A DNA stretch of 64,000 nt. It comes from Psychrobacter namhaensis. GTDB taxonomy: Bacteria; Pseudomonadota; Gammaproteobacteria; Pseudomonadales; Moraxellaceae. The stretch spans positions 1-64,000 of the forward strand of contig NZ_JABASS010000007.1 in NCBI RefSeq assembly GCF_016107545.1, written 5' to 3'. The position numbers and the translations under genes are program-made. This document shows positions 1 through 64,000 of the stretch, one piece after another; position 1 is the first letter of the stretch; each line of letters opens with the position of its first letter. The notes below the pieces were generated by a model, which had not been told where the DNA came from, made no database searches, and worked only from the letters and a program-made list of their open reading frames with translations.

Positions 1-99
1 ACAGAACTCAGTCCTTGGGTTAAACTAAACCGTCCAAGTTTTGGGGGTCAGTTCAACTAGCGTGGCTTTTTTATGGATGCTTGTTGCCGATAATGGAAC

Positions 100-411
100 T
101 TATTTATCACGGAACTTAACCGGTTGCACGGCGCCTTTAGGATTTGGCATATTGGGATAATGATGCTCATGCTCGACATCACAGTCAGCGCCAACGACAG
201 ACCCGTCTTCTTTGACTGGCTTATGAATGTAGCCAGTACGCTCGGCTGGCGGCAGATGTTCATGCTCCCACACCATGACCGCTTGCATACAGGTTTCGCG
301 CTGCTCAGCGGTTAACTTGCGGCCATCAGGCCATTTTCCGAGTTCAATCGCCATACGAAACTTATCAACCACTTCTGGCGTTAAACTGGCTAATATTATT
401 TGTTTGTCCAT
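100..411 (-). CDS. DUF1315 (YeaC-like) family protein
   Basis: A 103-residue soluble protein recognised as the DUF1315/YeaC family from its overall sequence, including the stretch LTPEVVDKFRMAIELGKWPDG near the N-terminus and a conserved QAVMVWEHEHLP segment. The function of the family is unknown. There is no signal peptide or membrane segment. The ATG at 411 is preceded by GGAGAG about 8 bases upstream, which supports this start. It lies 42 bp downstream of nadK on the same strand, so the two are probably co-transcribed with nadK first. The last 40 residues are His- and Pro-rich. Confidence 0.85.
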   Translation of the reverse strand: MDKQIILASLTPEVVDKFRMAIELGKWPDGRKLTAEQRETCMQAVMVWEHEHLPPAERTGYIHKPVKEDGSVVGADCDVEHEHHYPNMPNPKGAVQPVKFRDK

Positions 412-453
412 CCTATCTACTCTCCACCACTATTTTTTATATAACAGATGTGA

Positions 454-1458
454 TTATTCATCGTCTATAATATCATCATCAACATCAAGACTGAATTCTT
501 CTGCATGGACATTCCAGTGCAATTTGGTGCGACAAGCCTCATAAAAATCAAATCCTGGCGGATGTAACAACGTTAGCTTATCAGGATGTTTACGAATATA
601 AAGGCGCTGCTCTTGCTCAAGTGGTACGCTTGGCTTGCCATCGGCACTCACCATCGGCTGAGTACGATTGTCTTCATGAATGCGAATACAGACCTCGCTG
701 TTGCCACTCACCACAATGGGTCGACTAGATAACGTATGAGGGTGCATAGGCACCAGACAAATGGCATCCATGCTCGGATGTATGATGGGGCCACCTCCAG
801 ACAAAGCATACGCGGTAGAACCCGTCGGTGTCGCTGCTATTAAGCCATCACTGTGCTGCCTATAAACATCCTGACCATCAATTTTCATCTGAAAATCAAT
901 CATATGTACCGATTTACCCGCATGCAATACCACATCATTGAGGGCCATATCTTCATGGATAATATTGCGCCCTTCTCGTATCTCCATGGTTAAGAGAAAC
1001 CGATGATCCAGTTGATAGTCACCCATCAGCACCTGACGTAGTTTAAACGCGGCTTCTTCAGGTTTTACATCAGCCAAGAACCCCAAACGGCCACGATTGA
1101 CGCCAAGTACTGGCACACGGTAACGTGCCAGCGCCTCAGCGGCATGTAGTATCGAGCCATCACCACCGACGACGATGACCAAATCACAAATCTCACCGAT
1201 CAAGCCACGTTTAACGATTTTGACTTTTTCAATCTCAGTGAGGTTTAAGGTTGGCAAGTTAGCCGTTTGCACGTCCATAATCAATGTGAGGTTCATGTCA
1301 TTGATCGTTTGGGCTATCTGCACCAGACTTTGAGTGACACTGCGTTTTCCAGCGCGGCCCATTAACCCAATGCGCCTAAACGCAGGGTTTTTGATAGCGT
1401 GGAACAGCTCTGATTCATGTAAGTGTGGCAATCGTGCTGACTGCGCTGAGTTTTCCAT
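454..1458 (-). CDS. nadK: NAD kinase
   Basis: ATP-dependent NAD kinase, a cytoplasmic enzyme that makes NADP from NAD. It shows the hallmark GGDGS motif (about residues 98-102), the NRGRLGFLAD segment, the ALND motif (about 172) and the Gly-rich TPTGSTAYALSGGG segment (about 210-223). The start is uncertain. I use ATG 1458 (334 residues), with a weak GAG upstream; in-frame alternatives are ATG 1473 and TTG 1488. The C-terminus ends in an unusual run of aspartates (seven acidic residues in the last ten) that is not part of the catalytic fold. It is followed by the DUF1315 gene. Confidence 0.95.
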   Translation of the reverse strand: MENSAQSARLPHLHESELFHAIKNPAFRRIGLMGRAGKRSVTQSLVQIAQTINDMNLTLIMDVQTANLPTLNLTEIEKVKIVKRGLIGEICDLVIVVGGDGSILHAAEALARYRVPVLGVNRGRLGFLADVKPEEAAFKLRQVLMGDYQLDHRFLLTMEIREGRNIIHEDMALNDVVLHAGKSVHMIDFQMKIDGQDVYRQHSDGLIAATPTGSTAYALSGGGPIIHPSMDAICLVPMHPHTLSSRPIVVSGNSEVCIRIHEDNRTQPMVSADGKPSVPLEQEQRLYIRKHPDKLTLLHPPGFDFYEACRTKLHWNVHAEEFSLDVDDDIIDDE

Positions 1459-1687
1459 AAAACGACTCGGCATAACGGTAAAATACAAGGCAATGATAGC
1501 GATAAATGATTACTTAGACTAGCATGTTTATGAATTATCGTTGTTAACTGTCGTAATCAACCCCATATAACAGCTATCACACGTTAACTTTAGACGTGTT
1601 CATATCGCTACTTAACCCCTCTTTATGCTAGTCCATTGGGCGACTCTAGAGTGGCGCGAGGCCTTGATGGCTGTCACGTAAACACAG

Positions 1688-1715
1688 TTGACAATAATAA
1701 GGGTTTTGCTAAAGT
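1688..1715 (+). promoter_or_regulatory. Candidate sigma-70 promoter for the Bax-inhibitor gene
   Basis: A perfect TTGACA -35 hexamer (1688-1693) is followed after 16 bases by TAAAGT (1710-1715), a 4/6 match to the -10 consensus. The start codon is about 40 bases downstream, a normal leader length. Called by eye only. Confidence 0.45.
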
Positions 1716-1757
1716 AGCTCATATCTATATTGTTTATATTTTATTAAGGATACATGT

Positions 1758-2480
1758 ATGGCCAATCCTATTGTCAGTCGCGCAGAGCTTGCGATCGGCG
1801 GTAATCCTATGACGGTCAAGGGCGTGATTCAAAAGACCAGTCTGTTACTTGGATTATCCGCTATCACTGGTGTGGGCTTTTTCTTTTATGCCCTCATGGC
1901 TGGTTTGTCGCAAGGTTTTATTACGATGGCAGCCTTTGGTAGTATGTTTGCCGCTTTTGGTCTCGCTCTTTTTATCACCTTTAAGCCACAAAAAGCCAAA
2001 ACGTTAGCAGTGCCTTATGCACTTTTAGAAGGCATATTCTTGGGCGGTATTTCTCTGTTCTTTATGAGAATGTATCCAAGCGTGCCAGTGACTGCTATGT
2101 GTGCAACTTTTGTGACAGCGGCCGTTATGTTAGGGCTATATCGCTCAGGTCTGGTTAAAGTCACTGAAAAATTCCGCTCGATTGTGACCTCAGCGGTTAT
2201 TGCTATCATGCTTGTGTATGTGGCGCAATGGGTGCTTTCTTTAGCATTCGGCTCGTCCTTACCCTTCTTGTTTGAAGGTGGCGCTATTGCTATTGGCTTT
2301 AGCTTATTCGTGATTGTTATCGCTTCTTTCACGCTACTGCTAGACTTCGATAACATCGATCGCGGTGTGGCGATGGGGGTTTCTGAAGATTACGAATGGT
2401 TATTCAGTATCGGTATCCTTGCCACCCTAGTGTGGATGTATATCGAATTTATGCGTCTACTAAGCTACCTACAAGACTAA
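1758..2480 (+). CDS. Bax inhibitor-1/YccA family membrane protein
   Basis: A 240-residue, strongly hydrophobic protein with about seven predicted transmembrane helices running from residue 28 to the C-terminus. The end has the family pattern of an Asp-containing helix (LLLDFDNIDRG) followed by a final helix and a charged tail. Members of the Bax inhibitor-1/YccA family are inner-membrane proteins; some modulate FtsH proteolysis and others conduct ions, and the role of this one cannot be read from sequence. The ATG at 1758 follows AAGGA with good spacing. It is a single-gene unit bounded by its own promoter and the terminator at 2515-2550. Confidence 0.88.
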   Translation: MANPIVSRAELAIGGNPMTVKGVIQKTSLLLGLSAITGVGFFFYALMAGLSQGFITMAAFGSMFAAFGLALFITFKPQKAKTLAVPYALLEGIFLGGISLFFMRMYPSVPVTAMCATFVTAAVMLGLYRSGLVKVTEKFRSIVTSAVIAIMLVYVAQWVLSLAFGSSLPFLFEGGAIAIGFSLFVIVIASFTLLLDFDNIDRGVAMGVSEDYEWLFSIGILATLVWMYIEFMRLLSYLQD

Positions 2481-2514
2481 TCTAACGTCTGTCTAACGAT
2501 CATTTGGTTTCAAT

Positions 2515-2550
2515 AAAAAGGCCGCCTTTTATTAAAGACGGCCTTTTTTT
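2515..2550 (+). terminator. Bidirectional intrinsic terminator
   Basis: A GC-rich stem (GGCCG and CTTT arms pairing with AAAG and CGGCC across one mismatch) has an A-run on its left and an eight-base T-run on its right. It lies after the Bax-inhibitor gene and is suited to stopping transcription in both directions, although the ccoI stop is still about 90 bp away. Confidence 0.85.
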
Positions 2551-2636
2551 ATGGCGTAGTGCCAGCCCCACTTCTAGTCATTAAAACAGATAGACAGCGC
2601 CAAGCCATTTTTAGAATGATATTTTTTAGAGTGACA

Positions 2637-5486
2637 TTAGGCGCGTTTCAGACGTAGCGCATTTAACACCACAAACAATGAGCTTAGCGACATACCAATA
2701 GCAGCAAGCCAAGGCGGTACATAGCCTAAAGCAGCTGGAATCAACACAACACCGTTATACATCAGTGCCCAGCGAAAATTTTGCTTGATGATGCGTTCGG
2801 TTTTATCGGCGATACGTTTGGCCGCAGTAATGGCTTCGATTTGTCCATTCAAAATAATACTGTCACTCGACACTTGCGCCAAATCCGCCGCGCCAGCAAT
2901 CGAAGTCGAAACATCGGCCGCTGCTAATACGGGGGCATCGTTGATCCCATCCCCAACCATCAATACCACCGCCCCTTTGGCTTGCAATGTTTGAATATGG
3001 TTGACCTTATCCGTCGGTGATAGACCATTGTAGGCAAACTGCATCTCTAAGCGCTCAGCCATCGCCAGCGCTTGTGGGCTTGGGTCACCTGTTAGCATCA
3101 CAGACTCAATGCCCAGCCCTTTAAGCGCGTCAAGCATTGGCTTAGCACTATCACGCACCTTATCATTAAAATAGAAACACGCCAGCGCTTGCCAAGTGTT
3201 TGACTCCCTTTTCTGACAGGACAGTACCACCGCTGAGCTGGCTCGCTGTGCCCCCAAATCGATGGTCAAATCATGATTGCCAGTGGTATGAGTATTAAGG
3301 CTATCTAAAGCAAAGTCCACATGTCCAATGCGGTACACAACGCCATCAATCATGGCCTCCACCCCACCTGCTGGATAATGCTGCAACGCTTGGGTCGCGG
3401 GTAGATGTAACTGATAAGCAGCCGTCAGTAAGGCATGCGCGATTGGATGGCGACTACCCACCTCTAAAGCTGCGGCGATGGCTAATAGCTCATCTTTCTG
3501 CGCAGATAGTGCTAAAGCGTTAGGGTCATTTTGATTGATAGGCGTGGCTGGCTCAATATTTAGTAAATTTGGCTTACCATAAGTCAGCGTACCCGTTTTA
3601 TCAAAAGCCACGTGGGTGATCTCAGCGAGCGTTTGCAGTGTATGCCCACGCGTCGTCAAAAAACCGTAGCTGGCCAGTCGATTGGTCGCCACCGTTAGGG
3701 CGATGGGTGTCGCTAAGGACAGCGCACAAGGACACGTCGCGACCAAAACCGCTACCGTGGCCCAAATGGCTTGGCTTGGATCGACCATGTACCAACCGAT
3801 AAAGACCAAGACCGACAATACTAATATCCGCGCCACAAACCAACGTGCCAGCTTATCCGCTTGCTGCGCAAGTTTTGGTTTCTCACTCATGGCACGGTTC
3901 ATCAGTCTATCAATCAAGCCTATTTGGCTGTCTTCTGGCAATGCTGTGACCAGCATCTCAAACGGCTGGCTGTCGTTTTGCGCGCCGCCAACGATATAGT
4001 CGCCTTGGTTCTTGATAATCAGGTCGCCCTCACCGGTTAGCAGACTTTGCGATACCGTTGCGGTTGGACTGAGCAAAATACCATCGCTAATGATCTCAGA
4101 ACCAGCTTCAACCATAACAATGTCACCCACTTGTAAACTATGGGCTGTCACCATCTGCTTCTTTTCTGCATTATTTTCTAAATCATTTTCTGTTTTTGAT
4201 CGCGCTAACAACTGATTGCGTGACTGCTGCCAGTCTTGGGCAATACGCGACGTTAACTGATGGACATTGGCCTCCATACGCTGCATAAAGTCAGGCATGG
4301 CTTCTGCTTTAGTGCTTGACACGTTTTGCTCGCCCATCTCATTGACAATCAATACACCAGTCGGCGCGGTAGACTCTTTAATGGCTTTATCCGTCTCATT
4401 CTGCTGAGATTCGTTATCCTTGAGCTGCTGTAAAATACGCGCCGCAGCCCTTTTATCTTCAGCCACTTTTTGGACCAGCACAGGCTCCACCACCACCAGA
4501 TCATTGGCCATAGTGGCGGCTTTTAAACGGGCATTGTGTTCAATATAACGCCCTGCTAATAAAAAGAAGATAAACATACTGACTGAGTCGTAGTACGTCT
4601 CTCCTTGTCCAGTAACGGTGGCATAGAGGCTGGCAAAAAAAGTGATGATCAAGGCCAAGCTAACGGGTACATCCATATTGACTTGGCGAGCCCGTATCGC
4701 TGACCATGCTGAGGTAAAAAAAGGAATACCGGCATAAAAGAAGACAGGCGTGCTGACAAATAAAGATACCCACCGCAAAAAATCACGCTGGAATATCAAC
4801 ATGTCGCTGTACTCACCAAAATAAAGCGCCACAGCATACATCATCGCCTGCATCGAACCCAATGCCGCGATACCTAGACGTAATAGCATTTGATTGTTGT
4901 GGCGCGCCAGCATGGCTTCATGGGTATCTTGCCGGTAAGGCTTAGCTTCGTAGCCGATTTCATTGATGATGGCTAGAATACGGCTGATCGGTAGCTTCTC
5001 TTCATTCCAAATCACCCGCATACGCTGGTTGGTCAAATTCACCTGACATTTACTAACGCCCTCTAACTCATCGAGGCGCGACTCGATCAACCACGTACAG
5101 GCAGCGCAGCGTAAGTTATTGACAGAGAGCTCTGCCACTGACAGACCATCTTGCGCGTAGACAAACTGCGACTTTATCTCGTCATGATCGTAAGCTTCAA
5201 GTCGAGTCAGCTGGGTGGGTAGGCTTGCCGTGCGATTAATCTCTGAGCGGTCGAGATAATACTGCTCAAGCCCTGCTTCTACGATACTTTGTGACGCTAA
5301 CTGACACCCCATACAACACATCTCACGAGACTTGCCTAGTATCTCTGCATGAAACGGGGGCTGGGGTACGGGATCACCGCAGTGGAAGCAGTGACCTGCG
5401 CGTGGTAGCACCAAACCTTCGGTGATAGAGTTGTCTTCATAATGATGGCTGGTGGTGGATGACACTGGTGATGAGGTACTAGACAT
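2637..5486 (-). CDS. ccoI: Cbb3 oxidase-type copper-transporting P-type ATPase CcoI (FixI)
   Basis: A P1B copper ATPase of the CcoI/FixI type, which exports Cu(I) for assembly of cbb3 cytochrome oxidase. The N-terminal Cys-rich region (CFHC at 33-36, CCMGC at 57-61) is typical of CcoI. It is followed by a heavy-metal-associated domain with CAAC (127-130), membrane helices from about 200, the actuator TGE (484-486), the CPC metal site (585-587), the DKTGTLT phosphorylation site (629-635) and a C-terminal GDGIND segment. At 949 residues it is longer than CcoI proteins I know of (about 800). The excess is a hydrophilic insertion at about residues 342-440, between a membrane helix and the actuator domain. 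No ccoNOP or ccoG/ccoS genes adjoin it here. Confidence 0.93.
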   Translation of the reverse strand: MSSTSSPVSSTTSHHYEDNSITEGLVLPRAGHCFHCGDPVPQPPFHAEILGKSREMCCMGCQLASQSIVEAGLEQYYLDRSEINRTASLPTQLTRLEAYDHDEIKSQFVYAQDGLSVAELSVNNLRCAACTWLIESRLDELEGVSKCQVNLTNQRMRVIWNEEKLPISRILAIINEIGYEAKPYRQDTHEAMLARHNNQMLLRLGIAALGSMQAMMYAVALYFGEYSDMLIFQRDFLRWVSLFVSTPVFFYAGIPFFTSAWSAIRARQVNMDVPVSLALIITFFASLYATVTGQGETYYDSVSMFIFFLLAGRYIEHNARLKAATMANDLVVVEPVLVQKVAEDKRAAARILQQLKDNESQQNETDKAIKESTAPTGVLIVNEMGEQNVSSTKAEAMPDFMQRMEANVHQLTSRIAQDWQQSRNQLLARSKTENDLENNAEKKQMVTAHSLQVGDIVMVEAGSEIISDGILLSPTATVSQSLLTGEGDLIIKNQGDYIVGGAQNDSQPFEMLVTALPEDSQIGLIDRLMNRAMSEKPKLAQQADKLARWFVARILVLSVLVFIGWYMVDPSQAIWATVAVLVATCPCALSLATPIALTVATNRLASYGFLTTRGHTLQTLAEITHVAFDKTGTLTYGKPNLLNIEPATPINQNDPNALALSAQKDELLAIAAALEVGSRHPIAHALLTAAYQLHLPATQALQHYPAGGVEAMIDGVVYRIGHVDFALDSLNTHTTGNHDLTIDLGAQRASSAVVLSCQKRESNTWQALACFYFNDKVRDSAKPMLDALKGLGIESVMLTGDPSPQALAMAERLEMQFAYNGLSPTDKVNHIQTLQAKGAVVLMVGDGINDAPVLAAADVSTSIAGAADLAQVSSDSIILNGQIEAITAAKRIADKTERIIKQNFRWALMYNGVVLIPAALGYVPPWLAAIGMSLSSLFVVLNALRLKRA

Positions 5487-5894
5487 AATCGCGCTTACTT
5501 CCTTTATATAGGTTTGCTTAAACCCTATTCGCTCTCAGTAAACTTGCTATCGTTAAGGGTGCGTGCCCTCTTTCAAAATGCGATTTTCAATCGTATTGGC
5601 TTCGACCCGTTAGCACAGAATAAGAAACGATGGCGGATCCATACAAAACACATCATGATAACAATCGTAACTTGCTGTCTTATATGGCACTGGTAAACCC
5701 AATTAAAAGCGGCTCATACTTTATGATGAATACGAGTATTACAATAGAGATTATACTATAAGCACTCGTGGTAAACAGCCCTATCACCCCTGATCTACGA
5801 CCAATGAATGCCTGCGTTGACGATGATAGATTGAAAAATTTGTCAATTTGAGTCATTATGAGGCAGTTTTTTATCCAAAAATGGTGCGACATCA
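5487..5894. other. Divergent ccoI-mrcB intergenic region
   Basis: 408 bp between two divergent genes, presumably holding both promoters. It is AT-rich in the right half. I see no convincing gene, tRNA or FNR/Anr box; a TTGA-N8-TCAA pair near 5832-5847 has the wrong spacing for FNR. Confidence 0.5.
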
Positions 5895-8390
5895 GTGCAA
5901 AAATCCAATTCTAAGTTACCAAACTCCAAGCTACCACAGCCCTCTAAGTCTGCTAGACACACGCTACCCTCTCAGCAACGCGGCTTGGTGTTTAGTAGTC
6001 TACTATTAATCGTCATCATCGCTGGCATGGTGCTATTGGCGCTGTATTTAGTTAAGCTGGATCGCACCATCACTCATAAGTTTGAGGGTAAGCGCTGGGA
6101 TATTCCTGCCAAAGTGTACTCGCAGCCACTAGAGTTGTATCAAGGCGCCAATGTCGATAGAGATACCATGAAGACATGGCTAGAGTTGCTCAATTATCAG
6201 AGCAGCAAAGCGTATGATCGCACCGGCACTTACCATAGATCAGGCAATACTTATTTTATCCATACGCGCGGCTTTACTTATAGTGCCAACGATGTGGACA
6301 AAGAGCAGGTCATCAAAATGACCATTGCGGGTAATAAGATTGAGTCTGTACAAAGCACCTTACCTGCCAAAAGTGGCATCATTCGCTTAGAGCCGGTGAA
6401 TATTGGTGGTATCTACCCAGACAGTAACGAAGATCGAATGGTCGTCTCCTTAGACGAAGTGCCTCAGCCATTAATTGATGCGTTGATCGCCACCGAAGAT
6501 CGCGCTTTTTATGAACACAAAGGGGTATCTCTCCGTGGGATTGCTCGCGCCGTTATTAATAACTTCTCTGGTGGCGCAAGACAAGGTGGCTCGACCATTA
6601 CTCAGCAGCTTATCAAAAACTTCTATCTGAATTCGGACCGTACGCTGAAACGCAAAGCCAACGAAGCATTGATGGCTGTATTACTCGAACTGCATTATAG
6701 CAAAGATGAAATTTTACAAACCTATCTAAATGAGATTTACTTAGGTCAAAACGGTAACCGTTCTATCAATGGTTTTGGTTTGGCGTCACAGTTTTACTTT
6801 GACAAACCGCTCAATGAGCTACGCTTAGACCAGCAAGCGATGCTCGTCGGTATGGCCAAAGGACCAAGTATTTATAACCCACGCCGCCATCCAAACGATT
6901 CAAAAGCGCGCCGTGATGTGGTACTGAGTAATATGCTGGCAGTGGGCTCCATCAGCCAAGAGGAATACGACAAAGCCATAGAGCAGCCGCTTGGTGTCGT
7001 TGATAAGCCCGTGGAAGGCAAGAGTCAGTTCCCTGACTTTTTGGATATCGTGAAACGTGAGCTAAATACTGTCTACTACTCTGATGACCTCAAAAACGAG
7101 GGCCTGACTATTATTAGTACCCTAGATCCTATTGCTCAGTTAGCAGCAGACAAAGCGGTTGATAGAAAGCTTGGTGAACTGCGTCGTAACAGTAGCAAAA
7201 CTAAGGATTTGCAAGGGGCATTAGTGAGTGCCAACCCTGAAACTGGTGAATTGGTGGCAGTGGTAGGCAGTGGTAGTGAGTTTACAGGATTTAACCGTGC
7301 TGTCGATGCCAAACGCCAAGTAGGCTCTTTGTTGAAGCCGATCATTTACATGACGGCGCTCGAGAGTGGTCGCTATAATTTGGCTAGTTCAGTAGATGAC
7401 TCACCAATCACTGTCACTTTAAACGATGGCACTGAGTGGAACCCAAAAAACTATGACAATCGTGATCATGGCTCTGTGCCCCTGACCACAGCGTTAGCGC
7501 AATCTTATAACCAAGCGGCTGTACGCTTAGGGATGGAGTTTGGCGTCAACACCTTTGCCAAGCAGCTACAACGTATGGGGATTAAAGAAAAAGTACCCCC
7601 CTATCCATCAGCGTTGTTAGGCTCTGTCAACCTTAGCCCTATGGATATGCTTGGTATCTATCAAGTTTTTGCAACTGGGGGCTTTCGCACGCCTATTCAT
7701 AGTATTCGCACTGTGATTGATGATCGCGGCCGTATTTTGCAGCGTACTGGCCTAAATACTCAGCGTAGCATTCCACCTGAAACCAATTTTTTGACAAACT
7801 ACGCGCTACAGCAAGTGGTCTCAAATGGTACCGCTAGACGTGCGCAATCACTTGGTAGCAATTTGAATCTTGCGGGCAAAACAGGCACGACAAACGATTA
7901 CCGCGATGCTTGGTTTGCAGGCTATAGTGGCAATTATGTCAGTGTGGTATGGGTGGGCCGCGACGACAACAAGCCGATAGGTTTGAGCGGTGGTACTGGC
8001 GCACTACCGGTCTGGGTAGATTACATGAAACGCTTAAAACTCACACCTGTGGCCCTACCCGAGCCTGAAGGTATCGAATGGCTGTGGCTTGAAAACAACT
8101 CAGGCAAGCTGTCTAACGAGCGCTGTGCCGATGCGCGCTACTTACCAGTGATGTCAGCGCATCTACCAGAAGAAGCCAGCAGTTGTGCGCTTAGATTGTA
8201 TCAACAAGATCAGGCGCGTGAGCAAAGCCAGCAAGGTGCTATCAACCAGCAACGCCGCCGTGAAGGTTTAGAGATTCCAAATGGTGAAGCCGTTGACACC
8301 GATAGCCAAGAAGACAATGACGGACAAACTGATAATGGTACAGAAAGTCGTACTGATACTTGGTATGATCGTGCCGTTGAATGGTTCTAA
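5895..8390 (+). CDS. mrcB: Penicillin-binding protein 1B (bifunctional transglycosylase/transpeptidase)
   Basis: A class A PBP that polymerises and cross-links peptidoglycan at the outer face of the inner membrane. It has a short cytoplasmic N-terminus, one membrane anchor (about 31-53) and a UvrB domain 2-like segment typical of PBP1B. The glycosyltransferase domain has the catalytic EDRAFYEHKG (201-210) and GGSTITQQL (231-239). The transpeptidase domain has SLLK (478-481), SYN (537-539) and KTG (662-664). At 831 residues it is of normal length. The start is GTG 5895. The Asp/Gln-rich C-terminal tail overlaps the extended reading frame of the following lipoprotein gene, suggesting co-transcription. 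Confidence 0.96.
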   Translation: MQKSNSKLPNSKLPQPSKSARHTLPSQQRGLVFSSLLLIVIIAGMVLLALYLVKLDRTITHKFEGKRWDIPAKVYSQPLELYQGANVDRDTMKTWLELLNYQSSKAYDRTGTYHRSGNTYFIHTRGFTYSANDVDKEQVIKMTIAGNKIESVQSTLPAKSGIIRLEPVNIGGIYPDSNEDRMVVSLDEVPQPLIDALIATEDRAFYEHKGVSLRGIARAVINNFSGGARQGGSTITQQLIKNFYLNSDRTLKRKANEALMAVLLELHYSKDEILQTYLNEIYLGQNGNRSINGFGLASQFYFDKPLNELRLDQQAMLVGMAKGPSIYNPRRHPNDSKARRDVVLSNMLAVGSISQEEYDKAIEQPLGVVDKPVEGKSQFPDFLDIVKRELNTVYYSDDLKNEGLTIISTLDPIAQLAADKAVDRKLGELRRNSSKTKDLQGALVSANPETGELVAVVGSGSEFTGFNRAVDAKRQVGSLLKPIIYMTALESGRYNLASSVDDSPITVTLNDGTEWNPKNYDNRDHGSVPLTTALAQSYNQAAVRLGMEFGVNTFAKQLQRMGIKEKVPPYPSALLGSVNLSPMDMLGIYQVFATGGFRTPIHSIRTVIDDRGRILQRTGLNTQRSIPPETNFLTNYALQQVVSNGTARRAQSLGSNLNLAGKTGTTNDYRDAWFAGYSGNYVSVVWVGRDDNKPIGLSGGTGALPVWVDYMKRLKLTPVALPEPEGIEWLWLENNSGKLSNERCADARYLPVMSAHLPEEASSCALRLYQQDQAREQSQQGAINQQRRREGLEIPNGEAVDTDSQEDNDGQTDNGTESRTDTWYDRAVEWF

Positions 8391-8422
8391 AAGTGTTTTT
8401 TAAACTTAAAAAAGGTCTCAAC

Positions 8423-9229
8423 ATGGTGTTTCCTCTAACGCAAACTGTATCAGCCAAGCCGCCCATTATCACGCGGCTTAAAAAAGCGACGCCAGTCAAT
8501 ACAATGTCCGTAGTCAGTGCTCTTGCTATGATGCTAAGTGTGAGCGCTTGTCAGACGGCGCCCCATACCGAAACCTCTATACAAAAAACACCCGCTCAAA
8601 CTGTTACATCAGCGCAAACACAAGCCACCTCGACGCCCGCTGTCACACAAGCGCCGATTATCAGAACAGAAGACAACTATACGATCGAATCTGATCGTTC
8701 CTCTGAACCTTCGGGCACACCAAATCCGTTGACGCAAGACACGCCTGCCTTTCCATCCTCTAACCCCGTGACAACTGAACCTGATACGGTTATTATTGCG
8801 CCTTCTCGCGATGACTACGTCATCTCTGAGCCAGCAGCGCCGTCACACAATGAGCTACTAGAACAGGCAAGAAAAAACTCACAACAACGCACACCGCAAT
8901 CTGCCAGTAGTAACAGCACCCTGCCAGCATTTCGCAATCTGATGCAAGTCGGTATCAGGCAGCTAAAATCTGGCGAGTTGACCAATGCTGAAAACAGCTT
9001 TACCCGTGCTCAGCGCTTAGCGCCAAAATCCTCTGCGGTGTACTTTTACTTGGCTCAAGTGGCCTTAAAAAAGAACCAACCGCGTAAGGCTGAAGCCATG
9101 GCACGCCGTGGCCTTAGTGTCTCTCAAGATACGAGTCGCAGACGGGCACTGTGGCAAATCATCTTGCAATCAGGGCAAGCACAAGGTAATGCACGTGTGG
9201 TCAGTGAAGCGAAACAAGCCTTACGCTAG
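8423..9229 (+). CDS. TPR-repeat lipoprotein
   Basis: A 268-residue predicted lipoprotein of unknown role. A basic N-region and hydrophobic stretch lead to a lipobox ending in Cys (LSVSAC). A long Thr/Pro/Ser-rich linker follows, then a C-terminal tetratricopeptide region (about 175-268) with the pattern LKSGELTNAENSFTRAQRLAP and a second TPR unit. I chose ATG 8423 because AAAGG lies just upstream; an in-frame ATG at 8381 would overlap mrcB by 10 bases. Its position directly after mrcB suggests an envelope or peptidoglycan-related role, for example as a PBP1B partner. That is inference from context only. Confidence 0.82.
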   Translation: MVFPLTQTVSAKPPIITRLKKATPVNTMSVVSALAMMLSVSACQTAPHTETSIQKTPAQTVTSAQTQATSTPAVTQAPIIRTEDNYTIESDRSSEPSGTPNPLTQDTPAFPSSNPVTTEPDTVIIAPSRDDYVISEPAAPSHNELLEQARKNSQQRTPQSASSNSTLPAFRNLMQVGIRQLKSGELTNAENSFTRAQRLAPKSSAVYFYLAQVALKKNQPRKAEAMARRGLSVSQDTSRRRALWQIILQSGQAQGNARVVSEAKQALR

Positions 9230-9360
9230 TACCTGTAAACACTGCGTCATCAAACTCTTGAGTAGTCAGTACAAAAGTGACCTCGTTAACTTTTGCACCC
9301 TACGCATTTATAATTTCTCCAACTCACCTATTTATTTTATTTTAGCTTAAGGTTATCGTT

Positions 9361-10287
9361 ATGGCATGGCAACAACTGCACTTACAATGTGAAAAAGCAA
9401 ACGTCGATTTGGCGGAGGCGCTGCTACTGGAAGCCGGCGCTTTATCAATCGCTTTAGACGACGCAGGCGACCAACCTTTATTCGAGCCGCTACCTGGCGA
9501 ATCGCCTTTATGGGACGAGGTTATCCTAACAGGCCTGTTTGATGCGACGACCGATGCTGGTAGCCGACAGGCTGTCGAACATTTAAGTCACGAAATCGCC
9601 GCACAAGTACACGCTACACGTATTTGGCTGAGTGCCGTTGATGACAAAGACTGGGAGCGCGAGTGGATGAGCAACTATCACCCTATCGAATGCGCTAATG
9701 ACTTATGGATTGTACCCAATTGGCTCACACCGCCAAATCCTGATGCGACCAACATCATTATGGACCCAGGACTGGCCTTTGGTACTGGCTATCACGCCAC
9801 TACTCGCTTGTGTCTTGACTGGCTCACAGAGCAGGATTTAACAGATAAAGTAGTCATTGACTATGGCTGTGGCTCAGGTATTTTGGGCATCGCAGCGTTG
9901 TTGTTAGGGGCACGCCAAGTGTATGCGGTCGACATCGATCCACAAGCCGTACTCGCCACCAATCAAAATGCTGAGCGTAACCACGTCGATGGGCGCCTCC
10001 AAGCGTTTTTACCAGAAGAGTTTAGCGACTACTGTGCACAAAATGAGGTTTTACCTGTCGATGTGCTCGTGGCAAACATTTTGGCAAAACCGCTTATCAG
10101 CTTGGCCCCTTACTTTGCCACTTTAGTGAAGACTGATAGCCGTATCGTATTGGCGGGTTTGATTGAATCACAGACTGAAGCGGTCGCTGCTGCTTATCAG
10201 CCTTATTTTGCGCTTGATCCAAAGCATGCCTTTACCGCACAAGAAGACCAACATTGGCAGCGTTTGTCCGGTACATTTACAGGCTAG
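9361..10287 (+). CDS. prmA: Ribosomal protein L11 methyltransferase
   Basis: A SAM-dependent methyltransferase that trimethylates ribosomal protein L11. At 308 residues it has the usual length. It shows an N-terminal substrate-binding domain, the conserved DPGLAFGTG motif (135-143) and the SAM-binding DYGCGSGILG motif (167-176), followed by NILAKPL, which corresponds to the family NILA motif. The ATG at 9361 has AAGG upstream at good spacing. As in other gammaproteobacteria it precedes a zinc-ribbon protein and fis. Confidence 0.96.
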   Translation: MAWQQLHLQCEKANVDLAEALLLEAGALSIALDDAGDQPLFEPLPGESPLWDEVILTGLFDATTDAGSRQAVEHLSHEIAAQVHATRIWLSAVDDKDWEREWMSNYHPIECANDLWIVPNWLTPPNPDATNIIMDPGLAFGTGYHATTRLCLDWLTEQDLTDKVVIDYGCGSGILGIAALLLGARQVYAVDIDPQAVLATNQNAERNHVDGRLQAFLPEEFSDYCAQNEVLPVDVLVANILAKPLISLAPYFATLVKTDSRIVLAGLIESQTEAVAAAYQPYFALDPKHAFTAQEDQHWQRLSGTFTG

Positions 10288-10468
10288 CAACAATTAATTA
10301 CATCTGCTACGATAGAGGGCAGTCAAATGTTATGTGTTTGGCGCCACTCTGTCCTTGCCTGTAATGGTTGCATTTATAGAGAGTTTAGATGACAGTCTTA
10401 GCCTTATAGGCAGCTGTTAGTGAGTGGCTAAGCGGTATTGATAACCATACTTTTTTGGATTCGACCCT

Positions 10469-11719
10469 ATGACCACGCCCATAAAAACTCAATGCCCGCA
10501 CTGCCACGCTTGCTTTAAAGTAAAACAAACTCAGTTAAATAAAGTAAATACTACCGTCAGCTGTGATCACTGCCAACAAAGTTTTTTGGTGAATAAACAT
10601 CTTATTGTCACCACTGATACTCCTAACACGTCCACTACTCAAACCGATATAACCACGACATTCACACCAGATACTGGCGTAGCACAGCCATCTAATACTC
10701 ATCGTAAAGTCCAGAAGCGCTCAAGCAATGCTAAGTCTTTACTGAGTAAGCCCGCTACAAAAAATTGTTCATCTGACAAGTTGATTCACGATGACTTAAT
10801 TCATGATGATATGGACATCGATGAGCCAGCAGACCCCATTTTAGAGTATGACTCACTAGACAGCATGGAAGCTTGGTTGACTCAAGCCAGTAATGCTTCT
10901 AGAGCCGCTAGTACGCCATCAAATACGCCCTCTAAAAAAAGTATTAAAAACAGCCGCTCATCCATTAAACCAACATCCTCTGCTCCTATAACCGAGCCGT
11001 CATCATCCGCACAGGTTGCCCTGAGTTCAGCAGCGGCTAATGACATTCACGCAAGTGTCGATGAGGCTGCGGACAACGCTTGGCTCGAAGCGCTTCTGAA
11101 AGAGGAAGATAAAAGCGCCGAGACGCCGCAAGACGATACAGATTTATCACAACTGTTGCTCGATATGGGTGTATCGCTTAAAGACGAAGATGGCAGGGCG
11201 GACGCGCGTGCCAGACAAGCTCAAGCTAGCACTGCACCACCGTCAGAGAACTATTCGGTAGCATCAGTACTATGGTCGCTTGGCTGCTTGGTATTAGCCT
11301 TATTACTGTTTGCCCAATACGTCATTTTTAACCTAGAGACACTGGTTAAAGACCCCGTTCATGCCCAGCGCCTCCACGCACTCTGTTCGATTGCGGCGTG
11401 TAGTTTGCCAAATGCCGATTTGAGCGCCTTAACCGTGACTGATCTCAATCATCGGCCTAGTCAAATCAAGGTAACTGGTGCATTCAGCGATGTGAGTGCC
11501 ACTCTACACAACCAAAGCACAAAAGCGCAGCTCTACCCCAATGTAAAAGTCAGCGTTTATGGTACCAATAATCTGATTGGAGAATTTATCGCAGCACCAA
11601 ACGACTACCTATTAAGCAAACAAAACCAATTAGCTGCTGACAGTGGCCGACAGTTACTCTTTACAACCCCTGTGGCCAACACAAACATTCGCGAAGTGAC
11701 GGTAACTCCTCTGTATTGA
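10469..11719 (+). CDS. Zinc-ribbon (MJ0042) and DUF3426 membrane protein
   Basis: A 416-residue protein of unknown function. The N-terminus has two CxxC pairs (CPHC at about 9-12, CDHC at about 32-35) forming an MJ0042-type zinc ribbon. A long Ser/Thr/Asp-rich linker follows (about 50-260), then one transmembrane helix (about 268-290, rich in Leu/Val) and a C-terminal DUF3426-like beta domain, predicted to be periplasmic. Genes of this architecture lie next to prmA in related bacteria. The zinc ribbon would be cytoplasmic and the DUF3426 domain outside, suggesting trans-membrane signalling or scaffolding, but no role is established. Confidence 0.85.
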   Translation: MTTPIKTQCPHCHACFKVKQTQLNKVNTTVSCDHCQQSFLVNKHLIVTTDTPNTSTTQTDITTTFTPDTGVAQPSNTHRKVQKRSSNAKSLLSKPATKNCSSDKLIHDDLIHDDMDIDEPADPILEYDSLDSMEAWLTQASNASRAASTPSNTPSKKSIKNSRSSIKPTSSAPITEPSSSAQVALSSAAANDIHASVDEAADNAWLEALLKEEDKSAETPQDDTDLSQLLLDMGVSLKDEDGRADARARQAQASTAPPSENYSVASVLWSLGCLVLALLLFAQYVIFNLETLVKDPVHAQRLHALCSIAACSLPNADLSALTVTDLNHRPSQIKVTGAFSDVSATLHNQSTKAQLYPNVKVSVYGTNNLIGEFIAAPNDYLLSKQNQLAADSGRQLLFTTPVANTNIREVTVTPLY

Positions 11720-11902
11720 ACCCCACTTTATAAATAAAATAGGTTTCTATCATAGGTTTCTGTAAATAGTATTGAACATGATTTGATAAGCAGCGTTGCG
11801 GCTCAGATAGCGACCAATCTGTCAGCGCTAGACAATATTTATTTGATATAATACCCTAACCTCTTATGGTTTGCTTCTTTCTACTCTCAAGGACATTATC
11901 TT

Positions 11903-12265
11903 ATGGCACCTCATGCACAGCATAACGCCCAACGTTTTGCCAAAAGCTCTGAGCATCCTGCCGACTATAATAAAGACAACTACCCTCATTTTACTCACGA
12001 CCTTAGCGCTTCTTTAAACAGCCACGCAACCAATATGCAAGAACCTTTACGCGTCCATGTTGAGCGCGTGGTACGACAGTATTTTGCGATGCTAGGCGAT
12101 GAGACACCCACCGACTTGTATGAGCTTATTTTAAAGCAAATCGAAGAACCGCTGTTATCCGTTGTCCTTGAACAAACTCGGGGGAATCAAACCAAGTGCG
12201 CGCAAATCCTAGGTTTAAATCGCGGTACTTTACGCAAAAAACTCAAAACCTATGACTTGATGTAG
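11903..12265 (+). CDS. fis: Fis family nucleoid protein / transcriptional regulator
   Basis: A 120-residue DNA-binding protein. The C-terminal half matches Fis: a helix ending PLLSVVLEQTRGNQTKCA, then the helix-turn-helix AQILGLNRGTLRKKLK. The N-terminus is about 20 residues longer than E. coli Fis and is disordered in character. Fis bends DNA and activates rRNA and other growth-rate genes. The ATG at 11903 has AAGGA upstream; a TATAAT hexamer lies at 11847-11852. In many gammaproteobacteria dusB precedes fis; here dusB is absent and the DUF3426 gene is directly upstream. Confidence 0.92.
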   Translation: MAPHAQHNAQRFAKSSEHPADYNKDNYPHFTHDLSASLNSHATNMQEPLRVHVERVVRQYFAMLGDETPTDLYELILKQIEEPLLSVVLEQTRGNQTKCAQILGLNRGTLRKKLKTYDLM

Positions 12266-12377
12266 CGCCAGCTATATGATCTCATTTACTGTCCCTGACA
12301 ACAATTCTCCATGGCAACTGAACGTTTATGACTGTATCCATCGTGATACGGTTAGCAATAGTTGTCGTTATCTCCTT

Positions 12378-12404
12378 GCCAGACGTTTACGTCAGGCTTT
12401 TTTT
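12378..12404 (+). terminator. Terminator-like hairpin in the purH leader
   Basis: Arms GCC-A-GACG and CGTC-A-GGC pair across a TTTA loop with one A-A mismatch, directly followed by seven Ts. It ends 13 bases before the purH start, so it can act as the fis terminator or as an attenuator for purH. Confidence 0.65.
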
Positions 12405-12417
12405 ATGGAATTTTTTT

Positions 12418-13998
12418 ATGAGTAAAACCCCACTTGCCCTATTATCGGTCTCCGATAAATCCAATATCGTTGAGTTTGCGCAAGGCCTTATTAAAGCAGG
12501 TTTTGGCTTACTGTCTACTGGCGGTACTTATCGGTTACTCACAGAAAACAACGTCGCCGTGACTGAAGTGTCTGATTACACGGGCTTTCCTGAAATGATG
12601 GATGGTCGGGTAAAGACGCTACATCCTAAAATTCATGGCGGTATCTTGGGCCGCCGTGGTACAGATGATGCCGTGATGAGTGACCACGCGATTGAGCGCA
12701 TCGATTTGGTTGTCGTCAACTTATATCCTTTTGCTGAAACCATCGCTCGGGCTGATGTAACCATGAACGATGCCATCGAAAACATCGATATCGGTGGCCC
12801 AACCATGGTGCGTTCGGCGGCGAAAAATCACGCTCACGTGGGTATCGTGACCGATCCAGCAGATTATGAGCGCATCCTTGCCGCTTTAGGTGATGGCACG
12901 GAATTGACCACGGCCCTACGCTACGACTTAGCAGTCAAAGCTTTTGAACACACCGCACAATATGACGGTATGATTGCCAATTTCCTCGGCAGCCGTGTCA
13001 ATGAAACGCAAACGCCTGAGAAATTTTCACGTACGTTTAATGTGCAGCTTGAGAAAGCACAAGACCTACGCTACGGTGAAAACCCTCATCAAAGCGCTGC
13101 TTTTTATACCGAAAACCAACCGCTAAAAAGCCAGCAAGCATCTATCGCGACTGCTAAGCAATTGCAAGGAAAAGCACTGTCTTATAACAATATCGCTGAT
13201 ACCGACGCCGCGCTTGAATGCGTTAAAGCCTTTAACACCCCTGCTTGCGTCATCGTTAAGCACGCCAACCCGTGCGGTGTCGCTGCTGATAACGACCAAG
13301 TAACGGCTTATCGCACCGCTTTTAGTACTGACCCTGAGTCTTCTTTTGGTGGTATCATTGCATTTAACCGTCCATTAACGGTTGCTACGGCGAAAGCCAT
13401 TATCGACAATCAATTCGTAGAAGTCATTATTGCCCCTAGTATTGAAGACGGTGTGCTCGAGGCGACTGCTGCAAAGAAAAACGTGCGTTTATTGGTATGT
13501 GGTGAGCTACCAGCGCCCGATCAACGCGACTCACAACTTGACTACAAGCGCGTCAACGGCGGCCTGTTAGTACAAGAACAAGATCTTGGCTTAATCACGG
13601 CCAATGACCTAAAAATCGTCACTGACGTACAGCCAACTGAAGCACAGATTGCCGATCTACTGTTCAGCTGGAACGTAGCAAAATACGTCAAATCTAACGC
13701 TATTGTTTATGCAAAAGGTCAGCGCACCATCGGTGTGGGCGCAGGACAAATGAGCCGTGTCAACTCAGCCCGTATTGCTGCTATTAAAGCGGAGCATGCT
13801 GGATTGGCCACTGAAGGCGCTGTGATGGCCTCTGATGCCTTCTTCCCGTTCCGTGATGGTATTGATAACGCTGCTGAAGTGGGCATTTCTGCTATTATTC
13901 AGCCAGGTGGCTCTATGCGTGATGATGAAACCATTGCTGCGGCAAACGAGCACGGTATCGCGATGGTGTTTACGGGCATGCGCCATTTCCGCCATTAG
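12418..13998 (+). CDS. purH: Bifunctional AICAR formyltransferase / IMP cyclohydrolase
   Basis: Catalyses the last two steps of IMP synthesis in the cytoplasm. The 526-residue protein starts at ATG 12418 ([13 protein letters not shown]...). A longer in-frame start at 12328 would translate through the leader hairpin and is unlikely. The N-terminal MGS-like cyclohydrolase domain shows LLSTGGTY and GGILGRR. The C-terminal transformylase domain shows the conserved KHANPCG motif and the terminal [11 protein letters not shown]. Length and motifs are normal. purD, which often follows, is absent here; a strong terminator follows instead. Confidence 0.97.
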
Positions 13999-14070
13999 TC
14001 CATCGTGATTATTACATTGCAGTAGAAAAAGCCAAGATGCTGTTGACATATACAAGCAGCATTGACCAAT

Positions 14071-14106
14071 AAAAAAAGCCACTGTAACTTACAGTGGCTT
14101 TTTTAT
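14071..14106 (+). terminator. Bidirectional terminator between purH and ppiD
   Basis: A perfect stem (AGCCACTGTA pairing with TACAGTGGCT, 3-base loop) with an A-run on the left and a T-run on the right separates two convergent genes. Confidence 0.92.
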
Positions 14107-14150
14107 GCGCTTCTCTTATAGCCATTTAGCATTAACGACCATGCAAATGC

Positions 14151-16025
14151 TTAACGCCCTTGTGCGTTTGCCATGTTGGATTCATTAATCTCAACTTTAT
14201 ACAGCAAACGCAGATAATCTAGATAGTCTTGTAGCTGATCTTGACCTAAATTATCACGAATGATTGCAGCGGTTTGCGCTCTTTGCACATCAGACAACGG
14301 TGACTGCTGCTGCGTTTTGATACGATCGCCGACCAACAAGGTCGCTCCCGCCTCAGTCTCACTAGCGATTGCCACGACGCCATTATTAGCCGCTTGCTGA
14401 CTAAAGGCCAAGCCGCGCTCTTTTTCTGTCAATAGCGTTGTTTGACGATTGACCTCACCTAGAGACCGAAGGTTGACGGGCTGCTTAGCAATATCCGCAG
14501 GTGTTTTAATACCAGCGGCCAACGCTTTAGCCTCTTTTAGCGCCAATGCCGTGGCTTTTTGTTGACGTAGTGTCTGAGTAATTCTTGGCGTCGCGGCGGC
14601 TAAGGTCAGCGTTTTAGTCGGACGATAGTTACTTGGCTGCACCCACACTGTACCATTACCAACTTCGATGCCGGCCGTCACTGCCTGATCCTGAATAGTA
14701 AACTCATCAAAGGCTTGTTTGATTACGGCGGGTTGTGACAGTACTGACTGGTTGTTTTCTTTACGGTAGTCTTTGATACGCTTTAGCGTTACATTCTCTT
14801 GCTGAGCAATGTCTTCGATACTAAAACCATCCGCTGCCAAGTCATTAATCGCTGTCACTTTATCTGCATAGACTTCCTGACGCTTATACTCTTTTGCTTT
14901 AGCGGTTAGCTCGTCACGCATACTGTCTAGCGTGGGTATTTTGCGCCCATTGTCTTCGGTGACAGTAAATATCTGATAGCCAAAGTTGGTTTTAATCGGT
15001 GCGGTTACATCGCCAACACTCAACCCTGCTAACGCTTTTTCAACCGCAGCAGCATCATTACCAAACACGCTTGGGTTAAATCGGCCGATATCACCCCCTG
15101 TCTCTCCTGACGGATCATCAGATTCTGCTTTTGCCAATGCAGCAAAAGACTCCCCTTTATTGAGACGAGCTTTGATTTTGTCAGCTCTTGCCTTGGCATC
15201 ATCACCGGTCAATAGGATTTGGCTGATTTTGCGCTCGTCGGTGACTGCTAGGCCTTGCTTGTAAGCTTCGTACTGCTGCTGCACCTCTTCTTCAGTAACG
15301 TCCTCCACTTGAATGGTTTGAGGACTGAGTTGCAAATAAGCCAAATCTACCATAGCGGCGCTTTTTAGGGTGTCTTTATTGGCATCATAGTAGGCTTGTA
15401 TATCGTTTTTGCTCAGCTTAACCTGATCCACATAATCTTGCCACTTAAACCGATGTAGCCAGATATTACGGGATTCAAGCTGGAGATCAATCAGCTGGCT
15501 GACCGCTTGCATTGGATAAACAGCGGTACCCACGATACTCGCATTGAGTTGATCGAGACTCAGCTGATTACGGAACTCTGCAAATAACTGATCTTTAGTC
15601 ATACCGCGCTGACGCAAAAAGTTTGAAAATTGCTCGTTAGAAAAATTCCCCTCGGCATCCTTAAAGATTTCTTCTTGACGCAATAAACGATTGATGGTGT
15701 CATCAGAGACGGTCATGCCAAGCTTGCCCGCTTGCTGCTCTAACAACGTACGATCAATAAGCCCCTTTAGTACCTGCTCGTGCAGCACATCTTCATTCAA
15801 TAGGCTGGCATCATCAACTTGCTCTAGAATTTCGGAGCGACGGCTATTGACGGCAGTCTGATACTCGGACAACCCTACGCTTGCTTCACCCACCTGAGCG
15901 ATTTGGTTGGGATCGACCCCGCCGCCAAAATAGCTTTCGACACCCAGTAGAGCGAGTGGCGATAGGCATAAAATCAATAAAATGCGACCTGGCCAACTTT
16001 TTAAGAAATCGCGCAATTTATCCAT
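14151..16025 (-). CDS. ppiD: Peptidyl-prolyl isomerase / periplasmic chaperone PpiD
   Basis: A 624-residue inner-membrane-anchored chaperone facing the periplasm that helps newly exported proteins fold near the Sec translocon. It has one N-terminal membrane anchor (about 14-32), a SurA/PpiD N-terminal domain (to about 200), a parvulin PPIase domain (about 260-360, with ISQILL, ALAKAESDDPSG and GYQIF) and a C-terminal SurA-like region. The length equals E. coli PpiD (about 623), and the gene order hupB-ppiD is the same as in E. coli. The ATG at 16025 has AGAGATAA upstream. Confidence 0.93.
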   Translation of the reverse strand: MDKLRDFLKSWPGRILLILCLSPLALLGVESYFGGGVDPNQIAQVGEASVGLSEYQTAVNSRRSEILEQVDDASLLNEDVLHEQVLKGLIDRTLLEQQAGKLGMTVSDDTINRLLRQEEIFKDAEGNFSNEQFSNFLRQRGMTKDQLFAEFRNQLSLDQLNASIVGTAVYPMQAVSQLIDLQLESRNIWLHRFKWQDYVDQVKLSKNDIQAYYDANKDTLKSAAMVDLAYLQLSPQTIQVEDVTEEEVQQQYEAYKQGLAVTDERKISQILLTGDDAKARADKIKARLNKGESFAALAKAESDDPSGETGGDIGRFNPSVFGNDAAAVEKALAGLSVGDVTAPIKTNFGYQIFTVTEDNGRKIPTLDSMRDELTAKAKEYKRQEVYADKVTAINDLAADGFSIEDIAQQENVTLKRIKDYRKENNQSVLSQPAVIKQAFDEFTIQDQAVTAGIEVGNGTVWVQPSNYRPTKTLTLAAATPRITQTLRQQKATALALKEAKALAAGIKTPADIAKQPVNLRSLGEVNRQTTLLTEKERGLAFSQQAANNGVVAIASETEAGATLLVGDRIKTQQQSPLSDVQRAQTAAIIRDNLGQDQLQDYLDYLRLLYKVEINESNMANAQGR

Positions 16026-16257
16026 AGTTATCTCTGCTTTATTAACCTATATTGATGAAAAACCATTGTAATACTATTATTAATATCAATGCTATCTAAG
16101 CCCGCAATGGTAAGAGTAAGAACGTGTACATTTAATAGAGAACAATAAGGCCTGTGCAAGCAGCCTTGTTTAGACAACGCATCTATCGCGCGCCCTATGA
16201 TACGTGATTTTTGATACAGACTCAAAATATTCACGTTGAATGACACAAACTAAACCG

Positions 16258-16294
16258 ATAAAAAAAGCACCTAATGACTAGGTGCTTTTTTTCG
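16258..16294 (-). terminator. Intrinsic terminator between hupB and ppiD
   Basis: AGCACCTA pairs with TAGGTGCT around a short loop, with A-run and T-run on opposite sides, so it can work in either direction. It would terminate hupB transcripts before ppiD and argues that ppiD has its own promoter. Confidence 0.85.
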
Positions 16295-16426
16295 TTCACT
16301 TCTCGTTCATATAATCATTGAGATTACAATCTAAGCCATGAACGTTCATCTATTATATGACTCATAGTAAACGCTGTCTTTATGCGTGTCATACGTTGTT
16401 ATCAGCGTCCACTTTAAAAGAGTGGC

Positions 16427-16699
16427 TTAGTTTAAGCGCTCTTTTAAGTTTTTACCAGCTTTGAAGCTTGGTACTTTACTTGCTGGAATGCTAAGCTCTT
16501 CACCAGTCTTAGGGTTACGGCCAGTGCGTGCTTTACGGTCTTTTACGCTAAATGTACCAAAACCAACTAGTGAGATGCTATCGCCAGCTTCTAATGCTTC
16601 ACCAACACTTTCCATAACAGCATTCAATGCATCGCCAGCTTGAGTCTTATTTAGACCACTTTTGTCTGCGATGCTATCAATTAATTCTGACTTATTCAT
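16427..16699 (-). CDS. hupB: DNA-binding protein HU
   Basis: A 90-residue HU-type histone-like protein. It has the standard fold: the N-terminal helices ([20 protein letters not shown]), the [19 protein letters not shown] arm motif and a Lys-rich C-terminus. It binds DNA without sequence specificity and compacts the nucleoid. The ATG at 16699 is preceded by GAAGGAAA. It is a single-gene unit. A second member of the same family, ihfB, lies at 36775-37080. Confidence 0.95.
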
Positions 16700-17218
16700 A
16701 AAATTTCCTTCAAGTTTAAGGGGGATAATAAACGCTCACGCCAAGTATTGTAACGCTCTCATCGCATTTAAGCAATAAAAACCACCTGACTGCGTATTAA
16801 CAGGTTTCGCTTTGTTATCGTCTTTATATCAAGGCAGCATAAGGAGCGCAAGCGATTTTACATATTTTTGTCCACTGTACTACGTATTTGACACTCAATG
16901 TTACGCAAAGCCTTTGCAACTGTCTGATTAGCTCGCTATTTTAGCTAAGATATAAGGGGTTTTTTGACATAAAACGGTTATCAGTTACCCCTCATAGTCA
17001 CTAACCCACTGTTTTCGTCCATACTAAGCATCAATCTTAGTGTGGTTATTGACCATTAAATTATCAGTTAATAATTTAGCAACTGACAGAAACGAGCGTT
17101 ACTTTTTACTATAAAGGCGTTACTATAAGCAAAATATCACTGCATCACGGTGGGTAGACTTTAGCCCTTTATTTGCCTTTTGCCTCTGATTTATCAAATA
17201 AAAAAACGGATTATTTTC
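16700..17218. other. Divergent hupB / UbiJ-like intergenic region
   Basis: 519 bp, AT-rich, presumably carrying the hupB promoter and that of the UbiJ-like gene. It contains a perfect AT palindrome at 17057-17078 (TAAATTAT and ATAATTTA arms, 6-base spacer) and a smaller TTAGCT/AGCTAA pair near 16928-16948. No gene or RNA was recognised. Confidence 0.5.
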
Positions 17219-17863
17219 ATGAAGCGTTCTACGTTGTCTCACTCTTTTCTTAATATTATTTTGGTGTTCATCGAGTCGGCGCTGACACTATTGTTACGTT
17301 TGGACCCTGAACTACGTAAAGCTGCCTATCCCCTTGCCAAGCAAGGTACGGTCGTGGCGTTGCGTTTGTATTTGCCCCATGTCGAGATTTTTGCCACCTT
17401 TAGCCCCAAAGGTGTCTTACTAGATGCTCAATTGCCCGTGGGCCGTAGTGAACCTGATGTCGTTATTAATGCCTATAGTATCCAAATCATTAATGCGATC
17501 ACCACTCATGATAGCGAAACCACTGAAAAACTCCAAATGCGCGGTGAGTCTGTTCAGGTGCAATTGGTGAAACAGTTCATCATGCAGCTTGGTCTTGGTA
17601 GCTTAATTCAAGGTTTGATTAAGAAATTCAAAGGTGGCAAAGGCAAGCACCAGCCTTCTGAAGCTGAAATGGCGGATAAAAAAGAAAGCTATCAGCTACG
17701 TATTAAGGAACAACAGACCCAAATAAACACCCTAACCATCAAAAATCGTGAGCTTGAAACCACGCTAAAAGAACTGCAAAGCAAACAAAAAACCCTAACT
17801 ATCGTCGCTGTGGTGGCTGTCATTGTTATGATTGGGGCTATTATCGCACTGTTAATGAGTTAG
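17219..17863 (+). CDS. UbiJ-like SCP2-domain protein with C-terminal membrane anchor
   Basis: A 214-residue protein. Residues about 10-130 resemble the SCP2-like lipid-binding domain of UbiJ (a hydrophobic N-terminal helix, ALTLLLRLDPELR, a beta core, then LQMRGESVQVQLVKQF). UbiJ is an accessory factor that binds ubiquinone intermediates for the Ubi complex. Residues about 150-190 form a Gln/Lys/Glu-rich coiled coil, and the last 21 residues are a hydrophobic helix, giving a tail-anchored topology. I chose ATG 17219 over TTG 17180. It is not next to ubiE or ubiB here, so assignment to ubiquinone synthesis rests on domain resemblance alone. Confidence 0.6.
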   Translation: MKRSTLSHSFLNIILVFIESALTLLLRLDPELRKAAYPLAKQGTVVALRLYLPHVEIFATFSPKGVLLDAQLPVGRSEPDVVINAYSIQIINAITTHDSETTEKLQMRGESVQVQLVKQFIMQLGLGSLIQGLIKKFKGGKGKHQPSEAEMADKKESYQLRIKEQQTQINTLTIKNRELETTLKELQSKQKTLTIVAVVAVIVMIGAIIALLMS

Positions 17864-17913
17864 TTTTGACCGTATGATCGTTCATAATTGACTTCTGCTG
17901 CTAACGACTGAAA

Positions 17914-17958
17914 AAAAAGCGCTTAACACTTCTTAAAGGGTGTTAGACGCTTTTTTCT
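17914..17958 (+). terminator. Terminator after the UbiJ-like gene
   Basis: A stem of AGCG and TAACAC pairing with GTGTTA and CGCT across a two-base internal loop, preceded by eight As and followed by six Ts. Confidence 0.85.
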
Positions 17959-18112
17959 ATATTTTCAGGTTTTAGAAGTAAACTTACCTTTGTAGTTTAA
18001 AACCGTTAAATTCGCTTTATCCTCTCTTTAGTGCTCTTACCACTCCCACCTTTTATCAGCCATTGTTTTTATCAATCGTGTTAATAAGCTAGATTAACCA
18101 TTTAACCACACT

Positions 18113-18148
18113 TTAATCTTGACTAAATTACTCAGGATTAAGTATAAT
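18113..18148 (+). promoter_or_regulatory. iscR promoter with candidate IscR type-1 site
   Basis: TTGACT (18119-18124), an 18-base spacer and a perfect TATAAT (18143-18148) form a strong sigma-70 promoter. The -35 is embedded in TTGACTAAATTACTCAGG, which resembles the type-1 IscR operator recalled for the E. coli iscR promoter (YYGACTR-www-YAGTCRR, with ACTC in place of AGTC). Binding by [2Fe-2S]-IscR there would block the promoter, giving classic autorepression. The leader to iscR is about 170 nt. Confidence 0.65.
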
Positions 18149-18324
18149 TGGCTTAATCGTTGCACACATCGGGTTAATCATCTGTTGTTTAATAACGATA
18201 AGACACAACTTAGTCGCTTTGATATTCATCCAATAGCTTTTAAATGACTTTATAAGCCATTGCGAATCTCATCTGACTAAGATCGTTGTTAAATAAAAAT
18301 GACATAAAAGTTTGGAGATAACAC

Positions 18325-18834
18325 ATGCGTTTGACTACTCGAGGCAGATATGCCGTTACTGCGTTACTAGATTTGGCGTTACAAACCAGCCAACAAGATA
18401 GCGCCGTATCCCTATCTGATATAGCCAAACGGCAATCAATCTCGATCTCTTATCTGGAACAGTTGTTTTCCAAACTTCGTAAACGTGGCCTTGTTACCAG
18501 TATTCGCGGCGCAGCGGGTGGTTATCATCTAGCAAAACCATTACATGAAATAGATGTAATGAGCATTATCTCTGCTGTCGATGAATCTGTTAATGCAATG
18601 CAATGTGAAGGGCGCGGAGACTGTCAAGGTGGTACAATGTGCTTAACCCACGATTTATGGTGTGCGTTGTCTAATCACATTGAGCAGTACTTGAAAAATA
18701 TAACATTAGCGCAATTATTAGACATGGAAAATGTGCAATCAGTGTCAGAACGTCAGCACACATCCACTAAAGATATTTCTATAAAAGACATCAATACTAT
18801 TACTCTATCGAACAGCGAGGCAAACCCAGCATGA
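18325..18834 (+). CDS. iscR: Fe-S cluster assembly regulator IscR (Rrf2 family)
   Basis: A 169-residue Rrf2-family winged-helix repressor that senses Fe-S status through a [2Fe-2S] cluster. The N-terminal helix-turn-helix region ([19 protein letters not shown]...) is followed by the three cluster Cys residues in the C-x5-C-x5-C pattern (CEGRGDC...MC) and a His three residues on, as in IscR. The C-terminal tail is Ser/Ile-rich. The ATG at 18325 has GGAGATAA upstream. It overlaps iscS by 4 bases (ATGA), indicating translational coupling, and heads the isc locus. Confidence 0.96.
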
Positions 18835-20057
18835 GCCAACATAACAACCTTATATACTTAGATTATGCCGCCACCACGCCAGTTGCTAAATCAGTAGCGG
18901 CTAAAATGAGCGAGTATCTGACTGTAGATGGCATCTTTGGTAACCCAGCCTCACGTTCGCACGGTTACGGCTGGCAAGCGGAAGAAGCGGTAGAAACCGC
19001 TCGCGGGCAAGTCGCTGAAGTGATTAACGCAGATCCACGCGAAATCGTCTTTACCTCTGGCGCGACCGAATCTGATAACTTAGCTATCAAGGGTGCAGCC
19101 CATTTTTATCAGTCTCGTGGTAAGCACATTATTACCAGTAAAATCGAACACAAAGCCGTACTCGATACTTGCCGTGAGCTTGAGCAAGAAGGTTTTGACA
19201 TTACCTATCTTGAGCCACAGCCAAGCTCTGGTCTGATCTTACCTGAGCAAGTAAAAGAAGCGCTACGTGAGGACACCATTTTAGTGTCACTCATGATGGT
19301 AAACAACGAGCTTGGTACGATTACTGATGTCACTGCCATTGGCGAAATCACTCGCGAAGCTGGCGTGGTATTCCACGTTGATGGGGCACAATCGGTTGGT
19401 AAAGTAAAAATCGATCTCGAAAAAATGAAAATCGACTTGATGAGTTTCTCAGGTCATAAAGCCTACGGCCCTAAGGGCATTGGCGCCCTATTCGTTCGTC
19501 GTAAGCCACGTATTCGCCTGAAAGCAGAACAGCACGGCGGTGGTCACGAACGTGGCATGCGCTCAGGTACATTACCTACGCATCAAATCGTCGGCCTTGG
19601 TGCCGCATTTGCCTTAGCCAATGAGCGCTTTGATACAGACCACGCCCATGTTGCCAAACTACGCCAAAAATTGTGGGATGGCCTGCAAGATATCGAAGAG
19701 ATTTACTTAAACGGTGATCTTGAACATAGCGTCCCTAATATTGTGAATATTAGCTTTAACTTCGTTGAAGGCGAATCTCTCATGATGTCACTAAAAGACT
19801 TAGCAGTGTCATCAGGTTCAGCCTGTACCTCAGCGACACTTGAGCCATCATACGTACTGCGCGCTATTGGTCGTCCAGATGAGTTGGCCCACAGTTCCAT
19901 TCGTTTTAGCTTCGGTCGTTATACCACTGAAGAAGATATCGATACGGTCATCAAGCAAATGCATGAAGCGGTTGATAAATTACGCGCCCTATCCCCACTT
20001 TGGGATATGTACCAAGAAGGGGTAGATCTAAACTCAGTCGAATGGGCTGAGCACTAA
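18831..20057 (+). CDS. iscS: Cysteine desulfurase IscS
   Basis: A PLP enzyme that takes sulfur from cysteine for Fe-S clusters, thiamine and tRNA thiolation. At 408 residues it has normal length. The PLP lysine lies in [12 protein letters not shown], and the catalytic mobile-loop cysteine lies in [19 protein letters not shown]. The N-terminus ([10 protein letters not shown]) and the C-terminal sulfur-acceptor region are typical. It overlaps the iscR stop by 4 bases. A 154-bp gap with a small hairpin separates it from iscU. Confidence 0.97.
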
Positions 20058-20078
20058 AATACAGAATAAAAGAGCAAT

Positions 20079-20099
20079 ATGGTTATCAAATATAACCAT
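20079..20099 (+). other. Hairpin in the iscS-iscU gap
   Basis: ATGGTTAT pairs with ATAACCAT around a 5-base loop, 21 bases after the iscS stop. There is no T-run, so it looks like an mRNA-stability or processing element and not a terminator. Confidence 0.45.
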
Positions 20100-20211
20100 T
20101 ACTCCGTTCATCAGACAATTAAAGTTAAGTGTTTGACCCCAATTATCGATGAGTAGATAGCGTTTCAAAGTTAATAAGTGACTACTCATCACCTAACTAG
20201 GAGAAAACCCC

Positions 20212-20622
20212 ATGGCCTATAGTGACCAAGTTATTGATCATTACGAAAATCCACGCAACGTTGGCAATCTTGATAAAAATGCCCAAAATGTTGGTACCGG
20301 TATGGTTGGTGCCCCAGCCTGTGGCGATGTGATGCGTCTACAAATCCAAGTGGATGATAATGGTATCATCGAAGATGCACGCTTTAAAACTTATGGCTGC
20401 GGTTCAGCGATTGCTTCAAGCTCACTCGTAACTGAGTGGCTCAAAGGCAAAAGCTTGGATCAAGCTGGCGAAATCAAAAACAACGATATCGCTCAAGAGC
20501 TGGCGTTACCACCTGTAAAAGTGCATTGTTCTGTACTAGCAGAAGATGCCATTAAAGCCGCGATTAGCGACTATAAAGGCAAGCATAGCACGGCAGCAGT
20601 AACAGAAGAAGCCGCCAGCTAA
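20212..20622 (+). CDS. iscU: Fe-S cluster scaffold IscU
   Basis: The scaffold on which IscS sulfur and iron are assembled into [2Fe-2S] clusters, which HscA/HscB then release. The three ligand cysteines are present in GAPACGD, TYGCGSA and VHCSVLAED, together with the conserved Asp after the first Cys. The LPPVKVHC motif recognised by HscA is present. At 136 residues it carries a slightly longer Ala/Glu tail than E. coli IscU. The ATG at 20212 has a perfect AGGAG upstream. Confidence 0.97.
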   Translation: MAYSDQVIDHYENPRNVGNLDKNAQNVGTGMVGAPACGDVMRLQIQVDDNGIIEDARFKTYGCGSAIASSSLVTEWLKGKSLDQAGEIKNNDIAQELALPPVKVHCSVLAEDAIKAAISDYKGKHSTAAVTEEAAS

Positions 20623-20697
20623 ACCTATTAGCGTATGCGCTATTGTTTTATTAGCAATGCTTTGGTAGCGGTTCATTGAACCCCTACTAATGCTAAA

Positions 20698-20738
20698 GAG
20701 GTGACAATGACGCTTATGTAATTGTCACCTTTTATTTT
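20698..20738 (+). terminator. Intrinsic terminator within the isc locus, between iscU and iscA
   Basis: AGGTGACAAT pairs perfectly with ATTGTCACCT around a 12-base loop and is followed by TTTATTTT. This would stop or attenuate transcription after iscRSU. Confidence 0.75.
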
Positions 20739-20840
20739 CTCAACGTTGTTAGCATATTATTTTGGCAAGCTCGTCGTTTTGGTTGCCAGTTTATATAGAA
20801 TTTTATTGATATTTATTATTGATAGTCAATGGGAGTTGGC

Positions 20841-21161
20841 ATGATTGAAATGACAGAACGCGCCGCTCAGCATGTTCGAGATTTTTTGGACAATCGCGGC
20901 AAAGGTGAAGGTATTCGTGTAGGGATACGTACAGCGGGTTGCTCGGGCTTGGCGTATGTTTTAGAGTTTGTCGATACACCGGACGAAAATGACACGCGCT
21001 ACGAAAGTCGCGGCGTCAGCATCTTTATTGACCCCAAAAGCTTGGTCTATTTGGATGGGTTATTGATGGATTATGAAAAAGAAGGGTTAAACGAAGGCTT
21101 TAAATTCACCAATCCCAATCAAAAAGGGGAATGTGGCTGCGGTGAATCTTTTACCGTTTAA
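20841..21161 (+). CDS. iscA: Fe-S cluster assembly protein IscA
   Basis: An A-type Fe-S carrier. At 106 residues it matches the family length, with the three conserved cysteines in [11 protein letters not shown] and GECGCGESF, and [13 protein letters not shown] before the last pair. I prefer ATG 20841 because GGGAG sits 5 bases upstream and the length then equals E. coli IscA; an in-frame ATG at 20829 would add four residues. It lies after the terminator at 20698-20738. Confidence 0.95.
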
Positions 21162-21317
21162 GGTCTACCGTTGACAGTCACTGTGATCAAAACGTCTAAT
21201 TTTCCCTTCGAGCAGTGATAAACTATTGTGGCTACAGTGGTAGCCAGTATGATAAGCCTGTGCGCAAACATAGCTAGACAAAGAATTTAAAAATAAATAA
21301 AAAACAAGGCGTATGAT

Positions 21318-21899
21318 ATGACAGACATTACTCCAGAAGCACAGTTTGATAATTTCTTTGCCTTATTTGAGCAACCTGTACAGTTTGAAATTCATCAAGA
21401 GCGTCTTGATCAACAGCTACGCCTCCTACAAAAGCGTTACCATCCGGATAATGTGGCCAAAAACCTAACAGATACTGCTCAAGCCCAACAGCAATCTGAG
21501 CAAACCTCAGCACTAATCAACCAAGCGTATCAAACATTAAGCGCCCCTGACAGTCGTGCTAGCTATTTGTTAGATCTAGCAGGTCAAGCGCAAAATGTCG
21601 AACACTCCATCGCAGACTTAGACTTTTTAGAAGATGCGATGCAGATGCGTATTGAGCTGGATGACGCCATTGAGGGCAAAGATCGCCAGACCTTAGCCCA
21701 GTTACATCCACAGATTGTAGAACGGCTGTCTAAACAGTCCAAGCGTTTTGAGGACGCCTACCAGACCAAAGACTGGCAAACGGCGATTGACGCCACCCAA
21801 AAACTAAAATTCTTAGTCAAATTAAATGCTGATGTGACCACTGGTCTTGATGAGGTAGCGACATCTGAACATTCAGATGATGACGATTTGTACGTCTAA
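21318..21899 (+). CDS. hscB: Fe-S co-chaperone HscB
   Basis: A J-protein that delivers IscU to HscA and stimulates its ATPase. The N-terminal J-domain carries the HPD motif (KRYHPDN, about residues 40-42), and the C-terminal three-helix domain binds IscU. At 193 residues it is about 20 longer than E. coli HscB; the excess is mainly an acidic C-terminal tail (SDDDDLYV). The ATG at 21318 follows AAGGCG. Confidence 0.94.
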   Translation: MTDITPEAQFDNFFALFEQPVQFEIHQERLDQQLRLLQKRYHPDNVAKNLTDTAQAQQQSEQTSALINQAYQTLSAPDSRASYLLDLAGQAQNVEHSIADLDFLEDAMQMRIELDDAIEGKDRQTLAQLHPQIVERLSKQSKRFEDAYQTKDWQTAIDATQKLKFLVKLNADVTTGLDEVATSEHSDDDDLYV

Positions 21900-21991
21900 A
21901 TATCTAACAGCTAGATTTACATGATCCACCCTATCTACCAGCGTTTATGTATGAACATTTTTAACTTATGACTCTTATTTAAACGTCATGG

Positions 21992-22020
21992 TTAAAATAG
22001 TACCAACTATACCGTATAAT
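21992..22020 (+). promoter_or_regulatory. Possible internal promoter ahead of hscA
   Basis: TTAAAA (21992-21997), a 17-base spacer and a perfect TATAAT (22015-22020), about 130 bases before hscA. The -35 is weak (4/6). It sits in the 251-bp hscB-hscA gap, unusually long for genes that normally abut. Confidence 0.4.
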
Positions 22021-22150
22021 CTCTTATTTTAAGGCACGCTTAACCACTACGTGCTCTGTCTTTAGAGTAAGGTTACAGCCGTTACATGGCCCTAGTGCCT
22101 GTGGTGTATTGGCTTTATTTCACTTATTTATTTTATCTCTGAGTTATCTT

Positions 22151-24031
22151 ATGTCTTTATTGCAAATTGCCGAACCCAATCAAAGCGCCCAACCTCATCA
22201 ACATCGTTTTGGCCTAGGAATTGATCTTGGTACCACGCGCTCATTGGTCGCAGTGGTACGGTCAGGCAAGGCGCAAGTCTTAGAAGCAAGCTCAAGCGCC
22301 GATAATTTACTACCTTCTGTTGTCTATTATCCAAGTACCGGCGCACCACTTGTTGGCTATGAGGCCCTATCTCACTTAGCGGATGATCCAAAAAATACGA
22401 TCGTCTCGGCTAAGCGTTTTATGGGTCGTAGCCAAGCTGATATCAAATTCTCTCATCCTTATGAGTTGAGTGGCAGCAAAGATGATATGCCAGCGTTCGT
22501 TACTGCTCAAGGCGACATATCCCCTGTTGAAGTCTCAGCGCGTATCTTATCAGCGCTTAAGCAGCGCGCTGCGAGCGCATTACCTGATGACAGCATCGAA
22601 GGTGCGGTGATTACCGTACCCGCGTATTTCGATGAGGCTCAGCGTCAGGCCACAAAAGATGCGGCACAAGCAGCTGGTATCACTGTGCTGCGTTTATTAA
22701 ATGAGCCTACCGCTGCTGCAGTCGCTTATGGTTTGGATCAAACCGATCAAGAGAATAACAAAGAAAGCCATTACCTGATTTACGATCTTGGGGGCGGAAC
22801 TTTTGACGTCTCTATCTTAAAGCTGACGGATGGTGTTTTTGAAGTATTGGCAACGGGTGGTAATAGCGCACTAGGTGGGGACGATATTGATCGTTTGATC
22901 ACCAATTGGCTTATCAAGCAGTTAGATATCGATCCTAAAGACGTGAGCCGTCATGACAAATCGATACTTGCACAACAAGCCAAAGCTTACAAGCAAGCAT
23001 TGACGGATACTGAACAAGTCAATATTGACATCACGGTTAATGGGCAATCTTATCAAGGAGTCTTAGGCCGCGCCGATATACTGGCTATCATAGAACCCGT
23101 TAGCCGTCGTACGCTAAGCGTGTGCGAACAAGTACTGCGTGATGCGAAGCTCTCTGGCGCTGATTTAGACGAAGTTATCTTGGTCGGTGGCTCTACTCGT
23201 ATGCCTGCCATACAGCAAGTGGTTACTGAGTTTTTTGCCAAACAGCCACTTTGCCGTCTCAACCCTGATGAAGTCGTCGCCTTAGGGGCGGCACAAACCG
23301 CACATCAGCTGGTCAATGGCGATAGCGATAGCAATCTACTGTTATTGGACGTAACGCCTCTGTCACTTGGTCTTGAAACCATGGGCGGGCTGGTTGAAGT
23401 GCTCATTCCGCGTAATACCCCTATTCCTGTCAAAAAGCGTCAAGTGTTTACCACGTATCAAGATGGTCAAACGGGTATGGTTATTCATGTCGTACAGGGC
23501 GAACGCGAAACGGTAGAAAACTGCCGCTCACTGGGCCGCTTTGAGCTGTACGGTATCCCACCAATGAAAGCGGGGTTTGCCCGTATCGAAGTAACCTTTA
23601 GCATTGATGCCAATGGACAGCTGACCGTCAGTGCGCAAGAGACCACAACCAAAACAGAAAGTAAGATTGAAATTGTGCCCTCATATGGCTTATCAGATGA
23701 GCAAAAAGAGCAATTACTGGTTGCCGGATTTAAGCACGCCGAAGAAGATAAAAACGCGCGCTCTTTGATTGAAACCAAAGTAGAGGCTGAGCGTGAAGTA
23801 CTCGCTTTACAGTCTGCCCTGAACGAATTTGCTACTTTACTGTCCTCTGAGGAACAGCAGGTATTGGCAGAGCAGATACAAAAACTACAAACAGCGCTTA
23901 GTACTGATGACCTAACTCTTATCGAAGCCGAACAAGCCCAACTCAAGCCGCATAGTGATGCGTTTGCTGCTCGGATTATGAATCAAAGCGTAAAAGCCAG
24001 TATGGCCGGTACGAGTGCCCAAGATTGGTAA
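22151..24031 (+). CDS. hscA: Fe-S assembly chaperone HscA (Hsp70 family)
   Basis: A specialised Hsp70 that extracts the cluster from IscU. The 626-residue protein has the nucleotide-binding signatures GIDLGTTRSLVA, IYDLGGGTFDVSIL and LVGGSTRMPAIQ, then the substrate-binding domain with LLDVTPLSLGLETMGG. I chose ATG 22151; a TTG at 22109 in the same frame has no supporting ribosome binding site. It is separated from hscB by about 250 bp and from fdx by about 95 bp. Confidence 0.96.
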   Translation: MSLLQIAEPNQSAQPHQHRFGLGIDLGTTRSLVAVVRSGKAQVLEASSSADNLLPSVVYYPSTGAPLVGYEALSHLADDPKNTIVSAKRFMGRSQADIKFSHPYELSGSKDDMPAFVTAQGDISPVEVSARILSALKQRAASALPDDSIEGAVITVPAYFDEAQRQATKDAAQAAGITVLRLLNEPTAAAVAYGLDQTDQENNKESHYLIYDLGGGTFDVSILKLTDGVFEVLATGGNSALGGDDIDRLITNWLIKQLDIDPKDVSRHDKSILAQQAKAYKQALTDTEQVNIDITVNGQSYQGVLGRADILAIIEPVSRRTLSVCEQVLRDAKLSGADLDEVILVGGSTRMPAIQQVVTEFFAKQPLCRLNPDEVVALGAAQTAHQLVNGDSDSNLLLLDVTPLSLGLETMGGLVEVLIPRNTPIPVKKRQVFTTYQDGQTGMVIHVVQGERETVENCRSLGRFELYGIPPMKAGFARIEVTFSIDANGQLTVSAQETTTKTESKIEIVPSYGLSDEQKEQLLVAGFKHAEEDKNARSLIETKVEAEREVLALQSALNEFATLLSSEEQQVLAEQIQKLQTALSTDDLTLIEAEQAQLKPHSDAFAARIMNQSVKASMAGTSAQDW

Positions 24032-24125
24032 GTGGATACATTGAGCAAAATAGCTTAGAGCTCGTACTAAGCTGACCTCTTATATTTTTTATTTTTTAAA
24101 TTGATTAGCATCGGAAAGACAATTT

Positions 24126-24464
24126 ATGCCAAAGATTACTGTACTCCCCCATCATGAGATTTGCCCTGAAGGCACTGAAGTCGAGCTAGAGGCTGGTGAA
24201 AACTTGTGTAAAGCTCTATTAGAAAAAGGTATTAAGGTTGAGCATGCGTGTGAGATGTCAAAAGCATGCACCACGTGCCATGTGGTGGTACGTAAAGGCT
24301 TTAATAGTTTAGAAGAGATGGATGATATTGAAGCTGACTTATTGGATCGTGCTTGGGGACTAGAGCCTGACTCACGCTTATCGTGTCAAGTAATGCTTGA
24401 TGACGAAGACTTAACCATCGAGATTCCTAAATACACGCTCAATCATGCAAAAGAAAATCACTAA
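24126..24464 (+). CDS. fdx: [2Fe-2S] ferredoxin, ISC type
   Basis: An adrenodoxin-type ferredoxin that supplies electrons for cluster assembly. At 112 residues the ligand cysteines follow the C-x5-C-x2-C pattern (ACEMSKACTTC) with the fourth in SCQVML. The ATG at 24126 has GGAAAG upstream. It ends the isc locus; iscX, which follows fdx in enterobacteria, is absent. Confidence 0.96.
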   Translation: MPKITVLPHHEICPEGTEVELEAGENLCKALLEKGIKVEHACEMSKACTTCHVVVRKGFNSLEEMDDIEADLLDRAWGLEPDSRLSCQVMLDDEDLTIEIPKYTLNHAKENH

Positions 24465-24497
24465 ACGCTCGTAGCAAATACTACTTAGCTATTTAAG

Positions 24498-24534
24498 AAA
24501 AAGCCAGCTAGTATCATACTAGCTGGCTTTTTTA
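24498..24534 (+). terminator. Terminator of the isc locus
   Basis: A perfect 15-bp stem (AAAGCCAGCTAGTAT and its complement) with a single-base loop, A-run and T-run. It can work in both directions and separates fdx from the convergent cyclase gene. Confidence 0.95.
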
Positions 24535-24579
24535 TAGCCGATGTCGAAGGCCATTTTTTCAACAGCTACTTATGAACCG

Positions 24580-26001
24580 TTACTTGTGATGATTATCACT
24601 GTATTTGGCTTCTGCCGCGATAGTCACTGCCACTTTTTCTTGCTCCTGCTCGATACGTTCAAGCGCAAAATTTAAGCGATCCCTAATATCTTGATAGTCA
24701 TCATCTTTCATGTCTTTGAAATTGAGATGCAAGTTAAAACCCGGTAAGGTGTGGTCCACCCATTTTGATAGATGGCCTTTATGGGCATCCGGATCCAGTA
24801 CTTGCCACGCATTTACCTTGTTATCAAAGCCTTTTAGCTGAAACGCACCCGCATGGTGACACTCATAATTGTGGCAGATATAATCGTAGGTGCTTTCACT
24901 GACCAATATCTTGTCTTTGCCCGCGCTAGCCTCAAGTCTTGCTGCCAGATTGGCCTCTTTGCCAATCAGTGTGTAACTCAGACGATTGTTACTGCCAAAA
25001 TTGCCAACGTGACAGTAGCCCGTGGTAATACCGATACGTATGTATAATCCTTCAAAACCCATCAAGCGCCATTTTTGTCTTAAGGTACGCATTTCACGGC
25101 GCATGTCTATCGCCATTGCCACACAGTCCAGCGCATCTTGACGCGGACCACGACTGTCAGGCTCACCAAAAAAACACACCATACCATCGCCAATGAATTT
25201 ATCAAGCACCGCACCGTGCTTGTTAGCAATCAAGGTCATACAGTGCATATAAGTATTCAAAATATCGGCTAAATTATCAGCGCTTAAACTATCAGACAGC
25301 TCGGTAAAGCCTATAATGTCTGAGAACATAATTGTCAGTTTTGCCCGCTTATTGGACACACTAACTGGGCTGTCTGCCCTTACAATTGGCTCCCACACTT
25401 GTGGTGGTACAAAACGAGTCAACTTATTAATAACCGAAACCATGGTACTCAGACGCCCTGTTGCCTGTTTAGCACGGACTTTATAACCCGTATACTCTTG
25501 ATAGACGCGCCGAAACTGACAGAGCACAACCACCATACTGGCCAACAGTATCGTGTTTGACAACCAACCTTGACCACAGTCCATATCCGTGCCATCTAAG
25601 ATGGTACTCACATAGTAAAAAACAATGGCCGTCACCAACGCCACTGTGATTAATTTTAGATAATTTTCAGGGCCACTAATGATGATGCGTATGCCAAGCA
25701 GAAACACCAAACTGAGAGACATGACAGGGCAAAACTGGAGCGATCCAACGACGACAGAAAATAAAATAATGACAATATTAGACGTCCAAAAGCTCATTTT
25801 GCGCCGATAATTGTAAATAAGAATCATCAAACTCGGTAGAGTCGTGACAACCAGTAGTGCCATTGAGGTGGGCCGAAAATCATAGTGCAAAGCAAGCAGT
25901 ACGACAGTCAGAATTAAGACAAAAACTTCTGGATAATCAAATCGACAAACTCCTTCATTTTTTGACGGGAGCTTCGGTCTCAGCATGTCTAAAAAAGGCA
26001 T
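24580..26001 (-). CDS. Membrane-bound class III adenylate cyclase
   Basis: A 473-residue protein with about six transmembrane helices (about 25-165), a short linker and a C-terminal class III nucleotide cyclase domain (about 215-400). The metal aspartates are present (FSDI, D228; GDG, D272), as are Lys268 in LDKFIGDG and Thr344 in SYTLIG, a pair expected for ATP rather than GTP. The transition-state Asn and Arg are in NLAARLE (351, 355). It should therefore be active and make cAMP. The membrane part is reminiscent of MASE2-type sensors such as P. aeruginosa CyaB, but I am not certain. It sits alone, convergent with fdx. Confidence 0.88.
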   Translation of the reverse strand: MPFLDMLRPKLPSKNEGVCRFDYPEVFVLILTVVLLALHYDFRPTSMALLVVTTLPSLMILIYNYRRKMSFWTSNIVIILFSVVVGSLQFCPVMSLSLVFLLGIRIIISGPENYLKLITVALVTAIVFYYVSTILDGTDMDCGQGWLSNTILLASMVVVLCQFRRVYQEYTGYKVRAKQATGRLSTMVSVINKLTRFVPPQVWEPIVRADSPVSVSNKRAKLTIMFSDIIGFTELSDSLSADNLADILNTYMHCMTLIANKHGAVLDKFIGDGMVCFFGEPDSRGPRQDALDCVAMAIDMRREMRTLRQKWRLMGFEGLYIRIGITTGYCHVGNFGSNNRLSYTLIGKEANLAARLEASAGKDKILVSESTYDYICHNYECHHAGAFQLKGFDNKVNAWQVLDPDAHKGHLSKWVDHTLPGFNLHLNFKDMKDDDYQDIRDRLNFALERIEQEQEKVAVTIAAEAKYSDNHHK

Positions 26002-26243
26002 ATGGAGTGTTCGCTTTATCTAGCAGGCTATCGAAAAGACTAAGGTGAATAAGAGTAACATAGGTATATCTTTGATTTGATGACAGTCATATATAAGACT
26101 GTCTAATAATACATTATACTTTTTAAATAAGACAAAGCCTAGGTCATCGACAACTAAAAAAGTACCATTTATCATTTAGGTAACTGGCTCTCTCCTGCTG
26201 TCCCTTATCTATACACTATTGATTCATTTAAAGACGACATAAT

Positions 26244-26305
26244 GCTGCTGGAGTAAATTTTGCGCAGCCTCTGTCTGCGTAGACGCAGTAAGTAAGTAAA
26301 ATTTA
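26244..26305 (+). repeat. Palindromic dispersed repeat, copy 1
   Basis: A core bounded by the inverted pair TAAATTTT (26254-26261) and AAAATTTA (26298-26305), with an inner palindrome CTGCGT-AG-ACGCAG (26275-26288). It shares a 16-base exact run (26264-26279) and looser similarity over about 65 bp with the inverted copy at 33299-33420. It lies in the 506-bp gap between the cyclase and the HIT gene, in which I see no gene. Confidence 0.7.
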
Positions 26306-26365
26306 TGCGATCAAAACGTGACAGTTTTATTTAGCTGAGCTATAACCTGTCTAAATAAATAACAC

Positions 26366-26402
26366 CAAAAGACAAAGCCAGACACTACTAAGTATCTGGC
26401 CT
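26366..26402 (-). terminator. Terminator of the HIT-protein gene
   Basis: On the minus strand GCCAGATAC pairs with GTGTCTGGC (one wobble) around a 6-base loop, followed by TTTGTCTTTT. It lies 107 bases after the HIT stop codon. Confidence 0.65.
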
Positions 26403-26507
26403 CTTGGAAGCTTTCGTATATACCAAAATCAAAGTCGCTATTACTGCCATAGGCTATATGAAGACAATAAAGTCAAACTTTAAACATCAAATCCAAAGTC
26501 TAAAGTA

Positions 26508-26942
26508 CTATTTCATTTGCCAATCAAACGGCATTTGGTGATGACCACGTAACGCCATCATTAAGGTCTGCTGCATTTGTGCCAACACTTCTTTGGTGTA
26601 AGGAACAGCAGGCACTCCCCATACTGGATTTGGCCACTGCATATCGTTTTGATAGCGGACAATATGATGAAAATGCAGCTGCGGCACTTGATTACCGAGT
26701 GCTGCTACATTCATCTTATCCGCTTGAAAGGTTTTAGCCAGTTGGCTTGACAACCAACTTGATTCGCGCAAAAACTGCGCTTGATCAGCCTCAGATAACT
26801 CATACAGCTCTTTAATACCAGACACGCGCGGCACAAGAATCAACCAGGGAAACTGACAATCATTGATTAGGCGACAAGTAGATAATGGAAAGTCACCCAC
26901 TAAAAAACTGTCGGCCGCAAGTTTATGATGGAGTTGGAACAT
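26508..26942 (-). CDS. HIT domain protein
   Basis: A 144-residue histidine-triad superfamily protein, a group of nucleotide hydrolases or transferases. The motif region reads QLHFHHIVRY, so the pattern is H-x-H-H and not the canonical H-x-H-x-H. From memory this variant is shared by Pseudomonas and Acinetobacter homologues that also continue WPNPVWG, so it is probably a subfamily feature. The substrate is unknown. The ATG at 26942 has AGAGAA upstream. Confidence 0.85.
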   Translation of the reverse strand: MFQLHHKLAADSFLVGDFPLSTCRLINDCQFPWLILVPRVSGIKELYELSEADQAQFLRESSWLSSQLAKTFQADKMNVAALGNQVPQLHFHHIVRYQNDMQWPNPVWGVPAVPYTKEVLAQMQQTLMMALRGHHQMPFDWQMK

Positions 26943-27039
26943 AATGACGGTTCTCTTGTTATGAATCTTAAATAAAAGGAAATAAAGGCAAAATACAATT
27001 AGAGTACGTTAAAAATACAACAGATTGAAGAATAGTGGC

Positions 27040-27073
27040 GCTATTTTATCAGTTATCCGGCGGATAAAATAGC
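27040..27073 (-). terminator. Perfect 11-bp inverted repeat after mfd
   Basis: GCTATTTTATC and GATAAAATAGC flank a 12-base loop that itself contains the alternative palindrome TTATCC-GGC-GGATAA. There is no long T-run on either side, so termination is possible but not certain. It lies about 90 bases after the mfd stop. Confidence 0.45.
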
Positions 27074-27129
27074 ACCATCACCCATTGTATGGATCGCCTA
27101 ACTCACTTAGCCAAAATACCCAATACCCA

Positions 27130-27152
27130 GTTACTGTTACTGTTACTGTTAC
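27130..27152. repeat. Hexanucleotide GTTACT microsatellite
   Basis: Three full copies and one five-base partial copy of GTTACT in the untranslated region 13 bases past the mfd stop codon. Confidence 0.8.
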
Positions 27153-27164
27153 CAATCAGTCAAA

Positions 27165-30100
27165 CTAAGCCGACTCTGCCACCATATGCTCACTAAAGTA
27201 GCGGAGTAACTCTTGAATCACCGTAACGCGCTGTTGCGGCGTTGCCAGTTTTTTGGCATCTTGATAGCGAATACCAGAGGCGCCATTCATCCGATAGTGC
27301 TGTCCATCTTTTTGGATTAGCTTAATAATAGCCAATGCATCGACTGGGGTGTCCGGTGCAAACTCCAGAGTCATACTACTGCTATTGGCATCAATTTTAT
27401 TAATTTTAAGCGGCTCCGCTTGTAAGCGTAACCCATGAACGGCAAATAGCTGCTTGGTTTGATCAGGCAGAGTACCAAAACGATCAATCATTTCAGTACG
27501 TATATCGGTGAGTGCCTCTTTGTGATCTGCGTTGCTGATGCGCTTATAAAACAACAAACGCTGATGGACATCGTGCAAATACTCTTCTGGTATCAGCGCG
27601 GAGCTGTGCAGATTAATCTCACTGGTTAACGACAAAGGTGTACTCAAGTCAGGCTCTTTACCCGCTTTAATTGCCTTCGTAGCACGCTCTAACATATCCA
27701 TATATAGACTAAAGCCAATCGCCTGCATATTCCCGCTTTGCTGCTTCCCTAGAATCTCACCTGCCCCGCGAATTTCTAGATCTTCGCTTGCCAGCATAAA
27801 GCCTGCGCCGAGCGTATTCGCCCGCTCAATCGCATGCAATCGGCGCTTGGCGTCGCCTTTTAGACCTTTAATAGACGGTACGAGCAAATAACAATAGGCC
27901 TGATGATGGCTACGACCAACACGACCACGCAGCTGATGCAGCTGAGCAAGACCAAACTTATCAGCGCGCTCAATAATAATAGTATTGGCATTCGGAACAT
28001 CAATGCCCGTCTCGATAATGGTCGAGCAAATCAACACATTGAATTTTTTATGATAAAACTGCTGCATCACTTGTTCAAGTTGGCGCTCTTGCATCTGCCC
28101 GTGGGCGACCCCTACGCGTGCTTCAGGCACCAGTTCGCGTATCGTTTCTGCCATACGCTCGATACTAGCAACATCGTTATGCAATAAATATACCTGTCCC
28201 CCACGCAGCAACTCACGTAGGATCGCCTCTTTTAGCAAAGCTTCTGTTTTTTGCATCACAAAGGTTTTAATCGCCAGGCGACGGGCAGGTGGCGTGGCAA
28301 TAATCGACATATCACGCATCCCTGAGAGCGCCATATTGAGCGTTCTAGGAATCGGCGTGGCTGTCATCGACATACTATCTACATCGGTCTGAATAGCCTT
28401 GATACGCTCTTTATGACGCACACCAAAGCGATGTTCTTCATCAACAATCATCAACCCTAGATTGGAAAACTTTACGTCAGGTTGCAATAACTTATGCGTA
28501 CCAATCACAATATCAACCTTACCATCAGCCAAATCAGCCAACACTGTGTCTTGATGCTTTTTGCCACCAAAGCGCGATAACGTCTCGATGCGTACTGGCC
28601 AATCGGCAAAGCGGTCACGGAAGTTGTCTTCATGCTGTCCTGCCAGCAGTGTCGTCGGTACTAATACAGCCACTTGGTAGCCTGCACTGACCGCAATAAA
28701 AGCGGCACGCATGGCGACTTCTGTTTTTCCAAAACCTACGTCCCCGCAAATAAGACGGTCCATTGGCTGGTTTTGTCTCATATCCTCCATCACTGCATGG
28801 ATAGCATGGGTTTGGTCGGGCGTTTCTTCAAAGGCGAATTGGCTAGCAAACAGCTCATACTGTGAGCTGTCTATTTTAAAGTGAATACCGACCTTGGCTT
28901 CACGACGTGCTTGCATATTCAGAAGCTCTGCGGCAACATCGTGAATTTGCTCTAGTGCTTTTTGCTTTGCCTTGTCCCATTTGCCACTACCAATCTTATG
29001 CAGCGGTGCCAATGCTGGATCTCCGCCACTATAGCGATTAATCATTTGCAAATTGGCCACAGGCACATAAATACTGGCATCATCGGCATATTTTAAGTGA
29101 ATAAACTCTTGCTCACCATCCCCTACATCTAAGGTAATCAAACCATGGTAACGCCCGATACCATGCTCGATATGGACAACAGGACTGCCTTCCGTTATTT
29201 CAGTCACGCTCTTGACCAAAAACTCTTCTGACACACCACTTTGGCGGCGGCGGCGCGTTTGCAGAACCTGCCTACCAAATAGCTGCGTTTCACTAATCAA
29301 CACCAGACGTTCCGGCACATAAACGCCACGCTCAATAGGAGCAACCGTTAAACCGACCTGTGGACGTTGATTATCGTTAAGATCACTAATGTCATCTGCT
29401 GCTAAGAAATCCTCAAAGCTATCGTAAGCTTTGATATCAATCTTGCCTTTAAATAACTCAATCAGAATCTCGCGTCGACCCGCTGTTTCAGCAACCACCA
29501 ACACGGGTGTCACCGTTTGTGCTTGTAGGTTTAAAAACTCTAACAGGGCACTCAAAGGCTCAGCTTTTTGATGGTTCACTGCCAGCTGCGGTGGCTCTTG
29601 AGCGCTTAGGGTCACTAACCCTGGTTGGTTATTGGCTGTAAGACGCTCTAGTGCTGCGTTTTCACTGTCTACTGCCGCGACATTAGTCATGGACGCCAGT
29701 TCATCACGCGCGCTCAGTATAACGCGTGGGTAACGATTGAGATGCTCATTTAGGGTATTTGATAACAGATATAAAAGCTCAGGGGCAACGATAGGCTTAT
29801 CAATATCGTGACGGCGCTCTTCGTAGCGGCGCTGGATTTGCGACCAATAGTCTACCTGTTTTTCGTTAATCAACTCATCAGCAATAAACAAGGCATCACT
29901 TGGCAAATAGGCAAACAGACTACTCTCTGCCTCCCAATCCTTTAGATCGAAAAAGAGCGGTTGGTAGTACTCGATGCCACTGCTTGCAATGCCTGCCATC
30001 ACATCTTTATGCAGCTCAAACTTACGACTACTGGCATTTGGAAACATCGCTGCAAAATTGGTACGGAACGTCTCACGCCCTTCATCGAGCGGAAACTCCT

Positions 30101-30869
30101 TTGCTGGTAGTATTTGAAACTGTGCAATAGGTTTTGAGATGTCTGGCAGTTTATGAAGTAGCGATAGTGACTCTTTCGCCATACTCATATCATTGCCAGT
30201 CATCATGGCATTGAGATCCTCAACGGTCAAAGTGCGCTGCGTCTGCGGATTGAAAAAACGGATGGTCTCAATTTCATCATCGAATAAATCTAGACGCAGC
30301 GGAAATGGCTGACCCATCGCAAAGATATCAATGATACTACCCCGGACGGCAAACTCACCCGGCTCAAACACATTTTCAACCGCTCGGTAACCTGCTTTTG
30401 CTAGTAGTCCACGCTGCGTATTGATATCAAATTGATCGCCAACGCTTAAATCAAAATGTTGCCCAATCAGCCAACTTGGCGGTGCCACGCGGTGCATCAG
30501 CGCCTGTACTGAAATCAGCAACACACCTGATGTTGGCATATCCGTCAACAGGTTAATACGCTCGCTCACGATGTCTTGATGCGGGGACAGCTCATCATAC
30601 GTCAGGGTCTCCCAATCGGGAAACACGTAGGCATCGACACCGCAAAATGCCAATTCCGTCTCTATTTGATTGAGCTGATTTTGGTCGCGAGTCACCACGA
30701 CTTTGAGACGGTCAACCACATTCCATATCGGTGCCTGCATCAAACTTGCCAGCCACAAACTACTGACCGCACCATGCACCGGGGCTAGCCAACGCCGCTG
30801 TGCATCTTGAATAGGAAACAACTGCTGGTTAATAGGATCAAACGCGTCAGTCAAAGCAGTGATAGGCAT
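27165..30869 (-). CDS. mfd: Transcription-repair coupling factor Mfd
   Basis: A large DNA translocase that removes stalled RNA polymerase and recruits UvrA at lesions. The 1234-residue protein has the UvrB-like N-terminal region, the CarD-like RNA-polymerase-interacting domain (about 540-610, including [12 protein letters not shown]), helicase motifs GDVGFGKTE (Walker A) and DEEHRFG (DEEx box), motif [21 protein letters not shown] (motif VI) and the C-terminal TRCF domain. I use ATG 30869; a TTG five codons upstream (30884) is possible. Neither has a clear ribosome binding site. Confidence 0.97.
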
Positions 30870-30952
30870 AAAGAATAGGGTCAAAGTTAAGAGTCAGATG
30901 GCTATTATACGAATATTTGAGCAATTACCAAAATTTATGCCGTAACGGTTTG

Positions 30953-31013
30953 TCACTTAGAAATGTCACTTAGAAATGTCACTTAGATACGCTACTTAGA
31001 TACGCTACTTAGG
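30953..31013. repeat. 13-bp tandem repeat upstream of mfd
   Basis: About 4.6 degenerate copies of a 13-base unit: TCACTTAGAAATG twice, then TCACTTAGATACGC and TACTTAGATACGC and a partial unit. It lies between the mfd start and the rraA terminator, where the mfd promoter should be. Confidence 0.8.
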
Positions 31014-31017
31014 TTTG

Positions 31018-31057
31018 TTTAAAAAACCTCAGCCCACGGGTGGCCTGAGGTTTTAGT
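31018..31057 (-). terminator. rraA terminator
   Basis: On the minus strand ACCTCAGGCC pairs with GGGCTGAGGT (one mismatch) around a short loop and is followed by six Ts. It lies 28 bases after the rraA stop. Confidence 0.88.
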
Positions 31058-31085
31058 TTATGTACACGCACTTGATAACAGGAGG

Positions 31086-31619
31086 TTAGATGAGCGCTTT
31101 ATCACTGGCGATGATGCCATTATTATCTGCGTAAATAAACATGCCCGAGTTTAGAGTTAAATCACCAAAGCTGATTTCAAGATCCGTTTGACCTTCATCG
31201 CGACGAGTCGATTTACGAGGAATACAGCCTAGTGCCTTCACACCAATATCCATCTCTGCCATATCATCAACATCACGCACGCAGCCATACACGACGACGC
31301 CAGCCCAGCCATTATCAATAGCTGCTTGCGCAATCATATCCCCCAACAGTGCACAGCGCATCGAACCACCACCATCAACCACCAACACCTTGCCATTACC
31401 CTCATTGTCTTTGCCATCACTGTTCAACAAAGATTTAACTCGGCTATTGTCTTCAAAGCACTTTACCGTCACAACTTCACCGCAAAATCTGGTTTTGCCA
31501 CCAAAACTGTAAAACGACTTGCCTTCAATATTAGGCAAACATACCTGAGATTCAGGATTAGCATCCAATAAGTCACACGTCACAAAACTCTCTTTACTCA
31601 TCTTTATTGCTTCTGACAT
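31086..31619 (-). CDS. rraA: RNase E activity regulator RraA family protein
   Basis: A 177-residue protein of the RraA fold, with the conserved GKVLVVDGGGSMRCALLGD segment, VYGCVRDVDD and the C-terminal ADNNGIIASD. RraA binds RNase E and reduces its activity; related proteins are HMG aldolases, so biochemical identity is not proven by sequence, but length and motifs fit RraA. I chose ATG 31619 because AAGGAG lies 7 bases upstream; the longer frame from 31649 lacks such a site. Confidence 0.9.
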   Translation of the reverse strand: MSEAIKMSKESFVTCDLLDANPESQVCLPNIEGKSFYSFGGKTRFCGEVVTVKCFEDNSRVKSLLNSDGKDNEGNGKVLVVDGGGSMRCALLGDMIAQAAIDNGWAGVVVYGCVRDVDDMAEMDIGVKALGCIPRKSTRRDEGQTDLEISFGDLTLNSGMFIYADNNGIIASDKALI

Positions 31620-31697
31620 GGTAGTCTCCTTGTTATTAACTGACAGCACGGTTATTAGAAATTTTCCTTCATCATAGGGTTAAACTTTTTCTAGTAG

Positions 31698-32399
31698 TTA
31701 ATGTTTTACTCGGGTCATCGCAAGCATCTGCTTATTTTCGATCACATCAGTTTGTTGAGTCATCGGCTCAGTGCGGTATTTGTTACGCTCATAAATACCA
31801 TGCGCACTCATTGCCATCGCACTAGCGACCCGCTTGGCAGAAATAGGATGCAATGACAATGATTCTGAGACTAAAGGGGAGATAAGTTGAAACGCTTTTT
31901 GACCAATACTTTCAAGCGGACGGCCTTTATGTTTACCAAGTAGCAGTGAAGGGCGAAAAATAACCAACTGCGTAAAACCTAACGCTATAATAGACTGCTC
32001 CGTCTCTGCTTTTACCCGATTGTACAAAAAGCGACTGTCCATATCAGCATTCATTGAAGACAATAAAAAGAAATTTTCAACACCTTTTTGTTGACAGAGC
32101 TTAGCAAAATTCACGTTATAATCACGGTCAACTTTTCGAAAGGCTTCATCGCTTCCAGCCTGCTTTTTTGTGGTGCCAAGGCAGCTAAACGCATCCGTCT
32201 TACGGTCCACACCAACGCTGGCAAATATTTCAGCCAAGTTGTCAAAGTCATTAACCTGATAAAAGCGCATACTCGCATTGATATAGCGTGGCGGACGCCG
32301 TGCAATCACAATTAACGTGTCATAAAGCTCACTAAGCTGCTTAACAAGATGCTGTCCTACCAATCCTGTCGCACCAATCACAATTGCTTTTCGCTGCAT
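31698..32399 (-). CDS. NAD(P)-binding Rossmann-fold oxidoreductase (atypical SDR)
   Basis: A 233-residue protein with the N-terminal dinucleotide-binding motif GATGLVGQHLVKQL and the pattern of HTATIP2/NAD-dependent epimerase-like proteins: SCLGTTKKQAGS, FLLSSMNAD, then FLYNRVKAETEQ with the SDR-type Tyr-x-x-x-Lys (YNRVK). The substrate is unknown. The ATG at 32399 has GGATAGGG upstream. It is 79 bp ahead of rraA on the same strand and may share its transcript. Confidence 0.85.
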   Translation of the reverse strand: MQRKAIVIGATGLVGQHLVKQLSELYDTLIVIARRPPRYINASMRFYQVNDFDNLAEIFASVGVDRKTDAFSCLGTTKKQAGSDEAFRKVDRDYNVNFAKLCQQKGVENFFLLSSMNADMDSRFLYNRVKAETEQSIIALGFTQLVIFRPSLLLGKHKGRPLESIGQKAFQLISPLVSESLSLHPISAKRVASAMAMSAHGIYERNKYRTEPMTQQTDVIENKQMLAMTRVKH

Positions 32400-32872
32400 A
32401 CCCTATCCACTTATATACGGTTAGAAAACGTCTAATGATGAGAAGATGTGTCTTTTAGCAGACCATCGCTTTAGTATCATACCTAAATTAATGGCGCACT
32501 GACGCTATTCTACAGAATTTATTGTAAGAGTTTTTATCAGCTCTGATGTTTTGACGCCAATAATCTTAGCAGTGACCCTGATAGACACCCTAAAAACGAA
32601 ACATCCATGTGCCAGCATAACTTCTTTCAGCATTAATCATCAAATATATTGTCCTAAGCGCGATAATTTGCTAAGATAACCGGCTTTACACGTCAACGCT
32701 GTTTAATTATTCCAAACAGTTCTGACGCTTGCGATGACCTATTAATATTAGATCGTTTAATATTAGACATCGACATCATATTTGACGAGACGGCTGCTCG
32801 TCACCGATGATTGTTAAACCCATTATTGCAATCAACATTCATATTTTATCTGTCTTTATCAAGGAGATACGC
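32400..32872. other. Divergent SDR / rpsT intergenic region
   Basis: 473 bp, presumably with the rpsT promoter and leader. It contains a direct repeat of TTAATATTAGA at 32742-32752 and 32757-32767 (15-base period). No gene or structural RNA was recognised. Confidence 0.5.
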
Positions 32873-33139
32873 GTGGCTAATACTGCACAAGCTCGTAAAC
32901 GCGCCCGTCAAAACACCAAACGTCGTCAGAACTCTGCGTCACAACGCTCTATGGTTCGTACTTACTTAAAACGTGTTGATGCGGCTATCGCAGCTAAAGA
33001 TTATGACGCGGCTACCGAAGCTTACAAAAAAGCGGTACCGGTTCTTGATCGTATGGCTGACAAAGGTATTATTCATAAGAATAAAGCTGCTCGTCGTAAG
33101 AGCCGCCTAAACAAAACAATCAAAGGCTTACAAGCTTAA
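32873..33139 (+). CDS. rpsT: 30S ribosomal protein S20
   Basis: An 88-residue, very basic primary 16S rRNA-binding protein. It begins [14 protein letters not shown] and ends in a Lys/Arg-rich helix, as in the family. The start is GTG 32873 with a strong AAGGAGA 5 bases upstream; the ATG at 32807 in frame would add 22 hydrophobic residues foreign to S20. A non-AUG start for rpsT is also found in E. coli (UUG), where it takes part in translational autoregulation. Confidence 0.97.
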
Positions 33140-33185
33140 GATTTTTAGTGTTTAGACCACATCGTGCTTTAATAGTGAGATGACT

Positions 33186-33228
33186 AAAACCTTGTCACTG
33201 GTTCTAATACTGGGGCAAGGTTTTTTTA
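33186..33228 (+). terminator. rpsT terminator
   Basis: AAAACCTTG pairs with CAAGGTTTT, with seven Ts after the stem and a longer loop that can pair further. It lies 47 bases after the rpsT stop. Confidence 0.82.
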
Positions 33229-33298
33229 CGTCTGCTCAAAATACAGCCATTCAAACAATGCCTAACCACCCAAACAATTTTGTAGACTTTACCTCAAT

Positions 33299-33420
33299 AT
33301 ATAGTCAATTCTAAATAAAACAGATACATCACATTCTGAGGTGGAACTGGAATAAATTTTTCTGGCGTGCTGTGCCTGCGCAGACAGAGGCTGCAAAAAA
33401 TTCATCCAGCCCCACTATAT
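33299..33420 (-). repeat. Palindromic dispersed repeat, copy 2 (MITE-like)
   Basis: A 122-bp element bounded by perfect 7-bp terminal inverted repeats, ATATAGT (33299-33305) and ACTATAT (33414-33420). The core (33351-33410) is the reverse complement of copy 1 at 26244-26305, sharing a 16-base exact run at 33379-33394. No open reading frame. Together with the rpsT terminator it fills the 318-bp gap before the histidine phosphatase gene. Confidence 0.65.
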
Positions 33421-33457
33421 CGCTTTTTTACTAAACTCAATATACTTAAAGTTAACA

Positions 33458-34294
33458 TTACGTCCATTTCACTTCTGGAGGTAATAACAATTGATTAGGA
33501 TGCAAGCCACCTGCACGGTAGCTGTCCAATAAAGAGCTAATCGGCCGTATATACACCTCACCGCGCCATACGAAATGCGCGTTTGCCTGCTCAAAAGGCT
33601 TATCATCAAACCACAAAAATACCCCCTCCATCATCTTTGGCCAGTCATTCCAATCAATCTCAATCACGTCAAACATCACCGCTAGAAATGCAGACAGCAA
33701 GGTATCATGACTAACCGCAAGCATTAAATGTCCATGCTGGGGCTGGCTTTGATAAAAAAGCGACAAAATATCTAGCCCCCCTTGGTAAGCATTTTTAGTC
33801 CCTTCAAGATTGCCTTGTAAGAAGCGATTGATAAAATTAAGCACGCCAATTTCTTTAAACACGGGATTGGCAATTTCAGGCTCAGTGACAAGGCTACCAG
33901 GCTCAACCAATAATGACTGATGCGAAATATCACGTCGCAGCCCTGCTCCTTCTTGCATCAGTTGCGCGGTATCAATACAGCGACCAATCGGACTTGAGAT
34001 ACTATCGACATCAAGTGAATACGGCAGATGTCCTGCCAGCCAACGTCCCCAAGATTTCGCCAAGACACGGCCTTTTGGGGTTAGTGGTAGCTGATAACTG
34101 GCAAAACCATTCCCATCAGAGCGCTCACGAAGGGAGTGTCTGGTAAATAATATCAGCCGTTTATCTTCCGGCAGTAAGCGGACGGAAGAAATCATGCTGT
34201 CAGGTAAGTGTGATGGTGCTGGAGCGCTTGGACTGTGACTTGCAAGCTTAGCAGCAGACAACTTGGACGGGGTGGTAATAAGATATTTACTCAT
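33458..34294 (-). CDS. Histidine phosphatase (phosphoglycerate mutase-like) family protein
   Basis: A 278-residue protein of the histidine phosphatase superfamily. The catalytic motif appears as LFTRHSLRERSD, so the usual R-H-G is R-H-S, a variant also seen in the acid-phosphatase branch. The second catalytic segment is AVSHDTLLSAFLA (the His-Asp pair of that branch). The C-terminal region is Trp/Phe-rich. The substrate is unknown. I chose ATG 34294; a TTG at 34333 is possible. The first about 35 residues are Ser/Pro-rich and poorly conserved in character. Confidence 0.8.
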   Translation of the reverse strand: MSKYLITTPSKLSAAKLASHSPSAPAPSHLPDSMISSVRLLPEDKRLILFTRHSLRERSDGNGFASYQLPLTPKGRVLAKSWGRWLAGHLPYSLDVDSISSPIGRCIDTAQLMQEGAGLRRDISHQSLLVEPGSLVTEPEIANPVFKEIGVLNFINRFLQGNLEGTKNAYQGGLDILSLFYQSQPQHGHLMLAVSHDTLLSAFLAVMFDVIEIDWNDWPKMMEGVFLWFDDKPFEQANAHFVWRGEVYIRPISSLLDSYRAGGLHPNQLLLPPEVKWT

Positions 34295-34452
34295 GCTAGC
34301 AAGCGTAGCAGATTTTTTATCCCGAAAGAACAAAATATAAATTCAGTTGCAATATAAGTATGAGTAAGTCTATTAGATTAGAAAAAGGACGTCTGAACGG
34401 AAATCCTATAATGCCAATAGTAGCAAAGGCATTTGTACTTATTGGTTTGATT

Positions 34453-35250
34453 CTAAAAAATATCAACTACTTTATCCCACGCAAACGCTAATGCTGTGCT
34501 ACTAATCTCGTTAGGATATGCTCGCGGATTAACAATCACCCGTGTCTTACCAATCCGGTAATCAAATGCTTCATGAGTGTGCCCATGTACCCAAAGCACT
34601 GGTGCCCAATCCTGATGCATCCAGCCAGACAAATCACTGACGAACGCTGCATTGCTGGGCAGATTGGCATACTTCTCAGACACAGATAGAGGGCTGACAC
34701 TGTGATGGCTCATCACGACCGTTTTTTTGCCAAGCACTCGCGCCGTTATTAACGCTTGCTGCAGCCACTGGCGCTGCTCAGCATGGATTTGCATCGATAC
34801 CTCAGGAGAAAATAACTCACTACCGGCATAGATTTGCTTATAATCACGCATAAAGCGTTTGGCTGCAGCCATTGTGTCGTCATTGGCTTGATACTGATAA
34901 TCCGTCCACAGTGTACAGCCTAAGATGCGTATATCCCCAATATCAATATACTGACACTGTAGCACTTTAACACCCTGCTGCAACTCATCACTATAGTTGT
35001 CCCAAGTCGCTAACTTTTTATCAAAATGCAGCACATCTTCATTAAAGTACTCGTGGTTACCAGCAATAGTAATCAATGGCACTTGTAAGCGTGCTGCTTG
35101 CTCTTGTAGCCAAGGCATACCACTGTCACTGTTGGCCGTGTCTCCTGCGACTAACAGCATATCTGCGTCGGTTTTAGGGATCTGCCCCACAGAACGCGAT
35201 TGCCGTGCATAACTGTCAATATGTAAGTCACTTAAAATCTGTAATTTCAT
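34453..35250 (-). CDS. Metallophosphoesterase
   Basis: A 265-residue calcineurin-like phosphoesterase. The metal-binding motifs appear in order: LSDLHID (D-x-H), VAGDTAN (G-D), IAGNHEYF (G-N-H-E), MSHHSV (H) and VHGHTHEAFD (G-H-x-H). It is probably a small-molecule or nucleotide phosphatase; the substrate cannot be told. I prefer ATG 35250, starting directly at the beta strand before the first motif; ATG 35265 is a possible alternative. Confidence 0.9.
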   Translation of the reverse strand: MKLQILSDLHIDSYARQSRSVGQIPKTDADMLLVAGDTANSDSGMPWLQEQAARLQVPLITIAGNHEYFNEDVLHFDKKLATWDNYSDELQQGVKVLQCQYIDIGDIRILGCTLWTDYQYQANDDTMAAAKRFMRDYKQIYAGSELFSPEVSMQIHAEQRQWLQQALITARVLGKKTVVMSHHSVSPLSVSEKYANLPSNAAFVSDLSGWMHQDWAPVLWVHGHTHEAFDYRIGKTRVIVNPRAYPNEISSTALAFAWDKVVDIF

Positions 35251-35427
35251 ATTGTCCAACGTCATCCAATAATGTCATTATTAAAATTTGAGTATCAAAA
35301 AAAACCTTCATCACTCACGTTCCCGTCTAGGAAGTTAAACGTATTTGATGGCGTCCCTCATACTCTCGAGAATGGTATCAGTCTAAATTTAAGTAGTGTA
35401 GCAGCTTTTTCTCTACCATCAAAAAGT

Positions 35428-35456
35428 AAAAAGACAGCGGATTAGGCTGTCTTTTA
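35428..35456 (-). terminator. pyrF terminator
   Basis: On the minus strand AAAAGACAGC pairs with GCTGTCTTTT around a 7-base loop, followed by further Ts. It lies 22 bases after the pyrF stop. Confidence 0.85.
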
Positions 35457-35477
35457 TTGCTCTATAATAAGTACAAC

Positions 35478-36176
35478 TTACATACTTTGAAGTATTTTCT
35501 GCAATTTAGCAGCGGGGTCTGCGGCTTGGGTAATGGAACGACCAATAACCAGATAATCTGATCCAGCGCTCAACGCCTGTTTTGGGGTACAAATGCGTTT
35601 TTGATCGTCAGCACTATCCTCTACCAATCGTATGCCAGGCGTGACTAGTTTAAAGTCAGGCCCACATAGGGCTTTGAGCGTTTGAGCTTCTTGAGCGGAA
35701 CATACCACGCCATCCAGACCCGCTTGCTTGGTCAATTGTGCCAATCGACTCACTTGCGTATCTAAACGATCAGGGATACCCGTTTGCATCAACGCTTCCG
35801 CATCCATAGATGTCAGGACCGTTACCGCGATCAATAAGGTATTAAGATCATTGTCTAACAAACGCTGTTTTGCCAATGACATCGCCTCTAAACCAGCGCT
35901 TGCATGAACATTAACCATCCAGACGCCAAGCTCAGCGGCTGCTAAAACGGCTTGGGCAGTGGTATTAGGAATATCATGAAACTTTAAGTCCAAAAATACC
36001 TCAAAACCACGCTGATGTAGCGATTTAACGATATCTGGGCCACAGCGAGTGAACAGCTCTTTACCTACTTTTAATCGACACAATGTTGGATCTAATTGGT
36101 CAGCTAGAGTTAGAGAGGCCTCCATGGTCATATTATCTAACGCGACTATGACTGGAGAAAGGACGGTTTTATTCAT
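35478..36176 (-). CDS. pyrF: Orotidine 5'-phosphate decarboxylase
   Basis: Catalyses the last step of UMP synthesis in the cytoplasm. At 232 residues it is of normal length, with the catalytic D-x-K-x-x-D array in [12 protein letters not shown] and the phosphate-binding VTPGIR and [10 protein letters not shown] segments. It follows lapA, ihfB and rpsA on the same strand, a gene order shared with other gammaproteobacteria. The start is ATG 36176, 76 bases after the lapA stop. Confidence 0.97.
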
Positions 36177-36252
36177 AGGGGTGCCACTTTATATCAAGGT
36201 TATCAAATTATTATGTATCGACTGCTTGGCAACTGATTCATCCTATCACCAA

Positions 36253-36663
36253 TCAATAATCTCGCTTTTTCTTGGTTAAGGTCGCACCTTCGTCTAGACT
36301 GTGTGATGTTTCATCGTGCACATTAGTGGCAGTCGCCCCATAAACCGCTTCCTCTACCGAAGGCGCATTTGCTTGGCGGTCAATAACGACATTGGCTTGT
36401 GTCAACTGCTCTTGCAGGTTGGCATTGGCCTTTTGGAGACGGGAGATTTCCCACTTATTCTGTAGCACGCGAAAGATAAGCAATGCTAGTAAAATACCAA
36501 TGATAATGCCAAGTATCAGACAAAGGATCAGCAGCAACCCTAAATTCATCGTAGGTGCTTGTAAAAATAGTAGATTGACGCCAACTTCGGTATTATTTGC
36601 CAACACCAAACCAAGGGCGTAAGCAAAGCTTAAAAACAATAAGACAAACAGTAAAAATCGCAT
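36253..36663 (-). CDS. lapA: LapA domain (DUF1049) inner-membrane protein
   Basis: A 136-residue protein with two N-terminal transmembrane helices (about 1-20 and 43-65) and a cytoplasmic coiled coil (about 70-100, NKWEISRLQKANANLQEQL), the layout of lipopolysaccharide assembly protein LapA. In E. coli, LapA and LapB promote FtsH-dependent turnover of LpxC. The position directly after ihfB and rpsA supports the name, but lapB does not follow here; pyrF does. The polar C-terminal 35 residues are extra. The ATG at 36663 has GAGGT upstream. Confidence 0.8.
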   Translation of the reverse strand: MRFLLFVLLFLSFAYALGLVLANNTEVGVNLLFLQAPTMNLGLLLILCLILGIIIGILLALLIFRVLQNKWEISRLQKANANLQEQLTQANVVIDRQANAPSVEEAVYGATATNVHDETSHSLDEGATLTKKKRDY

Positions 36664-36774
36664 GAGAGGTATACCTCGGTTTGGAGTGTCATTTGCATGT
36701 TGAAGTTAAAGCCATACAGAAGCCGCTGATAAACCAGATTAATACTGGTTTTATCTCATTACCGCTTATGACTA

Positions 36775-37080
36775 CTAACTGTTTGCAACTTTATCATTGA
36801 CTGCTTCACGTAGCGCTTTACCTGGCTTAAAGTGTGGAATGGCTTTCGCGGGTACGGGTACGCTTTCTCCTGTTTTAGGATTGCGGCCCATGCGAGCACG
36901 GCGATGATGTAGACAAAAACTGCCAAATCCGCGAACTTCCACCCGACCATCATTGGCTAACGTGTGGGTCATTAGGTTTAATATTTCACGCACTGCATCA
37001 TCGACCACGGTATCAGTCACATTTTCGCAGTTCGCACTCAGATTACTAATAAATTCAGACTTGTTAATCGTTTGCTGCAT
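36775..37080 (-). CDS. ihfB: Integration host factor, beta subunit
   Basis: A 101-residue DNA-bending protein of the HU/IHF family. The arm motif [26 protein letters not shown] and the KPGKALRE C-terminus are characteristic of IHF-beta, as is the position after rpsA. With IhfA it makes sharp bends at specific sites for recombination and transcription. The ATG at 37080 has AAGG upstream. It is separated from rpsA by about 350 bp and the rpsA terminator, so it has its own promoter. Confidence 0.93.
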   Translation of the reverse strand: MQQTINKSEFISNLSANCENVTDTVVDDAVREILNLMTHTLANDGRVEVRGFGSFCLHHRRARMGRNPKTGESVPVPAKAIPHFKPGKALREAVNDKVANS

Positions 37081-37373
37081 TATTACGCTTGCCTTGTTGA
37101 TTGCTGGATAAGATGATTATGAATCAGACTTTTTTTTCAGTCACTGCGCTTAATTAGCGATTTTTAAAAACTATTTGTGAGAACGTAAGTACCTTAGAAT
37201 CATAAAAAGAAAACTTCATAACTCGAACAATACTACGGTCTTAAATAATCTGTGATTCACATCTCGTTACTCAATGTACGAAATGATAGCGGATATTATC
37301 GTAAATGGAAATAAGAGTTTACGGGTTTAGGCAAAAACCTTGCCGATTAACCACCGGATCAAAATTTAGTCAC

Positions 37374-37402
37374 AAAAAAAGCGACCGGAGTCGCTTTTTT
37401 TA
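37374..37402 (-). terminator. rpsA terminator
   Basis: AAAAAAGCGAC pairs with GTCGCTTTTTT around a 4-base loop. It lies 28 bases after the rpsA stop and is bidirectional in form. Confidence 0.92.
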
Positions 37403-37429
37403 CATTACTTTATATCAATAAGGTATCGC

Positions 37430-39118
37430 TTACTGCATTTGTTCTTTGATCAAGTCACCAATGGTTTTTGGCTGAGCATCAGAACCTGCAGCAGCAGTCG
37501 TGTTGGTGCTACCAAGATCTTTAATCGCTTGACGCTCTTCAGCTTCGTCTTTCGCTTTGATAGACAAGTTGATGTTGCGTGTTTTACGATCAACACTGAT
37601 GATTTTCGCTTCAACGTCATCACCAACAGACAGATGCTTAGTCGCATCTTCAACGCGGTCACGCTGAATCTCAGAAGCGCGTAGATACGCTTCAACTTCG
37701 TCAGCAAGCTCGATAGTAGCGCCTTTAGCATCTACTTCTTTTACTTTACCATTTACGATAGCACCGCGGTCGTTACCGACTAGGTACTCGTTAAATGGAT
37801 CAGAGCTCAACTGCTTCACGCCTAGGCTGATACGGTTGGCTTCTGCATCTACAGACAATACCATTGCTTCTACAGTGTCGCCTTTATTGTAGTTACGGAT
37901 AGCATCTTCGCCAGTTTCGTTCCAAGAGATATCAGATAGATGAACAAGACCATCGATACCACCGTCTAGACCGATAAAGATACCGAAGTCAGTGATTGAT
38001 TTGATCGTACCAGTGATTTTATCACCGCGCTCATGTTTCTTATCAAACTCATCCCATGGGTTAGCTAGAGTCTGTTTAATACCTAGGCTGATACGGCGAC
38101 GCTCTTCGTCGATATCAAGAATCATTACTTCAACTTCATCGCCCACTTGAACAACTTTTGATGGGTGGATGTTTTTGTTGGTATGATCCATTTCTGATAC
38201 GTGTACTAGACCTTCGATACCTTCAGAAATCTCAGCAAAACAACCATAATCAGTCAAGTTAGTTACGCGAGCTTTCACTACGCTACCCACTGGGTAAGTA
38301 CCGCCAACGTTGTCCCAAGGATCAGTACCAAGTTGTTTTAGACCTAGGCTTACGCGATTGCGCTCACGGTCAAACTTCAATACTTTAACTTTTAGGTCTT
38401 GACCAACTTCAACAACTTCAGATGGATGCTTGATACGGCGCCATGCCATGTCAGTGATGTGCAATAGACCATCGATACCACCTAGATCAACGAACGCGCC
38501 GTAATCAGTAAGGTTCTTAACGATACCTTCGATCTCGATACCTTCTTCAAGTTTGTTCAATAGCTCTTCGCGCTCAGCTGAATTTTCAGCTTCCATGACG
38601 GCACGGCGGCTAACAACAACGTTGTTACGCTTTTGATCAAGCTTGATAACTTTGAATTCTAGCTCTTTGCCTTCAAGATGCGTCGTATCACGGATAGGAC
38701 GTACATCTACCAATGAACCTGGTAAGAATGCGCGTACTGAACCGATATCTACCGTGAAACCGCCTTTAACTTTACTTGAGATAATACCTTTTACGATCTC
38801 ATCGTTGTCAGCGATTTTTTCAAGGAAGTTCCAAGTTTCAACGCGTTTGGCTTTTTCGCGTGACAGTAGGGTTTGACCCATACCGTTATCAACCGCTTCA
38901 ACTACGACATCAACGCTATCGCCAACTTCAACTTCAAGTTCGCCTTCTTCGCTTAAAAACTCTTCACGAGCGACGATACCTTCAGATTTAAGACCAGTAT
39001 CTACTGTGATCCAATCGCTATCGATGGCCACAACAGTACCTGTAATAACCGAGCCACGCTCGATATCCAGGCCCTGCTCTTCAATGCTCGCTTCAAATAG
39101 TTCAGCAAATGATTCCAT
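37430..39118 (-). CDS. rpsA: 30S ribosomal protein S1
   Basis: A 562-residue RNA-binding protein of the small subunit that helps unfold mRNA leaders for initiation. It has six S1 motifs; repeats 3-6 show the usual FGxFV/DGLVH pattern ([47 protein letters not shown]). The first two motifs are the ribosome-binding ones. The length is that of gammaproteobacterial S1. The ATG at 39118 has a weak AAGG upstream. The codons look strongly biased, as expected for a highly expressed gene. It follows cmk, the standard cmk-rpsA-ihfB order. Confidence 0.97.
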
Positions 39119-39137
39119 TATGTCTACCTTTGTATAG

Positions 39138-39272
39138 CCGTATCCTGTCCAGCACAGTACGGATCAAATTTATGACTGCATAAAACGAGAATACTGGTTT
39201 TATATCTTACGCAGTCATATAAAAAAACGTTTGTTGCTAATAAGCGAATGATTGAACAAACTCACTAGCAAC
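39138..39272 (-). promoter_or_regulatory. Structured rpsA leader with three stem-loops
   Basis: On the minus strand, in transcript order, three hairpins can form. Hairpin 1 uses GTTGCTA/TAGCAAC (39233-39272). Hairpin 2 uses ATGACTGC-TAA paired with its complement (39172-39183 with 39207-39218, one mismatch). Hairpin 3 uses CGTA and CTGT paired with ACAG and TACG (39138-39162). The rpsA start is 20 bases after hairpin 3. In E. coli a folded rpsA leader lets S1 repress its own translation; a similar role here is inference. Confidence 0.6.
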
Positions 39273-39278
39273 AAGTGT

Positions 39279-39324
39279 CTTATGTTAATGCTTTTTGCTT
39301 AGTCAACTCTTTTTACTTAGTCAA
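39279..39324 (-). promoter_or_regulatory. Tandemly duplicated -35 region upstream of rpsA
   Basis: Two 18-bp direct repeats (39289-39306 and 39307-39324, 15 of 18 identical) each carry TTGACT on the minus strand. The proximal one has CATAAG 16 bases on (39279-39284), a 4/6 match to the -10. Transcription would then start just before leader hairpin 1. Confidence 0.5.
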
Positions 39325-39433
39325 ACTGATTCTCTACGCTGTGGTTTGAAAAAAAGCTAACATCTAACAGTATGATTTTATACTAAAAACACCGCCTATG
39401 CTAAGCTTTTTAGTACTTACTATGTTGTTTTTA

Positions 39434-40204
39434 TTAACTATTAAAACAAATACCTTGATCTTGGCAATGTTTTTTAACTTGTTCATAAACCGTATTTGCA
39501 TCTAACGTTGAGCTATCGAGTAGCAGCGCATCTTCTGCAGGTTTTGATGGTGCGGTCGTCCGGTTCTCATCACGTTCATCACGGGCTTTAATCGTGGCTA
39601 AAATCGCATCAAAATCAGCTGTTTGACCGGCATTTAGTAGCTGAGTCACACGGCGCTCGGCCCGCGCTTCCGCACTCGCTGTCAAATAAACCTTAACATC
39701 CGCATCTGGAAACACAACCGTACCCATATCACGCCCATCAGCGACGAGTCCTGAACGTGTCGCCATATCTTGCTGCAACTTTAGCAGAGCCTGGCGAACT
39801 GTGGGAAATACCGCTATCTGGGAGGCATACCCACCAACCGTTTCGTTACGGACTTGCTCACCTACTGCCTCACCATTCACCAGTATATCGACACGTCCTG
39901 ACTCGTTGTTAGGCACAAAGGCGATCTCTAAGCTTTGTGTTAACGCTAATACCGCTGTCTCATCAATAGTTTGGTTGGTATCGGCAGTGATCAACCCAGC
40001 TTCAAACGCTTTGAGACCTACGATACGATAGAGGGCGCCTGAGTCTAGCAACTGATAGTTTAGAGCTTGGGCCAAGCGCCACGTCACTGTACCTTTACCG
40101 GCGCCACTTGGCCCATCAATACAAATAACAGGATAACGCAATGGCTTTACTTGGCTAGTATCATCACTACTAAGTGGCGTGTTATCAGCTGTAGAAACGG
40201 TCAT
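39434..40204 (-). CDS. cmk: Cytidylate kinase
   Basis: Phosphorylates CMP and dCMP to the diphosphates in the cytoplasm. It has the P-loop GPSGAGKGTVTWRLA (about 31-38), the ADGRDMGTVVFPDADVKVYLTAS segment and the family C-terminal region with TTAPSKPAEDALLLDSS. I use ATG 40204 (256 residues), with AAGTGAG just upstream; a GTG at 40213 is possible. The N-terminal about 25 residues are a Ser/Thr/Asp-rich extension before the P-loop strand. It is followed by the rpsA promoter region. Confidence 0.95.
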   Translation of the reverse strand: MTVSTADNTPLSSDDTSQVKPLRYPVICIDGPSGAGKGTVTWRLAQALNYQLLDSGALYRIVGLKAFEAGLITADTNQTIDETAVLALTQSLEIAFVPNNESGRVDILVNGEAVGEQVRNETVGGYASQIAVFPTVRQALLKLQQDMATRSGLVADGRDMGTVVFPDADVKVYLTASAEARAERRVTQLLNAGQTADFDAILATIKARDERDENRTTAPSKPAEDALLLDSSTLDANTVYEQVKKHCQDQGICFNS

Positions 40205-40374
40205 AATACTCACTTAATAGTAGGCATACTTATACGGCTGCTTGTAGGCGACTACCAGCATGATATCCATTTATTTATCAAATACTTGACAGCAAATTAA
40301 GAAGCTCGCTACCAAATAGTGCAGCATTATAGCAAATAAACCTGCCCATCACTAGCCACAAGACCGATATCTTG

Positions 40375-40950
40375 TTAATTACTTACGTTGTTTTTCTTTT
40401 TTGCAGCTTGTCGGCGTTCACGGAAAAACGCCTTGAGTATCTGACTGCTATGCTCACGACACAAGCCATGATGCACGCCGATTGTATGATTATAAAACGG
40501 CTGCATCGGTAAATTTATTTGACTACCCACCATGCCGGCCCGAGGCTCGCTTGCCGCATACACTAGCCTATCAACACGTGCGTGAATGAGCGCACCAATA
40601 CACATGGTACATGGCTCTAAAGTGACATACAAAGTCGTCTGCAAGGGTAAGCGATAGTTTTTTAAACGAGCGCAAGCATCCCTTAGGGCTATGATTTCGG
40701 CATGGGCAGTCGCATCATGGCGGCCAATGGGTTCATTGAAGCCTTGACCGATAACCTGCTGATTATGTACCAGTATAGCGCCTACTGGCACTTCGCCAAG
40801 CTCAGCACCTTGTTTGGCTAACTTAAGAGCTTCTTGCATCCATTTAACATCTTGAGGTGACCAAAAGGTACAACTCTCAAGCCTTGAAGGCGTTAACTGG
40901 TCAGCTCTTAACTGCGGCCGCTGTAAATCAAAAGGAAGAGTATTTATCAT
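40375..40950 (-). CDS. tadA: tRNA-specific adenosine deaminase TadA
   Basis: Converts A34 to inosine in the wobble position of tRNA-Arg. It has the zinc deaminase motif HAEIIALRDAC (His and catalytic Glu) and PCTMC (two zinc Cys), in a 191-residue protein that carries about 25 extra N-terminal residues. The ung stop codon directly abuts the tadA ATG (TAAATG), so the two genes are translationally coupled. The Lys/Arg-rich C-terminus is typical of TadA. Confidence 0.94.
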   Translation of the reverse strand: MINTLPFDLQRPQLRADQLTPSRLESCTFWSPQDVKWMQEALKLAKQGAELGEVPVGAILVHNQQVIGQGFNEPIGRHDATAHAEIIALRDACARLKNYRLPLQTTLYVTLEPCTMCIGALIHARVDRLVYAASEPRAGMVGSQINLPMQPFYNHTIGVHHGLCREHSSQILKAFFRERRQAAKKKNNVSN

Positions 40951-41688
40951 TTACTGTGGTAACTGCCAATCAATCGGCTTTTGCCCATGCTGCCGCAGAT
41001 AGTCATTGGTTTTAGAAAAGGGTTTGGTACCAAAGAAGCCACCACGGTTAGCAGCAAGTGGCGATGGATGTACCGCTGTCAAGATCAGGTGCTTATCTGT
41101 GTTGATATATTTACCCTTTTTCTGTGCCTTGCTACCCCATAAGATAAACACGGTATGCTCTGTTTGTTCGTTAACCACATCAATGACCGCATCGGTAAAC
41201 TGCTCCCAGCCTTTATTCTGATGGCTGTTGGGCGCTCCTTCTTGTACCGTCAGTGAGCTATTCAATAGCAAAACCCCTTGCTGCGCCCAGTAAGTCAGAT
41301 CGCCGTGCGCCGAGGGCTTGATACCAATATCGTCTGCCATCTCTTTCAATAAATTGTTAAGTGAGGGCGGCTTTGGTATGGCTTTGGGCACAGAAAAGGA
41401 CAACCCCATTGCCTGCCCTGGACGATGATACGGATCCTGACCTAAGATAACCACTTTTACCTGTGATAAAGGCGTTAAGTTAAAGGCATTGAACATCAGC
41501 GGTGCAGGAGGATAAATACTCTCATCTGACTGATAAGCATCCTTTAGAAATGCCCGTAGATCATCCATATTATGAGAGGTTAACTCCTCTGCTAGTGCTG
41601 TTTTCCAATCCTCGGGCAGGCGGACATTGTCTAAAATCGCCTGCTTTTGCTCTGAGGTCTTCGTCGTCTTTTCGTCAAACAACGCCAT
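40951..41688 (-). CDS. ung: Uracil-DNA glycosylase
   Basis: Removes uracil from DNA in base excision repair. Family 1 motifs are complete: GQDPYHRPGQAMGLSFS (water-activating Asp and uracil pocket) and HPSPLAANRGGFFG (His of the Leu loop). At 245 residues it is slightly longer than E. coli Ung. The ATG at 41688 has AAGGAAA upstream. It is first in a two-gene unit with tadA. Confidence 0.97.
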   Translation of the reverse strand: MALFDEKTTKTSEQKQAILDNVRLPEDWKTALAEELTSHNMDDLRAFLKDAYQSDESIYPPAPLMFNAFNLTPLSQVKVVILGQDPYHRPGQAMGLSFSVPKAIPKPPSLNNLLKEMADDIGIKPSAHGDLTYWAQQGVLLLNSSLTVQEGAPNSHQNKGWEQFTDAVIDVVNEQTEHTVFILWGSKAQKKGKYINTDKHLILTAVHPSPLAANRGGFFGTKPFSKTNDYLRQHGQKPIDWQLPQ

Positions 41689-41809
41689 ACTGTTTCCTTT
41701 TTACTTTTTTGTAAGAATCTTTTTGTAAGAATCACTGAATCAATGTTCTATAAAACCGCTGCAACTCAAGATTAATAAATTTGATAATAGCTTTGGCTAA
41801 ATTATAGCA

Positions 41810-41843
41810 ATAAAAAAACGGCTACCGCAGTAACCGTTTTTAT
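41810..41843 (-). terminator. clpA terminator
   Basis: AAAAACGG-TAC pairs with GTA-CCGTTTTT across one mismatch and a short loop, with flanking A-run and T-run. It is 40 bases past the clpA stop. Confidence 0.88.
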
Positions 41844-41882
41844 AATGTAGTCATCGTTCTTATAATATTGGTACAAGACGCT

Positions 41883-44444
41883 TTAGCTGGCTAACGACTC
41901 AGAATCTGGATGTGGTTCGTGAGTCTCAACAACCGTCAACACAATACGGCTGTCGGCTGACCCTTTATCTGAGCGCTTACCCCTACTTTTATCAAGATTT
42001 ACCGTATCGTCATCTTGTGCATCGGTGGCCTCAGGCGCCAAAGTAAGCTGTACTACCCCGCCGTTGACCAAGTCACCAAACAAAATCATACTTGCCAACG
42101 GCTTTTTGATCTCATCTTGAATCAGACGCTGCATTGGACGTGCACCCATTAGACGATCATAGCCTTTATCAGCTAAGTAGTCGCGTACCTCATCATCAAT
42201 CTCTAGCGTCACTTGCTTGTCATCGAGCTGTACTTGTAGCTCAACCAAGAACTTATCGACCACTGATACTACAACTGAGGTGTCTAGTGGATTGAACTGA
42301 ATGATGGCATCCAAGCGATTACGGAACTCAGGCGTAAAGACACGTTTGAGAGCTTCAGTGTTATCACGACTATGATCTTGCTGCGTAAAGCCCATGGACG
42401 AGCGACTGATGCTATCCGCACCGACATTCGTCGTCATAATAACAATGACTTGCTTAAAGATAGCGACACGACCATTATTGTCAGTCAATGTACCATGATC
42501 CATGACTTGTAATAACAGGTTAAAGACATCAGGGTGCGCTTTTTCGATCTCATCAAGTAACAAAACGCAATGCGGATGTTGATTGATCTTTTCAGTAAGC
42601 AAACCACCTTGATCATAACCGACATAGCCTGGCGGCGCACCAATTAGGCGTGAGGCGGTATGGGCTTCCATATACTCTGACATATCGAAGCGTACCAACT
42701 CGACACCGAGCAAATTGGCTAGCTGACGTGACACTTCTGTTTTACCAACCCCAGTCGGACCAGCAAACATAAATGAACCAATGGGCTTGTCAGGCGCTTT
42801 GAGGCCAGCACGCGACAATTTAATCGCATCTGCTAACGTTTCAATCGCTTCATCTTGCCCAAATACTAAGTGCTTAAGATCACGATCTAAGTGCTCAAGA
42901 ATACTCTTATCATCACTCGATACTGACTTGGGCGGAATACGCGCAAGCTTAGCAATGATCGCTTCAATATCTGCCACATCGATTTTCATCGGTGGCTTTT
43001 TCTTGGCGTTAGACGCTTTAGAGTCATCCGATGATTGGGCGCGGTCATTGGCTTTTGCCGCATCTGCTTCATCTTGCATCTCACTATCAGTAGCGTCATG
43101 AGCCACGTCGCTATCAGCATCCTCATCAATCTGGGCATCAAAGTCTTGCTCTAGATCCGCAATGAAGTTTTCTTCTGCATCAATATCATCGGCATCAGGA
43201 ATAACGCCCAAACGTTTATACGCACCCGCTTCATCAATCACGTCAATGGCCTTATCCGGCAAAAAGCGCTCATGGATGTGTTTAGCGGACAACTGTACAG
43301 CAGTGACCAAGGCCTCATCTGTGTACTCAACGTTATGAAACTCTTCGTAACGTGGTTTAAGACCCCGTAAAATATCAATACTGTCATCGACACTAGGTTC
43401 TTTCACATCGATTTTTTGGAAACGACGCGACAATGCATGATCCTTTTCAAATACCTGACGATACTCGGTAAAGGTCGTTGAACCAATACAGCGTAACTCT
43501 CCATTGGCAAGCGCTGGCTTGATTAGGTTGGACACATCCATATTACTGCTCATGGACGAGCCTGCGCCAATAATCATATGAATCTCATCAATAAACAAGA
43601 TAGCATTAGGCTTTTTCTTTAGGGCATCGAGCAGTGATTTCATACGTTTTTCAAAATCACCACGATATTTAGTGCCCGCAATCAATGAACCAATATCAAG
43701 ACTATAGATGACACAACCGTTCAGTGGCTTCGGCGCTCTATCATTGATAATCAACCATGCCAAACCTTCAGCAATAGAAGTCTTGCCAACACCCGGCTCA
43801 CCTACCAATAAGGGATTGTTTTTACGGCGGCGGCACAGTACTTGCGCGGCGCGCTCAATCTCAGAGGCACGGCCAATCAGTGGGTCTGTTTTGCCCTCAG
43901 CGGCGCGCTGGTTTAAGTTGGTGGCAAACTCTACCAATGGATCTTTACTGGTCTTCTCTGACGCACTACGGCGCTCACCAGTCATAGAAGCACGCGGCTC
44001 AGCTGGCTCGTCTTTATCTTGTCCATGTGACAAGTATTGGGTTAGCTCAAGACGGCTAATACCTTGTTTTTTCAGTAAATAAACCGCGTACGTATCATGC
44101 TCAGAAAACATAGACACTAAAATATCTGAACCTTCGACAAGGCGGCCACCGCCAATAGACTGCACGTGAAAAATAGCACGTTGCAAAATACGATCAAAGC
44201 TTTGGGTCGGCTGCGGCGATTGTTCCGAATCTGCGTCGACGGTTGGCGTGTGTTTACTAATATAAGCCTCAAGCTCAGTGCGCAGCGTTGAAACATTGGC
44301 ATTACACGCAGTTAAGGTATTGGCAGCGTGAGTATTTTCTAACAATGCCAGTAATAGATGTTCAACAGTGAGATACTCATGCGATTTTTGGCGCGCAAGC
44401 GTCATTGCTAAACGTAGAGAAACTTCAAGATGACGACTTAACAT
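41883..44444 (-). CDS. clpA: ATP-dependent Clp protease ATP-binding subunit ClpA
   Basis: An AAA+ unfoldase that feeds ClpP. It has the N-terminal Clp repeats (1-145), NBD1 with GEPGVGKT (215-222) and FIDEIHM, and NBD2 with GPTGVGKT (562-569) and LLDEIEKAH. At 853 residues it is about 95 longer than E. coli ClpA. The main excess is an acidic low-complexity insertion at about 414-485 between NBD1 and the start of the D2 module; the C-terminus is also a longer polar tail. The ATG at 44444 has AGGAAG upstream. Confidence 0.96.
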
Positions 44445-45024
44445 AACGACTTCCTACGGTTATACCTATCTTTATAATTGATAGCTTTATGAATGAGTTA
44501 GTAAGTAAATCAGGGCGACAGATGGATTGTTCAAGGGCAACATCCGTATTATTAAAAGGTATCATGAAATGACATTGGTCATGCATTGCTTACCTAGCAT
44601 GGTTACCCACTTATCATCGATCAAGAGAGTTAACCACTCACATTCTCTTTTCTTTATCTCAACACGATACTTCAGCAGAGTCAATCTATTAACACAGACT
44701 AAAATGTATCGAAGCATATTACATCTTGATAGACACAAAAATAATAGAGCAGCAACGCTCAGGAAACTGGGTAGATACAAGAGAGTTTGGTTATAAGATA
44801 ACGAAGGGAGGTATAAAAATTTGGCTGTTTTTTATTTAAGCACGGAGCGGAACAAAAATTTCTAAGACAACGCTGCTTGAATATCGATGCTATTAAAAAA
44901 CGATACTAGAAGAGGAGTGATACAAGACCTCTGGCTCTGCCCCTACTTAACGGGGTGACTTACTATATAAGGCTATATTAGAAGAAAATCAAGGTTGTGA
45001 TAATAATACAGCCATTCATTCAGT

Positions 45025-45189
45025 ATGTTTTATAAGAAAGATGTGATCAATGAGGACTTGGTGCAGAGTGCTTATTAAGCTGGCTATCAAGGTAAACTAT
45101 TTATAAGCTGTACTGATGGTTTGATATCACAAGGCAGAAAAAGCAAAAGCAAAAGCAAAAGCAAAAGCAAAGTGAGAGTTGCACATTAA
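45025..45189 (+). pseudogene. Degenerate small reading frame ending in Lys-Ser repeats
   Basis: A frame beginning ATG 45025 reads MFYKKDVINEDLVQSAY, is broken by TAA at 45076-45078, and continues in the same frame through a protein-like stretch (AGYQGKLFISCTDGLIS) into the AAAAGC repeat, which encodes Lys-Ser units, to a stop at 45187. No family was recognised. It may be the remnant of a small gene disrupted by one nonsense change, or chance. Confidence 0.25.
45139..45172. repeat. Hexanucleotide AAAAGC microsatellite
   Basis: Five perfect copies of AAAAGC (45139-45168) and a partial sixth. It lies 34 bases past the clpS stop codon, on the opposite strand sense to clpS, and is in frame with the degenerate reading frame at 45025-45189. 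Confidence 0.85.
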
Positions 45190-45205
45190 CATCTGTACAA
45201 TGTTT

Positions 45206-45613
45206 TTATTCGCCTTGGTGCGGCTCTATTTGAGTCAGTAGCGGATAGCCTTCACGATGGGCAAGGCTGTTCACTTTTTTGGCCTTAGTTTCAGCAATAT
45301 CTTTAGGATAAATACCCGCAATGCCTTTGCTACTGTTGTGAATCGTCAGCATAATTTCCACCGCAGAATCCATACTATGACGGAACTCCGACTGTAAAAT
45401 ATAGACGACGAATTCCATGGGCGTATAGTTATCATTATACATAACCACGGCATACATCGGCGGCTTAGCCACTTCTGGCTCTGCCACCAATACGTCTGCT
45501 TGCGGCGAGGTTTCCCCATCGGTATCGCCCTCTTGTGCACGATGAGCAGGCATATTTGGGAAGTGCCAATCAGAAACCGTTGGCGTAGCTTGTAATATCA
45601 TTTTTTTCATCAT
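45206..45613 (-). CDS. clpS: ATP-dependent Clp protease adaptor ClpS
   Basis: An N-end-rule adaptor that binds the N-domain of ClpA. The core has MYAVVMYNDNYTPMEFVV (the substrate-binding Asn-Asp segment), the helix with LTIHNSSKGIAGIY and the C-terminal strand. I use ATG 45613 (135 residues); ATG 45610 or 45601 are equally possible, and the longer frame from 45685 has an N-terminus unlike ClpS. The N-terminal tail, which engages the ClpA pore, is about 50 residues and acidic. It is separated from clpA by about 760 bp. Confidence 0.93.
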   Translation of the reverse strand: MMKKMILQATPTVSDWHFPNMPAHRAQEGDTDGETSPQADVLVAEPEVAKPPMYAVVMYNDNYTPMEFVVYILQSEFRHSMDSAVEIMLTIHNSSKGIAGIYPKDIAETKAKKVNSLAHREGYPLLTQIEPHQGE

Positions 45614-45726
45614 AATAAAAATACAGTTATCAGGTGTTTTTGAAGTAAGAAAGAGTAGACAGGCAGGAAACCACGCAGAGAACAAAACATCATTTAAGGA
45701 CTATGTCATTATTGCTTTATGATTGA

Positions 45727-46593
45727 TTAAGGCTCAATGGGACTTTCATCGACTTCCGGCAAGTCCAAAAGTGACAACGGCAGGTTATCAACTCGATCGC
45801 CAAGCTTCCAATCATACAGCTGTTCCGCTTTCTGCCCACCTGCTTGTACGCTCAGTTTCACTTGTAGAGGTTTAAAACCTGAGGGCATCATAAAGCGGCC
45901 CCGAATACGAGTGATGCCTTCAATGGAGTAAGTTACGGGATCTAATGGCACTTCTACAAAGTCATTGTCATTGAGTAACGTCAAGGTGGGCTTTAAACGC
46001 TTGGCTTCTCCATCACTTGCCAGCATACCGATATCAAAACCATATTCAAAGGCGTTCTCAGGTAGTGGTTCAATCTTAGCGCCAAGTATTTGTAAGGGCA
46101 TACCACCTTTTTGGCTAATGAAATCAGCGTAGAGTTCATTCAGCTGCGCGACTTGCTTGTTTTCAATCGTTAATTCTTGCTGGTTTTCACGCAACTCTTT
46201 TAGATTGGCCAAGCTTATTGCCAGCTCTTGCTTGGCTGTAACGGCTTGAGTGGTCGCTATTTTATTACTGTGCCTTAATTCTTTTAGCGCTTTAGTTGCC
46301 TCAGTGCTATTGATTAACGCTTGCTTGGTTTCAGTTTGCATCGAATGAAAGCCGCGCTGATACCCCAGTTTATGACCAAATATAAGACTCACGCCCGCAG
46401 TCACTAGGATGACCACGACAAATAACGCCAGTACCAGTGTCGATGCCCCTTTTTGCGCCCTACCCGTCGTATTTGCTAGGCAATCCTGACTAATCAGAAA
46501 ATGTGGTCTACGCTCCAAAAGAGGTAAAGCAGAATCTTGGCACGATGAACGTGCTGGCTGTGAGCAAAAGCGTAGTATGAGCTTAACACGCAT
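45727..46593 (-). CDS. DUF6776-like single-pass membrane protein
   Basis: A 288-residue protein. A basic, Cys-containing N-terminus (about 1-50) precedes one transmembrane helix (about 51-72), a long coiled coil (about 85-150, rich in Ala/Lys/Gln/Glu) and a C-terminal beta-rich domain (about 165-288), probably periplasmic. It resembles the DUF6776 family; function unknown. The ATG at 46593 has AAGAGA upstream. It sits between argC and clpS on the same strand. Confidence 0.65.
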   Translation of the reverse strand: MRVKLILRFCSQPARSSCQDSALPLLERRPHFLISQDCLANTTGRAQKGASTLVLALFVVVILVTAGVSLIFGHKLGYQRGFHSMQTETKQALINSTEATKALKELRHSNKIATTQAVTAKQELAISLANLKELRENQQELTIENKQVAQLNELYADFISQKGGMPLQILGAKIEPLPENAFEYGFDIGMLASDGEAKRLKPTLTLLNDNDFVEVPLDPVTYSIEGITRIRGRFMMPSGFKPLQVKLSVQAGGQKAEQLYDWKLGDRVDNLPLSLLDLPEVDESPIEP

Positions 46594-46694
46594 TTAGACA
46601 GTATCTCTTAACAGTAAAGGCAAGTTATTATAGCGGAATTTATAATCAATACCTAGCACCGTAAATGTGAATAGAGTGGCGATAAGAACCGGTA

Positions 46695-47762
46695 CTAAGG
46701 GACAATAGGAGCAAAGTTTAGCCCCATTGTTTCATCAAATCCAAACATAACATTCATATTCTGTACCGCTTGGCCCGCCGCCCCTTTTACCAAGTTATCC
46801 TGCACGACGATAACGGTTAGCTCAGCACGCTCATTGTCTTGATGCACGGCAATACGTAAGCGATTGCTGGCACGGACGCTACGGGTGTCTGGATAAATAC
46901 CCTGTGGCATAACATCAATGAACGGCTCTGAGGCATAAACACTCTCAAATGCGTGTTGCCAATCAATGGCCGCACCAGCCTCAGTAAGCTCCATGTGAAT
47001 AGAGCTGAGCATGCCACGAATCATGGGCACAAGATGCGGTAAAAAACGAATGCGATGGGTAAACTGACTGTCTAACAGCTGGGCGACGCCTTGCTCAATC
47101 TCGGGCAGGTGACGATGTCCTTCAACGCTATACGCTTTAAAATTATCGGTGGTTTCAGTATAGTTAAGCGCAAGCTTTGCTTGACGTCCAGCGCCTGAAA
47201 CACCAGATTTGGCATCAATGACAATACGAGGCTCAACCAGTCTTTGTGCCTGCTTATTTTGTGCTTCTATTATGGGTTTTAAGCCCAAAATAGCCGTGGT
47301 CGGATAACAGCCAGGATTGCCGACGACTAAAGCACTGGCAAGCTTATTGCGATTGACTTCAGGTAATCCATAAACGGCTGTTTTTAGCAGCTCAGGACAA
47401 GCATGCGACTGTTGATACCACTGCTCAAAATCGGTCAATGACTGTAAACGAAAGTCAGCCGCCAAATCGATCACTTTTACGCCTGCTTGAGTGAGGGCTT
47501 CAGCTTGCTGCATGGCAACGCCATGCGGTGTCGCAAAAAATACCACATCGCACTTCTGCAACGTAGCAAGTGTGTTATCACCTAAGTCACTAAAGACAAT
47601 ATCTGAGACACCGCGTAAGCTTGGAAATATCTCATCAGCGCGTGTACCCGCTTCGCTACGCGACGTTAGTAAATCAATCGAGACTTTAGGATGCGCCGAC
47701 AACAGACGAATCAACTCAACACCTGTATAGCCTGTACCACCAACAATCGCTGCTGAAATCAT
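46695..47762 (-). CDS. argC: N-acetyl-gamma-glutamyl-phosphate reductase
   Basis: The third enzyme of arginine synthesis, NADPH-dependent and cytoplasmic. At 355 residues it has the N-terminal Rossmann motif GGTGYTGVELIRLL, the catalytic cysteine in GNPGCYPTTAILGL and the HRHLPEIEQ segment. The length is normal. The ATG at 47762 has AAGG upstream. It is not with other arg genes here. Confidence 0.97.
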   Translation of the reverse strand: MISAAIVGGTGYTGVELIRLLSAHPKVSIDLLTSRSEAGTRADEIFPSLRGVSDIVFSDLGDNTLATLQKCDVVFFATPHGVAMQQAEALTQAGVKVIDLAADFRLQSLTDFEQWYQQSHACPELLKTAVYGLPEVNRNKLASALVVGNPGCYPTTAILGLKPIIEAQNKQAQRLVEPRIVIDAKSGVSGAGRQAKLALNYTETTDNFKAYSVEGHRHLPEIEQGVAQLLDSQFTHRIRFLPHLVPMIRGMLSSIHMELTEAGAAIDWQHAFESVYASEPFIDVMPQGIYPDTRSVRASNRLRIAVHQDNERAELTVIVVQDNLVKGAAGQAVQNMNVMFGFDETMGLNFAPIVP

Positions 47763-47814
47763 AAGATAGCCTTTTTTCTTGTACTCAGTAAAAACATTCT
47801 AAATCGCTATAAAA

Positions 47815-47847
47815 GTCACTTTTTAGCTTAATCAACCAAAAAGTGAT
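47815..47847 (-). terminator. Possible hemE terminator
   Basis: On the minus strand TCACTTTTT pairs with AAAAAGTGA around a 13-base loop, followed by CTTTTA. It is AT-rich and moderate, 22 bases after the hemE stop. Confidence 0.55.
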
Positions 47848-47868
47848 CGCTTCTAAATTTTAGAGTGT

Positions 47869-49005
47869 TTAGATTTGATAGTCATGTACCGCATCAATAA
47901 ACACTTTAGCATGGTCAGGGTTGACCCACTGAGTAATGCCATGACCTAAGTTTGCGATGTAACCTGTTTTTTCACCGTTAGCATACGCACTATCAAGCAT
48001 CGCATTCACTTCACTACGGATAGACGCAGGTGATCCGTACAGTGTTGCTGGATCCAAGTTACCTTGAATCGCTTTACTACTCTGTAGTTTTTTATGCTGT
48101 TTGGTCAACTGGCGCTGACTTTCAGTCAATACTTGCCGCGCACGATCGATCGGCATCGTCCAGTCTAGGCCGAGTGCATCCGCTTCGCTGTCCGCTTGAA
48201 CATCGAGCCATAACCCGCCGCCCTTAGTGAATAACACCACAGGTATTTGTGGATGGCGTACCTTTAATTCAGCGACAATACGCTTGTTATAAGCGTGAGA
48301 AAAATCAATAAATTGACGATGACCAAGTGCCCCGCCCCAACTATCAAATATTTGTAAGACTTGAGCACCAGCGACCACTTGCGCATCTAAATAGTCAATC
48401 ACAGCCGTTGCCAACTTATCTAACAGTTGATGTAAAAAATCAGGATTGCTATATAAAAAACCTTTGGTATAACGATAATCTTTTGAGCTACCACCCTCAA
48501 TCATATAGGTCGCTAGTGTCCATGGACTACCAGAAAAACCAAATAATGGTACTTGACCATTTAGCGCTTTACGAATGCTCGTCACCGCACGCATGACATA
48601 ATCAAGAGAGTCATTAGCGTCTAGCACGGGCAGTCTATCAAGATCAGCCTGTTGGCGAATCGGATGTTTAAACTTAGGACCTTCACCCGTCTCAAAGTAT
48701 AAACCCAATCCCATAGCGTCAGGGATGGTCAAGATATCACTGAATAAAATAGCGGCGTCCAAATCGTAACGACGCAGAGGCTGCAACGTCACTTCAGTGG
48801 CACGGTCTGTATCTCTACATAGGCTCATAAAGTCACCCGCCTCAGCGCGAGTCGCCTTATATTCTGGTAAATAACGACCTGCTTGACGCATCATCCAGAC
48901 TGGCGTGGTATCGATCGTCTCAAAGCGTAGTGCCCGTAGCAATCTATCGTTTTTTAACGGCGCAAATTCTTGCCCAATTGAGTCACTATTATCTGAAGCA
49001 CTCAT
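47869..49005 (-). CDS. hemE: Uroporphyrinogen decarboxylase
   Basis: Decarboxylates uroporphyrinogen III to coproporphyrinogen III in haem synthesis. The signature [13 protein letters not shown] and the second motif [18 protein letters not shown] are present, as is the C-terminal NLGHGI. I chose ATG 49005 (378 residues), with GGAGA 7 bases upstream. The protein has about 25 residues more than E. coli HemE, mostly an N-terminal extension and a Lys/Gln segment near residue 315. Confidence 0.97.
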
Positions 49006-49193
49006 GTACAAATCTCCAAAACAACACAGTCTTATATGTCTTAATAGATACTATGCTGGTTAAAATAAGTTGAATAAAGGAATAAAAAACGCTTATAACG
49101 TGTAGATAGTGACGTCTGATCTGAATGTTCTTAACAGCGTTAACTGATATGACGCTTTAGACTTTATAAGTATGATTTGCTGTGACGCTGGAT

Positions 49194-49229
49194 AAAAATA
49201 GCTTACCTATACAATAGATAAGCTATTTC
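49194..49229 (-). terminator. proB terminator
   Basis: On the minus strand AAATAGCTTA pairs with TAAGCTATTT around a short loop, followed by further Ts. It lies 32 bases past the proB stop. Confidence 0.8.
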
Positions 49230-49260
49230 AATCAGGAAAATCTGCTTAACCATTCACGTA

Positions 49261-50433
49261 CTATACTGTCAAAGCCAAGTTATCACGGTGCACCATGACG
49301 ACGCGCTCTTCGTTACTACCAAAGATCTTATCAAAATGTTCTGTCCGCTCACGAGCCACTCGGCGCGCATCATGCGACGAGAAATTCACTTGTCCAACTG
49401 CTATACGCTCGCCTGTATCCTGATGAATAATCTCTACCACATCCCCTTCATCAAAGCCGCCACGCACCTCTACCACACCGACTGGTAACAGACTTCTATT
49501 GTGCTCAGTCAACGCCTTTGCCGCACCAGCATCGACCACCAAGCTGCCTGACATGCGTAGATGCGCCGCCAGCCACTGCTTACGAGCAATAATTTTGTCT
49601 TCATCGTTGGTCGTCAAAAGCGTACCGACCGCTTCACCTGACACCACGCGTGTGATGACATCGTCAATAGCCCCGCTCACGATTACGGTTGGACAGCCAC
49701 CCATTGCAGCAAGACGACCTGCACGGATTTTGGTCAACATACCCCCGCGTCCAAGCTTTCCGCCATCTCCTGCTATATCAAACAAGTAATCCGCCATTGC
49801 ACGCTCTTGGCGAATCATCTTGGCATCAGGATTGTCACGCGGGTTATCAGTGAACACGCCCTCTTGATCCGTTAAGATAATGTACAAATCAGCATTAACC
49901 ATCGCTGCTGCCATCGCCCCTAACGTGTCATTATCACCAAATTTAATTTCATCAATGGTAATGGTATCATTTTCATTAATGACGGGTAGCACGCGCCATT
50001 CTAGTAATTGCGTGAGCGCACCTGTCGTATTGAGATAACGGCTACGATTAGACAAGTCATCATGCGTCAGCAGTAGCTGCGAGCTTTGGATACCATGCTG
50101 GATCAGTGCTGACCACCATGTTTCAATCAAACCCATTTGACCAATAGAAGCACAAGCCTGTAGTGCAGCCAGTTTTTTAGGGCGTTCCTCAAGGTTCATG
50201 CGTACCACACCTTCAGCCACTGCACCTGATGATACCAGCAGTACTTCGACCCCTTGCTTATGTAGCTTAGCGATCTGCTTTGCCCACTCGTATATGGCAG
50301 TTCGATCTAGCCCTCGGCCGTTATTGGTTAACAGCGATGAACCAATCTTGACAATAACGCGCTGAATATCAAAGTTGCGAGTTTGTTTAATAAACCTTGC
50401 TTCTTCGGTCGTTTTTTCCATGTCACCTGCCAT
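49261..50433 (-). CDS. proB: Glutamate 5-kinase
   Basis: The first enzyme of proline synthesis, subject to proline feedback in the family. The 390-residue protein has the amino acid kinase domain (VIVKIGSSLLTN, SSGAVAEG, INENDTITIDEIKFGDND, GRGGMLTKIRAG) and a C-terminal PUA domain (about 290-375). The ATG at 50433 has AGGAG upstream. It lies 78 bp after obgE on the same strand, the conserved obg-proB pairing. Confidence 0.97.
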   Translation of the reverse strand: MAGDMEKTTEEARFIKQTRNFDIQRVIVKIGSSLLTNNGRGLDRTAIYEWAKQIAKLHKQGVEVLLVSSGAVAEGVVRMNLEERPKKLAALQACASIGQMGLIETWWSALIQHGIQSSQLLLTHDDLSNRSRYLNTTGALTQLLEWRVLPVINENDTITIDEIKFGDNDTLGAMAAAMVNADLYIILTDQEGVFTDNPRDNPDAKMIRQERAMADYLFDIAGDGGKLGRGGMLTKIRAGRLAAMGGCPTVIVSGAIDDVITRVVSGEAVGTLLTTNDEDKIIARKQWLAAHLRMSGSLVVDAGAAKALTEHNRSLLPVGVVEVRGGFDEGDVVEIIHQDTGERIAVGQVNFSSHDARRVARERTEHFDKIFGSNEERVVMVHRDNLALTV

Positions 50434-50511
50434 ATAAACTCCTGTTTCTCATGTGAATTGATTACGGGGAATAATTAAAAAATTCTAGTATATCAGCTCA
50501 AGCGTGGTCGC

Positions 50512-51741
<1,230 letters not shown>

Positions 51742-51859
51742 TTACAATCCAGTGTATATACTGGTACAGCCAACGGCTATATTTTAGGTTGTTACTATAT
51801 CGTGCTGCCCTAGTGAACGCAGCAAGCAATGGAATTGCTCTTAGCATTCATTATGACAA

Positions 51860-51894
51860 TAACACCCGATAACCAATCGGACTATCGGGTGTTT
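51860..51894 (-). terminator. gap terminator
   Basis: AACACCCGATA pairs with TATCGGGTGTT around an 11-base loop. It is about 115 bases after the gap stop and before the obgE start, and the T-run is weak. Confidence 0.6.
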
Positions 51895-52009
51895 GGTATG
51901 ACACTTCAAATTATGCTTAATTTCTGACAGAAACCTCAAGTAAAATCTTCGCCAGCCTAACGCTTACTACCGTATTTTATGAGGTTGCCACTTTGCCAAA
52001 TTTGGCATT

Positions 52010-53446
52010 TTATGCTGGAATCTGAGTATAACTAATTCCAGCCATTTGTGTCGCCAAACGTAATACTTGAGTGCTGTAACCTACTTCGTTGTCATACCAA
52101 ATATAAACAATGGCATGATTATCCGTCAAGATCGTTGCTTGTGCATCAACGATACCGACGTGCGTGTCACCGACAAAATCAGTCGATACCGCTTCTGTCG
52201 AATCCGTATAAGCAATCTGTGTCTGCCAAGTACTGCTGTTGGCCACTTTACGCATGAACTTGTTTAACGCCTCTGCACTTTCTGGAGCAGATTTAAGATT
52301 CAAGTTTAAAATCGCTAAGCTGACGTTGGGAGTAGGTACACGAATGGCATTACCAGTGAGTTTACCACTCAAGGCTGGTAACGCTTTGCCCACTGCTTTT
52401 GCCGCGCCCGTACTGGTGATCACCATATTAAGGACCGCACTACGACCACGACGATCTGCTTTATGGTAGTTATCAATTAGGTTTTGGTCATTAGTAAATG
52501 AATGAATCGTTTCAACGTGACCGTTTTCGATACCGTACTCATCGTTCAATACTTTTAAAGTTGGGGTGATAGCATTAGTGGTACAGCTCGCTGCACTCAC
52601 AATCGTGTCATCGCCAACCGTGTCGTTATTCACACCGTACACGACGTTTTTGATATCGCCACCAGCTGGCGCCGTTAATAGCACTTTTTTTACACCTGTA
52701 GACTGCACGTGCTTACCAAGACCCGCTTCGTCTTTCCAGATGCCTGTATTATCAATAACCAAGGCATTGTCGATGCCATAAACGGTATAGTCAATGCTAC
52801 TTGGATCATTGGCATAGATAACCTGGACAAAGCGACCATTGATAATCAAGCCGTTGTTTTCTTCATCTACCACCACGGCACCCGCGAAGCTACCATGAAT
52901 TGAGTCACGCTCTAATAATGAGGCACGTTTTGCCAAATCACCAGCGGCAGCAGGACGGACCACAATGGCTTTTAGCTGTAGCCCTTTTGCACTCGACGCC
53001 TGTGACAATAATAGGCGCGTTAAGATACGACCAATACGGCCAAAACCATATAGCACAACATCCGTTGCAGGATTCACTGTACTTTCACTGATATTAACCG
53101 CTTGAAGGGCCGCTTGTAAGCTGGTGTCATTGGCGATCAACTGTCCAACATCAACCTGTGCAGACTGGAGACTGTCATTTTCTGCCAGCGTTTTAACCAT
53201 CGCTAAGGTAGCAGCGATATCGATAGATTGGGCTTCTTGATTACGTAGCGCTACTTTTTGATGTAATGCTAATATTTGACCAACTGAGGTAGTATTTAGC
53301 GTGTCACCAAACAAGGTCACTTGTACGTCTTGCTCATTGTAGAGCTTATTCAATAGCCCCATAAGCTCAATCGCTTGTTGCTCTTGATTATTATAGTGGC
53401 CTAAGTGGTCTTGATGTAGTTGGCGTAAGGTATCAGCGTTGCTCAC
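52010..53446 (-). CDS. gap: Glyceraldehyde-3-phosphate dehydrogenase, long form
   Basis: A GAPDH with an N-terminal extension of about 125 residues before the NAD-binding motif YGFGRIGR (about 133-140). The catalytic Cys lies in SAASCTTNAITP (about 288), followed by the catalytic His in ETIHSFTNDQNLID. I chose GTG 53446 because AAGGA lies 8 bases upstream; ATG 53455 overlaps that site. The 478-residue length matches long GAPDHs known in Pseudomonas and Acinetobacter, whose preferred direction and cofactor differ between species. Confidence 0.93.
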   Translation of the reverse strand: MSNADTLRQLHQDHLGHYNNQEQQAIELMGLLNKLYNEQDVQVTLFGDTLNTTSVGQILALHQKVALRNQEAQSIDIAATLAMVKTLAENDSLQSAQVDVGQLIANDTSLQAALQAVNISESTVNPATDVVLYGFGRIGRILTRLLLSQASSAKGLQLKAIVVRPAAAGDLAKRASLLERDSIHGSFAGAVVVDEENNGLIINGRFVQVIYANDPSSIDYTVYGIDNALVIDNTGIWKDEAGLGKHVQSTGVKKVLLTAPAGGDIKNVVYGVNNDTVGDDTIVSAASCTTNAITPTLKVLNDEYGIENGHVETIHSFTNDQNLIDNYHKADRRGRSAVLNMVITSTGAAKAVGKALPALSGKLTGNAIRVPTPNVSLAILNLNLKSAPESAEALNKFMRKVANSSTWQTQIAYTDSTEAVSTDFVGDTHVGIVDAQATILTDNHAIVYIWYDNEVGYSTQVLRLATQMAGISYTQIPA

Positions 53447-53787
53447 GAGAAACATCCTTATGGTCGGTAATGTATGATCAGTAAAGTTTAAAAAATATAG
53501 AGTAGATAGGTGATGCGCAGTTACTCTAGTATGGAAACCACACACTATTAGTGTCAGTGATAAAGTGTAGAGTAGATAGATTGCTTAGATTTTAGCCTAA
53601 AACGCCTTATTTTGCCAGTGATAACCGATCTGCTAGGGTCGATAAGGTATTTTATTAGCCTATATTGGTTATTATAAAAATAAAGGCAGCCAATTGAGCT
53701 ACCTTTATTTTTATTGTTTTAAGTCTTGGATATGACACATCAAGAGCTGTCCATCCTTTAACGTATCAGTTAAGCAGGTATAGGCAA
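53447..53787. other. Intergenic region between gap and the lipocalin gene
   Basis: 341 bp holding the gap promoter and leader and the lipocalin terminator (53680-53713). Nothing else recognised. Confidence 0.5.
53680..53713 (-). terminator. Terminator of the lipocalin gene
   Basis: On the minus strand AAAGG-AGC pairs with GCT-CCTTT across a mismatch and a short loop, followed by ATTTTT. It lies 75 bases past the stop codon. Confidence 0.75.
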
Positions 53788-55002
53788 CTATGGCACTAGA
53801 TTCACCGTTTGATTGGTTTGCGGTGTCAACTTAAACTCTTTTAAGTCATAGCCTTGTTGTTGGGCAATCTGCCGATATTTAGCATAGGTTTCCTGAGTCA
53901 CATTTGGCGAGCGCGCTAATAACCAGAGATATTCTTTATCAGGTGTCCCTACCAAAGCCGTTTTGTAATCAGCGTCGCGTGCTAGCACCCAATAATCGGC
54001 ACGGCCCACTGGCAACCAGCGTAACCAAGAAGGTAAAAATGTGACTTTTAGTTTGCTTCCTGATTCATCAACTGGCTTAGCTAAACCTTCAGCAACGATG
54101 CTAGAACCGTCTTTATCCATACACTTATTAGTGACTATAATACCTGACCCATCTGTTTTTTTAGTGTAGTTGGCGGTCACATCACCAGCACAATTACGCT
54201 GAAAATACATGGGCAAGCGTCCTATCTCATACCACGTCCCAGTATATTTATTGAGATCAACATGATCCACAGTAGTCGGTGTACTGGCCGACTTATGTAT
54301 GATGGCACTCGGCTCAATAGACAGCGTTTCTGTCGTGGTTTTCTCAGTCGTTGCGTCAGCCGCCATACTATTACTGGTGTTAACCGGCGGCGTTGCAGCG
54401 TAAGCTGAAAATGCTGCTAGCGGTATGATAATAGCTAAGGCAATACCTGTGTGCTTGATCAGTCCATTCATAAATATACGCTCCGGTATGTCTTGATACG
54501 AGGTGTGAGTTGCGGTTGATGAGGAACTGATACTTTGCCCCAGTCCCCCTTTTCGTTCTAGTTTTTTTGGTAACACCTCTGCATGATCCTCTAAAAACCC
54601 TGACAGCATGGGTTCTTTTTCGGCCAGCTTTGTGGTCTGCTTATAGCCATCAGAGTAATAGCCATTAGTAATATCTGTGCTTTCACTAACGCTGGATTTT
54701 GACCCTTTATTTTTTATAGTGGTGCTGTCAAGCATAACAGACTCTTTGTTTTTTAAAGGGCCAGTGTTTGCACTTTTATAGCCAAAATTACTGTCTTGCA
54801 TGGAGGTGTTTTTTGCAGCCTGTTTTAAGTCGTTATCATTCGGAACATCATGGTTATAGCTAGCATCGTTGCTGGCATAGCTTGTCTGTCGCCCATTACT
54901 ACCATTTAAGTAATAACGATCCGACTGGCTATTCTGCTGAGACTGAGAACCAGCTTCCTGTGAATCAGACCATACTGATTGAGGTAACTTATTGGTTTTC
55001 AT
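53788..55002 (-). CDS. Lipocalin (Blc-like) with long N-terminal extension
   Basis: The C-terminal about 160 residues are a bacterial lipocalin: KYTGTWYEIGRLP (the G-x-W motif), a Cys pair (RNCAGD, NKCMDKDG), WVLARDADYKTALVGTP and a C-terminal helix. It is preceded by a signal-peptide-like segment (about 185-205, ending SAYA). The first 177 residues are Ser/Asn/Gln-rich and predicted disordered. An internal ATG at 54471 (residue 178) has GGAG 9 bases upstream and would give a standard 227-residue secreted lipocalin. The ATG at 55002 has only a weak site. I list the full open frame because the extension is stop-free over 531 bp; the mature product is probably the lipocalin alone. Confidence 0.7.
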   Translation of the reverse strand: MKTNKLPQSVWSDSQEAGSQSQQNSQSDRYYLNGSNGRQTSYASNDASYNHDVPNDNDLKQAAKNTSMQDSNFGYKSANTGPLKNKESVMLDSTTIKNKGSKSSVSESTDITNGYYSDGYKQTTKLAEKEPMLSGFLEDHAEVLPKKLERKGGLGQSISSSSTATHTSYQDIPERIFMNGLIKHTGIALAIIIPLAAFSAYAATPPVNTSNSMAADATTEKTTTETLSIEPSAIIHKSASTPTTVDHVDLNKYTGTWYEIGRLPMYFQRNCAGDVTANYTKKTDGSGIIVTNKCMDKDGSSIVAEGLAKPVDESGSKLKVTFLPSWLRWLPVGRADYWVLARDADYKTALVGTPDKEYLWLLARSPNVTQETYAKYRQIAQQQGYDLKEFKLTPQTNQTVNLVP

Positions 55003-55414
55003 AGGGGTACCATATTAGTAGTGACTGTTAAAATTCTTTACTCATAACACTCGTTTGATCCAATCTATGGGCGTTATTTACTGACAAAACGCTTTTACTG
55101 TGTGAGCTTGTGCGGCAAAACTTAAATATTATTAGATTAGAAAGAATAAGATTGGCATTTGATAAGCAAATTGCTTATCACAATTAGAGTCAATTCTCTT
55201 TAAATTAGGTAGTATATATTAAGGGGAGATTGACTATTAAAACAGTGTTGCAATGTAGGGAAACGCAACGGTTTGTAAGTAATTATGTGCTTATGGTGTC
55301 CAACAAACACACAGTTACTCACCGGATAAATATGTTCAAAATCAGTTATTTGCTTTGCTGGGTTTCAATACTCCATCGCACTGTCGCGACTAGCGTGATT
55401 ATGTCTACCAGCCG
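55003..55414. other. Intergenic region upstream of the lipocalin gene
   Basis: 412 bp of AT-rich DNA with a perfect 21-bp palindrome (55160-55180) and an imperfect inverted repeat (55188-55198 with 55225-55235). No gene recognised. Confidence 0.5.
55160..55180. promoter_or_regulatory. Perfect 21-bp palindrome, possible operator
   Basis: Arms TGATAAGCAA and TTGCTTATCA are separated by one base. It is about 160 bp upstream of the long lipocalin start and has the form of a dimeric repressor site. No regulator is identified. Confidence 0.4.
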
Positions 55415-56506
55415 TTACACTTTAGGTTTTTGTGATGAAAGAAACTGACGAATACCAGCCACACTAACCCCACCGTATGATATTGCTTGATCAATTAGTG
55501 TCGGTGATAATCCGCCCAAACCGATAATCGGTATATCAGACAATTGTGCTAATGCGGACCATGTCTCCCAACCAAGTGAGACAGCATCTGGATGGGTTTG
55601 GGTAGCTAACACAGGTGATAAGAAAGACCCAACTACTGGAGGTAGTTGTTGCTGCAATCGAGCTCTAGCAAGTTTATTAGCTGCTGTAATGCTGTCGGCA
55701 TCATGGCAACTGACGATTAATGGATGAGAGCTTGAGATTCCTTGGTCAGGCATCGCCGCATCCTGAGCATCATTAAACCACTGCATCAATGCCGTATGGG
55801 TTAAATGATGAGCAACAACGTGAGTATCAGTGCCTAAAAACTGGCTATCGGCGTGATGAGGGACAATCACATGGATATCTGGACGCGCCCGCGTCAACTG
55901 CGCAATGAGCTTCTCTGTGCCCGCTTCTTTTGTTCGCACATACACCCATGCTGCGACTGTTAGTTTTTCTTGATGACATTGCAGCCACGCTACCGCTGGG
56001 TCAGAATGGTCATCAAAATGTGACAGTGGATAAGTAATCGTTATATTTTCTGGCAATTTTAGCCATTCAAGCATCGTCTTGTTGGCAGCTGGCAAGTCAT
56101 ATTTCTCGGCCAATAAATCCGCTTTAGTTACCCACGTCAACGCCTGCTTTTCTAGCCCGTATTGGCAGTGCTTGTGCTGCTCATACTGCGGCGCTGTTAG
56201 CTCAATCTTATAAACCTGTAAGCTCACTTGCTTATCGCCATAGTCATGATGTAGGCGGCCAAGTTTAACGATCGTGTTCTCATGAATGGCAAACCCTGTC
56301 TCTTCAGCGACTTCTCGGATGACTGCCTGCTTTGCGTCTTCACTCGCCTCTATTTTACCGCCTACGAACTCATAACGATTACCCTGATGTTGCGCAGCAT
56401 TTCTAAATCCAAGCAAATACTGTTCTTTATAGTGAATAACTGCCACCGCAACGTTGACGACAGTCGCCTTCTCACAGGTGGTTGAATGGTTTGATGGGCT
56501 TGGCAT
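55415..56506 (-). CDS. Nudix hydrolase fused to a thiamine-phosphate-synthase-like domain
   Basis: A 363-residue two-domain protein. The N-terminal domain (about 15-150) is MutT-like with a complete Nudix box (G-x5-E-x7-REVAEETGF, about residues 50-72). The C-terminal domain (about 175-360) resembles ThiE/TenI, with VSCHDADS and IIGLGGLSP. This fusion is known in Pseudomonas and Acinetobacter, where it is annotated as MutT. The Nudix part probably removes 8-oxo-dGTP or a related damaged nucleotide; the role of the second domain is unclear. The ATG at 56506 has AAAGGA upstream. Confidence 0.88.
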   Translation of the reverse strand: MPSPSNHSTTCEKATVVNVAVAVIHYKEQYLLGFRNAAQHQGNRYEFVGGKIEASEDAKQAVIREVAEETGFAIHENTIVKLGRLHHDYGDKQVSLQVYKIELTAPQYEQHKHCQYGLEKQALTWVTKADLLAEKYDLPAANKTMLEWLKLPENITITYPLSHFDDHSDPAVAWLQCHQEKLTVAAWVYVRTKEAGTEKLIAQLTRARPDIHVIVPHHADSQFLGTDTHVVAHHLTHTALMQWFNDAQDAAMPDQGISSSHPLIVSCHDADSITAANKLARARLQQQLPPVVGSFLSPVLATQTHPDAVSLGWETWSALAQLSDIPIIGLGGLSPTLIDQAISYGGVSVAGIRQFLSSQKPKV

Positions 56507-56695
56507 AGGAAGATCCTTTATTGCTATTTTTATGACGTTTCTGACTTCTCACTTTATAAGGTGAAAAGGCCTACTAAATCCACGTTAACGTATTTTTTAT
56601 CCATTATTGTGATAAAAAATATGACTTATAAGGGCGATATCAGGGTTGCTTTAGATAAGTTTACACAATGACTGCAATTTATTTTATTAATTAGC

Positions 56696-56731
56696 TTGCA
56701 AAATCTTTGAATGTAAATGATAATTATTATC
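56696..56731 (+). promoter_or_regulatory. hemP promoter overlapped by a Fur box
   Basis: A TTGCAA -35 (56696-56701), a 17-base spacer and a GATAAT -10 (56719-56724). The -10 is inside a 19-bp sequence (56713-56731) that matches the classic Fur consensus GATAATGATAATCATTATC at 16 of 19 positions. Fe-Fur binding would cover the promoter. Confidence 0.8.
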
Positions 56732-56793
56732 GTTAAAAGGCAGTCATTCTATTGCTCCTTCACTCAGCCACTTTTTATCAAAAGGAATTTACC

Positions 56794-56958
56794 ATGAGCA
56801 TGGTCATCTCTCGTTATTTGAATTGCCGTGAAAACCGCTTACCTACCTTACAGTCGCAGCATCTGTTTGCCCTCACCAAAGAAGTGCGTATCGAACATGA
56901 AGGTGAAGAGTACCGTCTACGTTTAACCCGTAACAATCGCTTGATTTTGACTAAATAA
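56794..56958 (+). CDS. hemP: Hemin uptake protein HemP
   Basis: A 54-residue protein of the HemP family, recognised from EVRIEHEGEEYRLRLTRNNRLILTK at the C-terminus. HemP proteins are small, often lie beside haem-uptake receptor genes and in some bacteria act as regulators of haem uptake. Here it stands alone between the Nudix gene and tamB. I chose ATG 56794 because AAAGGA lies just upstream. The Fur box in the promoter predicts expression under iron limitation. Confidence 0.88.
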   Translation: MSMVISRYLNCRENRLPTLQSQHLFALTKEVRIEHEGEEYRLRLTRNNRLILTK

Positions 56959-56982
56959 ACAGAGAATAACGTCAGCACTCTT

Positions 56983-57016
56983 ATAAAAAAACGCCTTCAT
57001 TCAAAGGCGTTTTTTA
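56983..57016 (+). terminator. Bidirectional terminator between hemP and tamB
   Basis: AAAAAACGCCTT pairs with AAGGCGTTTTTT around a short loop. It separates two convergent genes. Confidence 0.92.
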
Positions 57017-57086
57017 TTGCAAACCAGTTATGAGCGGTGCGTTTCGTCTCTCAATCCTAGGTGTCGTCAGTATCGAGGTATATCCT

Positions 57087-60000
57087 TTAGAACTGCCAAC
57101 TATAGACCACATCTACTGCATTTTCTGCCGCTGACGTGGCTTCAATATAGATACGGCGTGTCAGCTGATAGCGAATAGAGAGGCTGTTTTGCGCGTTAAA
57201 AACGCCCACGCCATAGCGGATATATAAGTCAGGACTCACGTAACCTGTGACATTGACATTGGTATCTTCGCTACCCCCTGAGGCATCCACCGTCAAACTC
57301 TGAAAGCCAAAAGCTTGTCCGATTTGATTGGTTAGATTGCGCGTGCCACTCAGACCAAAGCTCAGTCCAGCTGCCGCTAAGTTGTTGGTGACCTGCGACT
57401 TAAAGCCCTGCTCACTAATTTGTGTGGCGCTTCTGTTATTGATTCGCCCTGTAACTAGCGCATTCATGGCTTGCTGTTGAGTCAGGCCTGCATTATTAAA
57501 GACCGTGATATTCGGATTTTCGGTACTGCCTTTGACACGCACGCCTACGGTTTTGCCATCGATCGTTTTAACCGCTTCAATACTCAAGTTAGGCTTCATG
57601 ACATCGCCGTTGAAGCGTACTTGCCCGTAGTTAAGCTCTAGATTCTGACCAAAGGCGTTGATATTGGTGCGACGTGATACCTGTACCACCCCTTTCGCCC
57701 GCATGACACCCGTTCCATTTTGAGTAACATTAATCGCTCCTGCTAACGGAATCACTGCCCCAAAACCACGGAAGTTTATGTTGTCACCCAAGTCGACACC
57801 AATGTCTGCATTGATGGACCAAGGTTTTGAGACCGCCAATACCTCATCAATATTACCAATCAGACGACGATCAAGCACGACTGCATCTTCAGTTTGCGTG
57901 ATAATATCTTCACTGGCTTCTGGTGGACGAATGGTTGCTGAAGGCACACTCACTGCGCCTTTGATACTGACGTAACGGTCAGTTGGACGTATGATGATAT
58001 CGATATCAGGATTAATCTCCGCGACTAATAATGGCGGCTGCGTGATCACCAAGCGCTCACCAACCACGCTAAGCTTGGCCTGTAACTTTTGTTGCCAGTT
58101 CACGGTGCCTTTTAGTGTGCCTGTACCTGTGCCACTGTCAAAGCTTCCATCAATGGTCGCCTGTGTACCGCGAATTTTAGCTTCCGTATTCACATTGGTT
58201 AAATTCACTGGTAGATCAAGCATCGCGATACGACCATCAACGAGCTTCACATTCCCATAGAACTGCGGCTTGTCTAATGTCCCGCCCAGACCACCTGCCA
58301 TGGTGACATTACCTTCTAGCACTCGCATACCTGGGAAGAAAGGCTTAAATATCGCTAGATTAAGCTCATTTAGCACCAACGCACCTGAAATTGGCTTCGG
58401 GGTCTTATAAGGATCAACGACCACTTCAGCATAACCACGAGCACCGCGACCCGTATTGATGTCTGTACGCAGCTTGATACCCTCAGGAACTGACATAGCA
58501 ATGAGTGACACACGCTTATACGGCAAGGTCACAGGCGCGCTATCCCCATCTTGGATCAAACCAATTTTGCCATTATCCGAGTATAACGTCATATTGATGG
58601 TTGGTGGACGTCCCGCTTGCCAGCCCACAATAGCTTTACCATTAATTTTGCCGTGCCAATCGATGTCTTTGGGTAAAAAAACTGAGAACAATGACGTATC
58701 TAGATTTTGCACAGCAATATTGATATCGCCTTTATCTGGTGACGCGATTAAGTTTTCGCGTAAGCATAGTTTGCCAGACTGGTCAGTTGCCTGCCAACAA
58801 TGTGCCGCCAGCTGTACCTTTAAGTCACTATTATTGCCATTTTGGTTATTAGGTAGATTTACAATCAACTGCGCAGGCTGCAGCTGCTTTAAGGTCGCGT
58901 ACTGGGACTCAATACGGCCCTTACCAATCACACCCGACCAAATAAGCTGGTCTCGGTTGAAACCGCCTTTCAGCCTTGCGCTAATATCGAGCTGCTCATT
59001 GGCAACATTAAGATCGACCACATGTGCCTGCTCAGTACCATTAAAGACGGCTTTCACACTTTCAAAACTTTGTCCTGCTGCGTCTAGGCCTTCAGCGGTG
59101 ACGATGAGCTGACTTGGACTGTTTGCCAAATTGACCAGTTTGCCGCGCACACGGCCCTGTCGCAAAATAAAACCTGGCAACGCAATACGCTCACCGACCA
59201 AATCGATATAAATGGTTGGTAATGCCTGTCCTGCTGGTTGCTTTAAGGTCGCGCCGCCCGTTACTTTACCCGCCAGTTTGTCTGAGAGTTGATCCAGACT
59301 GGTGATATTGATTTTGGTTTGTAATTGTCTGGCATTGCCATTGGCTGTTATGTAATTATCACCCCAACGTAGCACGAGATTGTCAGCGTTCAAACTGTCG
59401 ATTAAGGCATTCACTTGCTTATACTGCGCCTGCGCATCTTGCGTTTGGAGACGTTTAAAGTAGCTTGCCAGATCTTTTGGCAAACGCAGTTTCGCCGCCA
59501 AACTGCCTTTCGCGCTAAGCGGTTGACCTTTTAACATACCACTTAGGTTAATCTGCTCAATATTAATAACTTGCTGCGAGTCAGTCCAGCGTCCATCCGT
59601 ACTAATGGTACCAGTGATAAGGCTTGGCGTATCTTTTAGGAAATATCCTACGTTAAAACGATCCATCACGGCATTGATATCCCAAGCAATGCCTTGGCTC
59701 ACATCAACTGTTCCTTTGGCATTAATACTGCCCGCCGCGCCTATATGACTAAAACGGTTGATACGAAACAGCTGAGCGTCACCACTGGCATCAATAATTA
59801 ACTCACCTGCTGGTAGTTGTTCCGCATCTAACACCCCATCGAAGTTGACCGAGAAACGTTGCAGTTTGCCTGCCGTATTGGTACTGTCTTTGGGCGGCGT
59901 TTGCCACTCACCGCTGGTCTGTAGGTCACCTGTGATAATCGCTGAGTTATTGGGTAAAAAATAACCCAAATTAAACGTCTCAAAGCGACCATCGACACGC

Positions 60001-62081
60001 CAACCGATGTTTTTACGCAAATCGATGACACCCTTCGCACTCACTGCGCCAGCCTCACCGTTATAATTGAATTTACGAATACTGATAAGCTTTGGCGTAC
60101 CAGCGGCATCGATCGAAAGCTGTCCTTTTGGCACCTCCGCTGTATCAATCTGACCATCGAAACGCGCGTCAAACACAGACAGCTCACCACCAATCATGTT
60201 GACGCTGGCATCACCGCTACCAGTAATACCGATCGTGCGGCTATCTTGCGTGTCATCAAGTTGCGCCTGCAAATCCGTTTCACTCAAAGTAACAATATGG
60301 CGCTGACCGCTCACCCCATTCTTGGTAATGTTTAACAAACGACCACGAGCGCTGACGCTTCCCGTTAAACGCTCAAGCGGTAAGTCACTGCGATATTGTT
60401 TGGGAAGTAAGCCATCGGTACGAGCGTCAATTTGCCAAGTCAGCGGCCGCTGTTTATTCGCCAGTTGAATCTGCCCAGTTCCCGTTAAGTCCCCGACGAT
60501 TCCTTCGTAATCTAGGCGATTAATATCGATGGTGTCACCGTTTTTACGCACGCGTACATCGTAATTACCTTTGGGTGCCGCGTTAAGCTCATTGATAACC
60601 GCATTGGCATCGACAGATAGCCGTGAACCACGAACGATAACCTCCGCTTGTCCGCGCGGACTGTCAATATCGCCAACATTCGGCACATTTTGGCGGACGA
60701 GGTTTTGCCATCTCGCATCAATGTACCAAGGTGCCACCTGCGTAGATTTCGCTGATGTTTTACCACGGACAATATTGGCATTAACCTGTTCGCCATCACG
60801 TTGACGTAAGGCTGCATCCATCTCTATATTACCAGCGCTGTTTTGCTGCTGATAATGGACAGACAGTCTGCCATTGAGTTTTTGCGGGGCGTACGCTTTA
60901 AAATCCGTGTACTGATCAGGAATAGCGCGGCGAATATCAAAATTGCTACCAGTCGCTCGTACCTTTGCATCAAAGCTATTTTTCCAGTCTAAAATCCCCT
61001 GCAGTATCAAGTTTCCAGCGGGAACCTCTGCCTCTAAACGATCGACGCGTAACTGACTGTTTGCAATGACGCCGCGACCTTGATAATGACCGGATGGAAT
61101 ATCCTTGGCGGTCAGTTCGGTGTTGATACGCAGACGTATCTCAGAGATCACCCCTGCTGCCGTCGCAGTACCGTTTTTTAGATGGATATTTTGACTGTCG
61201 GCATAAGGAATCAAAATATCATCCCATTGCAATTTGGCCTGAAACGGCGAGTCATCACTCAACCCTTGCACGACGAACTCACCGCTGACATCGCTGTCAT
61301 TGTAGCGACTACGCACTTTACCGACTGTGCGTTTTAAGGTTCCTGTTGCGGTGATATTTAGCGGGTCAATGTAGGCTTTTTCTAGCGCACTGACCTTGGC
61401 AATTGCGCTCAAGTCCAGCGGATAATCACCTTGTAAATCAATCTCGCCTTGTAAAGCATTGATTTTGACGATATCAGCATACTGTAAATCGCCACGACCC
61501 ACCGTTACTGTACTACCGACCCACGTCAAATCACGAGCAGCAATATCATGGACAACAATCGCCTCTTTAGTCACTTGCTTATAAATAATTTTTTTAATCT
61601 TAGCCTGGTCAAAACGCAGGTTGACTGGCAATTGCAAGGTTCTATAATCGTACGGCTCACCCGTTGGTGGCTTGGTATTGAGGATTTCAATGGTTTGTAT
61701 GTCAGCATCACGCAAATGTACTTCTTTGGCAAAGATGGCGCGCCAGCCTACTTTGACATAGGCCTTATCAACCAATATTTCAAGATCTTCGGTCGCCTTA
61801 ATATCAATGTCGGTAACCCAAATACCATCACGTAAGTTACCGCGGCCATATTTAAACTCAATACCCGTCTCAGCACTGATTTTCTCTAATATAAATTTGG
61901 TACCGGACTCTGTACCCATCGCATAGAAGAACACGGCAAACATAATCGCCAGTACGATTGTGACCAGTACCAGCAGCTTGAGTAAAAACGACAAAGGATA
62001 CCAACGTCTGACTGCACGAGCGTCGCGCTGTGCTGGATCTTCATCTGGTGCGTTATTAGGCGGGGTATTTTTTGTCAGCAT
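57087..62081 (-). CDS. tamB: Translocation and assembly module protein TamB
   Basis: A large AsmA-like inner-membrane-anchored protein that spans the periplasm and works with TamA in outer-membrane assembly and lipid transport. It has one N-terminal anchor (about 32-55), a very long beta-rich region and the C-terminal DUF490/TamB domain ending in an aromatic residue (VVYSWQF). At about 1664 residues it is some 400 longer than E. coli TamB. At least part of the excess is an internal repeat (about 640-730 and 748-833). I use ATG 62081; a TTG three codons earlier is possible. It lies about 85 bp after tamA. Confidence 0.94.
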   Translation of the reverse strand: MLTKNTPPNNAPDEDPAQRDARAVRRWYPLSFLLKLLVLVTIVLAIMFAVFFYAMGTESGTKFILEKISAETGIEFKYGRGNLRDGIWVTDIDIKATEDLEILVDKAYVKVGWRAIFAKEVHLRDADIQTIEILNTKPPTGEPYDYRTLQLPVNLRFDQAKIKKIIYKQVTKEAIVVHDIAARDLTWVGSTVTVGRGDLQYADIVKINALQGEIDLQGDYPLDLSAIAKVSALEKAYIDPLNITATGTLKRTVGKVRSRYNDSDVSGEFVVQGLSDDSPFQAKLQWDDILIPYADSQNIHLKNGTATAAGVISEIRLRINTELTAKDIPSGHYQGRGVIANSQLRVDRLEAEVPAGNLILQGILDWKNSFDAKVRATGSNFDIRRAIPDQYTDFKAYAPQKLNGRLSVHYQQQNSAGNIEMDAALRQRDGEQVNANIVRGKTSAKSTQVAPWYIDARWQNLVRQNVPNVGDIDSPRGQAEVIVRGSRLSVDANAVINELNAAPKGNYDVRVRKNGDTIDINRLDYEGIVGDLTGTGQIQLANKQRPLTWQIDARTDGLLPKQYRSDLPLERLTGSVSARGRLLNITKNGVSGQRHIVTLSETDLQAQLDDTQDSRTIGITGSGDASVNMIGGELSVFDARFDGQIDTAEVPKGQLSIDAAGTPKLISIRKFNYNGEAGAVSAKGVIDLRKNIGWRVDGRFETFNLGYFLPNNSAIITGDLQTSGEWQTPPKDSTNTAGKLQRFSVNFDGVLDAEQLPAGELIIDASGDAQLFRINRFSHIGAAGSINAKGTVDVSQGIAWDINAVMDRFNVGYFLKDTPSLITGTISTDGRWTDSQQVINIEQINLSGMLKGQPLSAKGSLAAKLRLPKDLASYFKRLQTQDAQAQYKQVNALIDSLNADNLVLRWGDNYITANGNARQLQTKINITSLDQLSDKLAGKVTGGATLKQPAGQALPTIYIDLVGERIALPGFILRQGRVRGKLVNLANSPSQLIVTAEGLDAAGQSFESVKAVFNGTEQAHVVDLNVANEQLDISARLKGGFNRDQLIWSGVIGKGRIESQYATLKQLQPAQLIVNLPNNQNGNNSDLKVQLAAHCWQATDQSGKLCLRENLIASPDKGDINIAVQNLDTSLFSVFLPKDIDWHGKINGKAIVGWQAGRPPTINMTLYSDNGKIGLIQDGDSAPVTLPYKRVSLIAMSVPEGIKLRTDINTGRGARGYAEVVVDPYKTPKPISGALVLNELNLAIFKPFFPGMRVLEGNVTMAGGLGGTLDKPQFYGNVKLVDGRIAMLDLPVNLTNVNTEAKIRGTQATIDGSFDSGTGTGTLKGTVNWQQKLQAKLSVVGERLVITQPPLLVAEINPDIDIIIRPTDRYVSIKGAVSVPSATIRPPEASEDIITQTEDAVVLDRRLIGNIDEVLAVSKPWSINADIGVDLGDNINFRGFGAVIPLAGAINVTQNGTGVMRAKGVVQVSRRTNINAFGQNLELNYGQVRFNGDVMKPNLSIEAVKTIDGKTVGVRVKGSTENPNITVFNNAGLTQQQAMNALVTGRINNRSATQISEQGFKSQVTNNLAAAGLSFGLSGTRNLTNQIGQAFGFQSLTVDASGGSEDTNVNVTGYVSPDLYIRYGVGVFNAQNSLSIRYQLTRRIYIEATSAAENAVDVVYSWQF

Positions 62082-62166
62082 GACACTCAACTACGTTAAA
62101 GAATGATGACCAGCAATCGGCACGATAGATAATAAACAAAACAAACTACACGACTGAATTAAAGAA

Positions 62167-64000
62167 CTACAAAGGCGAACCTATAAAGAAATGTAGTCTA
62201 ACGGGAATACTGTCTTCTGTCACACCAGCGGCCACATCGACTCGCACGACACCGACAGGCGATGCCCAGCGAATACCAACGCCAACGCCAACTTTTGTTT
62301 CAGTTTCGAAATCTTTGTCGTAAGCATTGCCCACATCAGTGAAGAATGCCCCGCGAAAGCCCGGTCTAAATTCGTAGTTGTACTCGGCACTACCAACGGC
62401 GAGGATCTGCCCACCAGTGAGATACCCTTTATCTAGTGGTGATAAGCTTTCATAGTCATAACCGCGGATACTTTGGTCCCCGCCTGCAAAGAAACGCAAC
62501 TTGTAAGGCACGTCATAAAAATCATCGGCCCAAATGTAACCTGCATTCACACTGCCCAATACTTGATGTTTTTTGTCATCACCAAAGCTATAAATACCAC
62601 TCACACCCGCGCGAACGATTGCCAAGTCGGTATCGCTAAGAGCCTTATCGGCACCGGCTTCAACAGCATAGTACTGACGTATGCCGCGAGTGGGGTTAGT
62701 CGCACTATCTACATCGGTTTTATTTATACCGTAACCAAACAGCAGCGCTTGCTGCTTGGGCTTGGAGGAGGTAAAGCGTATAGGCAAATCATCTAACTCC
62801 GTCTCATCGACACCCGTTTCCAGCTCATCCAAACGATAACGTACAGAGTAGCTGCGATTCCAACCACTTTCACGGCGTATATTACGTGCCAAGGCTGCTT
62901 TTAAGGTACTGGTAGACAAATCAAAGTTGCCTTCGCCTTGATCGATCACTTCTTCTTCATAGGTCAGACGCCCTTCTAATGTATCATTAAGCGGATGCTT
63001 CCAAGGACGACTGGCGTAGACGGTGACGTTTTTAGTAATTCTTGAGACTTCGGTTTCTGCCCCTGCTTGATAACCTTGACGATTGAGCAGATTATAATCT
63101 ATCTTCGCAGTGGCTCGTACACCCGTATCTGTACCATAACCAAGACCAACTTGGGCATCACGTGGCTTACTGGACGATACAAAGACATACAGCGGTACTT
63201 TTTTACTTTCTGCTACTTCTTGCGGCGTTTTACGTCCTGCCAGCGTTGGTGGTACAAAGTTTTCATCAGCAAGGATACTTTCTTCGTCGGGGAATATTTT
63301 TTGAGCGATGTTACTGATTGAGTCGCTAATTTTGCCTAAAAGGTTATCCGCCTCTTGGTCTTTTTCATCCAATACCCGATCATTTGGCAAGTTGCTTAAG
63401 CGTTCTGCCTTTTGTCTAATGGCTTGCAGTTTATCAAGCGTTTCTTCATCAGCTTCAAACTCGATAGCGGCAATATCGGCGGCATTGACTGTTTCTGTGT
63501 TATTGGTATCCAGACTGCTTTCACCTTCTGCGTTAACCTCGTCATTATTGGTATTGCCACTCGCACCGTCTTGTCTGCTGCTCAGACGATCATCGATTGC
63601 TGCTAAGCTTTCGTCCTCGTTACTGCCAGTCGTGTCTGTCACGCCAGCGTTATTGATATCATCATCTAGCTCGTTGTTGCTCATGGCAGGGGCGTTATCA
63701 AAATCCAATGTACTGGCTTCACTGCGCTCATCTGGCGGTAATATCGACTCAACGTTGACCGTATTAAAGTAACGCGTCGCGGACAAATCATTGCTAAACT
63801 TGGTAACAGCGGGGCGATAAAAAGGATCGCCTGGCTCAAAGTCAAATAACTGCTGTAGTAGCGATAGTTCAACGGGCAGCTTATCAGGGTCTTGAGTCAG
63901 TGTGTTTGTTTCTTCGTCATAAGTAAAGAAGACAACCTCATCAAATTCATAGCGATCGCCGGTGTTATAGACCAAAGAGACATCCGCTGTGTTGTCTGGC
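62167..64000 (-). CDS. tamA: TamA, Omp85-family outer-membrane assembly factor (N-terminus beyond the window)
   Basis: The C-terminal part of an Omp85 protein, open to the right edge, so at least one further POTRA domain lies outside the window. The visible part begins in a POTRA domain (SLVYNTGDRYEF), continues through the last POTRA, then the 16-strand beta barrel from about nucleotide 63200 leftward, with GLGYGTDTGVR, the lid-loop motif GGDQSIRGYDYESLSP and a terminal aromatic-containing strand. A hydrophilic, acidic insertion of about 177 residues (63205-63735) interrupts the final POTRA domain. It is followed by tamB. Confidence 0.92.
   Translation of the reverse strand, partial: PDNTADVSLVYNTGDRYEFDEVVFFTYDEETNTLTQDPDKLPVELSLLQQLFDFEPGDPFYRPAVTKFSNDLSATRYFNTVNVESILPPDERSEASTLDFDNAPAMSNNELDDDINNAGVTDTTGSNEDESLAAIDDRLSSRQDGASGNTNNDEVNAEGESSLDTNNTETVNAADIAAIEFEADEETLDKLQAIRQKAERLSNLPNDRVLDEKDQEADNLLGKISDSISNIAQKIFPDEESILADENFVPPTLAGRKTPQEVAESKKVPLYVFVSSSKPRDAQVGLGYGTDTGVRATAKIDYNLLNRQGYQAGAETEVSRITKNVTVYASRPWKHPLNDTLEGRLTYEEEVIDQGEGNFDLSTSTLKAALARNIRRESGWNRSYSVRYRLDELETGVDETELDDLPIRFTSSKPKQQALLFGYGINKTDVDSATNPTRGIRQYYAVEAGADKALSDTDLAIVRAGVSGIYSFGDDKKHQVLGSVNAGYIWADDFYDVPYKLRFFAGGDQSIRGYDYESLSPLDKGYLTGGQILAVGSAEYNYEFRPGFRGAFFTDVGNAYDKDFETETKVGVGVGIRWASPVGVVRVDVAAGVTEDSIPVRLHFFIGSPL

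Follow-up and report, generated by a model that had tools for sequence, protein, structure and literature searches.

The tamA locus and the extent of the insertion

The window, that is the whole stretch of 64,000 nucleotides of Psychrobacter namhaensis DNA that was analysed, ends within a tamA gene. The full gene encodes a protein of 1136 residues on the minus strand (G000:C43:62170-65577), and tamB lies 76 bases downstream of it (TamB match with an E-value of 5.2e-42), the two genes adjoining each other as they do in E. coli. The features of this region are:

57087..62090, minus strand: tamB, 1667 residues
62167..64000, minus strand: tamA, C-terminal 610 residues (the rest of the gene runs past the window to contig position 65577)
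62170..63207, minus strand: last strand of POTRA3 and barrel, TamA residues 791-1136
63208..63738, minus strand: insertion, TamA residues 614-790
63739..63774, minus strand: POTRA3 strand RYFNTVNVESIL, TamA residues 602-613

A gene for an MFS transporter (Pfam MFS_1; L001:8890-10365), which presumably resembles the lysophospholipid transporter LplT, is divergently transcribed beside tamAB. Elsewhere the window encodes a protein of 404 residues (53788-55002), in which residues 248-395 form a lipocalin-like domain at the C-terminal end and the N-terminal half has no family assignment, and a NUDIX domain fused with a partial thiamine-phosphate synthase-like domain (55415-56506).

The protein is a TamA carrying a new element. 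Like the TamA proteins of E. coli and P. aeruginosa (PDB 4c00 and 8us1), it has three POTRAs and an Omp85 barrel, and it shares the FAGGDxSxRGYxY signature with the solved TamA chains. Pfam Omp85 matches residues 834-1133 with an E-value of 1.5e-36, and barrel strands are present in the AlphaFold model of the window fragment. Two stretches of the protein score above the cut-off of the POTRA family, and POTRA_TamA_1 scores 17.7 bits, which is under its 26-bit cut-off; the three POTRAs are backed by the alignment with solved POTRAs (residues 390-612) and by matching secondary structure in the model of the Psychrobacter aquaticus homologue. Family and fold matches to BamA and its POTRAs were weaker. 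The protein was not assigned to the NCBIfam equivalog for TamA, NF047950 (360.2 bits, with more than 625 required), but just 3 genomes out of 369 sampled from the class exceed its cut-off, so that we regard the model as a tight naming rule.

In phmmer comparisons with solved TamA chains, the two alignments listed both consist of two matched pieces with an unmatched stretch between them. The first piece covers the POTRAs (residues 390-609 or 413-612), and the second covers the last strand of POTRA3 together with the barrel (residues 788-1133 or 791-1134). The insertion thus amounts to 177 residues between the last two strands of POTRA3, in the beta2-beta3 hairpin. The POTRA3 domains of E. coli and P. 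aeruginosa TamA lack it, and in the E. coli protein (577 residues, as compared to 1136 here) a short turn, VVVAPQFDKARETKVLPL, joins the strands at this site. Outside the clade of genera that carry an insert, the site measured 4-6 residues in all 17 measured rows, of which 13 belong to the same family and 4 to the same order. These results confirm the original prediction of extra residues within the last POTRA of TamA, the interval of which was off by 3 bases. The accompanying statement that other TamA proteins have a short hairpin at this position is correct for E. coli and the sister genera, but it fails in eight genera of this family, where all 71 measured rows have 47-208 residues. The insertion is therefore not special to this Psychrobacter species.

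The insertion is of unusual composition. Asp, Glu, Asn, Ser and Thr together make up a fraction of 0.50, as compared to a mean of 0.29 in window stretches of equal length that were taken every 5 residues from 36 other ORFs of the window, and this fraction was equalled by none of the 1980 control stretches. Likewise, none of the 1980 had a net charge as low as that of the insertion (−31), whereas its content of Asp and Glu alone (0.25) was equalled by 14. An Asp-rich tract (about residues 415-480) was also observed in a ClpA-type ATPase of the window (41883-44444), which has AAA, AAA_lid_9, ClpB_D2-small and Clp_N domains.

A variable linker and a conserved module

Two halves of the insertion can be distinguished:

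63487..63738, minus strand: variable acidic linker, residues 614-697, 62% Asp, Glu, Asn, Ser and Thr
63208..63486, minus strand: conserved module, residues 698-790 (about 93 residues)

In 48 rows from the window's genus, agreement with the window residue averaged 0.11-0.57 in the 20-residue blocks between residues 621 and 700, and it returned to 0.80-0.90, the level of the POTRAs and the barrel, in the blocks of residues 701-800. The same division was evident from dN/dS values, which were calculated for the window's tamA plus 58 named loci of Psychrobacter using only pairs with a dS of 0.2-1.5. The median dN/dS was 0.364 for the linker (residues 616-696), 0.204 for the N-terminal extension of TamA, 0.071 for the module (residues 698-790), 0.056 for the barrel and 0.054 for the POTRAs; these values are to be taken as ranks, dS being near saturation (about 1.1-1.3) and the pairs used differing by region (169, 348, 356, 551 and 780 of 1711). 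The module is thus about as constrained as the POTRAs and the barrel. In an alignment of 17 rows from three genera, the module positions K28, L32, P36, L41, L52, S60 and V93 are invariant, and the net charge of the module is −12. The description of the insertion as low-complexity sequence accordingly applies to its first 84 or so residues, the remainder being the conserved module. Neither Pfam (best E-value 0.0016, in one of the 17 rows) nor a profile search of the PDB (best E-value 0.31) gave a convincing match to the module.

AlphaFold modelling of the window fragment together with 26 rows gave a mean pLDDT of 64.1. Nearly all of the insertion was below 50, except for nine residues of the first of two predicted helices and the last dozen or so residues, and the linker had a pLDDT of about 26-36 over most of its length. 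The two helices are:

63394..63447, minus strand: helix 1, residues 711-728 (fragment residues 185-202), predicted by AlphaFold with low confidence
63295..63342, minus strand: helix 2, residues 746-761 (fragment residues 220-235), amphipathic, predicted by AlphaFold with low confidence

The model of the P. aquaticus homologue, built with 48 rows (mean pLDDT 59.8), has equivalent helices at residues 715-732 and 750-765 with block means of 43-56, and its best fold matches were the TamA proteins of P. aeruginosa and E. coli. For helix 2 of the window, the hydrophobic moment was 0.60 at a mean hydrophobicity of 0.23, and 0.1% of shuffled sequences scored as high; the corresponding values were 0.56 and 0.31 in a Moraxella row (0.2% of shuffles) and 0.44 and 0.14 in a row of genus g20 (3.3%). 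Helix 1 was not unusually amphipathic in the same three rows, where 14%, 15% and 5% of shuffles scored as high.

The possibility that the inserted segment is a normal POTRA, with its beta-alpha-alpha-beta-beta order, was rejected. The insertion had no match to a POTRA family in Pfam, and AlphaFold gave no POTRA fold for it but a linker and two low-confidence helices without strands, with block means of 26-56 up to the last residues. The original prediction of an insertion, as opposed to a further POTRA, is in this respect borne out by the family search and the AlphaFold models of TamA.

Distribution, origin and accompanying changes

TamA was matched in 297 of 299 genomes of the family and the module profile in 132 of the 299, with one match in each. 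The module was present in all 105 genomes from the window's own genus (g1), in 6 of 6 of g20 and in 21 of 22 of g23, and the one g23 genome without a match (G087) reads N throughout the 12 kb inspected. The open frames that hold the matches are 412-1284 residues long, consistent with TamA or fragments of it. Among named loci, searched with DNA patterns derived from Psychrobacter and Moraxella, the best 80 of 85 with the module comprised 69 from Psychrobacter and 11 from Moraxella. A search of 369 genomes of the class returned only the window's own genome and a single marginal match (E-value 9.2e-4) to what we take to be a phosphatase-type signalling protein; this match was attributed to chance. 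TamA itself was matched in 256 of these 369 genomes, and no such insert was seen by eye among the matches listed, the full-length rows of which were about 1.64-1.79 kb.

Insert lengths were 149-208 residues in the window's genus (48 rows, from a genus with 105 genomes), 129-181 in g20 (4 rows), 126-130 in g23 (5 rows), 84-133 in g28, which is probably Acinetobacter (7 rows), and 47-100 in g21, g22, g24 and g29 (7 rows). These counts leave out L054, which is from the same genome as L024, and no length was obtained for L026 (a fragment), L029 (no POTRA match) or L093 (no barrel); in one genome (G014) the tamA gene is split. The inserts of g21, g22, g24, g28 and g29 (47-133 residues, 14 rows) occupy the same site as that of the window but differ from it in that none matches the module model, and when the profile of the module was compared with seven inserts of g28 and one of g22, no relation was found (probability 0.2%). 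As no relationship is detectable, either the site took up different contents or the sequences have diverged beyond recognition.

In a TamA tree built without the insert, its presence requires a single change, and both the insert clade and the module-bearing clade of g1, g20 and g23 have a support of 100; the tree contains 50 rows (33 with and 17 without insert) and was made by a quick method with long outgroup branches. A single origin in this family thus suffices for the insert, and possession of the module sets the Psychrobacter/Moraxella branch apart.

The insert clade differs from its relatives in several further respects. Its TamB frames are 1501-1773 residues long (25 frames), as compared to 962-1363 in the sister genera (13 frames); one sister frame (L060) is cut by the contig, and the fetched stretches of L069 and L070 contain none. 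Genera g22, g24, g28 and g29 have a long TamB like the window's genus, and for g21 there was none in the fetched stretch. The gain in length falls into a defined part of the protein:

59817..60902, minus strand: TamB residues 397-758, lengthened in the insert clade (equivalent to E. coli residues 300-400)

In the rows aligned with E. coli, this region comprises 244-390 residues in 11 insert-clade rows, 40-99 in 8 sister rows and 100 in E. coli itself. By comparing the cut-out segment, we found in the window's TamB a unit of about 106 residues that starts at residue 644 and again at 750, the two copies being 37-41% identical and the second extending past residue 758. In one g20 genome the TamB match (L069; G091:C3:765539-766588) is located about 330 kb from tamA (C3:433977-436535).

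The N-terminus of TamA is also longer in the insert clade, with 83-490 residues before POTRA1 versus −81 to 61 in the sister and outgroup rows; these lengths depend on the choice of start, a negative value denotes an internal first Met, and L084 was excluded. In the window's gene (L001:5168-8578), residues about 62-390 form an acidic extension of about 330 residues with conserved islands, which E. coli TamA lacks. The P. aquaticus model has a helical hairpin in this extension, at residues 112-147 (block means 62-80).

The complement of AsmA-type proteins follows the same division. YhdP (PF13116) was found in 29 of the 299 family genomes, all of them among the 30 genomes of g15-g19 and g25-g27, and in 0 of the 268 remaining genomes (269 less G087, which reads N); the match was weak in G055 and fragmentary in G090 and G107. 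The one genome of the 30 without YhdP is G050 of g27, whose TamA is cut, so that its insert status is unreadable. Insert status rests on representatives measured in each genus. AsmA (PF05170) was found in 12 of 12 sister genomes and, among 20 readable genomes of the insert clade, in 1 (G047, a weak match), and G050 had none. YdbH (PF11739) was found in 1 of the 12 sister genomes and in none of the 20, while TamB was present in all 12 and all 20 and also in G090 and G050. Because all these differences between the clades arose along a single long branch, their association has to be regarded as a single event, and for the same reason a causal link between them and the insert is something that we infer.

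The available text of a study on E. coli states that any one of YhdP, TamB and YdbH suffices, that loss of all three is lethal, and that TamA becomes essential once YhdP and YdbH are absent (PMC8593681); the redundancy of the three proteins is also described in the accessible part of PMC8912898. In A. baumannii, GspN is presented as another beta-taco protein in the available text of PMC12802150, and in the parts available of two papers on the A. baumannii envelope (PMC10936186 and PMC12846801) the work on YhdP, TamB and YdbH appears in the references only.

A putative partner-binding element of TamAB

According to the available text of a 2026 cryo-EM paper on E. coli TamAB (PMC12800296), POTRA1 and POTRA2 engage TamB as well as its coupling loop, and the POTRA3 residues N237, S238, N227 and V241, with F159, contact TamB residues within 1153-1167. 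An older paper reports, in the part available, that TamB binding needs POTRA1 (PMC4525385). Residues N605, T606 and V609 of the window's TamA align with E. coli N237, S238 and V241, and the insertion starts five residues after V609. The proposal that TamB docks near the insertion is therefore supported as far as POTRA3 is concerned, POTRA3 being only one of three TamB interfaces. The related proposal of a partner-binding appendage fits with the conservation of the module, with its low-confidence AlphaFold prediction and with the nearby TamB contact, which makes the module a candidate for this role.

The TamB segment that docks to POTRA3 (TamB residues 1137-1184) ranked 7 of 1212 windows for residues specific to the insert clade; for those insert-bearing genera that lack the module, its rank was 14 of 1212. 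Two control splits that did not involve the insert gave ranks of 51 and 17 of 1212, and the ranks were 1096 for a split by the module and 718 for a split inside the insert clade. Since the segment also ranks high in the control splits and is thus clade-specific there too, no specific coupling with TamB is supported, and the case for a specific co-change of the docking segment with the insert is weakened. The low rank at the appearance of the module is mild evidence against a TamB site that was re-made for it.

The explanation that we tentatively prefer, while giving it somewhat less than an even chance, is that the insertion is a tethered element that folds on binding a putative partner, belonging to a TamAB that took over as the main lipid bridge. 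The acidic linker would serve as a flexible tether, and the module would fold on gripping its partner on the periplasmic side of the outer membrane, next to the contact between TamB and POTRA3. The likeliest partner of the module would be the C-terminal end of TamB or the lipids leaving TamB. Having lost YhdP and, with rare exceptions, AsmA, the lineage may lean on TamAB as its AsmA-type lipid bridge, and the insertion would then help to hold or steer the end of TamB during lipid hand-over. The placement in POTRA3, the constraint on the module, its presence in three genera, its two low-confidence helices with the amphipathic character of helix 2, the single origin of the insert, the enlarged TamB, the absence of YhdP from the insert clade (0 of 268 versus 29 of 30) and the redundancy of YhdP, TamB and YdbH in E. 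coli all favour this explanation, while the outcome of the coupling test, the confinement of the accompanying changes to one branch, the acidic tract of the ClpA-like protein in the window and the distant TamB match of G091, by which the pair is not always adjacent, speak against it.

Other explanations put the same module to different uses. It may be a membrane anchor, with helix 2 lying in the inner leaflet of the outer membrane by the barrel gate, where it would thin or order the leaflet, the linker acting as a spacer and TamB being left untouched. The amphipathic character of helix 2 in the window, Moraxella and g20 rows is consistent with such an anchor, but both helices are short and of low confidence, helix 1 is not specially amphipathic, and an overall net charge of −12 is unusual for a leaflet-binding segment, so that we consider it unlikely. 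The module might instead bind another envelope partner, for instance peptidoglycan, a chaperone, a lipoprotein or an inner-membrane protein, and tether TamA there. A conserved segment on a flexible periplasmic tether would suit this role, as would the fact that the docking segment of TamB changed little when the module arose, but there is no candidate partner and the module has no known binding fold (best E-values of 0.0016 in Pfam and 0.31 in the PDB), and we rate this explanation as quite unlikely.

Two simpler accounts assign less to the module. That acidic tracts merely grow in loops in this genus and that the insertion is functionless agrees with the spread of insert lengths among the 48 rows of the genus, with the fast evolution of the linker and with the acidic tract of the ClpA-like protein. 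Such drift is contradicted for the module by its conservation, since it is about as constrained as folded domains and has been kept in three genera; for the insertion as a whole it is very unlikely, and it may hold for the linker alone. Binding of divalent cations, which the original prediction had offered as another function, finds some basis in the net charge of −31 and in Ca-loop-like words (D-x-[DN]-x-[DNG]-G), which occur in 18 inserts out of 72, L054 being counted among the 72. These words are absent from the other 54, the insertion of the window among them, so that an EF-hand-like loop of the DxDxDG type is not conserved; a cation-binding loop in the window's insertion was thus rejected, and we consider this function highly improbable.

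A broader interpretation, which goes further than the tethered element that we prefer and which we hold to be rather doubtful, is that in Acinetobacter, Moraxella and Psychrobacter the AsmA clan shrank to TamB alone and that TamAB was rebuilt as the single essential phospholipid bridge between the inner and the outer membrane. TamB would then have been extended by additional beta-taco units, and TamA would have acquired an N-terminal arm and, in POTRA3, a tethered module that captures the end of TamB or its lipids so as to deliver them to the outer membrane. The searches on which this interpretation draws covered YhdP, AsmA, YdbH and TamB.

We found no earlier report of the insert among the open-licence papers listed for TamA, TamB, POTRA, Omp85 and AsmA-like proteins, and the main text of a 2015 paper on the evolution of the TAM (PMC4494059) names none of the three genera. 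In E. coli, the route by which phospholipids reach the outer membrane and the role of TamAB in it are blurred by three redundant proteins. A clade with an enlarged TamAB in which YhdP was not found represents a natural system for testing lipid bridging by TamAB, and the module is a small piece that lends itself to deletion, cross-linking or use as a bait. Moraxella, and probably Acinetobacter too, belong to this lineage, and, if the proposed explanation is true, TamAB would be a non-redundant envelope factor in these bacteria.
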